Part shown: positions 1 to 64,000 of the stretch, piece by piece
Layout: each line of letters opens with the position of its first letter
Numbering within the stretch: the first letter of the stretch is position 1
Assembly (NCBI GenBank): GCA_009785325.1
Contig: WQWN01000005.1
Coordinates: 1-64,000, forward strand
Origin: Candidatus Saccharimonadota bacterium
GTDB lineage: Bacteria > Patescibacteriota > Saccharimonadia > Saccharimonadales > Saccharimonadaceae
Reading direction: 5' to 3'
Length of the DNA: 64,000 nucleotides
Program-made: the position numbers and the translations under genes
The notes under the pieces: generated by a model
The model's database searches: none
Seen by the model: the letters and a program-made list of their open reading frames with translations, nothing else
Told to the model about the DNA's origin: nothing

Positions 1-1
1 A

Positions 2-3000
2 CAGTCTGAAGCTTGTGATAATACCATGAACCCAAGTGTTGATACTAATGTATCTGTATGTCCAGCAGGATGGAGGCTACCAACCGCTGGTGCTGATGGC
101 GGAACTATGCAAAACAACAGTACTAACGAATTCTGGAATCTCAACCAAGCAGTGAACGGCGGGTTAACGACAACAGACGCAGGCTTACGTACACAGTGGC
201 TTGGTATGCATGGCGGAAACTGGTTTGATGGAAATTTCGTCAATACTGGCGATTGGGGTTTCTACTGGTCTTCTACTCAAAGCAATGCAGGTAGTGCGCG
301 CCATTTCAGCTTCAATACGATGAACGCCAGCTTCGCAAATGGTTCCAATAAGCAGATCGGACTAGCTGTCCGCTGCATAGCCGAACCAGTCTACATTCAA
401 GAGATAAACGAAAGTAACTGCCCTGTAGAACGCACAATGGCAGTAGACGCACGAGATAACCGCACATACTGGGTACAGAAGATGGGTGATGGCAGGTGCT
501 GGATGCAGACAAACCTAGCCTATGCTGGTGGTGGAGACAACAGATTTGGGGATGTGGTCAATCTCGTCAATGATGAGATTACTGGAAGCTGGTCCTCCGC
601 AAACTTCATGCGTCCACCAGGGGATAATCCTACCACCTTCCCACAAGCTCCCAGCACTTCAACTACCGGAATAGGACAATATGGCTATCTATACAATTGG
701 TGTGCAGCTATGGGCGGACAGTCTGCAGCTTGTATAAACTCTACAAATTCTACCGACCCTAACATATCCATTTGCCCTGCTGGGTGGAGGTTGCCGACGG
801 GTACTGTTGATTTCAATATGCTTAATAATGCCGTGAATAATGACCTCACCGATACAGACGTAGGACTACGTACACAGTGGCTCGGTATGTATAGTGGTGC
901 CTGGTGGAACGGTAATTTTGGCGGTGGTATCGGACAATGGGCTGGTTATTGGACTTCTTATCGGTCTACTGCTGGGACTGCTGACCTTTTCAGTTTCAGT
1001 GAGTGGGGTGTTAGTTTTCCTCCAAATCCTGCAGATAAGCGTGGAGGATACTCTGTACGTTGTATCGCCGAACCACCATCAGAGCGTATATATATCCAAG
1101 AGATTAATGACCTGAACTGCCCAGCAACACGCACGATGGTAGTAGATGCGCGAGACAACAGGACATACTGGGTACAACGCATGCCAGATGGACGCTGCTG
1201 GATGCAGACCAACCTAGCTTACGCAGGCGGCGGAGATAACAGATTTGGAGATGTGATGAATTTAAATAACGACAATCTCATGTGGGGTCCGACCATTGCT
1301 AGCTTCATGCGTCCACTGGACGCTAACCCTACTACTTATCCAGTGCAACCCAGTCAGGCTACGGATGGCGGTCTTAATCCCTCTGGTAGGCAATTCGGAT
1401 ACATGTACAACTGGTGTGCTGCTATGGGTGGACAGGTCGGTGCTTGTGCCACTGGTGGCGGCACAATAGGAGTGATTGATGACCAGATATCTATCTGCCC
1501 GGCAGGCTGGAGACTACCTAAGCATAATTGGCCAGATAGTTTGATAGAAGATGAGTTTACAGATCTTAATAATTCTATAAATAACGGTAATACCAATACT
1601 GATCTTGGTCTGCGCACATACTGGCTCGGTATGTATGCAGGAAACTGGATGTGGGATAACTTATGGGGTAGCGCACAATGGGGTAGCTTCTGGTCCTCTA
1701 CTGGCACATTTGATGGTTGGGGTTGGAGTATCAACACTATGGAGATGATTAGCGGGTTAGGTTGGGGGATCGATACTGTTGCCCTCCACTCTAACCATAC
1801 CGAAATGGATGGTATTTCTGTTCGCTGCGTAGCTAATCCAGTCCAACCTGAAGTTCCCTTTATCCAAGAGATCAATCAGCTCAACTGCCCAACAGAACGC
1901 ACCATGGTAGTTGACGCCCGGGATAACCGTACATATTGGGTTCAAAGAATGGATGACGGTAGGTGCTGGATGCAAACTAACCTCGCCTATGCCGGCGGCG
2001 GAGACAATAGGTTTGGTGATGTGGTTAATGGTCTGGTTGAAAATATCAATAACAGCTTCACAGAAGCCCGCCTCGGCAGACCAACTGGAGCGAACCCGAC
2101 CACTTACCCCACAGCCCCAAGCACAGCCACAGATGGTGGAGCCAATATATCCACCCGCCAATTCGGCTATCTATATAACTGGTGTGCTGCCATGGGAAAC
2201 CAACAAGGCACATCCGCCTGTATGAATACCGTCGCTCCACTACCAGACCCCAGCGTCTCGGTTTGCCCAGCTGGATGGAGATTACCTACAGGTATTCCTA
2301 CTACAGGCGAAGTTACTCTACTTAATAACGTTGCTAATAGTGGACTTACCAATACCGATATAGGTCTTCTAAATAATTGGCTCGGTATGCGTGGCGGCGG
2401 GTGGAGCAATGGAGCTTTTGTATCTACTGACATTTGGGGCTCCTACTGGACTTCTACTCAGAGCGGCGCCACGGGTGCTAGGCGATTAACGCACCACTCA
2501 AGTGGTGTCACCCCTGGCAATTGGGATGATAAGCAACTTGGTCGAGCTGTACGCTGCATAGCCGAGCCAGTGTATCTCCAAGAAGTCAACAGAGACAACT
2601 GTCCGACAGAACGCACCATGGTCGTCGACGCTCGAGACGACCGTACATATTGGATACAACGCATGCCAGACGGTGAATGTTGGATGCAGACCAACCTAGC
2701 TTATGCTGGTGGAGGGGATAACAGGTTTGGGGATGTGGTCTCTTTGACTAATAATCAATCTACAAACAGCTATACTTCAGCTAATTTCATGCGTCATCCA
2801 GATGCTAACCCAACTACCTTCCCACAAGCTCCAAGCACAGCCACAGACGGAGGAGTAGACCCTGCTACCCGTCAATACGGCTATCTCTACAACTGGTGTG
2901 CGGCTATGGGTAATCAGCAAGGTACAGGTGCTTGTCTAAACGGTACTATGCCAGCTCCAAATCAGGGTATCTCTATATGTCCAGCAGGCTGGAGGCTGCC

Positions 3001-3289
3001 AGTAAACCACCCAACTACAGGAAATGAATTTGCCTTGCTAAATAATGCAGTTAATGGCGGACTCACAAACACGGATGTAGGACTACGCACAAGTTGGCTC
3101 GGTGTGTATGCTAATGTCTGGTGGGGCGGTAGTTTCCTCAGTCCTAGCCCCTCTGGCCGTTATTGGTCTTCTACTCAGGCTAGCGGGACACAAGCGAACA
3201 TCTTCTCTTTCTCCCCGACTAGTGTAAGTGCAAGTGCTCCGTTTGATAAGCAGTTTGGTCATGCTGTGCGGTGCATAACTGCTAATTAA
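2..3289 (+). CDS. Tandem FISUMP-domain surface protein (5' truncated by window edge)
   Basis: The frame is open to the window edge: codons before the listed ATG at 26 continue the repeat pattern, so the start lies upstream. The protein is one partial and four complete repeats of about 240-250 residues. Each runs from IQEIN..NCP.ERTMVVDARD through YWVQRMPDGRCWMQTNLAYAG, YGYLYNWCAAMG and CPAGWRLPTG to AVRCIAEP. The last motifs match the FISUMP domain (Fibrobacter succinogenes major paralogous domain), known from secreted or surface proteins; its function is not established. Cysteines are regularly spaced, which fits an extracytoplasmic protein with disulfides. The final repeat ends in AVRCITAN with no membrane anchor or VPNTG motif. 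It is convergent with the next gene and shares its terminator. Repeat identity is high, so repeat number may vary by recombination. Confidence 0.85.
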   Translation, partial: QSEACDNTMNPSVDTNVSVCPAGWRLPTAGADGGTMQNNSTNEFWNLNQAVNGGLTTTDAGLRTQWLGMHGGNWFDGNFVNTGDWGFYWSSTQSNAGSARHFSFNTMNASFANGSNKQIGLAVRCIAEPVYIQEINESNCPVERTMAVDARDNRTYWVQKMGDGRCWMQTNLAYAGGGDNRFGDVVNLVNDEITGSWSSANFMRPPGDNPTTFPQAPSTSTTGIGQYGYLYNWCAAMGGQSAACINSTNSTDPNISICPAGWRLPTGTVDFNMLNNAVNNDLTDTDVGLRTQWLGMYSGAWWNGNFGGGIGQWAGYWTSYRSTAGTADLFSFSEWGVSFPPNPADKRGGYSVRCIAEPPSERIYIQEINDLNCPATRTMVVDARDNRTYWVQRMPDGRCWMQTNLAYAGGGDNRFGDVMNLNNDNLMWGPTIASFMRPLDANPTTYPVQPSQATDGGLNPSGRQFGYMYNWCAAMGGQVGACATGGGTIGVIDDQISICPAGWRLPKHNWPDSLIEDEFTDLNNSINNGNTNTDLGLRTYWLGMYAGNWMWDNLWGSAQWGSFWSSTGTFDGWGWSINTMEMISGLGWGIDTVALHSNHTEMDGISVRCVANPVQPEVPFIQEINQLNCPTERTMVVDARDNRTYWVQRMDDGRCWMQTNLAYAGGGDNRFGDVVNGLVENINNSFTEARLGRPTGANPTTYPTAPSTATDGGANISTRQFGYLYNWCAAMGNQQGTSACMNTVAPLPDPSVSVCPAGWRLPTGIPTTGEVTLLNNVANSGLTNTDIGLLNNWLGMRGGGWSNGAFVSTDIWGSYWTSTQSGATGARRLTHHSSGVTPGNWDDKQLGRAVRCIAEPVYLQEVNRDNCPTERTMVVDARDDRTYWIQRMPDGECWMQTNLAYAGGGDNRFGDVVSLTNNQSTNSYTSANFMRHPDANPTTFPQAPSTATDGGVDPATRQYGYLYNWCAAMGNQQGTGACLNGTMPAPNQGISICPAGWRLPVNHPTTGNEFALLNNAVNGGLTNTDVGLRTSWLGVYANVWWGGSFLSPSPSGRYWSSTQASGTQANIFSFSPTSVSASAPFDKQFGHAVRCITAN

Positions 3290-3309
3290 CCCCCCTAACA
3301 AACAAGATT

Positions 3310-3343
3310 AAAGGCCGCTAAATATTAGCGACCTTTGTCTTTT
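3310..3343. terminator. Bidirectional terminator between convergent genes
   Basis: AAAGGCCGCTAA, an ATA loop, then TTAGCGACCTTT forms a 12-bp stem with one mismatch, followed by GTCTTTT. It lies between the convergent ends of the FISUMP and radical SAM genes, and the stop codon of the latter is inside the stem. Confidence 0.75.
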
Positions 3344-4265
3344 CATAGATATCGAGACAATCACAGCGAGTATTTGCTCGAAACCCACACAGCAATTCAT
3401 AACGTTCGTCTGCAGTTCTCAGTACCCTAAAGTCTCCCCAGAGATCTTGAAACTTTGACCCACACTCATTACAGGATATAGGCTTGATATCACTACCTTT
3501 ATCGCCCGTATATGACAGATACACTCTGTCCAAATAGTACTTAGGCGATGAAAGTAATACATCTAACAATAACCACTGAGATACCTGTTGATACGTACCT
3601 AGCTCATACCACTCCAAAAGCTTAGTGCCTTTCTTGAGGTTTATCGGAAACAATACGACTGTATTTGCACCATAATCAAACGACCTCTCAATTGAACTTA
3701 CAGCATCACACACCTGTTCACGTACACTCATATTAGGCATACCGACCAATACATTAATACAAATCCCGAAACCGCGTTCGTTCAACTTACGCATCAGCGT
3801 AATAATCTCTGCGTTTACGATCGTAGTCTTACCTATACTTTCACGAACTCTCTCACTCCATGATTCCACGCCAAACTCAAATTTCACAAACTTACCAGGT
3901 AAACGAGCACGTATTTGTTCAGCGAGATCGATACTTACTAACGTATAATGTGTTTCAAAAATCACTACATGAAAATCCGTAGCGGCAACTTTCTCAATCA
4001 ACACCTCTCGATTAGCAAGCGGAAATTCAGCCTCATCAAGGATTGAGCCAAATACATCAAGTACCAACACATGACGTTCACCAACATAACTATCAACACT
4101 CTTGTCAAAATACTCCCTGACTTCTTCGGGCGTAAGATTACGTTCAGCATGACCATAAGAACACATATAACAACCTCTACCTTCAAGCTGGAAACGACAA
4201 CCGATACTTTGAAACACTATCTGTAAATGATCGTGAGTAACAAACGAACGACTAATATCTTGCAT
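3318..4265 (-). CDS. Radical SAM protein, RaSEA/TIGR01210-like
   Basis: 315 aa. Near residue 22 it has GCRFQLEGRGCYMCSYG, that is C-x8-C-x2-C. This spacing matches the group that includes the archaeosine-pathway radical SAM protein RaSEA and TIGR01210 proteins, rather than the classic CxxxCxxC. Further on, FGVESWSERVRESIGK resembles the Elp3/MiaB-type radical SAM core, and NECGSKFQDLWG near the C terminus could hold a metal or a second cluster. A 4Fe-4S cluster that cleaves S-adenosylmethionine is expected from the family; the substrate is unknown, with tRNA modification the obvious guess. The start at 4265 is supported by GAGAGGAG upstream. It is a single gene convergent with the FISUMP gene. 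Confidence 0.7.
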   Translation of the reverse strand: MQDISRSFVTHDHLQIVFQSIGCRFQLEGRGCYMCSYGHAERNLTPEEVREYFDKSVDSYVGERHVLVLDVFGSILDEAEFPLANREVLIEKVAATDFHVVIFETHYTLVSIDLAEQIRARLPGKFVKFEFGVESWSERVRESIGKTTIVNAEIITLMRKLNERGFGICINVLVGMPNMSVREQVCDAVSSIERSFDYGANTVVLFPINLKKGTKLLEWYELGTYQQVSQWLLLDVLLSSPKYYLDRVYLSYTGDKGSDIKPISCNECGSKFQDLWGDFRVLRTADERYELLCGFRANTRCDCLDIYEKTKVANI

Positions 4266-4332
4266 AACAAAGTACTCCTCTCTATAAATCTCAAGATGAA
4301 GCTAACAACATTATAAACAATCTTTTCCAAAT

Positions 4333-4353
4333 AAAAAACAGCCCCAAAGAGCT
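4333..4353 (-). terminator. Terminator after tRNA-Pro
   Basis: On the minus strand AGCTC-TTTG-GGGCT pairs (one G-U), followed by GTTTTTT, just downstream of the tRNA 3' end. Confidence 0.6.
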
Positions 4354-4365
4354 CTTTTTTACATG

Positions 4366-4442
4366 TGGTCGGGGTGAAAGGACTCGAACCTTCGACCTCA
4401 CGGTCCCAAACCGCGCGCGCTAGCCAACTGCGCCACACCCCG
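4366..4442 (-). tRNA. tRNA-Pro(TGG)
   Basis: A 77-nt cloverleaf on the minus strand with acceptor CGGGGTG/CACCCCG and D-arm GCGC..GCGC. The anticodon stem is CGCGG/CCGTG with loop TTTGGGA (anticodon TGG), and the T-arm carries GGTTCGAGTCC. The discriminator is A and the 3' CCA is encoded. The track ORF 4365..5462 reads through this gene, so its first codons are not real. Confidence 0.95.
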
Positions 4443-4511
4443 ATCGCTTGGAATTATACCACGTTCTGTCAAAGATTAAAATCACAATTTCGTGCTATAC
4501 TTATGCTAATC

Positions 4512-5462
4512 ATGCGAACCATCCGAGCTCAAAAACTCACAAAAACCTTCGGAAAAGTAAAAGCACTGACAGACGTGAGTTTTGAAGTAAAAACAGGATC
4601 AATCACAGGCTTTCTCGGCCCAAACGGCGCTGGCAAGTCCACTACCATGAGTATCTTACTCGGTTTTATAAACGCCACTAGCGGTGAGGCGCACATTTTC
4701 GGCCGCCCAGTCTCTATCAACTCCACATCCATTCGCCGCCGCATCGGCTTTCTCGCAAATAACATGGCTCTGGACAACACACTCACAGCCGCCCAGGAAA
4801 TCAAATATTTCGGGAAACTCGCCGACAACTACGACGAAACTTACGTAAAAGAACTCGCCGAGCGCCTCAGCCTAGATCTCACTCGCAAAATCGGCAGTCT
4901 CAGCACTGGTAATCGCCAAAAAGTCGCCCTCATCACCACACTCATGCACCGCCCCAAACTCCTCATACTCGACGAGCCCACCACAGGACTAGATCCTATC
5001 GTCCGCGCAGAATTCCACAAAATAATCCTGGAGATGCAAGACGCAGGCACGACAGTCTTCATTTCATCACATATACTGAGTGAAATAGAAGAACTCTGCG
5101 ACGAGTTCATCTTCATCAAAAATGGTCGAATCATCGCCACGAAAACCCGCGACGAACTCACAAACCAATCCCAGAAAAAAATCACAATAGAAGCAAAATA
5201 TATAGACAAATTCGCCACGGAGTGCCAACGCACTTTCGAAGATGATATACAGCTCATCAACAAAGACGGAGGCGTAGTCACTTTCACCCTCACAGGAGAT
5301 GTCCAACCACTTTTCAAAATCCTCACAAAATACAAAGTCACCAACATCTCCATCGAATCAGCAAGTCTAGAGGAATCATTTATGGAGTATTATCGAGACG
5401 TCGGCATACCACAAACACCAGCAACTCAAACCAAAAAGAGGAAAAAGAAAGATGCTAAATAA
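4512..5462 (+). CDS. ABC transporter ATP-binding protein
   Basis: 316 aa when started at ATG 4512. The longer track ORF would translate tRNA-Pro. TGCTATACT ends at 4501, so transcription would begin about at this ATG, giving a leaderless message. The protein has Walker A GPNGAGKST, the signature LSTGNRQK, Walker B LLILDEPTTGLDP and an H-loop after SSHI. A C-terminal extension ends in a lysine-rich tail. The family is CcmA/DrrA-type ATPases of ABC-2 exporters, which power export of drugs, lipids or peptides at the membrane. The 3' end overlaps the permease gene by 11 bp, so the two are very likely cotranslated as one transporter. The substrate cannot be told. Confidence 0.93.
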   Translation: MRTIRAQKLTKTFGKVKALTDVSFEVKTGSITGFLGPNGAGKSTTMSILLGFINATSGEAHIFGRPVSINSTSIRRRIGFLANNMALDNTLTAAQEIKYFGKLADNYDETYVKELAERLSLDLTRKIGSLSTGNRQKVALITTLMHRPKLLILDEPTTGLDPIVRAEFHKIILEMQDAGTTVFISSHILSEIEELCDEFIFIKNGRIIATKTRDELTNQSQKKITIEAKYIDKFATECQRTFEDDIQLINKDGGVVTFTLTGDVQPLFKILTKYKVTNISIESASLEESFMEYYRDVGIPQTPATQTKKRKKKDAK

Positions 5463-6240
5463 CGCCCTCTGCAAAATCCTATTCGAAAAACGCTGGATGA
5501 TTTTCTGGTGGTTCATAGCAGCGGCCAGTGTAACATTCATGATGATGCAACTATTTCCGACAATGAGCGACCTATTTGACGTCACGATAACAGAAGAAAT
5601 GCCCGCGGCGATGCAGGCGATGTTCGGCGACATGGACACATTGACGACAATAGAGGGATACGTAGGAGTCCAAATATTCGGAGACTTAGCAATTATCGTC
5701 GTTATTTTCGCAGTAGTTTTCGGCGGAGCTATCATCGCTGGCGAAGAAAAATCAGGTGTACTTCTCACCCAGCTCGCTCGTCCCATCAAGCGCCACTCTA
5801 TATTCTTCCAGAAATTCATCGCCCTGACCTTAGCTATATTAGTTATAGTTATAGGCTTCACAGTCGGCACATTTCTAGGTGCGATCACGATCGGAGACTC
5901 AGTCAGTCTAAGTAAATTTTGGCAACCCGCACTAGCATTATTTTTACTAGCGACCGGATTCGGCGCAATCACCATGATGTTCGGCGGTCTCGGCATAAAA
6001 GGTGGCGGTCTAATCACAGGATTCTACGCAGTCGTCGGCTATCTACTTGCGTCTATGAGAGACTTGAGTGACACGGTCAGCACTCTCGCTCACGGTACAC
6101 CCTTTGGTTTCTACAGCTCTCAGACCTTCATGACAGACGGTCTAGATCCTTCTTCGACACTCTGGCTTATCGGATTCATCATCCTACCCATATTAGTAGG
6201 CCTAATTATATTCACCAAACGCGACCTCCGCACCACCTAG
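5452..6240 (+). CDS. ABC-2 type permease
   Basis: 262 aa with about six hydrophobic spans. The first is just after a short basic N terminus (LFEKRWMIFWWF), and the arrangement is typical of ABC-2 exporter permeases. A soluble stretch of about 60 residues (SDLFDVTITEEMPAAMQ..) lies between spans 1 and 2. The start codon overlaps the end of the ATPase gene, and together they form a two-gene exporter operon. It is convergent with rimK, only 14 bp away, and I see no strong hairpin between them. The exported substrate is unknown. Confidence 0.85.
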   Translation: MLNNALCKILFEKRWMIFWWFIAAASVTFMMMQLFPTMSDLFDVTITEEMPAAMQAMFGDMDTLTTIEGYVGVQIFGDLAIIVVIFAVVFGGAIIAGEEKSGVLLTQLARPIKRHSIFFQKFIALTLAILVIVIGFTVGTFLGAITIGDSVSLSKFWQPALALFLLATGFGAITMMFGGLGIKGGGLITGFYAVVGYLLASMRDLSDTVSTLAHGTPFGFYSSQTFMTDGLDPSSTLWLIGFIILPILVGLIIFTKRDLRTT

Positions 6241-6254
6241 CCCTACGCTAAACT

Positions 6255-7166
6255 CTACGCCCCGACCCTATCCCTTCGAATTGACCTCTTTGCATTTCGC
6301 TCCACATACTCAATCATCTTCTCTGCCACATTTCTCCCTGTTACTTTCTCAATCCCAAACCCAGGGCTTGCATTTACTTCCAGTACTAACGGCCCTCTCT
6401 TCGATCTCATCATATCCACACCAGCCACATGCAGCCCCATCGCCCTAGCCGCCTTAACCGCCATTTTTTTCTCATCACTAGTCAACTTCACCATCGTCCC
6501 TTCGCCGCCCTTATGCAGATTAGACCTAAACTCATCATCCAAGCTCTGTCGCTTCATACTCGCCACCACCTGACTCCCCACCACAAAAGCACGAATATCC
6601 ACACCCGCCGACTCTTCGATAAATTCCTGCACTAGCACGTTCGTCCCATCTTCATTTGTCAGGTAAAGCGCCTGCAGCGCCGACTTCGCCATCTTGATTG
6701 TCTCCGCTAACACCACACCGTTCCCGTGCGTCCCTCTTGCTAACTTAATTATCACCGGCACTCCACCCACTTCTTCGATCAAAGTATCAATATCTGTCGT
6801 ATTTCGGCTAAAAACCGTCTTCGGGATCGCCACCCCCGCCCTCGCGAGAATCTGCGCACTTCTCAGCTTATCTCTCGCCCTCACGATCGCAATCGAACTC
6901 GACAACGAATATATCCCCTGCGCCTCCAGTTGTCGCACGATAGCCGTTCCGTAATTCGTCATATGTGCCGCAATCCTCGGGATCACCGCATCATATCCTT
7001 CTATCATCTTCCCCCGATACACTACTCCTGGATCCTCTCGATCAATCGTCACAAGACAATTTTTATACTTTATCACCTTCACTGTATGCCCGCGCGCCTC
7101 CGCCTCTTCTACTAGTCTCTTCGTCGAATAATTTCCGTTTCCATTAGATAAAATTGCAATTTTCAT
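6255..7166 (-). CDS. rimK: RimK-family ATP-grasp ligase
   Basis: 303 aa, the usual RimK length. An N-terminal pre-ATP-grasp domain (MKIAILSNG..YSTKRLVEEA) is followed by the ATP-grasp fold with PVIIKLARGTHGNGV, VQEFIEES and the metal-binding LEVNASPGFGIEK near residue 265. RimK enzymes ligate glutamate or related amino acids to protein C termini (ribosomal S6 in Escherichia coli) using ATP; the target here is unknown. Its ATG overlaps the stop of the RimB-like gene as ATGA, so translation is coupled. It is the last gene of the 10.07-6.25 kb minus-strand operon with a peptidase and a second ATP-grasp gene. Confidence 0.9.
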   Translation of the reverse strand: MKIAILSNGNGNYSTKRLVEEAEARGHTVKVIKYKNCLVTIDREDPGVVYRGKMIEGYDAVIPRIAAHMTNYGTAIVRQLEAQGIYSLSSSIAIVRARDKLRSAQILARAGVAIPKTVFSRNTTDIDTLIEEVGGVPVIIKLARGTHGNGVVLAETIKMAKSALQALYLTNEDGTNVLVQEFIEESAGVDIRAFVVGSQVVASMKRQSLDDEFRSNLHKGGEGTMVKLTSDEKKMAVKAARAMGLHVAGVDMMRSKRGPLVLEVNASPGFGIEKVTGRNVAEKMIEYVERNAKRSIRRDRVGA

Positions 7167-7729
7167 GATTTTTCCTCATTAGACTTCTTATTCATACCAT
7201 ACTTCTGATCAAATGCATACGGATTTTTCGCAAACTCTTTCGCCAACCCCGGTGTTCGCGGATTTCTCGGATACTCCACCACATTCTGTGTCACATCCAC
7301 TATAAATCGCCTCGCCAGCGTCCTCTTGCCTATCAAAATCGGAAAATTATTCTTCGACCGATCCGCCAAACTGAATAAAACCCGTATCTTCCGCCCACCA
7401 ATCTTCACTAGTAGCCGCGTCCTATACCGCACCTGCTCCTCCCCCATCGCACTCCGCACCACCGCCACCTCAAAATCCGTCCTCTTGAAAATCTTCCCAC
7501 TATAAAACTCCGACCCCTCTCCAAACAGCGCAAATCTCAACACTCCATCCCTTCCTACTCGCACTTTACTCGCCCAAATAGCACTAGAGTCCGCACCAGT
7601 ATCAATCTTCGCAGGCACATCAATAGCTCGCCGCCCGATCGACACATACTCACTCGCCCCCACCATAGTTTTCTCGATATCTTTCATGTTGCCTAATTTC
7701 CAGAGTAAAATGTCTTTCAATAGTAACAT
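7163..7729 (-). CDS. RimB-like retropepsin-fold protease (ATP-dependent zinc protease family)
   Basis: 188 aa. It has the family core KIDTGADSSAIWAS, an aspartic retropepsin-like DTGA motif, followed by FSLADRSKNNFPILIGKRTL. This matches the 'putative ATP-dependent zinc protease' family now compared with RimB, which in pseudomonads works with RimK on S6 tails. The first 15-20 residues are doubtful: an AGGGG stretch supports the ATG at 7729, but a second ATG at MKDIEKT is possible. It overlaps rimK by 4 nt (ATGA), giving a ligase-protease pair. Regulation appears to come from the operon promoter upstream of the DUF1704 gene. Confidence 0.8.
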   Translation of the reverse strand: MLLLKDILLWKLGNMKDIEKTMVGASEYVSIGRRAIDVPAKIDTGADSSAIWASKVRVGRDGVLRFALFGEGSEFYSGKIFKRTDFEVAVVRSAMGEEQVRYRTRLLVKIGGRKIRVLFSLADRSKNNFPILIGKRTLARRFIVDVTQNVVEYPRNPRTPGLAKEFAKNPYAFDQKYGMNKKSNEEKS

Positions 7730-7771
7730 ATCACCCCTAACAAGTCAACTTAAACCCACACTCGCCAGACC

Positions 7772-8647
7772 TCAAGAATCAACAAAATCCTGGTTTGCTT
7801 TGCTGACTAGGTAATCCACCACTATCTCGGCTATATCCACGCCCGTACACATCCGATTTTTCGAAAAGTTGCAAGGGAAGTTCATCTCCGCTACATACGG
7901 CCGTCCACTTTCATCTATCAACACGTCCACCCCGCCAAACTCCACCACGTCAGCTCGTAGCGCCGCCCTAGCCACCTCAAACACCTTCTCGTCATATTCA
8001 AACGGTCTCACTCGCGGCTCTTTCACTGCGTTAGTGCGAAAACCTCCCTCCACAGGTAAGTACTCTATTACATCCAACACCTTATCCCTCAACACTGTAC
8101 ATTTCACATGTCTCGCATTTTTAATAAACTTCCTCAACACAAGCACTTCACCACTACCCATCTCGCTTGCCACCGCCCTCACTTCATCTATTGAGCTAGC
8201 AAGCGCTACACCCCTACCATGATTCTCGTCTGGATTCTTCACCACTACCGGAAACCCTCCCAGCTCCTCTATATTCTTCTCCAGCACCTCGTCGACACTA
8301 CTTACACCGAACCGCGTCGGAATCACAGACGCCCCTTCTCGAATCATCTTCACCTCCATATCCCACACCGCACGCCGCAAAAACTCACCTCCCTGCCGCC
8401 TATACAAACTATTCACTCCATCTCACAACAGTAGTCTCTCCGCAAAACCCGAACTCTTATCATCGTGCTGACAATACACTATATCCCCCACCCCCAACTT
8501 CATATCAATCAAAGAAGACAACCCTACCTTCTCCGACTCTATCACCACCCACTCCACACCCCTCTTCTCGCACGCCTCCTTCATCCGCGAATACATCTCA
8601 AACTTCGCCACCACTTCTTCATCCCGCACCACGCAAAAAAACCTCAT
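7772..8647 (-). pseudogene. RimK-like ATP-grasp ligase interrupted by an in-frame TGA
   Basis: Two track ORFs (the end of 8423..8737 and 7772..8416) lie in the same frame, separated only by TGA at 8423-8425. Together they give a RimK-sized product of about 291 residues. Residues 1-74 (MRFFCVVRDEEVV..ERLLL) look like the N-terminal domain. After the stop the frame continues with VNSLYRRQGGEF, the ATP-grasp core PVVVKNPDENHGRGVA and the metal site VAEMNFPCNFSKN. The start at 8647 has GGGGTGAG before it and is 1 nt from the preceding stop. Either this is a recent nonsense mutation, or two polypeptides are made (GTG restart at 8416), or the UGA is read through. I cannot tell which; a base error is also possible. 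Confidence 0.7.
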
Positions 8648-8648
8648 C

Positions 8649-10070
8649 TCACCCCTTTCCCACTTTAATTTCATAAACCAGCCGCTGATGATCCGTATCC
8701 AGGATATTATTTTTCCCGCCCAAAAACAGATCATCAAACAACGTCAGCGAACCCATATTGTCCTCAATATACTTCCAAATCTTCGCACCACCGTTGTAAT
8801 ACGACAAATCCTTAAACCACGGCAGCGTATCCGTCCCCCTAAACACTCTCTGCGTTCTCGCATACGCCATATCTTTCGCCTTCTTCACCGCCTCTTCCGA
8901 AAAATTATACTTTCCATCTGTCAGCAAGTCCATGCGCCAAGACGCCTCAAACACATCTCGAAAATCCCTCTCTCCGAAGTACGCCAAACCTTCAGTAATG
9001 TAGAGCGGCACACCCGCCTCTTCATACTCACCCATCACCGCCATCTCCATCACTCGTGCTACTCCCTCTTCTGTATCCGCATACCCACTCATTCCCTGTG
9101 CTAAAGGCTTCACACCCATCATCTCACCAATCTCCGCTCGATATACATGAGTTCCTATCTCGTGAACTAACAACCCTTCCAGTTTCGCTTTTGACACCGC
9201 CGCCCTGTTTTTCGGGATGTAAATTTTCTTCTCACTCGCAGAAACCGTAATTCCACCACTCTCAGACCAGTCCACCGACCACCCCATCGCGAACTGTGGA
9301 CCACTCTGCAAACTCTCCAACACCGCAGCAAAAACCTCTTTAATCTCCTCAGCAGTAAACTCCTTGCCATCCCTCGACGTATCCGGCACTACTTCCAAAA
9401 AATTCCCATAAAAATCCCGCGCCATCTCACCGATAAATTCAACCGTTTCATCTTCCGGCTTAAACCGTCCGTCCTCCTCAGCCCCCTCCATATCTCCACT
9501 CACGCACGCCATCAGCTCACCATAAATATTAGCCCCCTCTTCACCCAGCCTACCCTTATCAATACTCACGATCTTTTCCACCAAAAGCGACTTGTAGACA
9601 CTCCCCTCTGGCTCTCCATACAGCTCCCTGTTCAAATCCATATACCTCTCAGCTGCCATCGTATCACCAGGATTCTCCTGCACTTTTTTAGCCATCTTCA
9701 AAAGCTCTAAATTCTTCCGCCTCACCCGCAGCTCACCCTCGTACGCTTTTTTAGTAATTTCACCCATGTTGATACCCGCCAGCGCCTCTTCCACTTCTCC
9801 CAAACTTCCCTCTAACTTCTCCAAGACTTCCTCCGTCAGCGCTCCATACTCATTATTTGGCTGCCTCAGCTCATCGCTACTCAAAAACTCTTTCTTCGCC
9901 ACCTCAGCGTTACTCGGTCGAAACTTCTCGATAATCGTACTATCCGTACGATCAAACCCCTCCTCAAAAGCCTCCACCACCTCAGGTCTCTCAACCAATT
10001 CGACCTTTTCAGCCCCACTACTCTCCATCCTATCCCTCTCACCACTAAATGACCCAAGCTCTCTATTCAT
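8649..10070 (-). CDS. DUF1704/QEGLA-type metallopeptidase
   Basis: 473 aa from ATG 10070. TATAGT at 10077-10082 is 6 nt before this ATG, so the message is probably leaderless and the longer track start is not used. The first 150 residues are acidic and helical. Around residue 310 the zinc motif HEIGTHVYR is followed by PLAQGMSGYADTEEGVARV, the counterpart of the QEGLA motif. This places it in the DUF1704 family, which includes eukaryotic MATCAP tyrosine/glutamate carboxypeptidases and bacterial QEGLA proteins. I infer a peptidase that trims C-terminal residues. It heads an operon with an ATP-grasp ligase, the RimB-like protease and RimK, which suggests addition and removal of amino-acid tails. 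Confidence 0.75.
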   Translation of the reverse strand: MNRELGSFSGERDRMESSGAEKVELVERPEVVEAFEEGFDRTDSTIIEKFRPSNAEVAKKEFLSSDELRQPNNEYGALTEEVLEKLEGSLGEVEEALAGINMGEITKKAYEGELRVRRKNLELLKMAKKVQENPGDTMAAERYMDLNRELYGEPEGSVYKSLLVEKIVSIDKGRLGEEGANIYGELMACVSGDMEGAEEDGRFKPEDETVEFIGEMARDFYGNFLEVVPDTSRDGKEFTAEEIKEVFAAVLESLQSGPQFAMGWSVDWSESGGITVSASEKKIYIPKNRAAVSKAKLEGLLVHEIGTHVYRAEIGEMMGVKPLAQGMSGYADTEEGVARVMEMAVMGEYEEAGVPLYITEGLAYFGERDFRDVFEASWRMDLLTDGKYNFSEEAVKKAKDMAYARTQRVFRGTDTLPWFKDLSYYNGGAKIWKYIEDNMGSLTLFDDLFLGGKNNILDTDHQRLVYEIKVGKG

Positions 10071-10121
10071 ACACTCACTATACCACATCAGGCATAGCGC
10101 TTATCATGCTATAGTGTACTC
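10071..10121. promoter_or_regulatory. Divergent promoters, both apparently leaderless
   Basis: Only 51 bp separate two divergent ATGs. On the minus strand TATAGT (10077-10082) lies 6 nt from ATG 10070. On the plus strand TGCTATAGT (-10 at 10110-10115) lies 6 nt from ATG 10122. Neither gene has a Shine-Dalgarno sequence. Confidence 0.7.
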
Positions 10122-11051
10122 ATGACAAAAACCATCGCTATCTACGTTAGCACCGCCACCGACACTCAGCCACCCACTTTTAACACCCCTGACAATGCCC
10201 TCGGCTACGCTGATCTTTTCCGCTTCATCATCAAACACGGCGGTCAACCTATCATTACCTACGACGCCGACAGTACATATCTTGGTAATAGCAGATTTAA
10301 TCAATACTGGATCGCCGAACTCGCCAACGACCAAATTTCTTACAAGAAAATCGACTCCGAAATCACCGTCGACCTCCTCTACGACAAAAACCGCTTCCCC
10401 TACTCTGATCTCAAAAAACTCAACCCCGACAAGATTAAACAAATCTGCAACGATAAATACTCTAGCTACCTCCTCTCACCCGACATGTCCTCAACTTCTT
10501 TTCTCATCAACACCCCCGAGCAACTAGATACCCTCCGCGCAACGTACAGCCAACAGCGGATAGTAATAAAAGAGCTAGACGGGCTGGGCGGCGAAAAAGT
10601 GTTTATTGGCAATCTTGCCAACTATCACAACAACTTCAACTACCCCCTCATCTTCCAAGAATTCATCGACACCTCATCCGGACTCCCAGATCTCGCAAAC
10701 GGCATTCACGACCTTCGAATCGCGCTATTCAACGGCCAGCCAATCCACGGCCTCCTGCGCTATCCCACCAATCCAGACGAACTCCGCACCAACCTCTACC
10801 TCGGTGGAAAAGTCCAAGCCTTGTTCATCAACCAAATCCCCACCGACGCCATTAAGCTTGCCCAGGAAATAGATCGTCGCTTTCAGACCGACTCACCACG
10901 CTTCTTCGCTGCCGACTTCGGTTTCGACGGACAAAACTGGAAATTATTTGAACTCAACAATATGCCAGGCATATGGTCTAAACGCCTCTACGGCGACGCA
11001 AACGACGAATATCTTGAACTCCTCGCCAAAAATCTCGTCAGTTCCGCCTAA
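10122..11051 (+). CDS. ATP-grasp ligase, glutathione-synthetase-like
   Basis: 309 aa. An N-terminal domain with IAIYVST and IIKHGGQPIITYDAD is followed by an ATP-grasp domain: VIKELDGLGGEKVF, PLIFQEFID and, near the C terminus, FAADFGFDGQNWKLFELNNMPG, with the expected D/E/N metal ligands. It resembles glutathione-synthetase and RimK-type amide-bond ligases; the substrates are not evident. It diverges from the peptidase/RimK operon across a 51-bp intergenic region and is probably part of the same modification system. It starts without a ribosome-binding site, 6 nt after the -10 box. Confidence 0.75.
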   Translation: MTKTIAIYVSTATDTQPPTFNTPDNALGYADLFRFIIKHGGQPIITYDADSTYLGNSRFNQYWIAELANDQISYKKIDSEITVDLLYDKNRFPYSDLKKLNPDKIKQICNDKYSSYLLSPDMSSTSFLINTPEQLDTLRATYSQQRIVIKELDGLGGEKVFIGNLANYHNNFNYPLIFQEFIDTSSGLPDLANGIHDLRIALFNGQPIHGLLRYPTNPDELRTNLYLGGKVQALFINQIPTDAIKLAQEIDRRFQTDSPRFFAADFGFDGQNWKLFELNNMPGIWSKRLYGDANDEYLELLAKNLVSSA

Positions 11052-11063
11052 ACCCTACTCGCC

Positions 11064-12167
11064 CTACCCAAAAATCCCCTTCTTCTTCACCCCTTCAAAC
11101 TCCCTCAACATCTCTTTCTGCTTCCTCGTCAGTCCCGTCGGCGTCTCCACTCTCACTGTCACGATATGCGCACCCCGCCCCTCTCTCTTCATATGCGGCA
11201 CGCCATGCCCGCTCAGCTTAAAATCCGTTCCGCTTTGCGTCCCTGCAGGTATTCTCATAGTAATCTTACCATCCACTGTCTCCACCTCAATTTCCGTACC
11301 GAGCGCCGCCTCCACCATCCCCACACTCTCTTCGCTCAAAATCAAATCACCCTCCCGCGTAAACTTCTTGTGCGCTTTTACTCGCACATGCACGTACAGA
11401 TCACCTTTCGCCCCCGACCCAGCCACCGCCTCACCGCGCCCCGCCAGTCGTATCGTCGCCCCGTCATCAATCCCTGCAGGCACTTTCAGTTTCGTCGTCT
11501 GCTTCCTCTTCTCGATCCCATTCCCTGCGCACACCGTACACACTTTCTCTGGCACTTTCCCTTTTCCTCGGCACGTGTCACACGCCACCGTCTGCTGGAT
11601 CTGCCCAAACAACGTATTCATCACCCGATTCACCTGCCCAGCACCTTTACATGCCGGACACGTCTCCATATCATGTCCAGGCTCCGCTCCCGACCCCTTG
11701 CAGTGCTCACATGTATCATCCAAATTCAAAATAATCTCCTGCTCCACCCCAAACACCGCCTCCTCAAACTTCAAATTCAAATTAACCTCCACATCCCGCC
11801 CACGTCGCGCCCGCTGCTGCCGACCCCCCATCCCAAACATATCTCCAAAAATATCTCCAAAACCTCCGCCACCGAAATCAAACTGCACACCTTGCCCACC
11901 AAATCCTCCAAAAGGATTCCCGCCACCAGAAAAACCGCCACCTCCAGCGCTACCCACACCCGCATGTCCAAACTGATCATACCTCTGTCGCTTCGCTTTA
12001 TCCTTCAGCACTTCATGTGCTTCATTCACTTCCTTGAATTTCGTCTCATCGCCACCCTCTTTGTCAGGATGAAATTTCACCGCCGCCTTCCGATACGCCT
12101 TCTTTATCTCATCGTCACTCGCACCCTTACTGACACCCAAAACTTCATAATAATCTCTCTTAGCCAT
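11064..12167 (-). CDS. dnaJ: Chaperone DnaJ
   Basis: 367 aa. Start chosen at ATG 12167 ([11 protein letters not shown]); the GTG of the track ORF at 12188 falls between the -10 box and the operator. The J domain carries HPD (residues 34-36), followed by a Gly/Phe region to about residue 115. The zinc domain has four CxxCxGxG-type repeats beginning CEHCKGSG and ending CTVCAGNG, and a C-terminal substrate-binding domain follows. DnaJ delivers unfolded clients to DnaK and stimulates its ATPase. dnaK is 43 kb away in this window, but both carry CIRCE operators. It is a single gene, convergent with the ATP-grasp gene. Confidence 0.96.
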
Positions 12168-12176
12168 ATCTCGCGT

Positions 12177-12215
12177 ATTATACTCCACCTAGCACTCCAT
12201 TTGCAAGAGTGCCAA
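12177..12215 (-). promoter_or_regulatory. CIRCE operator and promoter of dnaJ
   Basis: On the minus strand TTGGCACTC-N9-GAGTGCTAG (12189-12215) matches the CIRCE consensus TTAGCACTC-N9-GAGTGCTAA at all but two or three positions. A -35 TTGCAA sits inside the N9, with 18 nt to TATAAT (12177-12182). A repressor such as HrcA bound here would block the polymerase. hrcA itself is not in the window. Confidence 0.85.
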
Positions 12216-12276
12216 TCAGTCCTCTTTTCACACTATCACGCATATGCTATACTACCCCCAAACGGACCAATATAAA

Positions 12277-13308
12277 ATGAATAAAGAAGCCCTCAAAAAA
12301 ACCATCCTCCAGCATAACAGCCCTGATTTTCCCTTCGAATTTGCAGTTAATGGCGATTCTATCACAGGCTACTGGAACTGGACTGACGCCAAATGGTTCA
12401 CTCCTGGTACCGTCACCGAAGAACAGCGATTATATAACTTTACCATCACCCTACTCGACAACAACACATACCTCGAACACGAGAAACACGCAGAAAATTA
12501 CCGCGAGGAAAAAGACAACAGCCTCAAAGGCATTATGGCTAAAGTCGGCATTAAAGACGACGACGGCAATATTTCTTCTACAGCCCGCGTCATCGGTCAA
12601 AACCCTGACGACATCCGCGGACCTCTCCGCGATCTTCTCAAACGCGGCGGCTGGAAAAAGGCCAACTTCATCACAACAACTATTGTCAAAATTAAAGATT
12701 TCTTCGGTATACAGTCTAAATCCACCCCTCCAGGAACAACCGCTAATACCCAAATCCAAAACCCCGCCGAAAAAATCGGCGAAGCCGCCTCTCAAATGAT
12801 CACACCAGCAGCCCCACCCACACCCATAACTCCGACCACGACGCCTCCTGATCAGACTTCTGCACCAGCCCCAAACCCCCAGTCGCCCGCCACACCTCCC
12901 TCCTTCGACCCTAGCCTTATCGCAATCGACAATGCCGAAGACGACAATCTCATTCTTCAGAGCCTAAGACCTGACCCAGTCTCTCTCCTTCACACTCCAG
13001 CCACCGAAGAAACCACCCCTCATCCCACACCAATAGCTCCACCCCTTCCCACAACACCGGCTTCTGTCGCCTCACTTACTCCTATTCAGCCAGTTCCCGC
13101 CCCAATTCCAGCAACTCCACAACCGACCCCACCACAAAACACTGCACCGGCGCAACCACAAACACCCATCCCTCAACCAGCCGTACAAGCTCCAATCCCA
13201 CCAACAGCCCCGCCACCAATACCTACCCCCGTCCAACAACCACCCACACCAGCAACTCCACCAACCCAGCCTCAACCCCTCACTCCACCACAACTACCAC
13301 AGCAATAA
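12277..13308 (+). CDS. Hypothetical protein with long proline-rich tail
   Basis: 343 aa from ATG 12277 (MNKEALKK). TGCTATACT ends at 12253, so the longer track start at 12244 would precede transcription. Residues 1-130 look folded: DFPFEFAVNGDSITGYWNWTD, then YNFTITLLDNNTYLEH and GPLRDLLKRGGWKKANF. From about residue 165 the protein is almost entirely Pro/Thr/Ala/Gln (PPTPITPTTTPP..), probably disordered. I recognise no family. The N-terminal part resembles a small beta-rich domain that could bind a ligand. No signal peptide or membrane span is seen. There is no clear Shine-Dalgarno. It diverges from dnaJ and its CIRCE site. Confidence 0.65.
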   Translation: MNKEALKKTILQHNSPDFPFEFAVNGDSITGYWNWTDAKWFTPGTVTEEQRLYNFTITLLDNNTYLEHEKHAENYREEKDNSLKGIMAKVGIKDDDGNISSTARVIGQNPDDIRGPLRDLLKRGGWKKANFITTTIVKIKDFFGIQSKSTPPGTTANTQIQNPAEKIGEAASQMITPAAPPTPITPTTTPPDQTSAPAPNPQSPATPPSFDPSLIAIDNAEDDNLILQSLRPDPVSLLHTPATEETTPHPTPIAPPLPTTPASVASLTPIQPVPAPIPATPQPTPPQNTAPAQPQTPIPQPAVQAPIPPTAPPPIPTPVQQPPTPATPPTQPQPLTPPQLPQQ

Positions 13309-13324
13309 CCCCACAAACCCAAAC

Positions 13325-14029
13325 TTACTCTGCGTTCGTGTAAACTCCAGTTACGTCATCATGATCTTCTAGTAAATCTAGTACACGAGTTAAGTTCTCT
13401 CCTATCTCTTCATCTTCCACGCCTACCATCACACTCGGCACATATTGTAATTCCGCCGACTTCACCACTAGTCCCGCATCTAAAATATTCTTTCTCACCC
13501 CCGCGAGTTCTTTCATGTCTATATAAACCACTATCTCACCCTCATCTTCTTCCGCATCTTCCGCTCCCGCTTCCAGTACCGCCAACAGCAATTCTTCCCC
13601 ACTTCCCTCCACTACGATCACTCCCCTCCGCTTAAACTGAAACATCACACTTCCAGGATCCGCGATCCGTCCACCATTTTTCGTGAGCACCGACCGCACT
13701 TCAGGAAAAGTCCGATTCTTATTATCTGTCGCCACTTCTATAATTATCCCCACTCCACCAGGGCCATATGCCTCGTAAGTCTCTTCGATCATTTGCGCAG
13801 CACCCTTATCCGTCACGCGCGCGATCGCCCGCTTGATATTATCATTTGGCATATTTGCCTGCTTTGCCTTCTCTATCGCCATCGCGAGACTCGAGTTTAT
13901 TTCAGGATCAGCTCCGTTTCGCGCCGCAATCGCAATCAAATTCCCCAGCTTCGTAAACACCGCTCCCCTCTTTGCATCCATCACTGCCTTGTGTCTATGT
14001 GTTGTCGCCCATTTACTATGTCCTGCCAT
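13325..14029 (-). CDS. YebC/TACO1-family regulator
   Basis: 234 aa, close to the family length. The N terminus MAGHSKWATTHRHKA is the diagnostic start of YebC/TACO1 proteins. It is followed by GNLIAIAARNGADP, NMPNDNIKRAI and EAYGPGGVGIIIE. The family is widespread and described both as transcriptional regulators and as factors easing ribosome stalling; the role here is inferred only from homology. GAGG precedes the ATG. It is a single gene, convergent with the proline-rich protein (16 bp apart) and divergent from the membrane protein at 14168. Confidence 0.93.
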   Translation of the reverse strand: MAGHSKWATTHRHKAVMDAKRGAVFTKLGNLIAIAARNGADPEINSSLAMAIEKAKQANMPNDNIKRAIARVTDKGAAQMIEETYEAYGPGGVGIIIEVATDNKNRTFPEVRSVLTKNGGRIADPGSVMFQFKRRGVIVVEGSGEELLLAVLEAGAEDAEEDEGEIVVYIDMKELAGVRKNILDAGLVVKSAELQYVPSVMVGVEDEEIGENLTRVLDLLEDHDDVTGVYTNAE

Positions 14030-14085
14030 TTTCCCTCTTCACGTTTTAACTTTTCTCTCCAAATTTTACCACAAAACCCCTCAGC

Positions 14086-14114
14086 TTGCCATAATGCATA
14101 AATTATGCTATGAT
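14086..14114 (+). promoter_or_regulatory. Promoter of the 14.2 kb membrane protein
   Basis: TTGCCA, 17 nt, TATGAT with an extended TGC before the -10. It is followed by a leader of about 45 nt ending in AAAAGGAGG upstream of ATG 14168. Confidence 0.7.
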
Positions 14115-14167
14115 CTAGAAAGTTTTCATAAAAGTTCTTTACAAACCCGAAAAGGAGGCATAAGACC

Positions 14168-14899
14168 ATGTTTAGTCGTGTAAAAGCCAAGTTATTCGAA
14201 ATCTACCTCGCAAGACCTCTTTCTATCATTGTCGTATATGTAGTCATTGTTATTGCTGTTGCTACTTTTGCGTTCGTTGTTTCAATCAACAACCAAGCAT
14301 CACAGACCCAACAGCAGTATGCATTATCCCAGACACGCACTGATATCCTCACCCAACAACAAGCACTTCAGGAAAAATGGGAAGATATTACAGGCGTCAT
14401 ACTGCACGTCAATCGCGAGATACAGACTGAAGTCATCCAACCTCTCAGCGAGTTATCACTCGACCTCGAAGCACCGGAATGGTCTACAGTCAGACACCTC
14501 ACCTCAAACGAATTCAAACGACTCCAGCATTACTCCGAGCAAATCATCACTCTATCCGACAGCTATGACATCGCCGCCCTACTCACCGCAGCTACCACGC
14601 TTCACTATATAACCCGAGCCGTAGGTAACACTGTGGAGAGCTTCATACTTCCCGATAACGCTATAGCTCATACAGCCGACCATTTGCGCGGCAACCTACT
14701 TGCAATCGCAGGCCAGCGTGGCAAAGAATACTATGCTGACCTCGACAGTATCGTGCGCTTCGTAAATGCTGCCCGCGAATTCAATCGCCTCCTCTCGACA
14801 CAAAACGGTCAGCAAATCACTACCGAACTTGGACTCGCACCACTCACAATCCCTCGCGAGATCCACCTTCCAGGTCTCACTATTCAGTTCGGGATCTAG
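14168..14899 (+). CDS. Hypothetical membrane-anchored protein, LemA-like topology
   Basis: 243 aa with a strong ribosome-binding site (AAAAGGAGG). One N-terminal membrane span at about residues 20-42 (PLSIIVVYVVIVIAVATFAFVV) is followed by a helical, probably extracytoplasmic domain starting QASQTQQQYALSQTR. No catalytic motif is visible. The arrangement recalls LemA, but I do not see LemA sequence signatures. It is monocistronic, with its own promoter and a strong terminator. Confidence 0.6.
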   Translation: MFSRVKAKLFEIYLARPLSIIVVYVVIVIAVATFAFVVSINNQASQTQQQYALSQTRTDILTQQQALQEKWEDITGVILHVNREIQTEVIQPLSELSLDLEAPEWSTVRHLTSNEFKRLQHYSEQIITLSDSYDIAALLTAATTLHYITRAVGNTVESFILPDNAIAHTADHLRGNLLAIAGQRGKEYYADLDSIVRFVNAAREFNRLLSTQNGQQITTELGLAPLTIPREIHLPGLTIQFGI

Positions 14900-14904
14900 A
14901 AGTC

Positions 14905-14936
14905 AAGCCAGTTTCATTCTAGGAACTGGCTTTTTC
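14905..14936 (+). terminator. Intrinsic terminator
   Basis: AAGCCAGTT, a 10-nt loop, AACTGGCTT followed by TTT; a perfect 9-bp stem right after the stop codon. Confidence 0.85.
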
Positions 14937-14995
14937 ATATCAAAACAATAACTCACTAAAACAAAATGACGGATAAATCCGTCAAAATCCTAGTG

Positions 14996-15072
14996 TGGTA
15001 GTACCGGCTGGGATCGAACCAGCGACCTTAGGCTTATGAGTCCTACGCTCTAACCAACTGAGCTACGGTACC
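14996..15072 (-). tRNA. tRNA with CAT anticodon (Met, or Ile2)
   Basis: 77 nt on the minus strand with CCA encoded. Acceptor GGTACCG/CGGTACT has a G1-U72 pair, the D-arm is GCTC..GAGC, and the anticodon loop is CTCATAA in stem TAGGA/GCCTA with one mismatch beside the loop. It is not the initiator, because no C1-A72 mismatch is present. One of the two non-initiator CAT tRNAs in the window may be tRNA-Ile with lysidine; sequence alone does not settle which. Confidence 0.9.
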
Positions 15073-15180
15073 ACGCCCACCCATTCTACCAAATCCTTAC
15101 AAAAAATCCACCCCGCCACCACTCCTCTCTACCAAATTTCCCACGCCTTCATGTTTATGCTAAAATCAAAGTGTAAAACC

Positions 15181-15885
15181 ATGGACCTACTACCTAATAT
15201 TTTCATCATCCTACTAGCTGCCCTCATCCATGCTAGCCTCCAGCTCGGCCCGGGTTGTTTACTCTTGCTTTGTCGCCATTCCCTCAGCACCCCAAAACTC
15301 CGCAAATCCACCACTACTCTCACCGTAGGTTTCATTCTCGGCGCAGTATTTATCACTACCACCCTCCTCGCCGCCGCCTGCTACTTCCTCTTTATAATCT
15401 TCCAGCAAAACCAACCACCTCTCGTCGTCACCGCCATCGCGTCTGGTGTTGTCGTCGGTCTTGCTGGCGTCCTCCCTTTCATCTACTACCGCCCTACCGG
15501 CACCGCTCTCTGGATTCCTCGCACCACTGCCAATTTCCTAGAGTCTCGCACCGCCAAAACCTCCAACCCCACCGAGTCTTTCTCTCTCGGCATCATGTCT
15601 GTTCTCGGCGAAGCTCCCATCACTCTCGTCCTTATCGCTATCGCTAGCTACTCCATCCTAGAACTCACCACTTCTTGGCAACTTCTCACGATCGTCATCT
15701 ACGCTATTATTGCCACCATCCCCCTCACTAGCACCGCCCTCGCACTCCGTTTCGGTTCCAATATCTCTCGCATCCAGCGTTGGCGCGAGTCAAACAAAAC
15801 TTTCTTTAGAATCATCCTCGCCGTCGGCTTCTTTACTCTCGGTGCTTATATTTTCGTGTTCAAAGGGTTACCGGTCGGCATATGA
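15181..15885 (+). CDS. Polytopic membrane protein, possibly LysE/DsbD-type transporter
   Basis: 234 aa from ATG 15181. TGCTAAAAT ends at 15166, leaving a leader of only a few nucleotides and excluding the track start at 15151. About six membrane spans are seen. The N terminus has LLAALIHASLQLGPGCLLLL, with a GPG in the first span reminiscent of LysE/RhtB- and DsbD/TauE-like transporters, but overall similarity is too weak for a substrate. It overlaps the ATP-cone gene by 4 nt (ATGA). Confidence 0.6.
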   Translation: MDLLPNIFIILLAALIHASLQLGPGCLLLLCRHSLSTPKLRKSTTTLTVGFILGAVFITTTLLAAACYFLFIIFQQNQPPLVVTAIASGVVVGLAGVLPFIYYRPTGTALWIPRTTANFLESRTAKTSNPTESFSLGIMSVLGEAPITLVLIAIASYSILELTTSWQLLTIVIYAIIATIPLTSTALALRFGSNISRIQRWRESNKTFFRIILAVGFFTLGAYIFVFKGLPVGI

Positions 15886-16169
15886 CAAAACAAAAACCTC
15901 TCACTATCATCAAACGCTCTGGCGAACGTGAACAAAACTTCTCCCCTCGCAAATTCCACGCCAGTATCCTAAAAGAAGCCCTCGCCCTTAAAATTCCCCC
16001 AGGTCAAGCTGAAGAAATCGCTAAACTCACCACTGACCACGTCGAAAAATGGACTAAATCTCGCCCTACTGTCACTACTGCCGACATTCGTCGCGTCGCT
16101 ACTCGTCACCTCAAACGCCTCCATCTCGACCTAGCCTACCTCTACGAAAACAATGGACATATGATCTAA
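15882..16169 (+). CDS. Stand-alone ATP-cone domain protein
   Basis: 95 aa, essentially one ATP-cone: IIKRSGEREQNFSPRKFHASI at the start, VEKWTKSRPTVTTADIRRVATRHL in the middle and YLYENN at the end. ATP-cones bind ATP/dATP and occur in ribonucleotide reductases and in NrdR. NrdR-type zinc fingers are absent here, so this is a free regulatory domain whose partner is unknown. Its start overlaps the upstream membrane protein stop (ATGA) and the next gene follows after 27 nt, so the three are probably one operon. Confidence 0.8.
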   Translation: MTKQKPLTIIKRSGEREQNFSPRKFHASILKEALALKIPPGQAEEIAKLTTDHVEKWTKSRPTVTTADIRRVATRHLKRLHLDLAYLYENNGHMI

Positions 16170-16196
16170 ACCAACCAAATCAAAGGAGAATACCTC

Positions 16197-17573
16197 ATGC
16201 TAAACAAATCCAAATACGACTTCGAACTTATCGTCATCGGCAGCGGAGCAGGCGGATCAACTGCCGCTCTCACGTCTGCTAAATCCGGCTACAAAACCGC
16301 CCTCATCGAGTCAGACGTCTTCGGCGGCAGCGCCCCTAACCATAGTGACGTTCCTATGTCTGCCCTCCTCCAAGCCTCCCACCTCTACGACCAAGCTCGC
16401 CGCGGTGTCCGTTTCGGTATTAGTAGTAGCGGCCTCCGTTACAACTTCCCTACTATCATGGGATTCAAAGACGCCGCCAGTAAAAAAACCGGCGCAAAGG
16501 ACAACCGCCAACTCTACGAAAAAGCAGGTGTAAAAACTTTTCATGGCACTGCACATTTTCTCAGCCCCCACGAGATCTCCATCGGCAATAAGCGCCTCAC
16601 CGCCCGTAAATTCCTCATCGCTACAGGCGCCACACCTACACTAACCGATATTCGTGGCCTCGACACTGTCTCACACCTCACTCCTCGCTCCGTCACTGAA
16701 CTTCACCGTCCCGTCAAATCCATCTTCATTGTCGGTGGTGGCACAGCTGGCGTCGAGATCGCTCAGCTCTTCGCTTCTCTCGGCACAAAAGTCCTTATCG
16801 CCGATATCGCCTCTAGACTCCTTCCTCGCGACGACGAAGAAGTCGGCCAGCTCATCGGTCAAGTTTTCGACAAAACTTACGGAATTAAAGTTCTGACTAG
16901 CACTCGCGTCGTAACTGTATCAAAAGACGGTAGCTACAAAAAAGTCACCTACCTCCGCGGCGGAGAGGAAAAAACCATCCGCGTCGATGAAATCCTCATC
17001 GCCACAGGCTCTACCCCTGCTACTGACCTCGGTCTCGAAAACGCAAAAGTCGACTACGACAAAACTGGTATCACTGTCAGTTCCAGTCTCCAAACTTCCG
17101 CCAAACATATCTACGCCGCTGGTGACGTCGTCGGCGAAGGCCCGAGTTCCACGACAAAAGCCGTCCTCGAGAGTCAGGTCGCAGGTCACAACCTCTTCCA
17201 TAAAAACAAGCAAAACGTTGACTATACCGTCATCCCGAAAATCATCCGCACTCACCCAGTCGTCGCCACCGTCGGGCTCATGGAAGACGACGCCATCAAA
17301 TCCGACCTCAAATACCTCAAAGCTCTCGTCCCTCTCAAAAACACTCCTCGCTCCATCACTGCCGATTTCACCGACGGCTTCGTCAAACTCATCACAGCAA
17401 AAAATGGCCAAATCCTCGGCGCTACCATTGTTGCCCCAGAAGCAGATACCATGATCCACGAGCTCTCCCTCGCCATCCGTTACCAACTCACTACTTACGA
17501 TCTCGCTACCCTCCCTCACGCTTTCCTTTCCTGGAACGAAATCATCCGCCTCGCCGCCCAAAAAATCAAATAA
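16197..17573 (+). CDS. FAD/NAD(P) oxidoreductase of the disulfide-reductase fold lacking the redox cysteines
   Basis: 458 aa with AAAGGAGAA before the ATG. FAD-binding VIGSGAGGSTAAL lies near residue 12, NAD(P)-binding IFIVGGGTAGVEIAQ near residue 178, the second FAD motif IYAAGDVVGEGP near residue 305, and a C-terminal dimerisation domain follows. The fold is that of dihydrolipoamide dehydrogenase and mercuric reductase. However, the redox motif (GGTCxNxGCxPSK in the family) reads GGSAPNHSDVPMS, so both cysteines are replaced (Ala, Asp). The catalytic His of HxxPTxxE is also changed (HAFLSWNE). Flavin and nicotinamide sites appear intact, so it probably transfers electrons to an acceptor without a disulfide. 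It may be cotranscribed with the ATP-cone gene. Confidence 0.85.
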   Translation: MLNKSKYDFELIVIGSGAGGSTAALTSAKSGYKTALIESDVFGGSAPNHSDVPMSALLQASHLYDQARRGVRFGISSSGLRYNFPTIMGFKDAASKKTGAKDNRQLYEKAGVKTFHGTAHFLSPHEISIGNKRLTARKFLIATGATPTLTDIRGLDTVSHLTPRSVTELHRPVKSIFIVGGGTAGVEIAQLFASLGTKVLIADIASRLLPRDDEEVGQLIGQVFDKTYGIKVLTSTRVVTVSKDGSYKKVTYLRGGEEKTIRVDEILIATGSTPATDLGLENAKVDYDKTGITVSSSLQTSAKHIYAAGDVVGEGPSSTTKAVLESQVAGHNLFHKNKQNVDYTVIPKIIRTHPVVATVGLMEDDAIKSDLKYLKALVPLKNTPRSITADFTDGFVKLITAKNGQILGATIVAPEADTMIHELSLAIRYQLTTYDLATLPHAFLSWNEIIRLAAQKIK

Positions 17574-17588
17574 TCCACACTCAGCACC

Positions 17589-17617
17589 TTGACTTCCGCT
17601 CGCACATCTGCTACAAT
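17589..17617 (+). promoter_or_regulatory. Promoter of the RNase J gene
   Basis: TTGACT, 17 nt, TACAAT with TGC before the -10. A leader of about 90 nt follows. It contains GACGC..GCGTC and GTAC..GTAC complementary pairs (about 17656-17694), suggesting a hairpin in the 5' UTR. Confidence 0.75.
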
Positions 17618-17715
17618 TCCAGATACTAATTAATATAACTTCTTTCCTCTGACGCAGCGCGTACAAAAAACACGTACTCGGACAGCGTCGTTGCTGAAAC
17701 GAATTTTGGAGACCT

Positions 17716-19839
17716 ATGACAAACAACCAACCAAATATAGACCGCGCAAAGCTTGCCGATCTTGATAAATACCTTGCCGCAAAAACTGCGGAGAGTACAA
17801 AGTCAGCTCAGACACGACCCGCTCGGCCTACTCAAAAACAAAACCGCGAGGCCGCTCGCCGTGCCAAACTCATGGCGATGCGCGACCGCAAGCTCAAAGA
17901 CATGAAGTCTCGAGGCCCAAGCAATACGCCAGAAAAAACCAAAGCGGACAAAAACAAAATCAACCTCTCAACAACAACTCGTCGCGGCGAGATGGTTAGA
18001 GCACAGAGGATGATGTCTCAAGACGTAAACGCCCGTGCCACTCAACACATCGTCAATATTCCCGTCAATAAATCCGAATTCAACGGCTTCAAAGGTCAAC
18101 AACCTTCCCCCGCTCAGCTCCGCACCGTAAAACCATCTAAAGAAGCAGTCCGTATCATTCCACTTGGCGGCGTCGGTGACACAGGTATCGGCAAAAATAT
18201 GACTCTTATTGAATATGGCGACGAGTCTATCGTTATCGACATGGGTGTCATGTTCGCAGGCGATGATTACCCAGGCGTCAACTATCTCATTCCTGACATC
18301 AAATACCTCGAGCGCCGACTTTCAACTGTAAAAGCCATTCTCTTCACCCATGCCCACCTCGACCATATCGGTGCCGCTCGCCACCTCCTCCCACGCTTCC
18401 ATCACCTCACTCCGATTTACGGCACAGAATTCACTCTCAACATGGTGAAAAAACAGATGAACGAACTTGCCGAAGTCCCCGAACTCAACTATGTCTCAGT
18501 TGATCCAGCTAAACACGAACAAATTCAAGTTAGTCCAAATCTCTCTGTCGAATTTATCAGCACCACCCACTCCATCCCAGGCAACGCTTCCTTCATAATC
18601 CGCACCCCAGCAGGCACTATCGCATACATGGGCGACTGGCGCTTTGAGGAAAAACCCGTCAGTACTCCATTTGATATCGGCCGCTTTGAGGAGATCCGCG
18701 ACAAAGAAGGCATCGACCTTCTCATCAACGAATCTACCAATATCAACATCCCCGGCGCCCACGCCCACAGCGAGTTCGACGTCAGCGACAATATCGGCAA
18801 AGTCATGGATAACTTCCCAAATGGACGTATTATTATTTCCAGTTTCTCCAGCCAGATCGCCCGCATTCAACTCACTCTCGAAGAAGCCCAAAAGCGCGGC
18901 CGCAAAGTCGCCTTCGCTGGCTTTTCCATGATCAACAACCTCGAAACCGCCCTCCGCTCCAAAGAAATCAAAGTCCCCAAAGACACGATCATGAAAATGG
19001 AAGACATCGTCAAACTTCCCGACAATAAAGTCACGATCGTTTGCACAGGATCTCAAGGCGAGCTAAACGCCGTCCTCAACCGCATGGCTTCAGGTTCTCA
19101 TAAATTCATCAAAATCAAACCTACCGACATCATCGTCTTCAGCTCTAGCCCCGTCCCGGGTAACGAAGTAAACGTCGTACACACAGTCGACGGGCTCACT
19201 CGCGAGGGCGCCGAAGTCATCCGCCACGGCAATACTCACCTCACAGGCGTCGGACCACTCCACCTCTCTGGTCACGCTTACTACGAAGACCACGTCAAAC
19301 TCCTCGAACTACTTAAACCAAAACTCTATCTTCCAGTTCACGGCACCTTCTCCATGCTAGAGAGTAACGCCGATATGGCCGTCAACATCGCAGGTATCAA
19401 AAAAGAAGATACTCTCGTCATCGACAACGGCGATACAGTCGAATTCTTCCCTAACAAAACCATCAAGCGCGGCATCCGCATAAATGTCGGAAGCGAACTT
19501 TACGACAACTCCAACAACCGCGTCCACGAAGCCGTAGTAAAAGACCGCCTCCATATCAGCAACGAAGGCATCTTTATTATCGTCCTCACACTAAACAAAA
19601 AAACCGGTCGCCTCATCAAAACTCCAGATGTCGTGTCCCGTGCCTTCGTCTACCTCGACGACAGCGAGGAGCTCATTGGCAAAATCCGCCACTACCTCCG
19701 CACCAAAACCGACCGCATCGGTCCTGGCGAAGTCGACCTCTCCACTCTCAAACAAGAGATTAAAGACGACATCTCCCACATCCTCTACGACACCACCGGT
19801 CACACTCCCATCGTCATCCCTGTCGTCAACAAAGTCTAA
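17716..19839 (+). CDS. rnj: Ribonuclease J
   Basis: 707 aa, longer than typical RNase J (about 555) because of a basic, probably disordered N-terminal extension of about 150 residues rich in K/R/Q/T. The metallo-beta-lactamase core starts at IIPLGGVGDTGIGKN and has the zinc motif THAHLDHIGAARHL. The beta-CASP part carries SSFSSQIARI and CTGSQGE, and HLSGHA and LPVHGTFSM follow. RNase J is a 5'-3' exonuclease and endonuclease in mRNA decay and rRNA maturation. GGAG lies before the ATG, and the gene has its own promoter with a structured leader. tRNA-fMet follows. The extension could bind RNA or partners. Confidence 0.95.
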   Translation: MTNNQPNIDRAKLADLDKYLAAKTAESTKSAQTRPARPTQKQNREAARRAKLMAMRDRKLKDMKSRGPSNTPEKTKADKNKINLSTTTRRGEMVRAQRMMSQDVNARATQHIVNIPVNKSEFNGFKGQQPSPAQLRTVKPSKEAVRIIPLGGVGDTGIGKNMTLIEYGDESIVIDMGVMFAGDDYPGVNYLIPDIKYLERRLSTVKAILFTHAHLDHIGAARHLLPRFHHLTPIYGTEFTLNMVKKQMNELAEVPELNYVSVDPAKHEQIQVSPNLSVEFISTTHSIPGNASFIIRTPAGTIAYMGDWRFEEKPVSTPFDIGRFEEIRDKEGIDLLINESTNINIPGAHAHSEFDVSDNIGKVMDNFPNGRIIISSFSSQIARIQLTLEEAQKRGRKVAFAGFSMINNLETALRSKEIKVPKDTIMKMEDIVKLPDNKVTIVCTGSQGELNAVLNRMASGSHKFIKIKPTDIIVFSSSPVPGNEVNVVHTVDGLTREGAEVIRHGNTHLTGVGPLHLSGHAYYEDHVKLLELLKPKLYLPVHGTFSMLESNADMAVNIAGIKKEDTLVIDNGDTVEFFPNKTIKRGIRINVGSELYDNSNNRVHEAVVKDRLHISNEGIFIIVLTLNKKTGRLIKTPDVVSRAFVYLDDSEELIGKIRHYLRTKTDRIGPGEVDLSTLKQEIKDDISHILYDTTGHTPIVIPVVNKV

Positions 19840-19863
19840 ATTTTTAAATAGCCAGCTCTACTC

Positions 19864-19892
19864 TTGCAAACATCTGTTATATCTGCTAAAAT
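19864..19892 (+). promoter_or_regulatory. Promoter of tRNA-fMet
   Basis: TTGCAA, 17 nt, TAAAAT with TGC before the -10; the mature tRNA starts 14 nt downstream. Confidence 0.8.
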
Positions 19893-19905
19893 CTTTAGCA
19901 GATAT

Positions 19906-19982
19906 CGCGGGGTAGAGCAGCCTGGTAGCTCGTGTGGCTCATAACCACAAGGTCGCAAGTTCAAATCTTGCCCCCGCAACCA
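19906..19982 (+). tRNA. Initiator tRNA-fMet(CAT)
   Basis: 77 nt with CCA encoded. The C1-A72 mismatch in CGCGGGG/CCCCGCA and the D-arm AGAGCAGCCTGGTAGCTCG are typical of bacterial initiators. The anticodon stem is TGTGG/CCACA around CTCATAA. Only two of the three conserved G-C pairs are present, and position 29-41 is T-A. Confidence 0.95.
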
Positions 19983-19994
19983 CGACATTATCCA

Positions 19995-20016
19995 AAAACT
20001 CCCTCTCGGGAGTTTT
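19995..20016 (+). terminator. Terminator after tRNA-fMet
   Basis: AAAACTCCC-TCTC-GGGAGTTTT, a perfect 9-bp stem with a T run, 13 nt after the CCA end. Confidence 0.85.
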
Positions 20017-20072
20017 ACATTAACTAGCACACTCTTGTCCCCACTTCTTAGTCATGCTACTGTTTATCATAA

Positions 20073-20750
20073 ATGAACTCTATCGATAAACCCAGTTTCA
20101 ACGAAAACATTACTACTACGTTAGATTTCTTCCAAAATCCCAAAACGTCAGATCCTTTCCGCTTTCTCTCTGGTAATGGCTGTGTGCTCATCTCTGCTCC
20201 ACACAGCGTCGAGCAATTACGCCTCGGCAAACCCAAGCTCCCTGAATATCAAACCGGCATCCTCGCTCTACTCCTCCACCATACACTCAATTGCCCCACT
20301 ATCATAAAAACCTCAAATCAAAATGACGACGCCAACTTCGACATGCCCTGCGCCTACAAATCATTCCTCACTACCCAGATCCCCGACAGCAGCATTAAAT
20401 ATCTCATCGACCTACACCAGATGTCTAGACGCCGCAAACAAATGATTACTATCTGCACTGGTCGCGGAGCTAACATCCACAAACGAGACGACATCACAGA
20501 TCTTATCAAAAACTCTTTCAAAGCATCGAAGTTCCACGGCATCCATATTGACGATCCCTTCGACGCCACCTATGAAAACACTGTTTCTTCCTATATCTCT
20601 CGCACTTGCCGCATTCCTTGTTTCCAGTTGGAAATTAATTCCCAGCTAGTCCACACCGACCACCCTCAGCACAGGTTCTATGATGTCTTAAACGTTCTCT
20701 CGCACATCATCCAAACTCTCAATAACCCTAGTGCTTCCCTAAAACCTTAG
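20073..20750 (+). CDS. N-formylglutamate amidohydrolase-like hydrolase (tentative)
   Basis: 225 aa. Motifs SAPHSVEQ (about residue 45), KYLIDLHQMSR (about 108) and CFQLEINSQL (about 190) resemble the metal-binding H, D-x-H and E positions of the N-formylglutamate amidohydrolase family (PF05013). That family cleaves N-acyl amino acids and occurs near ATP-grasp ligases and QEGLA peptidases in some bacteria. The match is by motif spacing only, so the substrate is open. TGCTACTGT ends 9 nt before the ATG and there is no Shine-Dalgarno. The 3' end overlaps the convergent slipin gene by 23 bp. Confidence 0.45.
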   Translation: MNSIDKPSFNENITTTLDFFQNPKTSDPFRFLSGNGCVLISAPHSVEQLRLGKPKLPEYQTGILALLLHHTLNCPTIIKTSNQNDDANFDMPCAYKSFLTTQIPDSSIKYLIDLHQMSRRRKQMITICTGRGANIHKRDDITDLIKNSFKASKFHGIHIDDPFDATYENTVSSYISRTCRIPCFQLEINSQLVHTDHPQHRFYDVLNVLSHIIQTLNNPSASLKP

Positions 20751-21489
20751 AAGCAATCCCCGTCAAATCCGTCGGCATTAAAATAATAGTTTTCTGATTA
20801 GGATCTCCAGAAATCTTCTCCAATGTCTGCAGCGTCCTCAGATTTACACCCCCAGGAATTTCCGTCAGCATCCTCGCCGCTTCTGCCACCGCCGCAGCCG
20901 CCGCCTTTTCACCTTCCGCTGTAATGATCGCCGCTCGCCGCGTCCTCTCCGCCTCCGCCTGTCGCGCCATCGCCCTCTGCATATCCGCCGGCAACTCAAT
21001 ATTCTGCAGCTTCACATGTTCAATATCAATCCCCCACTTCGCCGCTTGCACCTCTACAATCCCTCGGATCTGTTGTGAAATCTCATCTCGCTTACTCAAA
21101 AGATCATCCAGTTCAAACGTTCCCGTCACATCACGCAGCGCCGTCTTCGCATAATGACTCGTCGCATACACGTAATTAGTCGTTTCCAAAATCGCCTTAG
21201 CAGGATCAATTACTTTGAAATACACTACCGCATCCACTCCTACTGTCACGTTATCTCGCGTAATCACGTCTTGCTTCGGCACATCCACAGGGGTTGTCCT
21301 AATGTCCACCTTTATCATCCTCTGGAAATACGGCACAATCAGTCGCAGTCCCGGAGTCTTAATCGAGCTAAACCGCCCCAGCGTCAAAATCACCCCTCGC
21401 TCATACTGATTCACAACCCTAATACCTGGAATCACAAAAAACAGCAGAATTACCGCTATAATTGCACCAAGTCCTATCAATCCTTCCAT
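20728..21489 (-). CDS. SPFH/Band 7 protein (slipin, stomatin-like)
   Basis: 253 aa. One N-terminal span (IGLGAIIAVILLFFVIPGI) leads into the SPFH domain: VVNQYERGVILTLGRF, GLRLIVPYF, VDIRTTPVDVPKQDVITRDNV. A helical part follows with IEHVKLQNIELPADMQRAMARQ and an alanine-rich AEGEKAAAAAVAEAA. This is the bacterial slipin arrangement, a membrane-scaffold protein often paired with an NfeD protease-like partner, which is not seen here. GAGGAGATATACGA precedes ATG 21489. It is monocistronic, 38 bp downstream of ddl on the same strand. Confidence 0.92.
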   Translation of the reverse strand: MEGLIGLGAIIAVILLFFVIPGIRVVNQYERGVILTLGRFSSIKTPGLRLIVPYFQRMIKVDIRTTPVDVPKQDVITRDNVTVGVDAVVYFKVIDPAKAILETTNYVYATSHYAKTALRDVTGTFELDDLLSKRDEISQQIRGIVEVQAAKWGIDIEHVKLQNIELPADMQRAMARQAEAERTRRAAIITAEGEKAAAAAVAEAARMLTEIPGGVNLRTLQTLEKISGDPNQKTIILMPTDLTGIASKVLGKH

Positions 21490-21527
21490 TCGTATATCTC
21501 CTCTTATTTTACCTTCATTCTACCACA

Positions 21528-22688
21528 CTAAAACTGCTTCAAATAATTCGTCTCGAAACTCGACTTCACACGCGCCCTTTCCGCAAACCTCTCCTCCGCC
21601 AACTCCACCAGTTTCTCCACTAGCTTTACATTACTAATCCCCGCTTTCGCAAAGTTATGCGCATAAAGACCCCCCGGCATCGGATTCACTTCGTTGAAAT
21701 AAATCTTCTTTGTCTTTTCATCAATTAAAAGATCCACTCGCGCGATCCCGTTTAGACCCATCACCCGCCACACATCACGCGCCGTATCTTCACACTCCTC
21801 ATACAGACCCTCTGGTAGTTTCGCCGGAATCTCCGAATACCCTTGCGCACTCTTCTCGCCGCTCTTTTTCCCGCCTTCGCGGATATATTTCGCCTCAAAA
21901 TCAAACACTTCCCCATCACCCAAATTCATCGGCCGCTCCACCATGGCTACCTCAGGCTCCACTCCACCAATCATCGGCACCGTCACCTCGATCAAATTCT
22001 CTACCGCCTCCTCCACCAAAATCACCTCATCATAATACGCCGCCACCTCCATCGCATTCTCCAACCCCGCCACACCCTTCACTTTCGTAATCCCAATACT
22101 CGACCCCAAATGCGCCGGCTTCACAAATACAGGAAACTTCAGCTGCTTCTTCACTCTCCCCGCCACTTCATCACGCCCACTCTCAAAATCCCCTCGCGAA
22201 AAACTCACGAACTTCGCTGTCAAAATCCCGCTCGCCTCTGCCACCTGCTTCGCCAAAACCTTATTCATCGCCACTACACTCGCCTCCATATCACACCCCA
22301 CAAACGGCACATTTGCCATCCTCAGTAGTCCCATCAACGACCCATCCTCCCCATACGCTCCATGTGTTGCCGGAAATACAACATCTATCCCCCACTCTTT
22401 CTTTCGCAATCCACTTCCCACACTCAACTTCAACCCTCCACCCATTTCCACCTTCACCGCTCGCGACCCATTCATCAACTCCTCCACCTTCCCCGTCCGA
22501 TAAGCCCCAATCTCCCCGAACTCTTCCCCCGCATACCACTCACCCCTCTTCGACACATACACCGGCACCACCTCGAACCCCGCCAGCTTCAGTGGCTTGA
22601 TCACGCTCGCCACTGCCGTCACGATCGACACATCATGTTCCGGGCTCTTTCCCCCAAACACTACCGCCACAGTCTTCTTTAAACTCAT
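21528..22688 (-). CDS. ddl: D-alanine--D-alanine ligase
   Basis: 386 aa starting at ATG 22688, chosen over the upstream GTG because AGGAGG lies 6 nt before it. N-terminal VAVVFGGKSPEHDVSIVTA, then FPATHGAYGEDGSLMGLL, the ATP-grasp motifs FPVFVKPAHLGSSIGI and ILVEEAV, and C-terminal GIARVDLLI with YFNEVNPMPGG. The enzyme joins two D-alanines with ATP in the cytoplasm for peptidoglycan precursors; the MurF-like enzyme nearby would use the product. It is probably transcribed from GGTATAAT about 30 nt upstream. Confidence 0.96.
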   Translation of the reverse strand: MSLKKTVAVVFGGKSPEHDVSIVTAVASVIKPLKLAGFEVVPVYVSKRGEWYAGEEFGEIGAYRTGKVEELMNGSRAVKVEMGGGLKLSVGSGLRKKEWGIDVVFPATHGAYGEDGSLMGLLRMANVPFVGCDMEASVVAMNKVLAKQVAEASGILTAKFVSFSRGDFESGRDEVAGRVKKQLKFPVFVKPAHLGSSIGITKVKGVAGLENAMEVAAYYDEVILVEEAVENLIEVTVPMIGGVEPEVAMVERPMNLGDGEVFDFEAKYIREGGKKSGEKSAQGYSEIPAKLPEGLYEECEDTARDVWRVMGLNGIARVDLLIDEKTKKIYFNEVNPMPGGLYAHNFAKAGISNVKLVEKLVELAEERFAERARVKSSFETNYLKQF

Positions 22689-22777
22689 CACATACCTCCT
22701 AGTCTCTTCTAATTATACCCCTCCCGCCACTTAAAGATCAAACTCTATAAACTCCATCGACTCCCTTCTCACAAAAT

Positions 22778-22790
22778 ATACTAATGTCTA
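22778..22790 (+). promoter_or_regulatory. Surface-family promoter box (degenerate) of the remnant gene
   Basis: ATACTAATGTCTA matches the box ATGCTAATGTTTA found about 60-75 nt before three other surface-protein genes. No good -35 lies at the expected distance. Confidence 0.5.
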
Positions 22791-22858
22791 GAGCAAGAGC
22801 TATGGAGGCTTAAGTAGAAGCATTAAATACACTCACGCGAGAGGAAGCTATCCACATT

Positions 22859-23086
22859 ATGCGAATCAAAACAAAAACACTCAGCAAGTTACCCTATATA
22901 GTAGTTACTGCAGTGCTAGGAGTTTTTTCAGCCCAGACTCTAGTATTAAATTTAATCGATCCAGCACATCAAGCAGGAATAGTAGATGTTACTGTACGTA
23001 CCCTACACGGATCAGTCACCTTATATCAATCATATACTTTCATAGACTTACCAGACGTGCCGAATACGGGACATGAACGCCCCTAA
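22859..23086 (+). pseudogene. Collapsed RCC1-type surface-protein gene (leader joined to C-terminal tail)
   Basis: 75 codons. The first 36 (MRIKTKTLSKLPYIVV..) are the N-terminal leader of the RCC1 surface proteins, with VFSAQTLVLNLIDP. From HQAGIVDVTV to the end they are the C-terminal half of the TIG domain and the VPNTGHERP tail, closely similar in DNA to 59.09-59.19 kb. The RCC1 propeller is missing. A short shared CCA at the junction suggests deletion by recombination. The leader GCGAGAGGAAG before ATGCG is kept, so a 75-aa exported peptide could still be made. It lies between ddl and hisS. Confidence 0.75.
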
Positions 23087-23101
23087 CTCTCAAATCCATG
23101 T

Positions 23102-23107
23102 TATAAT
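23102..23107 (+). promoter_or_regulatory. -10 box of hisS
   Basis: TGTTATAAT (extended -10) about 25 nt before ATG 23133, with AAAAGGAGAA in the leader. Confidence 0.6.
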
Positions 23108-23132
23108 TCTCCCTAGAAAAGGAGAAAACGGT

Positions 23133-24428
23133 ATGCAAAAAGTTAACACCGCACCACTATCTGGATTCATGCAACTCTTGCCCGAAGACCAGATCGAATT
23201 CGACCGCATTAAACAGGTAATTCTAAACGCCCATCATCGTAATGGCTTCCTCTCCATCGAAACACCCATCGTTCACCGCCAGGAACTTCTCTTCGCAAAA
23301 GCAGGTAGCGATACAGAGAAGCAGATCTACCAACTCGAAAAAGGCGACCACAAACTCGCCCTCCGATTCGACCTCACCGTCCCACTTGCAGCATATGTCG
23401 CCGAAAACCAATCCTATCTCAACTTCCCATTCAAAGCCAGCAATATCGGCAAAGTTTATCGCGGCGAACGATCTCAGCGCGGTCGCTACCGCGAATTCTA
23501 TCAGTGCGACGCCGACGTCATCGCTCGCGGCGAACTTGACATCGCTTACGACGCCGAAATTATCGGCCTTATCCATGAGATCTACTCCGAACTAAACTTC
23601 GGCAAATTCACCCTCCGCGTCTCCAACCGCAAACTCTTAAACGGTTTCCTCAACTCCCTCGGCCTCGGCGAAAAATCCATCGAAGTTAGTCGCATAATCG
23701 ACGATGCCGAAAAAATCTCCGAGCAAGAATTCGTCCAAAAACTCCAAGATCTTAAAGTCGCCCAAAAAACCATCGACCACATAACCCAATTCATCAACAT
23801 TAAAGGCGAATCCACCGAAATCATCGCTCAGCTCCGCGATCTCAAAATCACCGACGAACAATTCCTCACTGGCCTCTCCGAACTCCAAACGGTCATGAGT
23901 CTCCTCGCCGCCAAAAATGTCACAACTGCCAAAATCGACCTCATGATCGTCCGTGGCCTAGATTATTACACCGGCACCGTCTACGAAACTATCCTAAACG
24001 ACCACCCAAACGTCGGTTCTGTCAGTTCTGGCGGTCGCTACGATAACCTCACCTCTACCTTCTCAAATGAAACCTTTCAGGGAGTCGGCGGCAGTATCGG
24101 CCTCACTCGCCTCTTCAGCGTTCTTAAGGAAATCGGAATCATCAAATCAGAAAACACCGCCCCAGCCGACCTTCTCGTCATCCCGATGTCGCCCGACCAA
24201 TTCCCATTTTGCTACAAACTCGCCACTGATCTACGTAGTCAGAATCTCAAAATCGACACTTACCTCGCCTCCGGCAAGGTCGCTAAAAAACTCTCCTTCG
24301 CTGACAAATCCCACATTCCTTACACGATCGTCGTCGGCGAAAACGAGGTTGAAACAAACCGCCTCCATGTCAAAAACATGACCGACGGCTCACTCACTCC
24401 TCTCGACGAATTCCTCCAGAATCGCTAG
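23133..24428 (+). CDS. hisS: Histidyl-tRNA synthetase
   Basis: 431 aa from ATG 23133, which has AAAAGGAG at good spacing. The track start at 23073 lies inside the remnant gene and upstream of the promoter. Class II motifs: LRFDLTVPLAAYV, motif 2 YRGERSQRGRYREFYQCDAD, histidine-binding RGLDYYTGTVYE, GGRYDNL and motif 3 GGSIGLTRL. The C-terminal anticodon-binding domain follows (DLLVIPMSPDQF..). It charges tRNA-His in the cytoplasm. It is monocistronic, tail to tail with the MurF-like gene, 10 bp apart. Confidence 0.97.
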   Translation: MQKVNTAPLSGFMQLLPEDQIEFDRIKQVILNAHHRNGFLSIETPIVHRQELLFAKAGSDTEKQIYQLEKGDHKLALRFDLTVPLAAYVAENQSYLNFPFKASNIGKVYRGERSQRGRYREFYQCDADVIARGELDIAYDAEIIGLIHEIYSELNFGKFTLRVSNRKLLNGFLNSLGLGEKSIEVSRIIDDAEKISEQEFVQKLQDLKVAQKTIDHITQFINIKGESTEIIAQLRDLKITDEQFLTGLSELQTVMSLLAAKNVTTAKIDLMIVRGLDYYTGTVYETILNDHPNVGSVSSGGRYDNLTSTFSNETFQGVGGSIGLTRLFSVLKEIGIIKSENTAPADLLVIPMSPDQFPFCYKLATDLRSQNLKIDTYLASGKVAKKLSFADKSHIPYTIVVGENEVETNRLHVKNMTDGSLTPLDEFLQNR

Positions 24429-24438
24429 ATTATACCGC

Positions 24439-25953
24439 CTACGCGTAATTATCCGTCCAGTCGTTCTGCATCAGCACCACATCTCCCGCCGCCACAAACT
24501 TATCCAGGTTCTGATAAAATTCCACTGGATCTTCCACTATCTTCAGCTCTCCCTCAAAATCTCTTCCGACCAGCCCCGCCTCGATCCATCCCGTCACCGA
24601 ATTCTTCATCAACACCACCTCATCCACTCCATCTGCTAGTAACCCCCCGATCTCCAGATGTAACCTCTCTCCCTCCTCTCCACACTCAACCAGTCCTGGC
24701 GTCACGTAAATCTTCTTCTTTCCCTCTAAACTCTTCAATAACCTAATCCCTGCCCGCATCCCATCGATATTTCCGTTATATGTATCATCAATCACTGTCG
24801 CACCACTCACACTACGCGGCTGCATCCTATGCTTAAACGGCTTCACACTCGCTAGTCCTTCCATAATCTCTTTTTCACTCAACCCGAGTTTCAGTGCCAA
24901 ACTCACCGTCGCCGCGACTACTCCTACACTATGCTCACCCAATAGTCTCGTCCTCACAGTCAACTTCTCTTTGCCTTTTTTCATCACAAACTCTGTCCCG
25001 CCCACATCCACCTCTACATCAGAGATCTTCCATCCGTCCACACCACCTATTCCATATAAAACATCCTCCGATCTCGCCATCTGTCTCAGCTCTTCCGAAT
25101 CTCCGTTTAAATAAACCCCCTTCTCGCCCAAAAAGTCCCTCAACCCAAACAACGTCCTCACGATCTCATCTTTCGACCCAAAACTGGCCAAATGCGCTTC
25201 ATTCACCCCAGTAATAAACCCTACATCTGGCCGCACCCACTCACACATTTCACTAATATCCCCTGCCCGATATTCACCCATCTCAAAAATTAAAACCTCC
25301 TCATCACCATCCAGTCCCTCTACAAATTTCGCAATTCCCAGTGGTTGATTAATATTCCCTTCTGTCGCCGCCACCTTTTTTCCTACTCCCAACACCATCC
25401 TCAAGACCTCTTTCGTCGTCGTCTTTCCATAACTCCCCACTACTGCAATTTTCACACCCTTATGTCCCGCCAACTTCCCCTCTGCCTCACCGATCACTCT
25501 TCCTTCAATCGGTTTCTGCACAAAAACCTCCCCCACCGCCACAGGTACCACGACCAAATATGCTAGCCACCACTTCATCGCCCACACCGTCAACGCAAAA
25601 ACCCCCACCGCGATCAAAACCCTCACAGCTACACCCTCTACCACCCACTCGCCACACACCCACTCCTCCATCCCGCATCGCGCAAAAACCAGTCCATACA
25701 AAAACCACACCGCCACTCCCGCCACAGCCAGCCCAAAAAGTTCCATACCATACCCCACACCTGCCAATACCTTCGCCTTCCGCGTCCAGTCCAACTTCCC
25801 ACGCACCGCCACATTTTTATATCTAAAATTCTCTGCCCGCCGCACCCATCGCATATATTCTCGTGCATCATACTCCGTCGCCTGCAACATATAAACCAGC
25901 GTCACTACATACTTCAGTGAGAACATACTCACCAATCGCTTCACATCTTTCAC
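24439..25953 (-). CDS. MurF-like Mur ligase with membrane N terminus
   Basis: About 504 aa. The start is uncertain: GTG 25953 overlaps the hydrolase stop as GTGA and is preferred over the track GTG at 25986, while ATG 25926 is also possible. Residues 1-160 hold about three hydrophobic spans (YVVTLVYML; ELFGLAVAGVAVWFLYGLVF; LIAVGVFALTVWAMKW) in place of the usual MurF N-terminal substrate domain. The Mur ligase core follows: GSYGKTTTKEVL, EGNINQPLGIA, FEMGEYRAGDI, FITGVNEAH and DDTYNGNIDGMRAG. MurF adds D-Ala-D-Ala to the UDP-MurNAc peptide; membrane tethering is the odd feature. It is cotranscribed with the alpha/beta hydrolase upstream. Confidence 0.8.
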   Translation of the reverse strand: MKDVKRLVSMFSLKYVVTLVYMLQATEYDAREYMRWVRRAENFRYKNVAVRGKLDWTRKAKVLAGVGYGMELFGLAVAGVAVWFLYGLVFARCGMEEWVCGEWVVEGVAVRVLIAVGVFALTVWAMKWWLAYLVVVPVAVGEVFVQKPIEGRVIGEAEGKLAGHKGVKIAVVGSYGKTTTKEVLRMVLGVGKKVAATEGNINQPLGIAKFVEGLDGDEEVLIFEMGEYRAGDISEMCEWVRPDVGFITGVNEAHLASFGSKDEIVRTLFGLRDFLGEKGVYLNGDSEELRQMARSEDVLYGIGGVDGWKISDVEVDVGGTEFVMKKGKEKLTVRTRLLGEHSVGVVAATVSLALKLGLSEKEIMEGLASVKPFKHRMQPRSVSGATVIDDTYNGNIDGMRAGIRLLKSLEGKKKIYVTPGLVECGEEGERLHLEIGGLLADGVDEVVLMKNSVTGWIEAGLVGRDFEGELKIVEDPVEFYQNLDKFVAAGDVVLMQNDWTDNYA

Positions 25954-26711
25954 TTCGCCAAAAACTCCTTCACTAGCTTCAAACACTCCTCAGGTCTCTC
26001 CAGAAAAACATAATGCCCCGCGTCATTCAGAATATGTACCCTTGAATCCCGAATCCGCTTAAACTCATATGCATCTTTCGCTGGCGTATCCGTATCGTTC
26101 GCCCCCCAAATCACCAAACTCGGCTGCTCAATCTTCTCGATATACCTCTTCAGATCTTCCGCTACCACATTTCGAAACACCTCCCTCATTCCCTCGCTCG
26201 CATTCACAAAATCCGTCGCCCCCGCCGCACCATACAGCTTTATTCGCATCAATTTCGCGTAACTTTTCACTCCAGGCAACTTACTCACCGCACGTCCCGC
26301 TTTTGCCGCCGCACCATATGCTCGCATCTTCACCGACCTCTTCCGCTTAATCCCTCCAGACCCCATAAATACCAACTTATCCGCCTCCAACTTCCCCTCA
26401 CCAAAACCTTTCAACATCACCCTCCCACCAAACGAATGCCCTACCACCGCGTACACTTTTTTCAACTTTAACTTCTCTATGAATTTCGTCACAAACTCCA
26501 CGTAATCCTCCACTCCCCACGCACTCGGCGGTTCATCCGTTCCACCAAAACCTGGCATATTCAAAGCCACCACTCGATACTTCTTCTTTAATTCCCCGCT
26601 CATCTCTTCAAAAACTTTCGAGCTACTCCCCCATCCATGCAAAAACAAAACTACCTTACCATTCCCGGCCGCCTCATATTCCGTCATGATTCCGTCGACA
26701 ACTATTTTCAT
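25950..26711 (-). CDS. Alpha/beta hydrolase
   Basis: 253 aa. The fold shows VVLFLHGWGSSSKVFE (oxyanion-hole HGW), the nucleophile elbow VGHSFGG (Ser near residue 95), the acid in IWGANDTDTP and the catalytic His in DAGHYVFLE. It belongs to the broad family of esterases and lipases; no substrate can be assigned. TATAAT (26718-26723) lies 6 nt before the ATG, so the message is probably leaderless. It overlaps the MurF-like gene by 4 nt, so it is likely cotranslated with a wall enzyme. Confidence 0.88.
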   Translation of the reverse strand: MKIVVDGIMTEYEAAGNGKVVLFLHGWGSSSKVFEEMSGELKKKYRVVALNMPGFGGTDEPPSAWGVEDYVEFVTKFIEKLKLKKVYAVVGHSFGGRVMLKGFGEGKLEADKLVFMGSGGIKRKRSVKMRAYGAAAKAGRAVSKLPGVKSYAKLMRIKLYGAAGATDFVNASEGMREVFRNVVAEDLKRYIEKIEQPSLVIWGANDTDTPAKDAYEFKRIRDSRVHILNDAGHYVFLERPEECLKLVKEFLAK

Positions 26712-26796
26712 ACCCTCATTATACCCTACAAGCCCTACTCGTGCGCATCGTCCCGCTTATCACCTAACAACAACTACTTATGCTAAAATAATCCCT

Positions 26797-28005
26797 ATGC
26801 TCGGGCATCTTAAATCTCTCCGCACAAACGAAAATATCCTCGTCGCCGTGGACACTCTTCTTCACAGCAAATCTGTCTTTGTTTCCGTCTTTCTCATGAC
26901 CTACATGATCCGCACCTCTCTCACCGATTCGCCCGACGGCTTCATCATCTTCCGCCTCGTTAGCTACATCGTTATGGGAGCTGCTTCTATCTTTCTTATG
27001 CGCTTCCTCCGCAAACACCCCCTTGCCGCTTGGCGCATCGGTACATTCTCCTCTATTCTCAAAATCGGCCTCGTTATCCTCCTCGACCCTTACTCTATCA
27101 CCTTTCCTCTCATCATCGCCCTCATCAACGGCCTCGAAGCCACCCTCTACTGGCGCCCGACTGTCTTCTTTTCAATCACCGAAGTCCGCAATGACCGTCG
27201 ACATCGCTTCGAGAGCCTCAAACACATCTTCTCCTCCATCGTCAGAATTATCTCCCCCATTATCCTCGCCCTCCTCATCACCGACGCAGGTTTCGCTCAA
27301 ACTTCCATCGTCATTATCATTATTTCAATCGTTCAATTTTTCATCACTATCCTCTTCCGCCCCGCGCGCGTTGTCACCACCCGTCCTCACAAACTCCGCG
27401 CCATCTGGAACCAATTTATTCGCATCAAAGACCTCCGCCGCAATATCCTCCTCATGCAGTTTGTCCGTGGCCTCCTCATCTCTGGATCTGCCTACCTACT
27501 TGTCCCTATCATACTGATCTACACATACTCCCAATCCGACATCGCCCTCGGCATATACACTTCTATCGGTGTTATTTTTGCCATCACTCTTACTTTTACC
27601 TATCAACGTATCGCCCGCAGCCCAAAGCGCATCCGCTCTTTCGCAAAACTTATTGCTCCTTTCGCTATCCTCGCACCGCTCCTCCTAGTCCTCTCTCCCT
27701 CCACACCCTTTGCTGTCATTTTTTATATCTTCAGTATCGCCGCAGTCGAAGGATTCTTCAACCTCTTCGCCTCCGTCCATATCATGAACTCCATCAAAAA
27801 ACACCTAAATGGCGATTCTTATCTTCTAGAAGTCGAATGCGTCGGCGAGGTCGCCCTCTGTGTCGGCCGTGTCATCTCATTTTCTACTCTACTCATACTT
27901 ATCACTCTTACCGGCACCACCTACCTTCCTCACTTTGCCGTCATTTCTTCACTCGCCATCATACCCGCTCTCACTATCACCCTCCCCAAACACTCCAAAT
28001 CATGA
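26797..28005 (+). CDS. MFS-like membrane transporter
   Basis: 402 aa from ATG 26797. TGCTAAAAT ends 7 nt before this ATG, so the track start at 26686 lies upstream of transcription. About eleven to twelve hydrophobic spans in two halves with a basic central loop (RPARVVTTRPHKLRAIWNQF), and YMIRTSLTDSPDGFIIFRL early on. The arrangement fits a major facilitator family exporter. No substrate motif is recognised. It is leaderless and divergent from the hydrolase operon; rarA follows after 12 bp with its own -10. Confidence 0.75.
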   Translation: MLGHLKSLRTNENILVAVDTLLHSKSVFVSVFLMTYMIRTSLTDSPDGFIIFRLVSYIVMGAASIFLMRFLRKHPLAAWRIGTFSSILKIGLVILLDPYSITFPLIIALINGLEATLYWRPTVFFSITEVRNDRRHRFESLKHIFSSIVRIISPIILALLITDAGFAQTSIVIIIISIVQFFITILFRPARVVTTRPHKLRAIWNQFIRIKDLRRNILLMQFVRGLLISGSAYLLVPIILIYTYSQSDIALGIYTSIGVIFAITLTFTYQRIARSPKRIRSFAKLIAPFAILAPLLLVLSPSTPFAVIFYIFSIAAVEGFFNLFASVHIMNSIKKHLNGDSYLLEVECVGEVALCVGRVISFSTLLILITLTGTTYLPHFAVISSLAIIPALTITLPKHSKS

Positions 28006-28017
28006 CATAATGTCACC

Positions 28018-29208
28018 ATGAACCGCATTCCCCTAGCCGAAAAACTAAGACCCGAAAAACTCTCCGACGTCATCGGCCAGTCCCACCTAATCGGCCCCGA
28101 CAAAATCCTAAACAAAATAGTCGAAAAAAACGAACCCGTAAATCTCATTTTCTGGGGCCCACCCGGCATCGGAAAAACAACTCTAGCTCGCATCATCGCC
28201 ACCGGCTGGAAATCCGACTTCATCGAAATTTCCGCCGTCACCAGCGGAAAAAAAGACGTAGAAAAAGTCGTCGAACACGCCCGCCTCAACTGGAATCTCC
28301 AGATTCGCACCGTTCTTTTCGTCGACGAAATCCATCGCTTCAACAAAGCTCAACAAGACGCCTTTCTCCCCCACGTCGAATCCGGCCTCATCACCCTCAT
28401 CGGCGCCACCACCGAAAACCCCTCCTTCGAAATCATCACCCCACTCCTCTCCCGCTCCCGCGTCCTCGTCCTAAATCCACTCGCCAAAACCGAAATTCTA
28501 CAAGTCTTGCGCCGCGCAGTAAAACTAGAAAACGCAACCAAAAAAATCGACAAAAAATCCCTCGACTACATCGCCGAACTCTCCGGCGGCGACGCTCGCA
28601 CCGCCCTCGGCAACCTCGAACTCAGCCTCAGTCTTTCCGAAAAAGTCACGGTAGAAACCGTAAAAACCGCCGCCCAAAAAATCGTCCCCGGCTACGACAA
28701 AAAAGGCGACATGCACTACGACGTCATCTCCGCCTTCATCAAATCCATGCGCGGCAGCGACATCGACGCCGCCCTCTACTACCTCGCCCGCATGATTCAA
28801 GCCGGCGAAGACCCCAAATTCATCGCCCGCCGCATGGTCATTTTCGCCTCAGAAGACATCGGCCTCGCCGGCAACCACGCCCTCACCCTCGCCCTCTCTG
28901 CCTTCCAGTCCATCGAACGCGTCGGCATGCCCGAGGGAGGAATCATCCTCTCCCACGTCACCGTCGCCCTCTGCAAATCCCCCAAATCCCGCCAAACCTA
29001 CGACGCCTGGCATCGTGCCTTAGACCTAGCCAACAAATCCCCAAATCACCCCGTCCCCCTAGTCCTCCGAAACGCCCCCACCAAACTAATGAAAGACCTA
29101 AACTACGGCAAAACCAAATCCGGCGAATCTCAAAAGTGGACCGCCGGCCATCACGCCGACGCCTCCTACCTCCCTGACGACCTCCCACCTGACCCAATTT
29201 TCCAATAA
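28018..29208 (+). CDS. rarA: Replication-associated recombination protein RarA (MgsA)
   Basis: 396 aa. Starts MNRIPLAEKLRPEKLSDVIGQ, then Walker A GPPGIGKTTLA, Walker B VDEIHRFNKAQQDAFLPHVE, sensor 1 GATTENPSFE and the C-terminal tetramerisation part with FASEDIGLAGNHAL. RarA is a clamp-loader-like AAA+ ATPase acting at stalled replication forks. CATAAT with TGA upstream ends 6 nt before ATG 28018 in a 12-bp gap after the transporter gene, so it is probably leaderless. The coding strand is strikingly C-rich. Confidence 0.95.
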   Translation: MNRIPLAEKLRPEKLSDVIGQSHLIGPDKILNKIVEKNEPVNLIFWGPPGIGKTTLARIIATGWKSDFIEISAVTSGKKDVEKVVEHARLNWNLQIRTVLFVDEIHRFNKAQQDAFLPHVESGLITLIGATTENPSFEIITPLLSRSRVLVLNPLAKTEILQVLRRAVKLENATKKIDKKSLDYIAELSGGDARTALGNLELSLSLSEKVTVETVKTAAQKIVPGYDKKGDMHYDVISAFIKSMRGSDIDAALYYLARMIQAGEDPKFIARRMVIFASEDIGLAGNHALTLALSAFQSIERVGMPEGGIILSHVTVALCKSPKSRQTYDAWHRALDLANKSPNHPVPLVLRNAPTKLMKDLNYGKTKSGESQKWTAGHHADASYLPDDLPPDPIFQ

Positions 29209-29221
29209 TATCCCACTGTGA

Positions 29222-29227
29222 TATAAT
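29222..29227 (+). promoter_or_regulatory. -10 box of dut
   Basis: TGTGATATAAT (TATAAT at 29222-29227) with a 43-nt leader containing AAAAGGAG before ATG 29271. Confidence 0.6.
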
Positions 29228-29270
29228 CACGTCAAGTGGGAGTATCTTACATCAAAAGGAGCAAATCTAT

Positions 29271-29717
29271 ATGTCGCAGATCAAAGTCGAGATCGTCAAC
29301 AAGTCCAACAACCCCAATCCAACGTATCAAACTTTCGGATCCTCTGGCATGGACATCCAGGCATACCTACCAGAAAAGTCAGTGGTCATATATCCTGGTA
29401 AAACCGCCAAAATACCTACCGGTCTTTATTTCTCTCTCCCTTTTGGCTACGAATTCCAAGTCCGCCCCCGCTCAGGATTAGCCGCAAAATCTAGCATCAC
29501 CGTCATCAACACTCCCGGTACAGTCGATGACGACTATCGTGGCGAAGTATGTGTACTACTCATTAACCACGGCAACGAAGCTTTCTATGTCCAAAGCGGC
29601 GATCGCATTGCCCAGCTCGTACTTCAACAAGTCCCAAAAGCCGAACTAATCCCAGTCAAAGACCTCGACGACACCAAACGCGGGTCTGGAGGTTTCGGCA
29701 GCACTGGCATCACCTAG
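29271..29717 (+). CDS. dut: dUTP diphosphatase
   Basis: 148 aa. All five dUTPase motifs are visible: SGMDIQAYL, PRSGLAAKSS, INTPGTVDDDYRGEV, GDRIAQLVLQ and the P-loop-like RGSGGFGSTG. The trimeric enzyme hydrolyses dUTP to dUMP, keeping uracil out of DNA and supplying dUMP. AAAAGGAG lies before the ATG. It is monocistronic with its own promoter and terminator. Confidence 0.96.
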   Translation: MSQIKVEIVNKSNNPNPTYQTFGSSGMDIQAYLPEKSVVIYPGKTAKIPTGLYFSLPFGYEFQVRPRSGLAAKSSITVINTPGTVDDDYRGEVCVLLINHGNEAFYVQSGDRIAQLVLQQVPKAELIPVKDLDDTKRGSGGFGSTGIT

Positions 29718-29746
29718 ATCTACCAAATCAACTCCTACTTATCAAC

Positions 29747-29780
29747 AGACCCAGGACACTTACCTGGGTCTAATTCTTTT
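29747..29780 (+). terminator. Terminator of dut
   Basis: AGACCCAGG-7 nt-CCTGGGTCT, a perfect 9-bp stem, followed by AATTCTTTT. Confidence 0.8.
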
Positions 29781-29797
29781 CCAGTGGTCAAATGAAA

Positions 29798-29826
29798 AGC
29801 CGCAGGATTACCTCCCGCGGCTATCT
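29798..29826 (-). terminator. Terminator of the CDP-alcohol transferase gene
   Basis: On the minus strand AGCCGC..GCGGCT, with inner AGG/CCT-type pairing and TTTTC after it. The stop codon of the gene is in the loop. Confidence 0.7.
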
Positions 29827-30434
29827 TTTCGAAGAACCTCACACAGACGATCCCACTTATACCAAACAAGTATAATCCCCATGACAACAGCAACTCCCAG
29901 CCAAAACCAAAACCAACCAGCAGTCATCACAGCCGACCAAGTCAGCTCCGACTCTGTACCGACCGTCGATGCTAGTAGTAAAATAATCACTACTACTGCA
30001 ATCAGCGGACCATACAGCCAGCGTCGTCTTGTCAAGATTAGCCCTTCCGCTATCTTCGCATACTCTGGTGATCTTTTCAAAATCACCACCATAAATTGCA
30101 ATGCTAGTCCGACGACCACCACTGCCTCCGCAAATCGCGCCCCAAAAGCATACGTATGGATCGCTACGTACAACAGCGCCGCCACACCCAGAGTTATATC
30201 TGCGACCATATCGAACATGACTTTGTTGACTCTCCACCATAGGCTTTCTTCTAGATGTCTTGGGTATGGCCACCGACCTGCTGCTGGACCGTCAAAAGCA
30301 TCCGTCAGCTCTCCCACCGAAAACGCTATCAATACCCATATCGGACTCGTGCCTCTTACTACAAACACAAAAATCAGAAATGCGAAAACAAACCTCGAAA
30401 ATGTTAGTACGTCAGCTATGTGATACTTCTTCAT
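29808..30434 (-). CDS. CDP-alcohol phosphatidyltransferase-like protein
   Basis: 208 aa from ATG 30434 (MKKYHIADVL), which has AAAGGAGGT upstream. About five to six spans are seen. The catalytic motif in this family is DxxDGxxARx8Gx3Dx3D. Here I see TDAFDGPAAGRW, with an extra residue before the Arg, and later FDMVADITLG, which keeps D-x3-D. The second part fits, the first is altered, so the active site may be changed. Such enzymes join CDP-diacylglycerol and an alcohol (glycerol phosphate, inositol) at the membrane in phospholipid synthesis. It is monocistronic. Confidence 0.65.
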   Translation of the reverse strand: MKKYHIADVLTFSRFVFAFLIFVFVVRGTSPIWVLIAFSVGELTDAFDGPAAGRWPYPRHLEESLWWRVNKVMFDMVADITLGVAALLYVAIHTYAFGARFAEAVVVVGLALQFMVVILKRSPEYAKIAEGLILTRRRWLYGPLIAVVVIILLLASTVGTESELTWSAVMTAGWFWFWLGVAVVMGIILVWYKWDRLCEVLRKDSRGR

Positions 30435-30495
30435 CACAACCCACCTCCTTTTGTGTAGCTGAATCATCAAATTATACTATCAAATACCAGATACG

Positions 30496-31332
30496 TCAAT
30501 AACTACCGCACACTACATTATTCGCCTCTAGCCACCCCTCCAGCGACCCCCCATCCAGATACCTCCCTGTCATCGGCAACACTCTCATCACATTCCCCGC
30601 ACGGATATAGTCAAAAATCGGATCAGTAATCATATATTCCTGATCTTTTGGCCCAAAATCATTCCCCTTCACATAATCTACCACCATCCTAAGCATCTCC
30701 GCGCTCATCACATATTTACTAATGTTAATCATACTACTTGGCGCCTCTTCCACACTTGGCTTCTCTACAATTCCCGCCAGTTTCCCTTCAACCACCTCTA
30801 GCACCCCGTATTTACTCACATCTTCTCTTGCTATCGTCGCCCCCACTATTGCCGACTCGTCCTCACTCTCTACGCTAGCGATCAAATTCGCCATCTCACT
30901 TCCCCCTTCAGCCTCCCAAATAAAGTCATCTCCCATCAAGACCGCCACCGCCTCATCAATTCCAAATTCCTCCGCTGCAATAGCTACTGGAAGCGCCGTA
31001 CCATATCGTCCATCATCTTTTTGCACCACATAGTGAAAATTAACGCCTTTAGGCGCCGTTTTCATCAATTCAATTCTATCTCCTTTTCCACGCTCCTCCA
31101 GATACTTCTCCAACACCAAATTCTCCCCATAATATGCCTTCACCTGACTACATTCTCCCTCTCCAATCACCAGATAGATATCCTTAATTCCTGCCTTTAC
31201 ACAATCTTCCACTACATAGTCCACAATTGGCCTATTACCAATCGGCAACATCGACTTCTCAATTACTTTAGTTATAGGTAGTCGTCTAGTTCCCCATCCT
31301 GCGATGGGAATAATCGCTTTTGTAATACTCAT
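30496..31332 (-). CDS. galU: UTP--glucose-1-phosphate uridylyltransferase
   Basis: 278 aa from ATG 31332 (MSITKAIIPIAGWGTRRLP). TATGAT lies 7 nt before it, so the longer track start is unlikely. The nucleotide-binding motif is AGWGTRRLPITK, then KSMLPIGNRPIVDYVVEDC, VLMGDDF and VEKPSVEEAPSS, with the end in YLDGGSLEGWLEAN. It makes UDP-glucose from UTP and glucose-1-phosphate for cell-envelope sugars. The lysine in VEKP fits the GalU family. Confidence 0.93.
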   Translation of the reverse strand: MSITKAIIPIAGWGTRRLPITKVIEKSMLPIGNRPIVDYVVEDCVKAGIKDIYLVIGEGECSQVKAYYGENLVLEKYLEERGKGDRIELMKTAPKGVNFHYVVQKDDGRYGTALPVAIAAEEFGIDEAVAVLMGDDFIWEAEGGSEMANLIASVESEDESAIVGATIAREDVSKYGVLEVVEGKLAGIVEKPSVEEAPSSMINISKYVMSAEMLRMVVDYVKGNDFGPKDQEYMITDPIFDYIRAGNVMRVLPMTGRYLDGGSLEGWLEANNVVCGSY

Positions 31333-31367
31333 AATCTTCATCATACCACATCCCACCCCTACCTACA

Positions 31368-32321
31368 CTAGTGCCTATCAATATCTCCTTCATCGCTGTG
31401 ATCATACTCGTGAGAGTGTTCATGATCATTCTCGTCTTCGTCATCATGGCTATGATCTTCATCGCCACAATCGTCATGACTATGGCTATGCTCATGCGAA
31501 TGATCGTGATGATGACCATGATGCGAGTGCGAATGTCCGTGTTCATGATCATGTACGTGCTTATAGTCATGTGTCAAATGAATCACCGTCCCTACTAGCG
31601 CTACCCCCAATAATACACCTACCACCTCCCTATAAACTTTCCGATTCCTACCCTTTTGCATGCTCGGTATAATCTCTCCAATCGCAAGATAGATAAAGAA
31701 TCCAGCCACTACAGCTAGAAACAATGGCATCTCATATTTCATATTCGCACCCAGATGAAACGCGATCAACATGCCCGGTATCATCGCTAGGACCTGCGCC
31801 ACCTGAATCGCTATAATTCGCCGTGTCGGCCATTTTGCCTTAATCATCACCGCAAAATCTCCGATCTCCATCGGCAACTCATGCGCTACCACTACTAGCG
31901 CTACCACCAATCCCAGTCTCACATCCGCCGCAAAAGCCACTCCGATCACCGCACCATCCACAAATTTATGAATAGCATCCACAATTATCATCATCTTTGC
32001 CGCCTTAGCACTATGCTCATCTACTTCGTCATGACCGCCGTGCTTATGCCATTTCGCAAGTATATATCCGAGTATAAAAAAGAATACAAACCCCACCAGT
32101 ACAAACACCATAGCCGTATACACGTCTACCGTTCCCGCATGAAACACTTCGGGTATCAGATGCAAAAATGCCGCCGCGAGCAGTGCTCCCGCCGCAAAAG
32201 GCACACCCCACGCCTGCAAAAACCTCGCTACTTTAGACTTTGTCAGCAGTAGAAATCCACCCGACAAACAAATCACTCCACACCCCAACGCAATCAAAAT
32301 CAACCAAATTGTATCACTCAC
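31368..32321 (-). CDS. ZIP-family metal transporter with histidine-rich tail
   Basis: 317 aa; the start is GTG 32321 with AAGGAGG 5 nt upstream. About eight spans. HKFVDGAVIGVAFA and VVAHELPMEIGDFAVMI are the metal-binding helices of ZIP transporters, which import zinc or other divalent cations. The C-terminal 70 residues form a tail packed with His, Asp and Glu (HEHGHSHSHHGHHHDHSHEH). ZIP proteins usually have the His-rich segment in the loop between spans 3 and 4; a C-terminal tail is less usual and may buffer or sense metal. Next gene galU follows after 35 bp. Confidence 0.9.
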   Translation of the reverse strand: MSDTIWLILIALGCGVICLSGGFLLLTKSKVARFLQAWGVPFAAGALLAAAFLHLIPEVFHAGTVDVYTAMVFVLVGFVFFFILGYILAKWHKHGGHDEVDEHSAKAAKMMIIVDAIHKFVDGAVIGVAFAADVRLGLVVALVVVAHELPMEIGDFAVMIKAKWPTRRIIAIQVAQVLAMIPGMLIAFHLGANMKYEMPLFLAVVAGFFIYLAIGEIIPSMQKGRNRKVYREVVGVLLGVALVGTVIHLTHDYKHVHDHEHGHSHSHHGHHHDHSHEHSHSHDDCGDEDHSHDDEDENDHEHSHEYDHSDEGDIDRH

Positions 32322-32354
32322 AAGATCCTCCTTCGCTTAGCGGTCGCAACCTCA

Positions 32355-32849
32355 TTACTGAAACAGTCGCACCCACAAAAAATCATCACCAAAACCTACC
32401 ACCTCGAATGGGCTTTCTCCTTCACACTCCCAGCGCCATTCGTCATCCCCGCTCAAACGATACCGGTAAGTAATAGAAGTTCGCCCGTCTGGAAGCTCAC
32501 ATAATAGCTCGTCGGAAATCTGAAGTATTATAGCTCCATCCTCAGTGCGAAAAGCTACCGTATTGATATAACCAAGTTGCAGAAGTGCCTCATCCTCAAC
32601 TTCCAGTACAGTGCGAGGCGCCGTTTCTGAATTTAGTGTTTCATCTGGTTGCTCTGGAGCTTCTGTTCGTTCACTATAACTAGAATCCGACTCTTCTTGC
32701 AGGCATTTCAACTCCCCTCTGAGCATCGCCGGAATAAAAACTATTTTCAATACCACCAACCCTACTAGAACCACCACTAGAATAGCTACCACTACCGTTA
32801 ATTTCTTTTTTGTCTTCTCCGCACTTTTAATAACCTTATGCATTTTCAT
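32355..32849 (-). CDS. Hypothetical membrane-anchored protein
   Basis: 164 aa with one N-terminal span (LTVVVAILVVVLVGLVVLKIVF) after a lysine-rich start. An acidic linker follows (SDSSYSERTEAPEQPDET) and then a C-terminal domain of about 85 residues with LLQLGYINTVAFRTEDGAIIL. No family is recognised; it is probably exported and membrane-tethered. TATGAT is 6 nt before the ATG (leaderless). The ZIP gene follows after 33 bp with its own ribosome-binding site, so the two may be cotranscribed. Confidence 0.6.
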   Translation of the reverse strand: MKMHKVIKSAEKTKKKLTVVVAILVVVLVGLVVLKIVFIPAMLRGELKCLQEESDSSYSERTEAPEQPDETLNSETAPRTVLEVEDEALLQLGYINTVAFRTEDGAIILQISDELLCELPDGRTSITYRYRLSGDDEWRWECEGESPFEVVGFGDDFLWVRLFQ

Positions 32850-32893
32850 ATTCTCATCATACCATAGTATTTGCCACTAGAACCATCTTCCTG

Positions 32894-32922
32894 TTGCTAA
32901 ATCTCCCCATACCCGCTAAAAT
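32894..32922 (+). promoter_or_regulatory. Promoter of tRNA-Val
   Basis: TTGCTA, 17 nt, TAAAAT with CGC before the -10; the tRNA starts 11 nt later. Confidence 0.75.
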
Positions 32923-32932
32923 ATCCTCAGTC

Positions 32933-33009
32933 GGGTTGTTAGCTCAGTTGGCTAGAGCATCTCGTTTACACCGAGAGGGTCGGGGGTTCGAGTCCCTCAC
33001 AACCCACCA
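32933..33009 (+). tRNA. tRNA-Val(TAC)
   Basis: 77 nt with CCA encoded: acceptor GGGTTGT/ACAACCC, D-arm GCTC..GAGC, anticodon stem TCTCG/CGAGA around TTTACAC, T-arm GGGGGTTCGAGTCCC. Its CCA end is the core of the repeat described at 33004 and appears to be an integration site. Confidence 0.95.
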
Positions 33010-33056
33010 TTAGACTCTTACTTAAACCCTGCCCAAAAAAATTTGAGGCGGGGTTT
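33004..33056 (+). repeat. 53-bp inverted repeat, copy 1 (tRNA-Val 3' end plus terminator)
   Basis: CCACCATTA, the segment CTCTTACTTAAACCC, then TGCCCAAAAAAATTTGAGG and C/T GGGGTTT recur in inverted orientation at 37378-37430 with about three differences. The segment also forms a terminator (AAACCCTGCC..GGCGGGGTTT) for tRNA-Val. The copy at 37.4 kb joins the same arm to a different left arm, so CCACCA looks like a recombination core. Confidence 0.85.
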
Positions 33057-33170
33057 CTTGTTTTTGTAGATCCTATAAGCTCTAAATCGCTCTGTATTTT
33101 TCAGCGGCGCAACCCATATTTCTAATTATAATTATCTACTTTATGAAACGTTGCTTTCTTTGTTCATCGG

Positions 33171-35307
33171 TCAAAAACTATCTGACCAGAAATCAGCTGC
33201 ATCACTTAGAAATCTCATACTAGGCACATTGCGAAGGGAGCTTCTTGCTGCATCTTGAATAGTCCCATCACCAGGTCCACGCCTAACCTTTTTATTCTGT
33301 TTCGCAATGCGGCGCTCCCAGGGGCCTTGCTCCTCCCAGCTCTCCACATCCCCTAAACTTTCATTAACAGCTCTCTCATAACCCATCTTTATCAAACGTT
33401 TAGCAAGTTTCTTACGATTCAGCCCCTTAATCTTACCTAAATACTTCGCTATAGCCCAAGCATCTCCATTCTCAATTGTTTTGTCAACAATCTCTTGAAG
33501 ATTATCCAAACCTTCAAATTTCTCCAAGTTAAACACTATCCGGCGTGCGCTACCTTTCTCAACTAGTCTATCCGCAAGGTCCTGGTGGTTTAGCCCTTTG
33601 AATTTTTCTAGGCTACCCGCTACAGACCACTCCTTGCCTGCTTCAATCAATTGATGGGCAATGTCGAGACTCAACTCTTCAAATTTCTTTAAGTGTTCAG
33701 CAACAGCATCGATATCACCCCTCTCAATCATCTTGCTCGCAAGTCCCTGATAGTTTATTCCTTTAAACTTTTCCAGATTCCGCACTATATTCCAGTTATG
33801 CCCGCCCTCAACCAACTTATCCACGAGCTCCTGATGGTCTATTCCTTCAAACTTTTCAAGGTAACGCGCAATATTCTTACCATCTCCGCTTTCAAGAAGC
33901 TTATCTACAAGCTCCTGATGGTCTATTCCTTCAAACTTTTCTAAACTATAAGCTATACCTTGCCCATCTCCAGCTTCAATTAATTTATCCACTAGCTCTT
34001 TATGGTCCAACCCTTCGAACATTTCAAGGCGTTCCGCTACATTCGAACCTCGTCCTGCCGCGATAAACAGGTCAATTACATCATGATCACTGCTCAGCCC
34101 ATCAAATTTATCCAACTTATCAAGAACATATCCACCATGTCCTTCCTTTATTATCTTATAGGCAGTTTCTTGATTTAAGTTTCCGAAATTATCAAGACAC
34201 CCCGCTACAGTCCACACACTCCCCGCCTCAATCATCTTATCGGCTACTTCTTGAGACAACTCTTCAAAATGCCTTAATAAATATGAAGAACCCCTCAGTC
34301 GACTACTATCCTTTTCGAGGATACTAATAGCGGCTTCTGACCCCAGGCCTTCAAACTCGTCTATATTGCGAATAGCATACGAAATCCCGTGTTCTTCTAG
34401 CATATTAATAAACTCACGATCACTATTACTTACTTCAAGCTCCTCTATAGTACCTCCTCTTTCAGAAGTGTTTTCGGCAAGTTTTTCGGATGATTCTTCA
34501 CCTAACTCTTCTACATTATCAGGCCGCGCTTCCGGTGATCCATCAAATTCAAATTCCGACTCTTTATCTGTTAAACTTTCGCCCTCGTCACCCTCCATCA
34601 GCCTCACTTTATTTATCGCCGCCGCACCCTTTGCTGAAATCGTTTCAGCACTTATCTCCTCTCCACCAATCTCTATACTGCCCTCTGTTTCAATACCGCT
34701 CTCGATACCAACCATAAATATCTTCTGAGCCGTCCTCATCTGCGAGATGTCTTTTTCCTGTTCCACTTCAGGAAGCTTAGCAAACGCGTCACCGTACCGA
34801 ACTTCTTCACCTTGTTTATTCAGTACAGGATTTCCTTCTCTATCTTTAATTACCGCGCCTCTTTGCCACGAATTCCTCTCTACCCAAGCTGTATGAATCT
34901 CCTCACCGACACGGTCATAGGTCTCTGCATCTGACAGGTCAACTTCACTGCCTTCTCGCTCTAAAATCCCTACAATTACTTCCGCTGCGGCCTTATTCTC
35001 AGCTTGCCAATGTTCAGGCAAATCCGCATACGAAGTGTTTGCGATGTCGACACTCTGTAGTACTCGATCCCCCCCCCGTAACATCCGCCTCGTTCTTCCA
35101 CTTACTTCCTCCCTCTACTTCTACCTCTACTTTCACACGAGGGCGATAAGTTCCATCTTCATTACGAAAATTCTCATTACGCCACTGGTCGTGAAACTCT
35201 GAACCTAGCTCCGCCACTGCACTATTTCGTATTTCAATCATCTCTGGACTGTCTTTTGTTTCAGGACTATCTGTAAGATTGTACTCAGGTGTTAATTTGT
35301 TTGGCAT
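33171..35307 (-). pseudogene. Helical-repeat protein gene switched off by a G9 frameshift (possibly phase-variable)
   Basis: Two track ORFs (35014..35307 and 33171..35084) are in different frames and meet at nine G (minus strand) at 35069-35077. Eight or eleven G would join them into about 711 aa. The N-terminal part is acidic (MPNKLTPEYNLTD..) with GAGAGGAAG before the ATG. The C-terminal part contains about twelve helical units of about 31 residues of the type LEKFEGIDHQELVDKLVEGG, resembling a solenoid. No signal peptide or catalytic motif is seen. As sequenced, the first ORF ends after 97 codons; the second ORF has its own ATG just before the G run, so a truncated product may exist. Sequencing error in the run is a real alternative. 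Confidence 0.75.
35069..35077 (-). repeat. Homopolymer G9 tract (C9 on plus strand)
   Basis: Nine consecutive C on the plus strand inside a coding region, at the exact point where the reading frame is lost. A change of minus one restores the long frame. Confidence 0.85.
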
Positions 35308-35318
35308 AACTTCCTCTC

Positions 35319-35361
35319 GTTATGTTGTTTAACATAAGTATGTCATAAGCAACATAATAAC
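35319..35361. promoter_or_regulatory. Inverted repeat upstream of the repeat-protein gene
   Basis: GTTATGTTG and CAACATAATAAC flank a segment that itself contains TTATGTT..AACATAA and ACATA/TATGT pairings. It lies just upstream of ATG 35307 and may be an operator; no regulator is known. The remaining sequence to 35515 shows nothing else I recognise. Confidence 0.4.
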
Positions 35362-35515
35362 GCAAAGTAAAATCGCCAACCAAAGAGGAGAATTACATAA
35401 CCAATCGCCAGACCCTTCACATCAACAAATTATCCCTAATAGCACTTAGGTAGGACTTTGCTTTTCTCAAAAAACCAACTAAACTTGGTAATTCCGAGTC
35501 TCTAGTATGTGAATA

Positions 35516-35548
35516 TTGACCCAGTCCCCCCGACATGCTAATGTTTAC
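35516..35548 (+). promoter_or_regulatory. Surface-family promoter of RCC1 gene 1, with C6 in the spacer
   Basis: TTGACC, 17 nt (CAGT-CCCCCC-GACATGC), TAATGT; the box ATGCTAATGTTTAC is shared with three other surface genes. The leader has GCGAGAGAAAG before ATGCG, also shared. Confidence 0.75.
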
Positions 35549-35607
35549 ATAGAGTGTAAACAAAAACATCATCTAAAACTATCTGCGAGAGAAAGTTTGT
35601 TTTTCTC

Positions 35608-37203
35608 ATGCGAACGCTAAATAGAAAGATATTAACTAGATTGCCGTTTATTACTGGTGTGGGAGTGATAGTGTTCGCCTCACTACAGACATTAGCTGTC
35701 AATTTAATTAATCCAAACTATACAGCTACCGCACTATCTATTACATCCATCACTTCTGAGTATGGCCCTGTTGCTGGTGGGCAGACTGTTACTATTACTG
35801 GGGATTTTGGAGTATCTGCTAATCCGCAAATATCAGCTGGCAACAATCATACTCTCGCCCTAGATAGTAATGGGCAACTCTGGGCATGGGGATATAATTG
35901 GCTGGGTCAATTCGGCAATGGAACAACAACTAGTAGTAGTATTCCAGTCGCTATAGATATGTCTGAGACCTTTGCCGATAGAAATATTGTACAGATAGTG
36001 GCATCTTGTAACGAACATTCACTTGCCTTAGATAGCGAAGGTCAGATTTGGGCATGGGGGTGGGGTTCTGAAGGTCAACTCGGTAATGGAACTAACACCA
36101 GTAGTAACGTGCCAGTCGCAGTAGATATGACTGGAGCTTTAGCAGGAAGAACTATTATTCAGGTAGCTGCCGGCTGGGGTCACTCACTAGCACTAGATAG
36201 TGAAGGTCAAGTATTTGCGTGGGGTAGTAATTGGTATGGTCAACTTGGCGATGGTACGAATACTAGTAGTAATGTCCCGGTTACTGTAGATGTTTCTGGT
36301 ATGTTCGCTGGGAGGGATATTATACAGATAGCAACTGCTAGTGCTCACTCACTTGCTCTAGATAATGATGGCAGTATATTTACATGGGGGCGGGGTATAG
36401 AAGGACAACTCGGCAATAATACAAACACTGGCAGTAACGTGCCAGTCGCAGTAGATATGACAGGTGTACTTGCTGGTAGTGATATTGTGCAGGTAGAGGG
36501 TGGTGGGAGTTTCAGTTTCGCCCTAGATAGTGCCGGTAGAGTCTTTTCATGGGGATGGGGGTTAAATGGCGAACTTGGTAATGGTGCGAGTGTTAATGTT
36601 AATATCCCAACTGCTGTAGATATATCTGGTGTATTAGCTGGAAGAACTATTGTGCGGGTAGCATCTGGTAGACAACATGCGCTTGCTATAGATAGTGAAG
36701 GACAGATTTTTACATGGGGACTCAACAGCAGTGGTCAGCTCGGCAATGGCACAATAGGCGGCATTTACAATACTCCAGTTGTGGTGGATATGACAGGTGT
36801 ACTTGCTAGTAGTGATGTTGTTCAAATAGCGGGTGCTTTTGGGAGCGGTTTGGGTCGCTCTGTTGCTCTGGATAGTGAAGGAAATGTGTTTGCTTGGGGT
36901 AGTAATTGGAATGGTCAACTTGGTAACGGCACTAGTGGCTGGAATGCCTATAGTGCTGTTCCTGTATTTATCATGAACCTAGGAGTTCCTACCAACCCCA
37001 TCCAATCCGTAACTCTCGGCGGTCTCTACTGTACAAATATTCAGGTAATTGACCCTAATACAATCACATGTATAGTACCAGCTCATCCAGCAGGAACAGT
37101 AGACGTGGTAGTTAATACACTACATGGATCAGCTACTCTATATCAGGGATATACCTATGTAGACATTCCTGATGTGCCGAATACGGGGCATGGGATGGCT
37201 TAA
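35608..37203 (+). CDS. RCC1-propeller surface protein 1 (RCC1 inserted in a TIG domain, VPNTG tail)
   Basis: 531 aa. N-terminal leader/span at about residues 10-32 (LPFITGVGVIVFASLQTLAVNL). Residues 45-72 are the first half of an IPT/TIG domain (SITSEYGPVAGGQTVTITGDFG). Seven RCC1 blades of about 54 residues follow, each with HSLALDSEGQ.FAWG and GQLGNGTNTSSNVPVAVDMTG. At about residue 465 the TIG domain resumes (VTLGGLYCTN..TITCIVPAHPAGTVDVVV), and the protein ends in DIPDVPNTGHGMA. VPNTG resembles a sortase signal, but no membrane span or basic tail follows. It is probably exported; the ligand is unknown. It shares leader, promoter and tail with the loci at 22.9, 45-47.5 and 57.6 kb. G-rich coding differs from the C-rich host genes. 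Confidence 0.85.
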   Translation: MRTLNRKILTRLPFITGVGVIVFASLQTLAVNLINPNYTATALSITSITSEYGPVAGGQTVTITGDFGVSANPQISAGNNHTLALDSNGQLWAWGYNWLGQFGNGTTTSSSIPVAIDMSETFADRNIVQIVASCNEHSLALDSEGQIWAWGWGSEGQLGNGTNTSSNVPVAVDMTGALAGRTIIQVAAGWGHSLALDSEGQVFAWGSNWYGQLGDGTNTSSNVPVTVDVSGMFAGRDIIQIATASAHSLALDNDGSIFTWGRGIEGQLGNNTNTGSNVPVAVDMTGVLAGSDIVQVEGGGSFSFALDSAGRVFSWGWGLNGELGNGASVNVNIPTAVDISGVLAGRTIVRVASGRQHALAIDSEGQIFTWGLNSSGQLGNGTIGGIYNTPVVVDMTGVLASSDVVQIAGAFGSGLGRSVALDSEGNVFAWGSNWNGQLGNGTSGWNAYSAVPVFIMNLGVPTNPIQSVTLGGLYCTNIQVIDPNTITCIVPAHPAGTVDVVVNTLHGSATLYQGYTYVDIPDVPNTGHGMA

Positions 37204-37377
37204 TCCAACTTATTTCTGTTTCTTCAGATACGTCAGATTCACAGCTTACCTTGTTGAGAATATTATTCTACGTTTCGAAAACAGTTTTACACTTATAAGT
37301 TATATTAGTTAGTCTGATGAATCCTCCAGCACCGATCAGCGGAAGTAAGAGGATTGATAAAAGTGAATTAAACCAAA

Positions 37378-37430
37378 AAACCCCACCTCAAATTTTTTTG
37401 GGCAGGGTTTAAGTAAGAGCTTAATGGTGG
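37378..37430 (-). repeat. 53-bp inverted repeat, copy 2
   Basis: Reverse complement of the tRNA-Val 3' end and terminator arm at 33004-33056. It can act as terminator for the RCC1 gene. At its TGGTGG end it joins the second repeat arm (37425-37515). The 175 bp between the RCC1 stop and this repeat show nothing recognised. Confidence 0.85.
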
Positions 37431-37870
37431 TCCTCTCTGGCGTTAATTACAAAAATTTGCTAACACTAGTGGACTACTGTCATAATAATATCACACAAAC
37501 CGATAATGGCAAAAATCTAGCCGATATTTACCCTCGCGCGACCAAGCGGCTCATCCGCCAGCACCGACCATTTACCGAGTCCGAAAAGCTCGCCATTATC
37601 GCCGATTACAAACAAAGCGCGATGGCTAAAGAACTGGTCGAAAAGTACGGCCGCCACCGCGCCAACATCAACAAGATACTGACCGACCACGGCATCACCC
37701 TCCGCCGCATCAACCCCTCCACGCGCGGCAAGGAGGCCGAAATAGCACGACTCTATCGCTCTGGCCTCAGCATCGCCAAAGTCGCCAAGCACTTCGGCAT
37801 CAGCCAAACGCCTGTCGTCAAATGCTTGCAACGGCAGGGGGTTGAGATGCGGGCGGCTGGGAGGAGGTAG
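37424..37870 (+). CDS. HTH DNA-binding protein (recombinase-associated or regulator)
   Basis: 148 aa as given; the true start may be later, because the first 30 codons lie in the repeat arm shared with 47.7 kb. The C-terminal 100 residues contain two helix-turn-helix-like segments: AKELVEKYGRHRANINKIL and IAKVAKHFGISQTPVVKCL. These resemble the HTH of resolvases and Hin-type invertases, but no catalytic domain is present. It could be a controller of the restriction-modification genes or a recombination accessory factor. TAAAAT of the next gene follows within 14 bp of its stop. No ribosome-binding site is evident. Confidence 0.55.
   Translation: MVVLSGVNYKNLLTLVDYCHNNITQTDNGKNLADIYPRATKRLIRQHRPFTESEKLAIIADYKQSAMAKELVEKYGRHRANINKILTDHGITLRRINPSTRGKEAEIARLYRSGLSIAKVAKHFGISQTPVVKCLQRQGVEMRAAGRR
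37425..37515 (+). repeat. 91-bp inverted repeat arm, copy 1
   Basis: From TGGTGGTCC through GCTAACACTAGTGGACTACT to GATAATGGCAAAAA this segment matches the reverse complement of 47693-47783, with roughly one difference in eight and one single-base gap. Confidence 0.85.
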
Positions 37871-37895
37871 TCATTCTTTATGTTAAAATATCCCT

Positions 37896-40055
37896 ATGAA
37901 TAAGGTCGTCGTCAAGCTAGAAAACTGCTACGGGATAAAGAAGCTCGACCGCACCTTTAAGTTCGCTGAACCTAACAAAAGTGCTTATTCTATATACGCA
38001 ACCAATGGGTCAATGAAGACTTCCTTTACAAAAACGTTTGATGACTTCAGCGCTGGGCGCGAATCGTGCGACATGATTTTTACTGACCGGAAAACCGTGC
38101 GCGAGATTAAAGGCCCAGATGGCAACGACTTGAATCCAGCCTCGATTTTCGTCGTCAAGCCATACGATGAGGGCTATTCGTCGGGCAAGACGTCAACGTT
38201 GCTAGTGAACAAGAAGCTCAAGGACGAATACGATAAGATTTGGGCAAACATCAAGGCACTGGAAGCGGAGCTCTTAAAGAGCCTCGTAAAATCGTCAGGC
38301 CGTAAAGATGCGGACGAAGAGGTATCGGAAGTATTTACTGGCACAAGCGGGAAATTTCTCGACTCTGTCCAACGCGTAAAAGGCGAAGTAAACGACGGTA
38401 AAGCCGCTATTTTTAGTGGTGCATCGTATAAGATCCTATTTGATGAAAAGGTTGCCAAAATCCTCGGTGACATACAGCCAGAGTTGACAGATTACATTGC
38501 TCGATACAACGACCTCGTTGACCAGTCGAAATACTTCAGGAGAGGAGTATTTAACCACACCAACGCCGCTACTATCGCTGACACCCTAGTCAAAAACGGG
38601 TTCTTTGACGCCTCGCATGCAGTCACATTGTCAGGCGGCGGTGGGAAGAGCGAGATTACATCCCAAGACGAGCTTAAAACTGTTATCGAGGGTGAATTAC
38701 AAGAAATACTGAAGGACGAAAAGCTACGCAAAGCGTTCGATAAGATAGATAAAAAACTAACTGGGAATCAGCAGGTTAAAGATTTTCGCGACTACATCAC
38801 AGAGCATCAGGAGTATATCGCAGAATTAGCAAGCACCAACCACTTCAAGCAGAAAATATGGATTGACTACTTTAAGGCGCATCTGGCTGAATACAATAAC
38901 CTCGTCAAGGCCCATGATGATGCGAAGACAGAGCTAGACAAGATCCGTAATCAAGCAAATAAAGAGCGTACCCGCTGGGCGGATGTCGTCGATATATTCA
39001 ACTTGCGTTTCAATGTTCCCTTTGTCCTGAGCGTCGACAACCAGAGCGATGTGATTCTTGATGGAATATTACCATCCCTGAGTTTTGAGTTTAAGGATGA
39101 GACGTCGCAGAAAACCATCAAGCGCGAAGAACTTCTTCAGGTTTTGAGTGTCGGTGAGAGAAAAGCCTTATACATCTTAAACATCCTGTTCGAAGTAGAA
39201 GCGCGTAAAGATTTAGGCGAAGAAACCCTGATGATAGTTGACGACATAGCCGACTCCTTCGACTACAAGAACAAATATGCGATTATCGAGTACTTAAAGG
39301 ATATATCTGAGATAAGCGGATTCTACCAGATTGTGCTGACGCACAATTTTGACTTCTTTCGCACAATCCAGTCCAGGTACATACCGCGAGACTACTGCCT
39401 GATGGTTGACAAGAGTGCTGGTGGCGTTTCGTTAGTAAAAGCAGATTATGTAAAAAATCCTTTCAAGCATTTCCTCGAGACATTATCGACGGTGACGAAC
39501 GATGCTATGCTCCTATCATTGATACCATTCATGCGCAATATCGTCGAGTATACAGAGGGTGAAAAGAGCGCTAACTTTTGCACTCTCACATCCGTTCTCC
39601 ACATCAAAGATACTACACCAACCGTCCAGGTTAAAAACATAAAGGAAATGGTGAAGAATGTCTTCGACAAAGATATAAAAGTCGGCGACGAAAACAAAAA
39701 TGTTGCCGACCTGTTCATAGAAGTCGCTGACACTATGGTGAAAAATACTAAGTCCCTGAGCCTTGAGTGCAAAATCGTCCTCTCGGTCGCCATCAGATTG
39801 AAATCCGAACAATTTATGATAGATAAGATCGCCGACCCTGAGTTCTTAAAATCGATAACCGGCAACCAGACGGCCGCCCTATCTGACAAATACTTGGAAG
39901 GCGAAACGGCTGCGGACTGTATCGGTACAATCAAACGAGTAAACTTGATAACTCCACAAAACATACACCTCAATTCGTTCATGTACGAACCGATCCTGGA
40001 TATGTCAGATGAAGAATTAAAGACTCTATACAAGGATGTGGTGAGCCTCAAATAG
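37896..40055 (+). CDS. ABC-type/AAA_13-like ATPase of a defence locus
   Basis: 719 aa. The Walker A equivalent is ATNGSMKTSFTKTF near residue 35 (GSMKTS rather than GxGKTT). A long helical middle follows (LNNLVKAHDDAKTELDKI). Then signature LSVGERKALYILN, Walker B TLMIVDDIADSFD and an H-loop in IVLTHNFDFF. The arrangement resembles AAA_13/PrrC/RloC-like ATPases, often found with restriction systems. The C-terminal 200 residues (ending IHLNSFMYEPILDMS..) match nothing I can name; I see no certain anticodon-nuclease motif. It starts leaderless, TTAAAAT 6 nt before the ATG, and the restriction gene follows 62 bp later. A role in phage defence is inferred from context. Confidence 0.7.
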   Translation: MNKVVVKLENCYGIKKLDRTFKFAEPNKSAYSIYATNGSMKTSFTKTFDDFSAGRESCDMIFTDRKTVREIKGPDGNDLNPASIFVVKPYDEGYSSGKTSTLLVNKKLKDEYDKIWANIKALEAELLKSLVKSSGRKDADEEVSEVFTGTSGKFLDSVQRVKGEVNDGKAAIFSGASYKILFDEKVAKILGDIQPELTDYIARYNDLVDQSKYFRRGVFNHTNAATIADTLVKNGFFDASHAVTLSGGGGKSEITSQDELKTVIEGELQEILKDEKLRKAFDKIDKKLTGNQQVKDFRDYITEHQEYIAELASTNHFKQKIWIDYFKAHLAEYNNLVKAHDDAKTELDKIRNQANKERTRWADVVDIFNLRFNVPFVLSVDNQSDVILDGILPSLSFEFKDETSQKTIKREELLQVLSVGERKALYILNILFEVEARKDLGEETLMIVDDIADSFDYKNKYAIIEYLKDISEISGFYQIVLTHNFDFFRTIQSRYIPRDYCLMVDKSAGGVSLVKADYVKNPFKHFLETLSTVTNDAMLLSLIPFMRNIVEYTEGEKSANFCTLTSVLHIKDTTPTVQVKNIKEMVKNVFDKDIKVGDENKNVADLFIEVADTMVKNTKSLSLECKIVLSVAIRLKSEQFMIDKIADPEFLKSITGNQTAALSDKYLEGETAADCIGTIKRVNLITPQNIHLNSFMYEPILDMSDEELKTLYKDVVSLK

Positions 40056-40117
40056 CACGTGTCGCTTGTCGTCAACTGTGCTCGCCAGCGTGTACGCGGA
40101 TGTGTTATAATATACTC

Positions 40118-40795
40118 ATGTACGGAACACATGCACAGCAACTATTTGACGAACTACAAAAGCACGGCATAATTGGCGCGACCGGTAGGATTAGTGTCGA
40201 GCTTCTAAACGTGGAGTGTGATGTGAATGAGAAAAGTGCCGTTGGTGACCTACTTCAGGAATGGCTTGGCGCATGGATGACTGAGGTTGGCTTCTACCAC
40301 AGGACTGGTCCTAATACACAGGAGTTCCCTGATTTCTACTTGGGCGAAACGGACACCGCTGATCTACTAGAGGTAAAGTCGTTTAATTTTAATGCTACAC
40401 CAGCCTTCGATGTCGCCAACTTTGATGCGTATGTACGAAGCGTAACCGAGAAAGCATATCGTATCGATGCTGACTACCTCATCTTTGGTTATACCTTGAC
40501 GGAGCATGGCTTAAAAGTTGAGCAAGTTTGGCTGAAGAAAATCTGGGAAATAACCTGCCCTAGCGAGGCGTACGCCCTGAAGACGCAGAACAAACAAAGC
40601 AAGATTATCAACATCCGCCCTTATGATTTCAAGAATATGTCCCGCGGCTTCCAGCCATTCGCTAACCGTCGAGAGTTTGTCGAGGCGATTAGGCTGACGC
40701 TGGCAAGCTATCCAATGCGAACAATGCCGGCTCAGGATTGGATTGAGGCTGTTCAGACAAGTTATACCGGGACTCGTCCAGGAAGCTCGCTCTGA
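40118..40795 (+). CDS. Type II restriction endonuclease, NgoBV-like
   Basis: 225 aa from ATG 40118; TATAAT at 40106-40111 is 6 nt before it, so the track start at 40100 is too early. The catalytic PD-(D/E)xK core is PDFYLGETDTADLLEVKS near residue 68. DLLQEWLGAWM, NTQEFPDF and DADYLIFGYTL recall the NgoBV/NlaIV family (recognition GGNNCC in the known members; not provable here). It lies next to a convergent C5 methyltransferase. The last 107 bp of the gene also encode, on the other strand, the C terminus of the methyltransferase. It cuts unmodified foreign DNA. Confidence 0.75.
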   Translation: MYGTHAQQLFDELQKHGIIGATGRISVELLNVECDVNEKSAVGDLLQEWLGAWMTEVGFYHRTGPNTQEFPDFYLGETDTADLLEVKSFNFNATPAFDVANFDAYVRSVTEKAYRIDADYLIFGYTLTEHGLKVEQVWLKKIWEITCPSEAYALKTQNKQSKIINIRPYDFKNMSRGFQPFANRREFVEAIRLTLASYPMRTMPAQDWIEAVQTSYTGTRPGSSL

Positions 40796-42077
40796 CAACC
40801 CTGTCGCCGATAAGTCGAATAGCGTTTATGCTCACGGAGTTGCCCAGCAGGTCAAAAGCGTCTTTATAAGAAACTGGAGAGAGATCATAGTCTTCTGGAA
40901 ATCCGAAAAGGCGTAACCCTTCACGGGTGGAGAGGCGTCTGAAGCCGCTTTTGTCGACGACCGCCATCTTCGTTACATCCATCGCAACTAAAGTCGGGGT
41001 CAAGTCGTTTGGGTCTAGGATATTGCTTATATCAAAACTCAGTTTACCCGCAACGATGTTATAGCCACGCAGATCCTCTCTATCGGAAGCCTGCTTCGGC
41101 GTCTCGAAAGAGAGGTATTTCTTCTCGACGAGATCGTCTAGTGTGCTCTTCAATTTCACAATGCTCTCCTTACTGTTGTCGATAGCGCCCAGGTGGAAAG
41201 ATACTATATCATCCAAAGTGAGAGGCATGCCGTCAGACCATTTTATTCCCTTCAGCTCCGCCCAATCCTTTCGGCGTCGCTGACGAAGGATTGCTTCGAG
41301 GAGGGTCTTTTGCTCATCAGACACCGCACCCTTAAGTTCAACGTCCCAGCTGTGGATGTTGTTTTTACCACCACGCTTATCTTTAATCTGCTTACCGACT
41401 AGATCTTTGACCTCATATTTCTCTAGCAATTTCTTAGCGAGAGGCTTGTCGATATAAAGCGACTTGTCAGCCTCTGCTTCTAGAATATCTCCCAACTTGG
41501 ACGGCGACCGTGGAATGTCATCCAAATCTATGTAGCCATCAAGCGACCCGACGATATAGATCCTTTTGCGTTTTTGCGGTACGCCATGATTACTTGCATC
41601 GAGCAGTTCCCAAGAAGTTTTATAGCCCAAGTCTTCCAAATGAGACAGTATAGTCTCCAGTGTACGCCCAATAGGTTTTGCCTTATCAACACGGTCGTGG
41701 GTAACTAGACCCTCAACATTCTCTAGTAAGAATGCTCGTGGCTTTTTCTCGCGCAAGATTTCTTCGATAGTAAAGAACAGCGTCCCTCTGGTATCTAGAA
41801 AGCCTTTTCGTGAGCCTGCCGAGCTAAATGGTTGGCAAGGAAACCCAGCAAGTAATACATCAAAGTCTGGTATGTCTTTAGGGTCAACCTGTGTGATGTC
41901 TCCATGAATCTCATCTCCTGGGAAGTTCTTTGAATAAACAGAGATAGCGTGCGGTTTAATTTCAGAGGTAAAAACGCATTTGCCAGAGAGATCATTCCTC
42001 TCGAGCGCCTGTTCTAGACCGATACGGATACCTCCCAGTCCAGCGAACAAATCGATATATCTAACCGTTTCCCGCAT
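40689..42077 (-). CDS. DNA (cytosine-5) methyltransferase of a type II R-M system
   Basis: 462 aa. Motif I YIDLFAGLGGIRIGLE, motif IV GFPCQPFSSAGSR with the catalytic Cys, motif VI LLENVEGL, motif VIII QKRKRIYIVG and motif X LLGNSVSINAI are all present. An insert of about 150 residues before motif IX is the likely target-recognition domain. It protects host DNA from the convergent endonuclease. TATAAT ends 8 nt before ATG 42077, so the message is probably leaderless. The final 35 codons overlap the endonuclease gene tail to tail. Confidence 0.92.
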   Translation of the reverse strand: MRETVRYIDLFAGLGGIRIGLEQALERNDLSGKCVFTSEIKPHAISVYSKNFPGDEIHGDITQVDPKDIPDFDVLLAGFPCQPFSSAGSRKGFLDTRGTLFFTIEEILREKKPRAFLLENVEGLVTHDRVDKAKPIGRTLETILSHLEDLGYKTSWELLDASNHGVPQKRKRIYIVGSLDGYIDLDDIPRSPSKLGDILEAEADKSLYIDKPLAKKLLEKYEVKDLVGKQIKDKRGGKNNIHSWDVELKGAVSDEQKTLLEAILRQRRRKDWAELKGIKWSDGMPLTLDDIVSFHLGAIDNSKESIVKLKSTLDDLVEKKYLSFETPKQASDREDLRGYNIVAGKLSFDISNILDPNDLTPTLVAMDVTKMAVVDKSGFRRLSTREGLRLFGFPEDYDLSPVSYKDAFDLLGNSVSINAIRLIGDRVVRASFLDESRYNLSEQPQSNPEPALFALDSLPASA

Positions 42078-42311
42078 ATATTTTGATTATACCATAAGCG
42101 ACCGAAGAAAACTAATGAATCTCCCCATAAGAAATCGTGAAAATTCTAGATTCTCCCGCCGTCAAAACCAATGTATTCCCACCACCCCCAACAGATGAGC
42201 CACCTGTCGGGACAACCTCCAAACACCCCTATAATCGCCCTTCGACTGCATTTGACTTCCATGCTATCTTGAGACCAGCCCGCGCATAACGCCGGCAGAA
42301 AGGAGGTTCGC

Positions 42312-42566
42312 ATGAATAGAGCTAATAGTCACAATCGTCCGACGCTACGTCTTTTGCTGTCTGGCCACCAGACGAGAAGCACTACTGGTTTAGCGCACGA
42401 GCGGAGCGACACTCATATATCTTTTATATATGCCACCCATCGGGACAGGCATCACCACAGGGGGCTTAGTCCCGATGGGATCCGCCCCCGACAAACCAAA
42501 ATAATCCCAAGGGAGCTCCTATTATATAGGACTCTGGACAGACATCTCGGAGGCAGCTTTGGCTAG
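42312..42566 (+). CDS. Small ORF upstream of the recombinase (uncertain)
   Basis: 84 codons with a strong AAAGGAGG before ATG 42312. The product is rich in Arg/His/Thr (MNRANSHNRPTLRLLL..) and matches nothing I know. It contains an 11-bp perfect hairpin (42436-42479), so it could be a leader peptide or a non-coding leader rather than a protein gene. It overlaps the next small ORF by 8 nt. The 235 bp between this start and the methyltransferase show only a weak promoter (TGCTATCTT near 42262). Confidence 0.35.
   Translation: MNRANSHNRPTLRLLLSGHQTRSTTGLAHERSDTHISFIYATHRDRHHHRGLSPDGIRPRQTKIIPRELLLYRTLDRHLGGSFG
42436..42479. other. Strong hairpin in recombinase leader
   Basis: CCCATCGGGAC, 22 nt, GTCCCGATGGG: a perfect 11-bp inverted repeat in the leader of the recombinase operon. 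There is no T run, so it is not a simple terminator. It could be a binding site or an RNA regulatory hairpin. Confidence 0.6.
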
Positions 42567-42744
42567 TCCCACCAAGAAGCGACCGCGAGGTCGCCCAAGG
42601 ACTAGCAATGGTGTGACGATATTCCCCGTCCGCCGAAATCCTGATATTTCAGAGATTTCTCGGGCTTTTATCGAACTGGGGCAGTATTTTTCAGAGAAGC
42701 GCGTTAAAATGAATCAGAAAGGGGCGAAAAATGCTGGACTTTAA
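42559..42744 (+). CDS. Small basic protein preceding the recombinase
   Basis: 61 codons from TTG 42559 with CGGAGG upstream. The product begins MASPTKKRPRGRPRTSNG, an AT-hook-like RPRGRPR motif, followed by a short helical part (ISEISRAFIELGQYFSEKR). It overlaps the preceding ORF by 8 nt and the recombinase track start by 14 nt, as in a coupled operon. A small DNA-binding partner of the recombinase is a reasonable guess. Confidence 0.5.
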   Translation: MASPTKKRPRGRPRTSNGVTIFPVRRNPDISEISRAFIELGQYFSEKRVKMNQKGAKNAGL

Positions 42745-44402
42745 TCAAAATCCAAGGTTGAATGGGAGTGCGATGGAGAACAAAACACCGATGTTAAATC
42801 TGAAACGAGCAGTCTCGTACTTGCGCGTCTCAACCCGCGACCAAGCGGAGCGAGACGGCGAAATCGACGGCTACTCCATACCAGCTCAACGCGAGGCTAA
42901 TAAGGATAAGGCGTTGTCACTAGGCGCTGTGGTCGTCAAGGAGTTTTCAGACAAGGGCGCATCCGCCAAATATGCCAACCGCCCGGGTCTGCAAGATATG
43001 TTGGAGTATATCAAAGACCCCGACAACGAAATCTCCTATGTTATCGTCCACAAAATCGACCGCCTGGCTCGCAATCGCGAAGATGACGCCACGATTAGTC
43101 GTATTTTCCGAGTCAGGCATCAAACTCATCTCGACTAGCGAGGGTATCGACAATACGCCAGCCGGCATGATGATGCACGGCATCCTCGCCACGATGGCGG
43201 AGTTTTACAGTCAGAACCTCGCCCGTGAAGCTCTCAAAGGCATGGCACAGAAAGTAAAGAAAGGCGGCACGGTCGGCAAAGCACCCCTCGGCTACAAAAA
43301 TGTCCGCTATGTCGACAGTAACGGTCGTGAGGTGCGGACTGTCGAACTAGACGACGAGCGAGCGCCGTTCGTCACTGAGGCATTCAGGCTCTACTCGACT
43401 GGCAAATGGTCGATCCATAATCTCGCCATCGAGCTTGCCGACCGCGGATTCACCACCTCGCCGACTCCTCGCAAGCCCAGCAAGCCAATTAGCGAGAAAT
43501 CTCTCAACCCGCTGCTACAAAATCCCTACTATCTCGGTAAGGTCAAGTTTCAAGGCGTACTGCACGATGACAAACACGCCAAACTAACAGATGAAATAAC
43601 TTTTAGAAAGGTTCAAGAAGTAATGAAAAATCACCAAAACGGCGAGCGCAAGCGCATCAACGACCACTATCTCAAATCCACTGTCTACTGCGGTGAATGT
43701 GGCAGTCGGCTCATCATCAACGCCAGTAAGTCACGGAGCGGCACATATTATCTGTACTTCGTATGTATCGGCAGACAGTCCAAGCGGACGAGTTGCCAGC
43801 AAAAGGCGATCCTCACCTACGAGATCGAGGATCAAATCACCGAATACTACAAGCAAATCGAGTTCACGGAGGAATATTGCGAACAACTCCGTAAACAAAT
43901 GGTCGCCGACATAGCCAAGCAGAAAGCACTGTCCACCAAGAATCGCGACGAACTGCGTCGGGAGCGGGACAGGCTGAAAGACAAACAGCGCAAATTACTC
44001 GAAGCTTATTATGATAATGTTGTCAACAAAGACCTGCTCCGAGAAGAACAAGAAAATATCACGAAACAACAAACGAATATCGATGCCCAGCTGGCGATAG
44101 CGGAGGACGAATACGACATAGTCGAACAACAGCTAATGGCAACACTCAAACTGATTGGCAACTGCCACAAAGCCTACCAATCTGCTCCGCCGAATATACG
44201 ACGGGCATTCAACCAAGCCTTCTTTGAGAAAATCTATGTCAGCCCCAATAAAGCCGATAGTACAAAAGTTATCATCTCCGCTGATCTCGCCGAGCCATTC
44301 CACAGCACAGTAAAAAACCATCACCTTCTTAAGAGCAATGGTTGGAGTCAGGATGGTCTGGTGGGGGCGGCTGGACTTGAACCAGCGGCCAATCGGTTAT
44401 GA
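42731..44402 (+). pseudogene. Large serine recombinase, frameshifted
   Basis: Two track ORFs in different frames make one recombinase of about 540 residues (likely start ATG 42773, with GGGAG upstream). The catalytic domain has AVSYLRVSTRDQ with the nucleophile Ser, and VIVHKIDRLARN. The frame is lost near 43097 (one base extra or two missing) and resumes at VVFSESGIKLISTSEG. The second part has the recombinase domain (GKAPLGYKN..), a zinc ribbon CGECGSRL..C and a coiled coil. The last codons (LVGAAGLEPAANRL) are antisense to tRNA-Met, so the original 3' end was probably replaced on integration. As sequenced it should be inactive. Confidence 0.85.
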
Positions 44403-44434
44403 GCCGACTGCTCTAACCACTGAGCTACGCCCCC
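44359..44434 (-). tRNA. tRNA with CAT anticodon (Met, or Ile2)
   Basis: 76 nt on the minus strand with CCA encoded: acceptor GGGGGCG/CGCCCCC, D-arm GCTC..GAGC, stem GTCGG/CCGAT around CTCATAA, T-arm GCTGG/CCAGC. The 3' end overlaps the recombinase reading frame, which suggests that the element is integrated at this tRNA. Confidence 0.93.
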
Positions 44435-44557
44435 AATAGGAAAACTATACCATGTTAATTTTACTCATTCTCGGAAAACCTCAAGTAGACTTGGTTTCTC
44501 TCTCGAATATTTGAATTATAGCATAGATCGGCTGGTGGGTTTTGATATAATTGAAGT

Positions 44558-44992
44558 ATGAACGGAATGCGTACAAAAATTCGGAAGACTTGGTATCGGG
44601 TGAAGCGGGACTTTTTGACGACACAAAATGTAGTGATGATAGTAGCGATCATGTTGGGGCTGAATTGGACGTGGTCAGCAATTTCGACGATGCATAGGAA
44701 TTATGATCTACAGAGGCGGATTGAGAGTATGAGGCGAGAAGAAGTCATTTTGGATCTTGAGACGCAAGCTCTAGAGCATGAAGCGGCTTTTTATCAGTCG
44801 CGGGAGTTTCAGGAGTTGGCGGCGAGGGAAAGATTAGGATTAGCGAATCCTGGAGAGAGAGTGTTACTTTTACCGCCGAATAGTGAAGAAGCGACAAACA
44901 GGCACTCAGTAGTAGATATGAGTGAAAGCGAAGGAGAGAGTAATTTATACCAATGGATGACGTTTCTGTTTGGTGGAAGCGCTAGAAATTAG
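44558..44992 (+). CDS. FtsB/DivIC-family division protein
   Basis: 144 aa. A basic N terminus is followed by one span (TTQNVVMIVAIMLGLNWTWSAI) and a coiled coil (NYDLQRRIESMRREEVILDLETQALEHEA). Then comes ERLGLANPGERVLLLP, the typical C-terminal motif of septum formation initiator proteins. These act with FtsL and FtsQ at the division site. TATAAT lies 6 nt before the ATG (leaderless). It overlaps the convergent beta-helix gene by 4 nt. Confidence 0.82.
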   Translation: MNGMRTKIRKTWYRVKRDFLTTQNVVMIVAIMLGLNWTWSAISTMHRNYDLQRRIESMRREEVILDLETQALEHEAAFYQSREFQELAARERLGLANPGERVLLLPPNSEEATNRHSVVDMSESEGESNLYQWMTFLFGGSARN

Positions 44993-47538
44993 GACTTAAC
45001 TGGCAATAATGTACGTACTATAAGTATAGATACAGCTATAACTCCGACCACTCCAAATACTACACCTAAAACCCGCAAATTAACATCAGTTATCTCCGAG
45101 CTTGTCACTCCGTACCCAGTATTTGGTACTCCAGGCAATTGGCCTAACTGGTCTCCGTTACTTCCACCTCCTAACAGTTCATACTGTGCCACAAAAGTAG
45201 TGTCAGCTACTATAACTACGTCATCTATTTCATCATAAGATACAAATACCCCAGTAGTAGACTCTCCTATAAATTTCAACCAGCCTATAAATATATATTT
45301 CGTATCTGAATAATCTACTTCTGGCACTTCTTGCGGATGCCAGTGTGGAGAAATAGCACTAGGGCCAGAGATAGTAATTGACTCTTCTCTCAGGTCAGGC
45401 GCGCCTACACCAGTAAATATCCCTCGTGATTTGTCTGTAATATATGTGATAATCAAATCTACTTCTGCTACCGACCCGAATACGTAGTTAATGTCGAAGT
45501 TATTGATAGGATGATTAAATACAGATGTCGACGCGAACGAGAGAGGTATTCTATACGCAATATTCTCTAATTCTGCTGGTGGATTAAATGCTCCATTTCC
45601 AGCCCAGTTGCCTGAGAATATTACATCTTCACTAAGCGTAATACGGAGATAGCGCATTGGAGACGTAAGAGGAGCAGTTGGGATAGTGGCTAGGTAGGTA
45701 GTGATACCTGCTACATAGATGCCACCACCGTTGAAGGTAGCGATATTACTCAAGAAAGCGCCAGAATGTCCTATGAAGTGAGTACCAACAGCAGACCGAT
45801 AGATACCCCCTCCTCGGAGAGCTGAGTTGCCACTAATTAAACCGTTTATCATAAAAAACTCAATAGTACTCGTAGCCGTCGCACCCCATATATGCACCCC
45901 GCCTCCACGTTCTGCCGAGTTATTATTAATATTACCACCATACATATTAAACTTTGTATGATGGTTAGCTGCACCAACTACAGACACTCCACCGCCATTT
46001 CCGTCATTAGTGGCATTTACGCCAGTAGCGCCTATTGCGGTTGCTTCATTGTATGATATTGTGCCACCCTTTAGATTAAATATTGCATTACTTGTCACAT
46101 GAACTCCACCGCCACGTATTGCCTGATTACCCTTAATATACCCGTCATTCATTGTGAAAACTGACCCCGCCCTACCAACGAACACTCCACCGCCACCCAA
46201 AACATTTACATGAGCAGCGACAGTAATCGATGAAGTACATGTATTACGATGAATAGTGCCTCCGTTCATAGTAAACGCTGCTGCGCCTGAAACATGAACT
46301 CCGCCACCAGCTGGGAGAGTAGAGTTGTCACGAATTTCCCCATCTTCCATAATGAAACTACTTCCCGTTTCGCCTACAAACACTCCGCCGCCGCCACTCA
46401 GATGTACAGAATTGTCAGTAGGAATAGCGTTAGTAGTGGTACTGTTACTAATAATCCCTCCATTTTTCATAACAAACATACCGCCATTGCTGACATTTAC
46501 GCCACCACCTCTAGCACTGGTTACATTACCCCTTACTTCGCCGTAATGCATTATAAATAAAGGATTTCCAAATGTCTCATATGTGCTCCATGTACCAGTT
46601 AGGCGTGCATTACCTAAATATACACCCCCTCCAGTACCTAAGGCAGTGTTATCAAGTATGTCACCATAGTACATAACAAAGACTCCAGCACCCAGCACAC
46701 TCACGCCACCACCATCACCATGAAGACCTATTATGTGTCCACTCATATCGGATCCGTTGCCAGCATTATTTCTAATCACGCCACCGTTCATAGTAAAGGT
46801 AGAATCCCGGATACCAACACCTCCACCACGTCTAGCTGCATTATTTCTAATCACGCCACCGTTCATATCAAAAGCTGCACCATTTTCTAAATAAACACCG
46901 CCACCATGCCCTTCACCTAGGTTGAAAACTCGATTACTACTGATCTCGCCATCATTCATAATGAAAATAGCACCGCTCCCACTTACACGCACTCCGCTTC
47001 CCCCGTGACCGTTTGCAGTTCTATTGCCAGTAATCACTCCTGCATTCAGTATAAATTCTCCACCATCAATAATGTGAATTCCTCCGCTAATACCCACAGC
47101 ACTAGCATTAGGGTCTATCCTGGTTAGAGTAACTACACCCATCCCCTGTTCTTCTTCCAGCGCAAGGCGGCCACTTATAATAAAATGTCTAAAGTTTCCC
47201 TCAACATACAACGTCACTCCATCATTATCTCCAGACACTAAGGTTACATCTACACCCGAAGGAACATTAATAGCTCCGTTCGTAATATTAATATCATTCA
47301 TAACTCTAATGGTTCTGGTTCCTGCCTTTTCTGCGTAATATATAAGATCTACTAGATTGTTTACTTCCACAACCTCTCCGCTGAGTTGTATAGTATTTAT
47401 TGCCCCTACCTCTATTGAGCTAGATATATCAGTAAGAATAGTCTGTATCGAAAATACAGCTATCGTCGCTACAGATACTGCAAAACATAATCTAGTAATT
47501 GAACTACCGAACCTATTAAAAGTGTCAGCTACCCGCAT
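44989..47538 (-). CDS. Beta-helix surface protein with InlB-like repeat and VPNTG anchor
   Basis: 849 aa. N-terminal leader at about residues 15-38 (LCFAVSVATIAVFSIQTIL), shared with the RCC1 proteins. From about 120 to 640 it has tandem repeats such as GGGVHVSGAAAFTMNGGTIHRN, the GGxI..N.A pattern of Pmp-like right-handed beta-helices. At about 700-795 a Listeria-Bacteroides-repeat-like segment (YIFIGWL..ADTTFVAQYE) follows. The end is LPGVPNTG, a span (LGVVFGVVGVIAVSILIV) and a short basic tail, an LPxTG-like sortase signal. It is probably a wall-anchored adhesin. It shares the promoter box and GCGAGAGAAAG leader with the RCC1 loci. No sortase is in the window. Confidence 0.85.
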   Translation of the reverse strand: MRVADTFNRFGSSITRLCFAVSVATIAVFSIQTILTDISSSIEVGAINTIQLSGEVVEVNNLVDLIYYAEKAGTRTIRVMNDINITNGAINVPSGVDVTLVSGDNDGVTLYVEGNFRHFIISGRLALEEEQGMGVVTLTRIDPNASAVGISGGIHIIDGGEFILNAGVITGNRTANGHGGSGVRVSGSGAIFIMNDGEISSNRVFNLGEGHGGGVYLENGAAFDMNGGVIRNNAARRGGGVGIRDSTFTMNGGVIRNNAGNGSDMSGHIIGLHGDGGGVSVLGAGVFVMYYGDILDNTALGTGGGVYLGNARLTGTWSTYETFGNPLFIMHYGEVRGNVTSARGGGVNVSNGGMFVMKNGGIISNSTTTNAIPTDNSVHLSGGGGVFVGETGSSFIMEDGEIRDNSTLPAGGGVHVSGAAAFTMNGGTIHRNTCTSSITVAAHVNVLGGGGVFVGRAGSVFTMNDGYIKGNQAIRGGGVHVTSNAIFNLKGGTISYNEATAIGATGVNATNDGNGGGVSVVGAANHHTKFNMYGGNINNNSAERGGGVHIWGATATSTIEFFMINGLISGNSALRGGGIYRSAVGTHFIGHSGAFLSNIATFNGGGIYVAGITTYLATIPTAPLTSPMRYLRITLSEDVIFSGNWAGNGAFNPPAELENIAYRIPLSFASTSVFNHPINNFDINYVFGSVAEVDLIITYITDKSRGIFTGVGAPDLREESITISGPSAISPHWHPQEVPEVDYSDTKYIFIGWLKFIGESTTGVFVSYDEIDDVVIVADTTFVAQYELLGGGSNGDQLGQLPGVPNTGYGVTSSEITDVNLRVLGVVFGVVGVIAVSILIVRTLLPVKS

Positions 47539-47606
47539 TTAAAATATCTTTCTCTCGCAAATCACTTTTATACCAGAAAACTTTACAAGTTTCCATACTC
47601 TATACA

Positions 47607-47620
47607 GTAAACACTAACAT
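47607..47620 (-). promoter_or_regulatory. Surface-family promoter box of the beta-helix gene
   Basis: On the minus strand ATGTTAGTGTTTAC corresponds to ATGCTAATGTTTAC at 35.5 and 57.5 kb. A possible -35 TTGCGT lies 17 nt upstream of TAGTGT. The leader contains TGCGAGAGAAAG before ATGCG. Confidence 0.65.
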
Positions 47621-47692
47621 AATATAAAAGCTCACGCAATACTTATTATCAACCACTCTCTCAACATTTACTTAGCTAATATCTTACTGCAG

Positions 47693-47783
47693 TTTTTTGC
47701 CATTATCGGTTTCTGTGATATTATTTTTACAGTAGTCCACTAGTGTTAGCAGTTTCTGTAATCAACACTAGAAAGGACCACCA
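47693..47783 (-). repeat. 91-bp inverted repeat arm, copy 2, ending in CCACCA
   Basis: The reverse complement matches 37425-37515. On the plus strand it ends GGACCACCA, followed by AACTTAATATG. In the 37.4 kb frame it would encode a damaged version of the same N-terminal peptide (one base missing, early stop). Confidence 0.85.
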
Positions 47784-47791
47784 AACTTAAT

Positions 47792-48322
47792 ATGATCTTA
47801 TTAATAGTCAAAGGTTACCCCGGGGTTGGTAAATCCACTCTCTCAAAGAAATTCGCTAAAAAGCACGATTTTGCCCTGCTCCAACAAGACCATTTTTGGT
47901 TCGGACTCAACCCTTTCACGATGAACCTCCGCTCCACCCGCCCTATCGATCGCCAAATCGGCTTCAAAAACCTCCTTTCTACCGCCAAAAACTATATTGA
48001 TGCCAAAAAACCTATCCTCACCGAAGGCGCTCTCCTCATCGACGCTCCAGGTGAACCACCAATCATTCCTAGTCTCATCAAACTCGCAGACAAACACAAT
48101 TACCGTATCGTTATAATCACTCTCCAGACAAAAGACAATGTTCGCAAAAACCGCCAAAGAAAACGCGGCTACGTCCTCCGCCCCCACATCGACAATCGCC
48201 TCAAAAAATCCGCCACAACCCAATTCGCCGACCTCGCGTCCACCACTCTCGACACTTCAAAGCTCTCCATTAAAAAGAGCCTCGAAGCCCTCGAAAACCT
48301 AGTCTTCCCAAAACAGCCTTAA
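47792..48322 (+). CDS. P-loop kinase-like protein
   Basis: 176 aa. Walker A GYPGVGKSTLS at residues 8-18. QQDHFWFGLNP recalls the substrate-binding side of small nucleotide or sugar kinases and zeta-toxin-like ATPases, and RKNRQRKRGYVLRPH is a basic lid-like segment. No specific family can be named. The gene starts 8 nt after the CCACCA end of the repeat arm, so its own promoter is not obvious, and AAAGGA is 14 nt away. It may lie just outside the accessory region. Confidence 0.65.
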   Translation: MILLIVKGYPGVGKSTLSKKFAKKHDFALLQQDHFWFGLNPFTMNLRSTRPIDRQIGFKNLLSTAKNYIDAKKPILTEGALLIDAPGEPPIIPSLIKLADKHNYRIVIITLQTKDNVRKNRQRKRGYVLRPHIDNRLKKSATTQFADLASTTLDTSKLSIKKSLEALENLVFPKQP

Positions 48323-48329
48323 CCAAATC

Positions 48330-49262
48330 CTACGCCAAAAGCAACCCAAGCATCACAGGTAGCGTCACGACCGACATAATCGTACTAATCACCACTAATT
48401 CACTCGCACTCACAGGATCGCCACCATATTTCTCTGCAAATAACCCCAGGCTCGTAGCTGTCGGCAGTGCCTGGATCAAGACCAAGATATTCCTCACCTC
48501 CATCGGTACTCCTAGCGCCCACAAAATCACCCACGTTAATGCCGGACCTACCGTTAATTGCACCGCCGCCGTAATAAACAGTCGCCTCTTCTTAATTAGC
48601 TTTTTAATCTCCGCTCTCGAAAGCATATATCCGATACAGATCAACGACAACGGTGTCATAATCTGTGCTACTGTCCCGATAGTCGAATTAAAAATCTCTG
48701 GCAACCCCGTAGATGTCACAAATAGCGCACACCCTACCATCACCGCGATAATATTCGGGTTTAGCAGCGTACTCACCAGCATCTTCCCATCGAACTTCCC
48801 CTTCATCAGATACACTCCATAACCAAACAACGCTATATTAAACGGAATAATAAACCCACAGTACGGCATCATCGCCTCTTGCCCGAAAATCGTCAGCACT
48901 AGCGGTAGCCCCAAAAACGCTGCGTTATTAAATATCAATGCAAACTGACTTTCGCTTCTCGCATATCGACCCGCTTTAGGTAACGTCCATTTATTGAAAA
49001 ACAGCTTCCCAATCACCGCCAACGACAAAAGCACTAACGTTCCGCCACCTAGCCCCATCAAAAAACTATTCAACGCCTCCCGATCAAATTCCTGTGGAAA
49101 CGCTCCAAAAAGTGCTGCCGGCATAGCTACCATCAGCAGAATATTAATTAACTGCTTATTCGTCCCTTCGGAAATCCACTTTGCTTTTCCGAGGAAAAAA
49201 CCAAGTACCATTATTAAACCTACCGTCGCTAATCTCGAATAGAACACACCTAAATCATCCAC
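48330..49262 (-). CDS. AEC-family permease (auxin efflux carrier type)
   Basis: 310 aa, about ten spans in two halves. N-terminal VGLIMVLGFFLGKAKWISEGTNKQLINILLMVAMPAALF, a central ESQFALIFNNAAFLGLPLVLTIFG, and C-terminal VLIQALPTATSLGLFAEKYGGD are typical of the AEC/PIN-like family, which exports organic anions such as malate. The start is GTG 49262 with GAGGAC only 2 nt before it, so it is somewhat uncertain. It is monocistronic and convergent with the kinase. Confidence 0.87.
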   Translation of the reverse strand: MDDLGVFYSRLATVGLIMVLGFFLGKAKWISEGTNKQLINILLMVAMPAALFGAFPQEFDREALNSFLMGLGGGTLVLLSLAVIGKLFFNKWTLPKAGRYARSESQFALIFNNAAFLGLPLVLTIFGQEAMMPYCGFIIPFNIALFGYGVYLMKGKFDGKMLVSTLLNPNIIAVMVGCALFVTSTGLPEIFNSTIGTVAQIMTPLSLICIGYMLSRAEIKKLIKKRRLFITAAVQLTVGPALTWVILWALGVPMEVRNILVLIQALPTATSLGLFAEKYGGDPVSASELVVISTIMSVVTLPVMLGLLLA

Positions 49263-49292
49263 GTCCTCATTCTATCATACCGCCCACACGTT

Positions 49293-49325
49293 ACAAAAAA
49301 GATACACCCCCTACGGAAGTGTATC
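49293..49325 (-). terminator. Terminator of the 68-aa protein gene
   Basis: On the minus strand GATACAC-11 nt-GTGTATC followed by TTTTTT. Confidence 0.8.
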
Positions 49326-49347
49326 CCTCGCTAGTTTATTAACAAAA

Positions 49348-49554
49348 CTATTTCTTCTTCGAAACTGTCAAGAACCCGTTTCGTGGATTCTCGTTCACTA
49401 CGCGATCTGCTGGTAGGTCTGTTGGTGTACCTTTCGCGTTCTTCTCTACTTTCGCAAAGAAGAAGATCGTCTGTGGCTTGCCGCCACGTAGAGTCACCTC
49501 TTGCTTATGCAAGAAATATTTCACACCCTTGGAATTAGTATGACTGTAAGCCAT
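49348..49554 (-). CDS. Small conserved hypothetical protein
   Basis: 68 aa: MAYSHTNSKGVKYFLHKQEV, TIFFFAKVEKNAKGTPTDLP and NGFLTVSKKK. A compact basic protein without a membrane span, possibly beta-rich. I recognise no function. GGAGG lies 12 nt before the ATG, and a promoter and a strong terminator frame it as an independent, probably well-expressed unit. Confidence 0.75.
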   Translation of the reverse strand: MAYSHTNSKGVKYFLHKQEVTLRGGKPQTIFFFAKVEKNAKGTPTDLPADRVVNENPRNGFLTVSKKK

Positions 49555-49592
49555 GATATTTTGCTTCCTCCGTTAAATACCTTGTGACTCTA

Positions 49593-49621
49593 GGTTATCC
49601 CCTTATCGCAACCGTGTCAAT
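49593..49621 (-). promoter_or_regulatory. Promoter of the 68-aa protein gene
   Basis: On the minus strand TTGACA, 17 nt, TAACCT, about 40 nt before the ATG. Confidence 0.55.
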
Positions 49622-49662
49622 AGCCTTTTTAACTAAAACCTCTCCTATTTCAGTATTTTTCC

Positions 49663-50301
49663 CTAGTCTTTTGCGTTCATCAACATGATTTTGAGACTAA
49701 TTATTACCACTATCCTCCACAGAATCACCACTGTCAAAAATATACAAAACAATATCACAAACCCCGTCAAGCTCGGTGTCCAAATTGGTGATATATAACT
49801 CAGTCGATATAGTTCTGTTCTCGGTAATTGCACTTCAGGCATCGCATAATCCAGCGCCGCAAAGTTCGACAATTCCCTCTCGATACAGTCAAAATACGGC
49901 TGCGAATACCCCCATCCAAACCTTTGTGCTAACGGATCACAAATATCCGCCACTAGTCGAAAAATATTTCCGTGCGGATTATCTATCGAAGTGTATTCAC
50001 GCGCCCTCTCCAACACCTCCCGGGCATCTCGTTCATACTGGTGTACCAAATGAAATTCCCCCGTATTTGCATTCATATGCGTCAAAACATACCGTCTTAG
50101 GGTCGCTAGATTTCTCTCTAGTAGCTCCCGATCTCCTGCTTCATCCGCATCCAGTACTGCCTGTCGCCTCTGTACCATTCCGATATGATCCAATCTCAAA
50201 AGCGTCGCCCCCACAAAACACATCAAAATCAAAATCACCACCAGTTGCCACGTCCTGAGTTTTTTTACTCGTTTAAGTTTCTGTCGAATTTTCTTCTTCA
50301 C
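49663..50301 (-). CDS. Hypothetical membrane protein with two terminal spans
   Basis: 212 aa. A very basic start (MKKKIRQKLKRVKKLR), span 1 at about 19-36 (LVVILILMCFVGATLL), a helical extracytoplasmic domain of about 135 residues, and span 2 near the C terminus (FVILFCIFLTVVILWRIVVII). No known family. It diverges from the DsbA-like gene; no functional link beyond that is visible. Confidence 0.6.
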   Translation of the reverse strand: MKKKIRQKLKRVKKLRTWQLVVILILMCFVGATLLRLDHIGMVQRRQAVLDADEAGDRELLERNLATLRRYVLTHMNANTGEFHLVHQYERDAREVLERAREYTSIDNPHGNIFRLVADICDPLAQRFGWGYSQPYFDCIERELSNFAALDYAMPEVQLPRTELYRLSYISPIWTPSLTGFVILFCIFLTVVILWRIVVIISLKIMLMNAKD

Positions 50302-50399
50302 GTCGCGCTAATCCACCCTCTCTTTCCTATATTTTACCACATCCAAAAAACAACTCCCTTACAAATCTATGCTACAATTACTTCCATTAAAGGAGGTTT

Positions 50400-51086
50400 A
50401 TGAGCAAAAATACTTGGATTATTCTATCTGTCATCTTATTACTTTTCGGTGGACTAGTTTGGTATCTCACCAGAAACAACACAGAAGTCGACCTTTCTGA
50501 CATTGATCACTACAACTTTATCTCTGGTATCGAACAAAATGGCGAAATCGCCGATCATATCCGTGGCAACCCAAACGCTCCCGTTGTGATTATTGAATAT
50601 AGTGACTTTCAATGTCCCGCCTGCGCCTCTGCCGCACCCCGCATTCGCGCTATCCTCGAACATTACGACTACGACCAAGTTGCCTTTATTGTCCGCAACT
50701 TTCCCCTCGCTAACATGTTCCCAAATTCCCGTGCCGCCGCTGCATCAGCCGAAGCCGCAGGACTCCAGGGACACTTCTGGGAGATGCGCGAACTCCTCTT
50801 CCGCAATCAACGCATCTGGTCTGGTGCTAGCGCACAAGATCGCGACGCTATTTTTGCTGGATATGCCGCCGAACTCGGCCTAGACACCGAGCGCTTCTCT
50901 GCTGACGTCCGCCTCTCTACTATCAACACCAAAATCAACTTCGACCAGTCCCTCGGCCGCGAAAAAGGTGTTTCAGGCACTCCTACTTTCTTTATCAACG
51001 GCACTCGTGTCGAACCAGCTGTCGCCGGCAGCGACGAGCGCTTCCGCGACCTCATCGACTCTCTCCTTCGCAGCGCCTCCGAATAG
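50400..51086 (+). CDS. Membrane-anchored DsbA-like thiol oxidoreductase
   Basis: 228 aa. One N-terminal span (TWIILSVILLLFGGLVWYL), then a thioredoxin fold with the active site DFQCPACASAAP near residue 75, a helical insert, and the cis-Pro loop GVSGTPTFFINGTRVEP. The DsbA/BdbD family introduces or rearranges disulfides in exported proteins; the cysteine-containing FISUMP repeats would be plausible clients. AAAGGAGG precedes the ATG, with TGCTACAAT about 30 nt upstream. Confidence 0.9.
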   Translation: MSKNTWIILSVILLLFGGLVWYLTRNNTEVDLSDIDHYNFISGIEQNGEIADHIRGNPNAPVVIIEYSDFQCPACASAAPRIRAILEHYDYDQVAFIVRNFPLANMFPNSRAAAASAEAAGLQGHFWEMRELLFRNQRIWSGASAQDRDAIFAGYAAELGLDTERFSADVRLSTINTKINFDQSLGREKGVSGTPTFFINGTRVEPAVAGSDERFRDLIDSLLRSASE

Positions 51087-51100
51087 TCTCTAGGCTACAC

Positions 51101-51670
51101 CTACTCTCTCACAAAACATCCAATTACGTGGTCGTTCACCATTCCTGTCGCCTGCATGAACGCATAAATTATCGTCGAGCCGACGAACTTAAAGCCTCTC
51201 TTTTTCAAATCTCGACTAATCCGATCTGAAATCTCCGTCGTCACAGGAATATCCTCTAATTTCTCCCACCTATTCATAATCTGCTTCCCATCCACATAGC
51301 CCCAGATAAACTTACTGAAACTCCCATACTCTTCCTGGATCTCCATAAACAATTTCGCGTTCGTCGTCGCCGACCGAATCTTTAGCCGATTCCGAATTAT
51401 TCCTTCATTCACGACTAGCTCCGCAAACTTCTCCTCACCATATTGCGCCACTTTTTCCACATTAAACCCATCAAAAGCCTCCCTATACGCCTCCCGCTTC
51501 CTTAGTACTGTAATCCAGCTCAACCCTGCCTGCGCCCCTTCCAAAATCAACATCTCAAACAACCTCTGATCATCATATACTGGTCGTCCCCACTCCTCAT
51601 CATGATACTTTACGTATAGCTCATCATCTCCCGCCCATCCACATCTCTTTTTCTCTGTAATCTCACTCAT
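51101..51670 (-). CDS. tag: DNA-3-methyladenine glycosylase I
   Basis: 189 aa from ATG 51670 (MSEITEKKRCGWAGDD). TATAAT lies 7 nt before it, excluding the track start. The family signatures are RCGWA..YVKYHDEEWGRP, LILEGAQAGLSWITVLRKR, and GSTIIYAFMQATGMVNDHVIGCF with zinc-ligand His/Cys residues. The enzyme removes 3-methyladenine from alkylated DNA. It is leaderless and monocistronic. Confidence 0.95.
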   Translation of the reverse strand: MSEITEKKRCGWAGDDELYVKYHDEEWGRPVYDDQRLFEMLILEGAQAGLSWITVLRKREAYREAFDGFNVEKVAQYGEEKFAELVVNEGIIRNRLKIRSATTNAKLFMEIQEEYGSFSKFIWGYVDGKQIMNRWEKLEDIPVTTEISDRISRDLKKRGFKFVGSTIIYAFMQATGMVNDHVIGCFVRE

Positions 51671-51813
51671 AATCACAATTATACACCCAAACAAAAACAA
51701 GCCCACTTCTAGGCCTGTTTTCGCTAAAAACTCTTTTCGCATTCTCCGCCGATCATTTGAGTCACTTCAGATGCTATAGTCCATCACATCCACATGATCA
51801 GCTTCAACGAATA

Positions 51814-51906
51814 TTAAATTTCGATAAACTCCTGCCACTTAGCTGGCAGAATTTCCACTTTTATCTTCTGACGCCTCGCTGGTGCAACTTCAATAGAAAT
51901 TGACAT
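51814..51906 (-). CDS. Very small ORF (30 aa) with good ribosome-binding site
   Basis: MSISIEVAPARRQKIKVEIL.. ends after 30 residues, with AACAGGAGCC 4 nt before the ATG. It is too short for the ORF track. The sequence is beta-like and basic; no function is known. It may be translated together with the ORF ending 13 nt upstream. Chance occurrence cannot be excluded. Confidence 0.3.
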   Translation of the reverse strand: MSISIEVAPARRQKIKVEILPAKWQEFIEI

Positions 51907-51918
51907 TGTTGGCTCCTG

Positions 51919-52050
51919 TTAAAATTCTGTCTTTACGTGAGAGGTGTCGACCTTAAAAAAATAAACCCCCACAAGAGACAAAACCAATACTACCAAACGC
52001 ACCCGAGTCACGTCAACAAAATACACACTTCTATCGTGCTTGTACTTCAC
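51919..52050 (-). CDS. Very small ORF (43 aa) with one possible membrane span
   Basis: From GTG 52050 it encodes a peptide with RVRLVVLVLSLVGVYFF in the middle, followed by KVDTSHVKTEF. GATAAT lies upstream but no good ribosome-binding site is seen. It lies in the 440-bp interval between uppP and tag, which otherwise shows only the 30-aa ORF. Confidence 0.25.
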   Translation of the reverse strand: MKYKHDRSVYFVDVTRVRLVVLVLSLVGVYFFKVDTSHVKTEF

Positions 52051-52113
52051 ATATTATCTCAAAAAACCGATAGAAACAACTACTCACGTCACGATTGTAT
52101 ATTTCACAACAAC

Positions 52114-52917
52114 CTAGAATGAAACAGACACCCAAAAGACAACAAAAATCACCAACGCCAACACTATTTTATACCACCCAAACATCTGCAAACTCCGCTT
52201 TTTCGTTAAATATTTCATCAACAAGCCAAGTACAATCACCCCACTCACAAAAGCCACCACATTCGACACCATCAACACCTCCCAGTTTTCATACATATAC
52301 ACCCGATTTTGACCGTCCACCACCATCCTCAACACCACTGCAATCATCACGGGTATCGCCGCCAAAAAACCATACTCCGCCGCCTCTCGGTTCCGCATCC
52401 CTGTTATTCGCCCTGCCACGATCGTCACCCCCGACCTCGACACTCCGGGTATTAGCGAAATCGCCTGCGCCGCCCCTACTAGTAGCGCCCTCTGCCAGCT
52501 TAACTCTTTCCCACTTTTCACTACCGACATTTTTGGTATCTTATCAATAAAAATCATCACCAACCCCACCACTACCAACATCACAATTACTACTCTCGCA
52601 CCTCCAAACAGCCCCTCATCAAACATCCTCGCACACAACCATCCCGCTACCAGCATCGGTAGTGATGTAATTACCAAATTTCTAGCTAGTCGCCAGTCCT
52701 TTCTCTTAAAAATATCTCCCAACACCTCCCAGAGTTTCGTCCGAAAATAAACCAACAGCGCCGCCAGCGTTCCGATATTTATAAACTGCAAAAAGAAACC
52801 ATCCCCTGCTCCCTGTAATACTTGTTGTACAATCAACAAATGCCCCGAACTACTCACGGGTATGAGTTCTGTCAAACCCTGAGTTAAACCTAAAACTACC
52901 GATTCTGCTATTGTCAT
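52114..52917 (-). CDS. uppP: Undecaprenyl-diphosphate phosphatase
   Basis: 267 aa, about eight spans. The BacA/UppP motifs are GLTQGLTELIPVSSSGHL at the N terminus and the second repeat AAQAISLIPGVSRSGVTIVAGRI. It dephosphorylates undecaprenyl diphosphate so the lipid carrier can be reused in wall synthesis. TAAAAT lies 6 nt before the ATG (leaderless). The Arg of SRSG and the Glu of TELIP are present. Confidence 0.96.
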   Translation of the reverse strand: MTIAESVVLGLTQGLTELIPVSSSGHLLIVQQVLQGAGDGFFLQFINIGTLAALLVYFRTKLWEVLGDIFKRKDWRLARNLVITSLPMLVAGWLCARMFDEGLFGGARVVIVMLVVVGLVMIFIDKIPKMSVVKSGKELSWQRALLVGAAQAISLIPGVSRSGVTIVAGRITGMRNREAAEYGFLAAIPVMIAVVLRMVVDGQNRVYMYENWEVLMVSNVVAFVSGVIVLGLLMKYLTKKRSLQMFGWYKIVLALVIFVVFWVSVSF

Positions 52918-52981
52918 CCCCGTATTTTACCACATCAAAAAACAACTCACACCGTCATGTTAATCATCTGCCACGAGACAA

Positions 52982-53158
52982 TTACCTTAGTGTTACAGAA
53001 ACAACGTCTTTCATCATCACATCCATCCCACTTCCACCAACTGATTGCATCACGCTCAGCGCCAAAATAGCCAGAGATAACAATATCATCACCGACCACC
53101 GCATTTGCGCCAGCTGCGTATCAGCCAACACGACTTTTTCTACACTTTTCTTTCCCAT
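52982..53158 (-). CDS. Small single-span membrane protein (58 aa)
   Basis: Not in the ORF track. Starts MGKKSVEKVVLADTQLAQ, with one span at about 21-37 (WSVMILLSLAILALSVM) and a short outer part ending VTLR. A good minus-strand promoter (53189-53217) precedes it, which is the main reason to believe it. The ribosome-binding site is weak. Function unknown. Confidence 0.5.
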   Translation of the reverse strand: MGKKSVEKVVLADTQLAQMRWSVMILLSLAILALSVMQSVGGSGMDVMMKDVVSVTLR

Positions 53159-53188
53159 TGGTTTTTCTTTTTAGTTTACCTTCCGCTC

Positions 53189-53217
53189 ATCATACACACC
53201 CCCACTACTAATTGCAA
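53189..53217 (-). promoter_or_regulatory. Promoter of the 58-aa membrane protein
   Basis: On the minus strand TTGCAA, 17 nt, TATGAT with TG upstream of the -10, about 30 nt before ATG 53158. Confidence 0.6.
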
Positions 53218-53228
53218 GCCCTTAGAAG

Positions 53229-54152
53229 CTAAAGTTTCATCATTACAATCCCCACTACTACCAACACGGTCGCTATTAAGTGGATCAAAATCTGCCTCCT
53301 TTTCAATTTCTCTCGCCCAAATCGCGGTATTAAAAGCGTTAGTCCTATCCCTAGACCAAATGTCAAAACCATCTGCGCCGATTGGCTCGTCACCGTCACT
53401 AATGCAATCGGAGCCGCCAAAAGCGCCGCCCTAAACAACATCTCCGCCATACTATCAAACATCTCATTCATCAACACTACTCGCATCTTGTGACTTCGCT
53501 GTTCCACCAAAAATTCTCGCACCACCCGCATCCAGTCTCTCCTCACTAGCCCCAGCAATACAATCGTCCCAAGCACTCCTAGCAAAAACCACACATATGC
53601 ATCTTCGTAATATTCCACTCCTCGCCCAAACACTACAAAAATCACATCCCCCACAGCCCAGCCCAAACACGCTAATCCAATCAGTCCTCCCGTCTTTATC
53701 CCTAACTTAAATCCTCGCTTCGTCCGCGTTCCCGCAATCAAAATCATCGCCGCCACCAAAACCAAAACAAACGCTAGCCCCTGCAGTACCGAAATTCGCT
53801 CCCCTAATACTAAAACCCCCAACACCAGCGCCAACACTGGATAAGCCTGCATCAAAACCGTCGCCCCCGTCGTATCCTCCGTCTTCAACGCCTGATAATA
53901 TGGCAACTGCACCACTATATGAATCACTCCCGCCGCTAAAAGCCCAAAAGCCGCCATCCCCGCACCACCAAATATATCCAGCCCCCGCCAAGCCACCATC
54001 ACCCCTATACAAATAATCGCCGAAATCGCCCCAAACAAAACAAGTGGCGCAGGGTCGCGCTTCTTAAAATGTACATCCGTCAGATAATTATCCGTAAAAG
54101 CCGACAGCGTATACAAAATCGCCGACCCTATCGGTAATAGAATCCACCACAT
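53229..54152 (-). CDS. EamA/DMT-family transporter
   Basis: 307 aa, about ten spans in two EamA-like halves. The first half ends with VLALVLGVLVLGERISVLQGLAFVLVLVAAMILIAG, the classic EamA pattern (Pro/Glu in span 4). Such proteins export amino acids or other metabolites; no substrate can be assigned. TTAAAAT lies 6 nt before the ATG (leaderless). The 58-aa gene promoter lies just beyond its stop. Confidence 0.82.
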   Translation of the reverse strand: MWWILLPIGSAILYTLSAFTDNYLTDVHFKKRDPAPLVLFGAISAIICIGVMVAWRGLDIFGGAGMAAFGLLAAGVIHIVVQLPYYQALKTEDTTGATVLMQAYPVLALVLGVLVLGERISVLQGLAFVLVLVAAMILIAGTRTKRGFKLGIKTGGLIGLACLGWAVGDVIFVVFGRGVEYYEDAYVWFLLGVLGTIVLLGLVRRDWMRVVREFLVEQRSHKMRVVLMNEMFDSMAEMLFRAALLAAPIALVTVTSQSAQMVLTFGLGIGLTLLIPRFGREKLKRRQILIHLIATVLVVVGIVMMKL

Positions 54153-54200
54153 GCCCCAATTTTAACACACCAGCGCACAACTCCCTCTAGACATATAATC

Positions 54201-54227
54201 AAAAAGAGACTCTAAAAGAGCCTCTTT
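54201..54227 (-). terminator. Terminator of dnaK
   Basis: On the minus strand AAAGAG-GCTCT-TTT-AGAGT-CTCTTT followed by TT; an 11-bp stem with one G-U pair. Confidence 0.75.
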
Positions 54228-54244
54228 TCTTCAGCGAGTCTGGT

Positions 54245-56164
54245 CTAACTCACCACCTCACCTTCCACCGCCTCATCATCTTTCTTACTCTTCTTACTTT
54301 TACTTTTTTTCTTCCCACCAGCATCCTCAGTCTCTCCTTCATCGCCCTTAGCTGCTTCTTTTTGCTCCGCTTCGTACATCTTCGCCCCGATCGGCATGAT
54401 CACATCTGTCAACGCTTTCGCCGCCTTCTCCAGCTCTTCCTTATCTTCAGATGACTGTGCTTTTTTCGCTTCTTCCACCGCCGCCTTAATCACATCCTTG
54501 TCTTTGTCCGAGATCTTATCCTTGAACTCATCTGGCATTTTTTCCGCCTGATAAATCGCATTTTCTAACTTCCCCTTCGCCTCCACAGACTCACGCTTCT
54601 TTTTATCTTCCTCAGCGTGCATCTCTGCATCTTTCTGCGCTTTCTCGATATCCGCTTTGTCCATATTTCCTGACCCCTGAATCGTGATCGACTGCTCTTT
54701 ATTTGTCCCCTTGTCTTTAGCAGAAACATTCAAAATCCCATTCGCATCCAGATTAAACGTCACTTCAATTTGCGGCACGCCTCGTGGTGCCGGCGCAATT
54801 CCATCCAACACAAATGTCCCAAGCGACTTATTATCCGCCGACATCTCCCGCTCACCCTGAAGTACATGGATCTCTACTTGCGGCTGATTATCCGCATAAG
54901 TCGAAAAAACTTGACTCTTACTCGTCGGGATCGTCGTGTTTCGATCAATCATCGGTGTCCTCACACCACCTGCCGTTTCAATTCCCAGTGTCAGAGGCGT
55001 CACGTCCAGCAGTAGGATATCTTTCACATCCCCCGCAAGCACCCCACCTTGCACCGCAGCACCCACCGCCACGACCTCATCTGGATTCACGCCTTGCATC
55101 GGATCTTTCCCGAAAATCTTCTTCACCTTTTCCACCACCGCCGGCATCCTCGTCATCCCACCGACCAAAACCACCTCATTAATATCCGAAGTCTTTAATT
55201 TCGCATCCTTCAGCGCCTTCTGTACAGGCTCCTCCAGTCGATCAATCAAATCTCCGACCAGCTTCTCCAACTCTGTCCTCGTCAAATTCTTCTCAAAATG
55301 CTTCGGTCCATCCGCATCCGCGGTCAAAAACGGCAAGTTAATCTCCACCTGTGCCGCACTCGAGAGCTCTTTCTTCGCCTTCTCCGCCTCATCTTTCACT
55401 CGCTGCATCGCCGCCGCATCCTTGCGAATATCTACTCCCGACTCTTTTTTAAATTCATCACACAGATAGTTCACGATTACATTATCAAAATCTTCACCGC
55501 CGAGATGAGTATCACCGTTCGTCGACTTCACTTCAAACACCCCGTCCCCGATTTCCAAAACGCTCACATCAAACGTTCCACCACCGAGGTCAAATACCAC
55601 GATAGTCTCGTCTTTCTTTGAGTCCATTCCATATGCCATCGCCGCCGCAGTCGGCTCATTCACAATCCTTTTCACCTCTAGTCCAGCGATCTTCCCTGCA
55701 TCCTTTGTCGCCTGACGCTGCGAGTCATCAAAATACGCCGGCACAGTAATCACCGCATCCGTCACTTTTTCACCGAGAAAAGCTTCAGCATCCGCCTTGA
55801 TCTTCGACAAAATCATCGCCGAAATCTCTTCAGGCGTGTATTCCTTCCTATCCATCTCCACCGCCACACCGTTACCCTTCTTTACAATCCCAAACGGCAT
55901 AATTTCCTGATCTCGCTTCACCTCGTCATCACCAAACTTCCGCCCGATCAACCTCTTCACACCATAAATTGTATTCTTCGGATTCGTCACCCTCTGCCTT
56001 TGCGCTACTTTTCCGACCAGCCTTTCACCCTTTTTCGTCACCGCCACCACCGACGGCGTCGTCCGATCACCCTCCGCATTTATAATTACCTCTGGCTTCC
56101 CCGCCACCATATACGCAAACGCTGAGTTTGTCGTTCCCAGATCAATTCCGATAATTTTTCCCAT
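54245..56164 (-). CDS. dnaK: Chaperone DnaK (Hsp70)
   Basis: 639 aa, normal length. N-terminal [56 protein letters not shown], then the substrate domain from [17 protein letters not shown]. The C terminus is unusually lysine-rich ([24 protein letters not shown]) after an acidic stretch. ATP-driven chaperone in the cytoplasm, partner of DnaJ. AAAGGAGAG precedes the ATG. Two CIRCE-type operators and a TTGACA-17-TAAACT promoter lie upstream. GrpE and HrcA genes are not in the window. Confidence 0.98.
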
Positions 56165-56221
56165 TTTACTCTCCTTTTTCGTTATTTTTTGCCCTAAACA
56201 GGCATAATTTCTAATTCTATT

Positions 56222-56295
56222 CTAGCACTCATACTACATGACTGCCAATACCCTCAGTTTACACAAAGCTAGCACTCATGTCAATAGAGTGCCAA
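56222..56295 (-). promoter_or_regulatory. Two CIRCE-type operators and promoter of dnaK
   Basis: CIRCE 1 (56269-56295): TTGGCACTC-N9-GAGTGCTAG on the minus strand, identical in both arms to the dnaJ site. CIRCE 2 (56222-56248): TTGGCAGTC-N9-GAGTGCTAG, one base off. The -35 TTGACA (56279-56284) lies inside the N9 of CIRCE 1, with 17 nt to TAAACT (56256-56261). Confidence 0.85.
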
Positions 56296-56313
56296 CCACA
56301 AAATTCAAAAGCC

Positions 56314-57483
56314 CTACGAAGTCTGGTCCAACACCCGATTCGCCTGCCGCACCATCTGTCGCGCCTCGTCCGTCTTCACTACATATACCGTCGTCGCCGA
56401 CCCTTTCGCGCTCACCACCTCAGCACTCCCTTCATTCGCCACCTCATCCACTTCTACCCCCAAATACCCCAGCCCCTCCATCACCGCCGTCCGCACCACC
56501 ACACTTCTCTCCCCGATAGTCGCCGTAAACACGATCGCGTCTACCCCACCTATCACCGCTGCCATCTGCCCGATCGCTACCTTTATCTTCCGCACATACA
56601 TCCCAAAAGCCAGCTCCGCTCGCTCATCCCCAGCACTCTTCGCTTCAATCAACTCCCTCATATCATCCGTCGACCCACTCACTCCTAACATCCCAGCTGA
56701 TTTATTCAAATACTTCTCCAGTTCCTCATCGCTACCCAGGCCCAGCGCTCGCTTCACCGCCATCCCTGCTGCCACATCCATACTCCCCGCCCTCGTCGCC
56801 ATCATCACACCCTCCAGCGGCGAATATCCCATCGTATTCTCTACGCTCTTCCCATTCAACACTGCCGTCACACTACTCCCACTCCCCACATGACAAACAA
56901 TCAACTTCTCAGGCAAAACCCCACGTTCCTCCAAACTTTCCACCACACTCGCCACACTCAGCCCGTGATATCCAAACCTCTTAATCTCAAATTCATCCGC
57001 TAGCTCTTTATCAATAGCATAGTAATTCGCCGCATCTGGCTTCCCAGCATGAAACGCCGAATCACTCACACTCACCACCTTCGACTTTTTAAACGCCGCC
57101 GCCAGATATTCAATTTCCCGAGCCATATTTGGCGCATGTAGCGGCGCCCGCTCTTTCGCCACCTCCAGCCTCTCCACATACTCCGCATCCACAATATGAT
57201 CTTTCGCAAAATACCCCCCCGGCGCCACCATCCTCACCACCACCGCATCTGGCTCTTCGCCTTCCTTCAAAACTCCCTCAGCCACCAAAACATCATGTAA
57301 AATCCCCACCACCTCTCCCAGCTCCTTCACTCCCACCTCCACACTCTTCCCATTTAGCCCACAAACAATCTCCCCATCCTCAAACTCAAAATGCAACGAC
57401 GCCACCACCTCTTCCCCGCGATAAATCGCATACTTCCTACTCGAACTCCCCGGATTCGCCACAATTACCAACCTATCAGACAT
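56314..57483 (-). CDS. ackA: Acetate kinase
   Basis: 389 aa from ATG 57483 (MSDRLVIVANPGSSS), which has AAAGGAG 6 nt before it; the track ATG two codons upstream abuts the AGGAG. Motifs: VIVANPGSSSRKY, VSDSAFHAGKP, RFGYHGLSV, CHVGSGSSVTAV and GYSPLEGVMMATRAGSMD. The enzyme converts acetyl phosphate and ADP to acetate and ATP. xfp, which makes acetyl phosphate, lies 1.9 kb upstream on the same strand, so together they yield ATP from sugar phosphates. A G7 run lies in the coding strand near 57215. An RCC1 gene on the other strand separates the pair. Confidence 0.96.
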   Translation of the reverse strand: MSDRLVIVANPGSSSRKYAIYRGEEVVASLHFEFEDGEIVCGLNGKSVEVGVKELGEVVGILHDVLVAEGVLKEGEEPDAVVVRMVAPGGYFAKDHIVDAEYVERLEVAKERAPLHAPNMAREIEYLAAAFKKSKVVSVSDSAFHAGKPDAANYYAIDKELADEFEIKRFGYHGLSVASVVESLEERGVLPEKLIVCHVGSGSSVTAVLNGKSVENTMGYSPLEGVMMATRAGSMDVAAGMAVKRALGLGSDEELEKYLNKSAGMLGVSGSTDDMRELIEAKSAGDERAELAFGMYVRKIKVAIGQMAAVIGGVDAIVFTATIGERSVVVRTAVMEGLGYLGVEVDEVANEGSAEVVSAKGSATTVYVVKTDEARQMVRQANRVLDQTS

Positions 57484-57528
57484 TCTCATCTCCTTTTCTT
57501 TTACCCAATTCTACCACACCTACCTCTA

Positions 57529-57560
57529 TTGACTACCCCCCCCGACATGCTAATGTTTAT
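57529..57560 (+). promoter_or_regulatory. Surface-family promoter of RCC1 gene 2, with C8 in the spacer
   Basis: TTGACT, 16 nt (A-CCCCCCCC-GACATGC), TAATGT; ATGCTAATGTTTAT matches the other surface loci. Gain or loss of a C would alter the -35/-10 spacing. Confidence 0.78.
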
Positions 57561-57618
57561 ATATAAAGATTGTGCAAGTATAATTTTTAAGTTCATATCA
57601 ATAAGGGGGTTCGGTGCG

Positions 57619-59199
57619 ATGAAAATATTAAAACATTATTTAATCAGACTATCATCTTTTACTGCAATAGCAGTGATGGTAGTTTTTTCAATACAAACGA
57701 TCATACTTAATATGATTAATCCTACAGAGACCGCTACAGCACTCTCGATCACATCGATTACTCCAAACATTGGATCAATAGACGGTGGAGAATTAGTCAC
57801 TATTACTGGGGACTTTGGGATACCTACTGATGTTCCGCTGAACATTGTGGAGATATCGGCTGGGACTAATCACACACTTGCCCTAGATAGTAATGGTCAG
57901 ATTTGGGCTTGGGGAGCTAATGGTAATGGTCAACTAGGTAACGGCACTAATACGGCCAGTAGCGTTCCAGTTGAAGTAGATATGACCGGGGTACTTTATA
58001 GTAGAGATATTATACAAATAGTGGGCGGTGCTCCACATACACTCGCCCTAGATAGCGAGGGACAGATTTTTGCATGGGGACTCAACACCTCGGGTCAGCT
58101 CGGTGATGGCACAAACACCAATAGTAACATCCCAGTCGCAGTAGACATAACCGGAGCGCTTGCTGGGAGGAGGGTCGTACAGATAGCGGCCAGCCACCAT
58201 GCTTCCCTCGCCCTGGATAGTGAGGGTCGAGTTTTCTCTTTTGGAGGAAACTGGAGTGGTCAGCTCGGTGATGACACAAACATAAATAGCAATATTCCAG
58301 TTGAAGTAGATATGACCGGGGTACTAGCTGGAAGGAGGGTCGTACAGATAGCAAGTGGGAATGAGCACTATCTCGCCCTAGATAGCGAGGGACAGATTTT
58401 TGCATGGGGACTCAACACCTCGGGTCAGCTAGGTAATGGTACTTTTACTAACAGTAGCGTTCCAGTTGAAGTAGATATGACCGGGGTACTAGCTGGGCGA
58501 GATATTGTGCAAATCTCAACCAGTACCAGTCACTCTCTCGCTCTAGATAGCGAAGGTAGGATCTTTACATGGGGGAATGGCGGGAGTGGTCAACTAGGTA
58601 ACGGCACTAATACGGCCAGTAGCGTTCCAGTTGAAGTAGATATGACCGGGGTACTAGCTGGAAGGAGGGTCGTACAGATAGCGGCCGGGGGCGATCACAC
58701 ACTTGCCTTAGATAGTAGTGGTCAGATTTGGACTTGGGGGGGGAATGCTAACGGACAGCTCGGTGACGGCACTAATACAGCCAGCAACGTTCCAGTTGAA
58801 GTAGATATGACTGGTGTACTTGCTGGACGAGATATTGTGCAAATGACGACTGGGAATAGCTACTCTCTCGCCCTAGACAGTGAAGGTAGAGTTTTCGCAT
58901 GGGGAGCTGGAGGAGCATTCGGTAATGGAACAAATACAGGGAGTAACGTTCCAATAGCTATTACCAACTTCGGACAAGGTTTAATAGATTCACTTGATCT
59001 TTCTGTAACTATGGGTGGTAGTCCTTGTACTAATGTAAGAGTAGTTAATCCAACTACAATAACCTGTATCACTCCAGCACATCCGGCAGGAGTAGTGGAT
59101 GTTACTGTACGTACCCTACACGGATCAGTCACTCTATACCAGTCATACACCTTCATAGACTTACCAGACGTGCCGAATACGGGACATGAGAGATTGTAG
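57619..59199 (+). CDS. RCC1-propeller surface protein 2 (RCC1 inserted in a TIG domain, VPNTG tail)
   Basis: 526 aa from ATG 57619, which has AAGGGGG upstream; the track start lies before the promoter, inside ackA. Leader/span at about 10-35 (FTAIAVMVVFSIQTIILNM). First TIG half SITPNIGSIDGGELVTITGDFG, seven RCC1 blades (such as HSLALDSEGRIFTWGNGGSG), second TIG half VTMGGSPCTN..TITCITPAHPAGVVDVTV, end LPDVPNTGHERL. A G8 run (about 58736-58743) lies within blade 6. No membrane anchor follows VPNTG. The blades are highly repetitive at DNA level. The gene splits ackA from xfp. Confidence 0.87.
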   Translation: MKILKHYLIRLSSFTAIAVMVVFSIQTIILNMINPTETATALSITSITPNIGSIDGGELVTITGDFGIPTDVPLNIVEISAGTNHTLALDSNGQIWAWGANGNGQLGNGTNTASSVPVEVDMTGVLYSRDIIQIVGGAPHTLALDSEGQIFAWGLNTSGQLGDGTNTNSNIPVAVDITGALAGRRVVQIAASHHASLALDSEGRVFSFGGNWSGQLGDDTNINSNIPVEVDMTGVLAGRRVVQIASGNEHYLALDSEGQIFAWGLNTSGQLGNGTFTNSSVPVEVDMTGVLAGRDIVQISTSTSHSLALDSEGRIFTWGNGGSGQLGNGTNTASSVPVEVDMTGVLAGRRVVQIAAGGDHTLALDSSGQIWTWGGNANGQLGDGTNTASNVPVEVDMTGVLAGRDIVQMTTGNSYSLALDSEGRVFAWGAGGAFGNGTNTGSNVPIAITNFGQGLIDSLDLSVTMGGSPCTNVRVVNPTTITCITPAHPAGVVDVTVRTLHGSVTLYQSYTFIDLPDVPNTGHERL

Positions 59200-59350
59200 A
59201 AGACAATTCCTGCGATGAAAAGTGGACTGCCGAACTAGCCACGCCGAAATACACTATTCGCACGTCCAGTTGAGTCTATAAGTGGCTGAACCCTATAAGA
59301 AAACCTAGTACCTTCAGAGACATCATCGCAACAATCGTCAATAATCGTCG

Positions 59351-61636
59351 CTACAGCAACATATCCTCCCCATTCTCCCGTATAAACGCCCCTTGTTCAC
59401 GCAACTTCCCTTCATACTTCTCCACCAATCCTCGTACTCTCTCCTCATCCAACGCCCCCACCTCCATCGCCCGCCACCAAATCTCCATCGCCACTTGCCA
59501 CCGGCTAGTCCCGTTCCGCACCTGCATATCATACGGCGTTGTTGTCGCCCCCTTCTCGTCATACCCCCTCAGACTCACCCGCCTCACATCTGTATAATTC
59601 CCCATTATCGCCCGCATCGTACTCGTATACCCATGGAAATTCATCACAATCGGCCGATCCACCGTAAACAGCTCGTCAAATTTCTCCTGGCTCAACTTAA
59701 ACTCCGTCGTCCCAATCGCTCCATAACTCAACGCCGCCACCCCCACAAATCTCATCCGCACCTCAGGCGTCTCCGCCCGCACGATCTCCATCGCCCTCAG
59801 CGCCTCCGTACTCACATAATCTCCAGCCCCAGCCACCACCACATCCACCTCTCCATCATCACTCGCAAACCCAAACACACTCGCCCCACCGCCATTCGTC
59901 AGTTGCCATTTCGCATGTCCAGAATCAATCCATCGCGGCTCGTCCGTCTTCCCCGCCGTCAACACATTCACCACGTTCTTCGTCTTCAGACAAAACTCCA
60001 TCGCCGCCGCAGTCGCCACATCATCCACGGGTAGCAATATATTCGTAAACCCGCTCGGCTTGTCCAGTAGTCCCGAAATAAAACTCGGATTCTGATGGCT
60101 ATACCCATTATGATCCTGCCTCCACCCCACACTCGTCAAAATATAATTCAAACTCGCCACATCACCACGCCACTCCACATCCCGCGACTGCGCCAAAAAC
60201 TTCACATACTGATCCACCATACTTGACACGATCGGCATAAAAGCCTCATAACTCGCCATCACTCCATTTCGCCCCGTCAACACATATCCCGCCATCACCC
60301 CCTGCAACGTCTGCTCGCTCAGTAGCTCCATCACACGCCCATCCTTCGCCAAGTTCTTATCCCACTCTTTTACATCCATCATCCACGACCGATCCGCCAC
60401 CTCATAAATCGCCCCTAGCTTATTACTCTCCGTCTCATCAGGACAAAAAAACCTAAACTTCTCCTGATTTTCCGCCATCACACCCCTGAGATACTCCCCT
60501 ACCGCTTTCATACTCGACTTCCGCTCCACTCCCGCCTCAACTTCTCGCACACCATCAATCCCTGGCACTACTAACTTCTCATCCACAAACTTCCGCCCAA
60601 AAGTATGCCGATTCCGTCCCATCCGCACCCCTTCATCTGGCAAAACCCTCTCCAAAAATTCCCCAAATCCATCCTGACCAAACAACTCCTCAAACCTATA
60701 CGACCTCAGCCACATCTCCAACAGCCCCAACTCCTCCTCGTCCGTCTTCGCCTTCGAGAGAATCACCTGATGACTCGAGCAGTTCCCCGCGATCTTCTCC
60801 CCACGGAAATCTTCCAGCCCGCCCTCACCCTTCTCTGTCTTTAGTACAATAAACGGCATCCTCACAAACTCATCCGTCCCCTTCACTTCAGTCATCTTAT
60901 CGCTCACAAATTCCAACGCTCCCGCCAACCCATCCTCACCTACAATCACCGGCTCATACCCAAACCCACTGATCAAATTCACCAGCTCCTTATCACTCAT
61001 CCGCCCATAGACCGTCGGCCCTCCAATTTTATACCCATTCAAATGCAACACAGGCACCACTACCCCATTTTCCCTCGCACTCACCAACTTATTCAAGTTC
61101 ATCGCAGAAAGCGCCGCCCCCGTCTCAAACTCCCCATCCCCGATCATACAAACCGCCACTAAACCAGGATTATCCAAAACCGCCCCATACGCCGTACTTA
61201 GCGAATATCCGAGCTCTCCCCCCTCTAAAATCACTCCTGGCGTCATCGGGCTAGAGTGCGAATTAAACCCATACGGCCAACTAAACTGCTTCACCAAATA
61301 CCCCAGTCCTTCCGCATCCACCCCAGCTCGCTCATCCACTACCTCCAAACTTCCCTCCATCCAAAGGTTCGCATTCAGCGCCGCAAAACCATGCCCCGGC
61401 CCCAACACAAACATCACATCCTCCAGTCCTCGCTTCTTCATCCACAAATTCACATTCGCATACAGCCGATTTATCCCAGGACACGTCCCGAAATGCCCAA
61501 GCAACCTCGGCTTCACATCACCAAACTCTAACGGCCGCTCCAACAGGAAATTATCCCTGAGAAACACCTGCGCCACACTCAGATAATCCGCCGCCCTAAC
61601 ATACTGATCAATCGCTCGCTCGTCCATACTATCCAT
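59351..61636 (-). CDS. xfp: Xylulose-5-phosphate/fructose-6-phosphate phosphoketolase
   Basis: 761 aa from ATG 61636 (MDSMDERAIDQYV); TAGAAT is 7 nt before it, excluding the longer track start. Family motifs: LGHFGTCPGINRLYAN, GPGHGFAALNANLW, GGELGYSLSTAYG, the thiamine-diphosphate motif IGDGEFETGA, SHQVILSKA and YTSVGWRQDHNGYSHQNP-like sequence. The enzyme splits xylulose-5-P (and fructose-6-P) with phosphate into acetyl phosphate and glyceraldehyde-3-P (or erythrose-4-P). It is the key step of a phosphoketolase fermentation with ackA downstream. No clear terminator is seen in the 150 bp to the RCC1 gene. Confidence 0.96.
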   Translation of the reverse strand: MDSMDERAIDQYVRAADYLSVAQVFLRDNFLLERPLEFGDVKPRLLGHFGTCPGINRLYANVNLWMKKRGLEDVMFVLGPGHGFAALNANLWMEGSLEVVDERAGVDAEGLGYLVKQFSWPYGFNSHSSPMTPGVILEGGELGYSLSTAYGAVLDNPGLVAVCMIGDGEFETGAALSAMNLNKLVSARENGVVVPVLHLNGYKIGGPTVYGRMSDKELVNLISGFGYEPVIVGEDGLAGALEFVSDKMTEVKGTDEFVRMPFIVLKTEKGEGGLEDFRGEKIAGNCSSHQVILSKAKTDEEELGLLEMWLRSYRFEELFGQDGFGEFLERVLPDEGVRMGRNRHTFGRKFVDEKLVVPGIDGVREVEAGVERKSSMKAVGEYLRGVMAENQEKFRFFCPDETESNKLGAIYEVADRSWMMDVKEWDKNLAKDGRVMELLSEQTLQGVMAGYVLTGRNGVMASYEAFMPIVSSMVDQYVKFLAQSRDVEWRGDVASLNYILTSVGWRQDHNGYSHQNPSFISGLLDKPSGFTNILLPVDDVATAAAMEFCLKTKNVVNVLTAGKTDEPRWIDSGHAKWQLTNGGGASVFGFASDDGEVDVVVAGAGDYVSTEALRAMEIVRAETPEVRMRFVGVAALSYGAIGTTEFKLSQEKFDELFTVDRPIVMNFHGYTSTMRAIMGNYTDVRRVSLRGYDEKGATTTPYDMQVRNGTSRWQVAMEIWWRAMEVGALDEERVRGLVEKYEGKLREQGAFIRENGEDMLL

Positions 61637-61679
61637 AAGCACTATTCTACCAGATACCCCCACGCCCAACCACCCCTCT

Positions 61680-61708
61680 TTGACACCGACCCTACACGAT
61701 GATATAAT
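61680..61708 (+). promoter_or_regulatory. Promoter of the adenylate-kinase-like gene
   Basis: TTGACA, 17 nt, TATAAT: the best consensus promoter in the window, about 170 nt before the ATG. Confidence 0.85.
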
Positions 61709-61714
61709 TCTAAA

Positions 61715-61879
61715 ATCATAGCCTCTCACCGCCACAGGTTTCTCTGTCGGTTTTTGGTTCGTTCATTTACACAGCTACCACACCCGTCCACGGTGGATGC
61801 TGGCCTACATCGGTAGTTCGCCATCCATCTTGGACACTGACACGTGTAGAGTGCAGTGAAATATGAAAGAGGCTACTCT
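61715..61879 (+). promoter_or_regulatory. Long structured 5' leader with possible attenuator
   Basis: At 61728-61755 ACCG-CC-ACAG pairs with CTGT-CGGT followed by TTTTT, a terminator-like hairpin within the transcript. After it the leader has further complementary stretches (TCCAC/GTGGA near 61795). It matches no riboswitch I know. It could control the downstream kinase gene by early termination. Confidence 0.45.
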
Positions 61880-62539
61880 ATGAAGAAACACCCTCCTATC
61901 AACCTCACACTTTTCGGCGCACCATTCGCCGGAAAAACCACCCAGGCAACAAAAATATGTGAACGATACGGCTCACTCCTGATGGACGCTGGACACATTA
62001 TCCGAGAGGAAATAACAGCAAACACTCCACTCGGTCAGGAAGCAGGGCCTTTCATAGATCGGAAAGAATTCATACCGACCCATGCCGTCATCGCCATGCT
62101 CAAAGGCCGCATAGCAACACACAGCCACACAGGCGGCTTCGTCTACGCCGGCTTCCCGCGTAGTATCGAGCAAGTCCAAGCGGCCGACGAAAACAACATC
62201 ATTATCGACTGCGCCCTTCATATTGAGCTGTCTAGCGAAGCTTTCACAACCCGCATGGAAGGCCGACGCACCTGCGAAAACTGCGTCGCCGTCTACCACG
62301 TCACCGACAATCCTCCCATACAGCCAGACATCTGCGACAAATGCAGTAGCCCCCTCATCGTCCGTCTAGAAGATAACCCCGCATCAAACATCCTTCGCCT
62401 CCAAGATTACTATGAGAAAACCGCTCCCCTCATAAACTACTTCGCCAAAGCCAGCCGGCTCATCACAGTTCAGAGCCAGCCCCGCGTCGACGATACCGCT
62501 CGCCTCATTTTCGCCGCACTCGACAAAAAACTCCGGTAG
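61880..62539 (+). CDS. Adenylate-kinase-like nucleoside monophosphate kinase
   Basis: 219 aa from ATG 61880, with AAAGAGG upstream. P-loop GAPFAGKTTQA (GxxxxGKT, but not the usual GPPGSGKGT of adenylate kinase), the NMP site LMDAGHIIREEI, GFVYAGFPRSIEQV matching GFPRT, and a zinc-type lid with CENC and CDKC. The overall plan is adenylate kinase with zinc lid, which balances AMP, ADP and ATP. The divergent P-loop leaves room for another NMP specificity. It has a strong promoter, a long leader with an attenuator-like hairpin and a terminator. Confidence 0.8.
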   Translation: MKKHPPINLTLFGAPFAGKTTQATKICERYGSLLMDAGHIIREEITANTPLGQEAGPFIDRKEFIPTHAVIAMLKGRIATHSHTGGFVYAGFPRSIEQVQAADENNIIIDCALHIELSSEAFTTRMEGRRTCENCVAVYHVTDNPPIQPDICDKCSSPLIVRLEDNPASNILRLQDYYEKTAPLINYFAKASRLITVQSQPRVDDTARLIFAALDKKLR

Positions 62540-62551
62540 CCATCCATCCAC

Positions 62552-62576
62552 AGCCCCTCCTTAGGGGCTATTTTTC
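62552..62576 (+). terminator. Terminator of the kinase gene
   Basis: AGCCCC-TCCTTA-GGGGCT followed by ATTTTTCT. Confidence 0.8.
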
Positions 62577-63451
62577 TAGTGTCTTATCTCATCCCCTGCC
62601 GACCAGTATATAATCGCGCCCACATTCAGCTCTTTCCGCAGCTCTAGTTTCACACGTCTCACTTCTCCCTCCACGTCTTTTTGATTCGCACCACTCTTCA
62701 GATCAACCATTATAATCGCTTCTCTGCTTTCTGGCCCATAGTCATGTATGTCTAGCCCCACCACTCTCTCAAAAATCCCATGCGCTGCCACAATTCTTCT
62801 GATTTTCCTCCGCAGCTCTTTATCCACCGGCCCTCCGAGTAGTAAATTTGTATGCTCCCGGAAAATCTTCACTCCACACAGCAGAATAAACACGCTCACA
62901 CCCAGTGCCGCGATCCCGTCCACGGGCAGTTCAGTCAGCGGCGCCACCGCCATCGACACAAGTACTAGCATCGTCGCACAATTATCTGCAATACAATCTT
63001 TCATCCCCGCTTCCACCGCCTTCGACTTCAGCTTGCGATTACCCTTCAGTAAGTAAATCGCCACTCCCGACTTCACTACGATCGACCCTATCAATACCCC
63101 CACTAGCAGCATTGACGTCTCCACCTCGACCGAGTTTACTATCCTCTCAACCGCAAACTGCCCCACTTGCAACGCCGCCAAAATAATCAACATTGATACA
63201 ATAAAACCACCCACATACTCCATCCGTCCTCTCCCAAAAGGATGTCTCGGATCGCGCTTCTTTCCAGCTAGTCGAAACCCCACTATCATCGCTATCGCAC
63301 CCACACTATCCATCAAGTTATTCATTCCATCTGCGATCACCGCGGCACTACCAGAAGCCCATCCCAATACTAACTTACCCGCCGCCAACACAGCATTACA
63401 TACCAACAGCACCATCCCCATCCTACTTCCTTCACGAAAACGCTTCTGCAT
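62576..63451 (-). CDS. Cation diffusion facilitator (CDF) transporter
   Basis: 291 aa from ATG 63451 (MQKRFREG). GATAAT is 8 nt before it, while the track ATG two codons earlier would sit at the -10. About six spans are followed by a soluble C-terminal domain. Metal-site motifs are IADGMNNLMDSVGAI in span 2 and DCIADNCATMLVLV in span 5, in place of the common HxxxD; RDPRHPFGRGRMEYVGG is the family loop. CDF proteins export zinc, iron or manganese with proton exchange. N-x-x-x-D in span 2 rather than H may point to manganese or iron. Confidence 0.9.
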   Translation of the reverse strand: MQKRFREGSRMGMVLLVCNAVLAAGKLVLGWASGSAAVIADGMNNLMDSVGAIAMIVGFRLAGKKRDPRHPFGRGRMEYVGGFIVSMLIILAALQVGQFAVERIVNSVEVETSMLLVGVLIGSIVVKSGVAIYLLKGNRKLKSKAVEAGMKDCIADNCATMLVLVSMAVAPLTELPVDGIAALGVSVFILLCGVKIFREHTNLLLGGPVDKELRRKIRRIVAAHGIFERVVGLDIHDYGPESREAIIMVDLKSGANQKDVEGEVRRVKLELRKELNVGAIIYWSAGDEIRH

Positions 63452-63476
63452 ACACATATATTATCACGAACAAAAG

Positions 63477-63505
63477 AAAAAGGCGCCCCTGAGAGTTAGG
63501 GCGCC
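63477..63505 (-). terminator. Terminator of the IreB-like gene
   Basis: On the minus strand GGCGCCC-10 nt-GGGCGCC followed by TTTTTC; the last codons and stop of the gene lie within it. Confidence 0.88.
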
Positions 63506-63768
63506 ATAGGGCTATCTCCAACAAGATATTTTATTAACATCACTCTTAATATCTCATCACGATAACCACCACCATACTTACTCATGATCACTCGCGCGCC
63601 ACCCTGCGCAGTTATATAAGTTGGATCATCCGAGATTATATACCCCACTATCTGATTGACTGGATTATAGCCATTCTTCGCTAGCAATCCATAAACCCTC
63701 CTCAGGTCCTCGTCGAAATCCGCCACCGGAAAGATATTTGTATTTAGTCGCTCTGTTCCATTCTCCAT
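63496..63768 (-). CDS. IreB/DUF965-family regulatory phosphoprotein
   Basis: 90 aa. The central motif NGYNPVNQIVGYIISDDPTYIT with following IMSKYGGGYRDEILRVMLIKYLVG matches IreB (DUF965). In Enterococcus IreB is phosphorylated by the Ser/Thr kinase IreK and affects cephalosporin resistance; the first residues here contain Thr/Ser (NGTERLNT). No kinase of that type is in the window. GGGAGG precedes the ATG. Monocistronic with a strong terminator. Confidence 0.85.
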   Translation of the reverse strand: MENGTERLNTNIFPVADFDEDLRRVYGLLAKNGYNPVNQIVGYIISDDPTYITAQGGARVIMSKYGGGYRDEILRVMLIKYLVGDSPMAP

Positions 63769-63862
63769 AGCAAACCTCCCACTAAAAATAACTAAGCCGC
63801 TCTCAATCAGCTTCTATCATAAATTAAACACGTAAATTCCACTTCTGACAATAGCTAACAGA

Positions 63863-64000
63863 TTATCCGATCTTCTCGATCAAACTTTCGTCCCACTCAC
63901 TCTTCGGCTCCAGACCGTGCAGCATCGCCACTGTCGCCGCCACATTGCTCAGCCCAAACTCCCCTCCATCAGCCTTCTCCTTCTTCAGCCGATACTTCCC
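63863..64000 (-). CDS. gpmI: 2,3-bisphosphoglycerate-independent phosphoglycerate mutase, C-terminal end (partial)
   Basis: The last 45 codons of a gene entering from the right edge. GEFGLSNVAATVAMLHGLEP and ESLIEKIG match the C-terminal end of iPGM (family GLANVAATVMNLHGFEAP). It interconverts 3- and 2-phosphoglycerate in lower glycolysis. No active-site residues lie in this part, so the call rests on this one motif. Confidence 0.75.
   Translation of the reverse strand, partial: GKYRLKKEKADGGEFGLSNVAATVAMLHGLEPKSEWDESLIEKIG

Follow-up and report, generated by a model that had tools for sequence, protein, structure and literature searches.

Comparison with described systems

The opc gene of Neisseria meningitidis possesses a poly-C tract in its promoter (Sarkari 1994, cited in PMC2791445), and in porA and fetA of Neisseria homopolymers located between the -10 and -35 boxes are thought to alter sigma-factor binding (cited in PMC2791445). 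In the small genomes of Campylobacter and Helicobacter, G/C runs serve as slippery switches at contingency loci (PMC8355987, PMC2823697), and slipped-strand variation was discussed for a hypervariable repeat gene of a Gracilibacterium, i.e. another CPR lineage (PMC6851277).

The locus analysed here belongs to a Saccharibacteria genome (678 kb in seven contigs, a 76% complete draft), of which one 64-kb stretch is hereafter called the window. As in opc, a C run lies between the -35 and -10 boxes of a gene for a putative surface-type protein, and, as in porA and fetA, relatives of the source genome place G runs between their promoter boxes. Length-dependent expression was measured for opc, however, whereas here it is a prediction; opc is a single gene, whereas the runs found here are short (6-9) and belong to a nine-member paralog family; and porA and fetA are unrelated genes from an unrelated phylum (all three cited in PMC2791445). 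Likewise, G/C runs in a small genome recall the Campylobacter and Helicobacter loci, but these include runs within genes (PMC8355987, PMC2823697), whereas ours lie mostly in promoter spacers, with one intragenic G9 candidate at 35069. Finally, in Gracilibacterium coding repeat arrays change the protein (PMC6851277), whereas here promoter spacing would be concerned.

The RCC1/TIG genes of the window and their promoters

Two window genes encode proteins with RCC1 repeats and a TIG domain, above the curated Pfam cut-offs. These genes and their promoter elements are as follows:

35516..35521, + strand: -35 box TTGACC of RCC1 gene 1 (from the sequence)
35526..35531, + strand: C6 tract in a 17-nt promoter spacer (from the sequence)
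35539..35544, + strand: -10 box TAATGT of RCC1 gene 1 (from the sequence and paralog comparison)
35608..37203, + strand: RCC1/TIG protein 1, 531 aa (Pfam RCC1 2.7e-79, TIG 1.9e-10)
57529..57534, + strand: -35 box TTGACT of RCC1 gene 2 (from the sequence; TTGAC kept in 8/9 full-length paralog promoters)
57536..57543, + strand: C8 tract in a 16-nt promoter spacer, among the genome's eight C/G tracts of at least 8
57551..57556, + strand: -10 box TAATGT, preceded by an extended-position TG (TGC-TAATGT); conserved among the paralogs, where 16-19 nt separate it from the -35 box
57619..59199, + strand: RCC1/TIG protein 2, 526 aa (Pfam RCC1 2.4e-84, TIG 1.4e-14)

The promoter of gene 2 (57529-57556) reads TTGACT-ACCCCCCCCGACATGC-TAATGT, i.e. 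TTGACT-A-C8-GACATGC-TAATGT, and that of gene 1 (35516-35544) reads TTGACC-CAGTCCCCCCGACATGC-TAATGT, i.e. TTGACC-CAGT-C6-GACATGC-TAATGT. The tracts reported by the first-pass annotation are thus indeed present: at 57.5 kb the spacer measures 16 nt and contains a C8, at 35.5 kb it measures 17 nt and contains a C6, and the -10 box TAATGT is common to both. These two promoters are the only places in the window with the 22-mer CCCCCCGACATGCTAATGTTTA, which was absent from all of 100 shuffles. TAATGT itself is a weak consensus match, missed by a 9-of-12 promoter scanner, and its credibility as a -10 box comes from its conservation, together with TTGAC, across the paralogs. Searches of Rfam with positions 57400-57750 and of plasmids with the promoter region returned no match.

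Coding-frame switching at 57.5 kb was also considered, the RCC1 frame being open upstream through the C8 tract to an ATG at 57391. This was rejected: the N-termini of the paralogs, a sequence resembling a ribosome site and the promoter common to the family all indicate a start at 57619, and the C8 tract was therefore taken as non-coding.

Each of the two window proteins has a hydrophobic segment at its N-terminus and a short tail that stops near PNTG, the C-terminal end of protein 2 being ...DVPNTGHERL. All nine paralog proteins stop a few residues past PNTG, with no membrane anchor; in a relative from another genus (G005, L151), PNTG is followed by a hydrophobic stretch and a basic tail. A search of named genomes with protein 2 retrieved only distant RCC1 proteins (24-34% identity). 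RCC1 repeats have also been noted in the pilus-associated protein PilX2 of TM7x (PMC12206443).

A promoter shared by nine paralogs

The two RCC1 genes implied by the first-pass annotation turned out to be part of a larger set, as the genome contains nine full-length RCC1/TIG genes, the other eight being 55-73% identical to protein 2, plus one remnant. The remnant and the tract promoters outside the window are:

22757..22787, + strand: remnant promoter TCGACT-N19-TAATGT, with no C tract of at least 4 (from paralog promoter comparison)
22859..23083, + strand: remnant gene, with a signal segment joined directly to the family's last ~46 residues
C1:174352-174359 and C4:59089-59097, outside the window: C8 and C9 runs in the tract promoters of two paralogs

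In the remnant the RCC1 repeats are deleted, and a 90-aa open frame contains a match, at 85% identity, to protein 2 residues 480-525. Upstream of eight intact genes stand TTGAC, 16-18 nt and then TAATGT or TATTGT; upstream of the ninth stand TTGTCT and TAACGT. Indeed, the pattern TTGACN14-20GCTAATGT has seven matches in the genome, every one of them before an RCC1 gene, versus none for the reversed control. The downstream leader is partly common to the paralogs as well (AGAGTG, then CTGCGAGAGAAAG in several of them).

A C tract of at least 6 is found in four of the ten family spacers (nine paralogs and the remnant), namely C8, C8, C9 and C6, where the count of nine includes two bases at the end of the -35 box. 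The other six contain no C run longer than four, most of them being pyrimidine-rich, so that the tract is not a fixed feature of the family promoter. Spacers with a tract measure 16, 16, 16 and 17 nt, and those of intact genes without one 17-18 nt. In one paralog pair (C3:13922 and C4:59238), both flanks of the tract are common, with CTCCTCTCCCG in one member versus a C9 run in the other.

Placement of long tracts in the genome

Runs of C are expected on this DNA, since GC skew is about -0.45 over much of the window: C5 runs number 70 and C6 runs 8, versus 11 G5 runs, in the 64-kb window. For this reason, the C6 at 35.5 kb is unremarkable by itself. Runs of C8 or longer number only two in the window, with one G8 in addition.

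Across the genome, we counted eight separate C/G tracts with 8 or more residues, four of which lie between -35 and -10 boxes. From window composition, 0.024 such placements were expected among the eight, and the P-value for four is about 6e-9, a figure that treats the tracts as independent, which the paralogs are not. The between-box tracts are three in RCC1 promoters and a G9 at C2:51129; the latter, and a further long tract in the window, are listed here:

G000:C2:51119-51149 (L073:5620-5650): TTGACA-AAATG9TTGTGT-TATTGT, 19-nt spacer, flanked by a gapA-like and a membrane-protein gene (names given by sequence resemblance, not by family search)
35069..35077, - strand: G9 tract (C9 on the + strand) where a single gene passes from one reading frame to another

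These placements bear on the possibility that the tracts result from chance and strand bias, C runs being common on a C-skewed strand, spacers tolerating any sequence and copies spreading through duplication of the gene family. The skew, the many C5 runs and the pyrimidine-rich character of most other spacers agree with such an origin, as does the common ancestry of the paralogs, whose three RCC1 tracts do not count as independent cases. However, half of only eight long tracts in 678 kb lie in promoter spacers, one of these is a G9 before an unrelated membrane-protein gene, and in relatives (see below) G tracts dominate and matches outnumber the reversed-pattern controls by about ten to one. 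This explanation, already disfavoured, is thus rather unlikely.

The G9 promoter at C2:51129 precedes a 421-aa membrane protein, and its spacing looks long, possibly that of a weak or OFF form. The gene at window positions 33171-35307 (minus strand) is split into two frames exactly at the G9 of 35069, and its homolog in G011:C18 forms one open frame across the junction; this G9 is a candidate for either a coding contingency tract in an out-of-frame state or a sequencing error. The remaining three of the eight tracts, each a run of 8, lie in intact coding frames (58736 in the window, C6:14431 and C2:47232).

Tract promoters in related genomes

The family survey comprised 394 genomes, source genome included, with one assembly per species and the source genome alone in its genus; tract lengths were accordingly compared between paralogs and across species. 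When the exact promoter core was searched with up to three mismatches, only 3-mismatch matches appeared, in 10/393 relatives. The promoter sequence thus seems to be this genome's own, and the tract arrangement is shared with relatives. Indeed, in the 394 genomes the pattern TTGAC-N0-7-C7-N3-11-TANNNT has 34 matches versus 7 reversed controls, and its G version 107 versus 7, i.e. 141 versus 14 together, counts that include the own genome and overlapping rows. Several genomes contain many tract promoters (G072, G005, G019, G027, G033 and G020). Phylum-wide, the G pattern was detected in only 10/287 genomes, and it is therefore sporadic outside the family. In one distant phylum member (G431), at least four promoters are of the type TTGACAAAA-G8/9-TGGTATAAACT (L217, G431:C75 and further contigs).

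The loci read comprised 104 distinct tract promoters; their tracts are 7-17 residues long, and their spacers, mostly of 14-20 nt, peak at 16 and 19 nt. One promoter type of the largest genus precedes secreted-type or leucine-rich-repeat (LRR) proteins with tracts of G8, 9, 11, 11, 14, 14 and 19, and for an eighth promoter of this type (G322) the contig begins inside the poly-G; spacers are 14-20 nt in 6/8. For G238, a TTGACA or TAGACA located a few bases upstream of the pattern match is the more probable -35 box, which would give a spacer of 18-20 nt.

These promoters precede a variety of genes: RCC1/TIG genes with G tracts in two other genera (G005, G041), genes for TIG proteins (G020), LRR proteins (G313), N_methyl pilins, and Fib_succ_major and Listeria-Bacteroides-repeat (Flg_new) proteins (G238, G348). 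An N-terminal hydrophobic segment was predicted for 36/88 targets versus 28/168 background ORFs (P=3.5e-5, with a crude predictor and a crude background). Several other targets look cytoplasmic or transport-related, with phosphoribosyltransferase, permease or inositol phosphatase domains. Within the same gene families, the tract is made of C or of G depending on the genus; one family of small multi-pass membrane proteins has a C9 promoter in two genera (G072, G027) and a G9 promoter in a third (G005; handles L105, L144, L154), which suggests separate origins.

Conceivably, the C/G run could be a fixed functional element, such as a protein-binding site or a DNA shape, that sets promoter strength and does not switch. 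Some genomes are indeed very uniform, as in G072, where all eight C promoters have C9-C10 tracts and 19-20 nt, and the -35 and -10 boxes are strictly conserved around the run. Yet tract lengths range from 7 to 19 across the family and are unlike on otherwise matching promoters within one genome (G8/G12 in G066, G10/G14 in G348, G16/G17 in G280, G9/G10 in G005). C or G occurs alike before homologous genes, and six of the ten RCC1 family members have no run at all, all of which makes a fixed element quite improbable.

As for the lengths being sequencing or assembly artefacts, the assemblies are drafts, the poly-G at the contig start of G322 looks artefactual, and nanopore assemblies err mainly by homopolymer indels (PMC9600527). 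Such errors, however, alter the length of runs and do not create them preferentially between TTGAC and TANNNT, and we hold an artefactual origin to be highly improbable. Contig ends also crowd tract promoters (9/16 nearby ends lie within 200 bp, P=7e-5), which is consistent with repeated sequence or with mixed tract lengths, without telling which.

Probable phase variation of the RCC1/TIG genes

Taken together, we consider it probable that the C8 of gene 2 (57.5 kb) and the long tracts of two paralogs elsewhere in the genome (C8 and C9) are contingency tracts in sigma-70-type promoter spacers, altering transcription by slippage. Slipped-strand mispairing at replication would add or remove C residues, left unrepaired for lack of MutS; such changes would shift the -35/-10 distance off its present near-optimal 16 nt, and the changed spacing would raise or lower transcription of one RCC1/TIG protein, presumably located at the surface. 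Since the promoter is common to the nine paralogs but its tract length is not, a population would contain cells that express different subsets of them, presumably with some benefit. Against this reading stand the family promoters with no tract (six of ten), the closeness of the RCC1 tract spacers (16-17 nt) to those without a tract, the C-richness of the strand, the non-surface targets among relatives, the weak -10 box and the draft state of the assembly.

A search of 21 genomes, the source genome and 20 relatives (16 of the 21 being of high quality), detected no MutS_V domain, which is present in 11/14 control genomes; frequent unrepaired slippage would therefore be expected. Frequent slippage usually needs a tract of about eight or more residues, a length reached by the C8 at 57.5 kb and by the C8 and C9 of the paralogs, the C6 lying below it. 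From these sequence features, phase variation appears well supported for the C8/C9 promoters and weak for the C6 at 35.5 kb, which at this length is probably largely stable and would seldom switch.

The first-pass annotation had proposed opc-like phase variation for both window genes, with on/off control. The opc-like part is supported by tracts lying exactly between promoter boxes, by the concentration of long tracts there genome-wide, by their recurrence before surface-type genes of relatives, by lengths that differ on matching flanks and by the failure to find MutS; it is weakened by the six tract-less family promoters and by the shortness of the C6. On/off control fared less well: all RCC1 tract spacers being near the optimum, the assembly shows no clear OFF form.

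At a larger scale, the chances appear evenly balanced that Saccharibacteria of this family, which appear to have no MutS-based mismatch repair, possess sets of promoters throughout the genome that slip independently of one another (up to about a dozen per genome), which would randomise the surface adhesins and pilins of each cell as an episymbiont strategy. For ultrasmall episymbionts with very small genomes, which meet different hosts, promoters of adhesin-like genes that can switch would be a simple way to generate variation. If this proposal is true, slipping promoters would represent a general episymbiont strategy for dealing with varied hosts or phages. Homopolymer phase variation is apparently unreported for Saccharibacteria: the literature searched, from which most subscription papers and preprints were absent, contained no report of it for Saccharibacteria, Patescibacteria or TM7.

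The C8 tract at 57.5 kb also has a second neighbour. A divergent acetate kinase gene on the minus strand possesses a candidate promoter, TAGTCA-N16-TAGAAT preceded by TG (window 57508-57535), whose candidate -35 box abuts this same C8, so that tract length might affect both genes.
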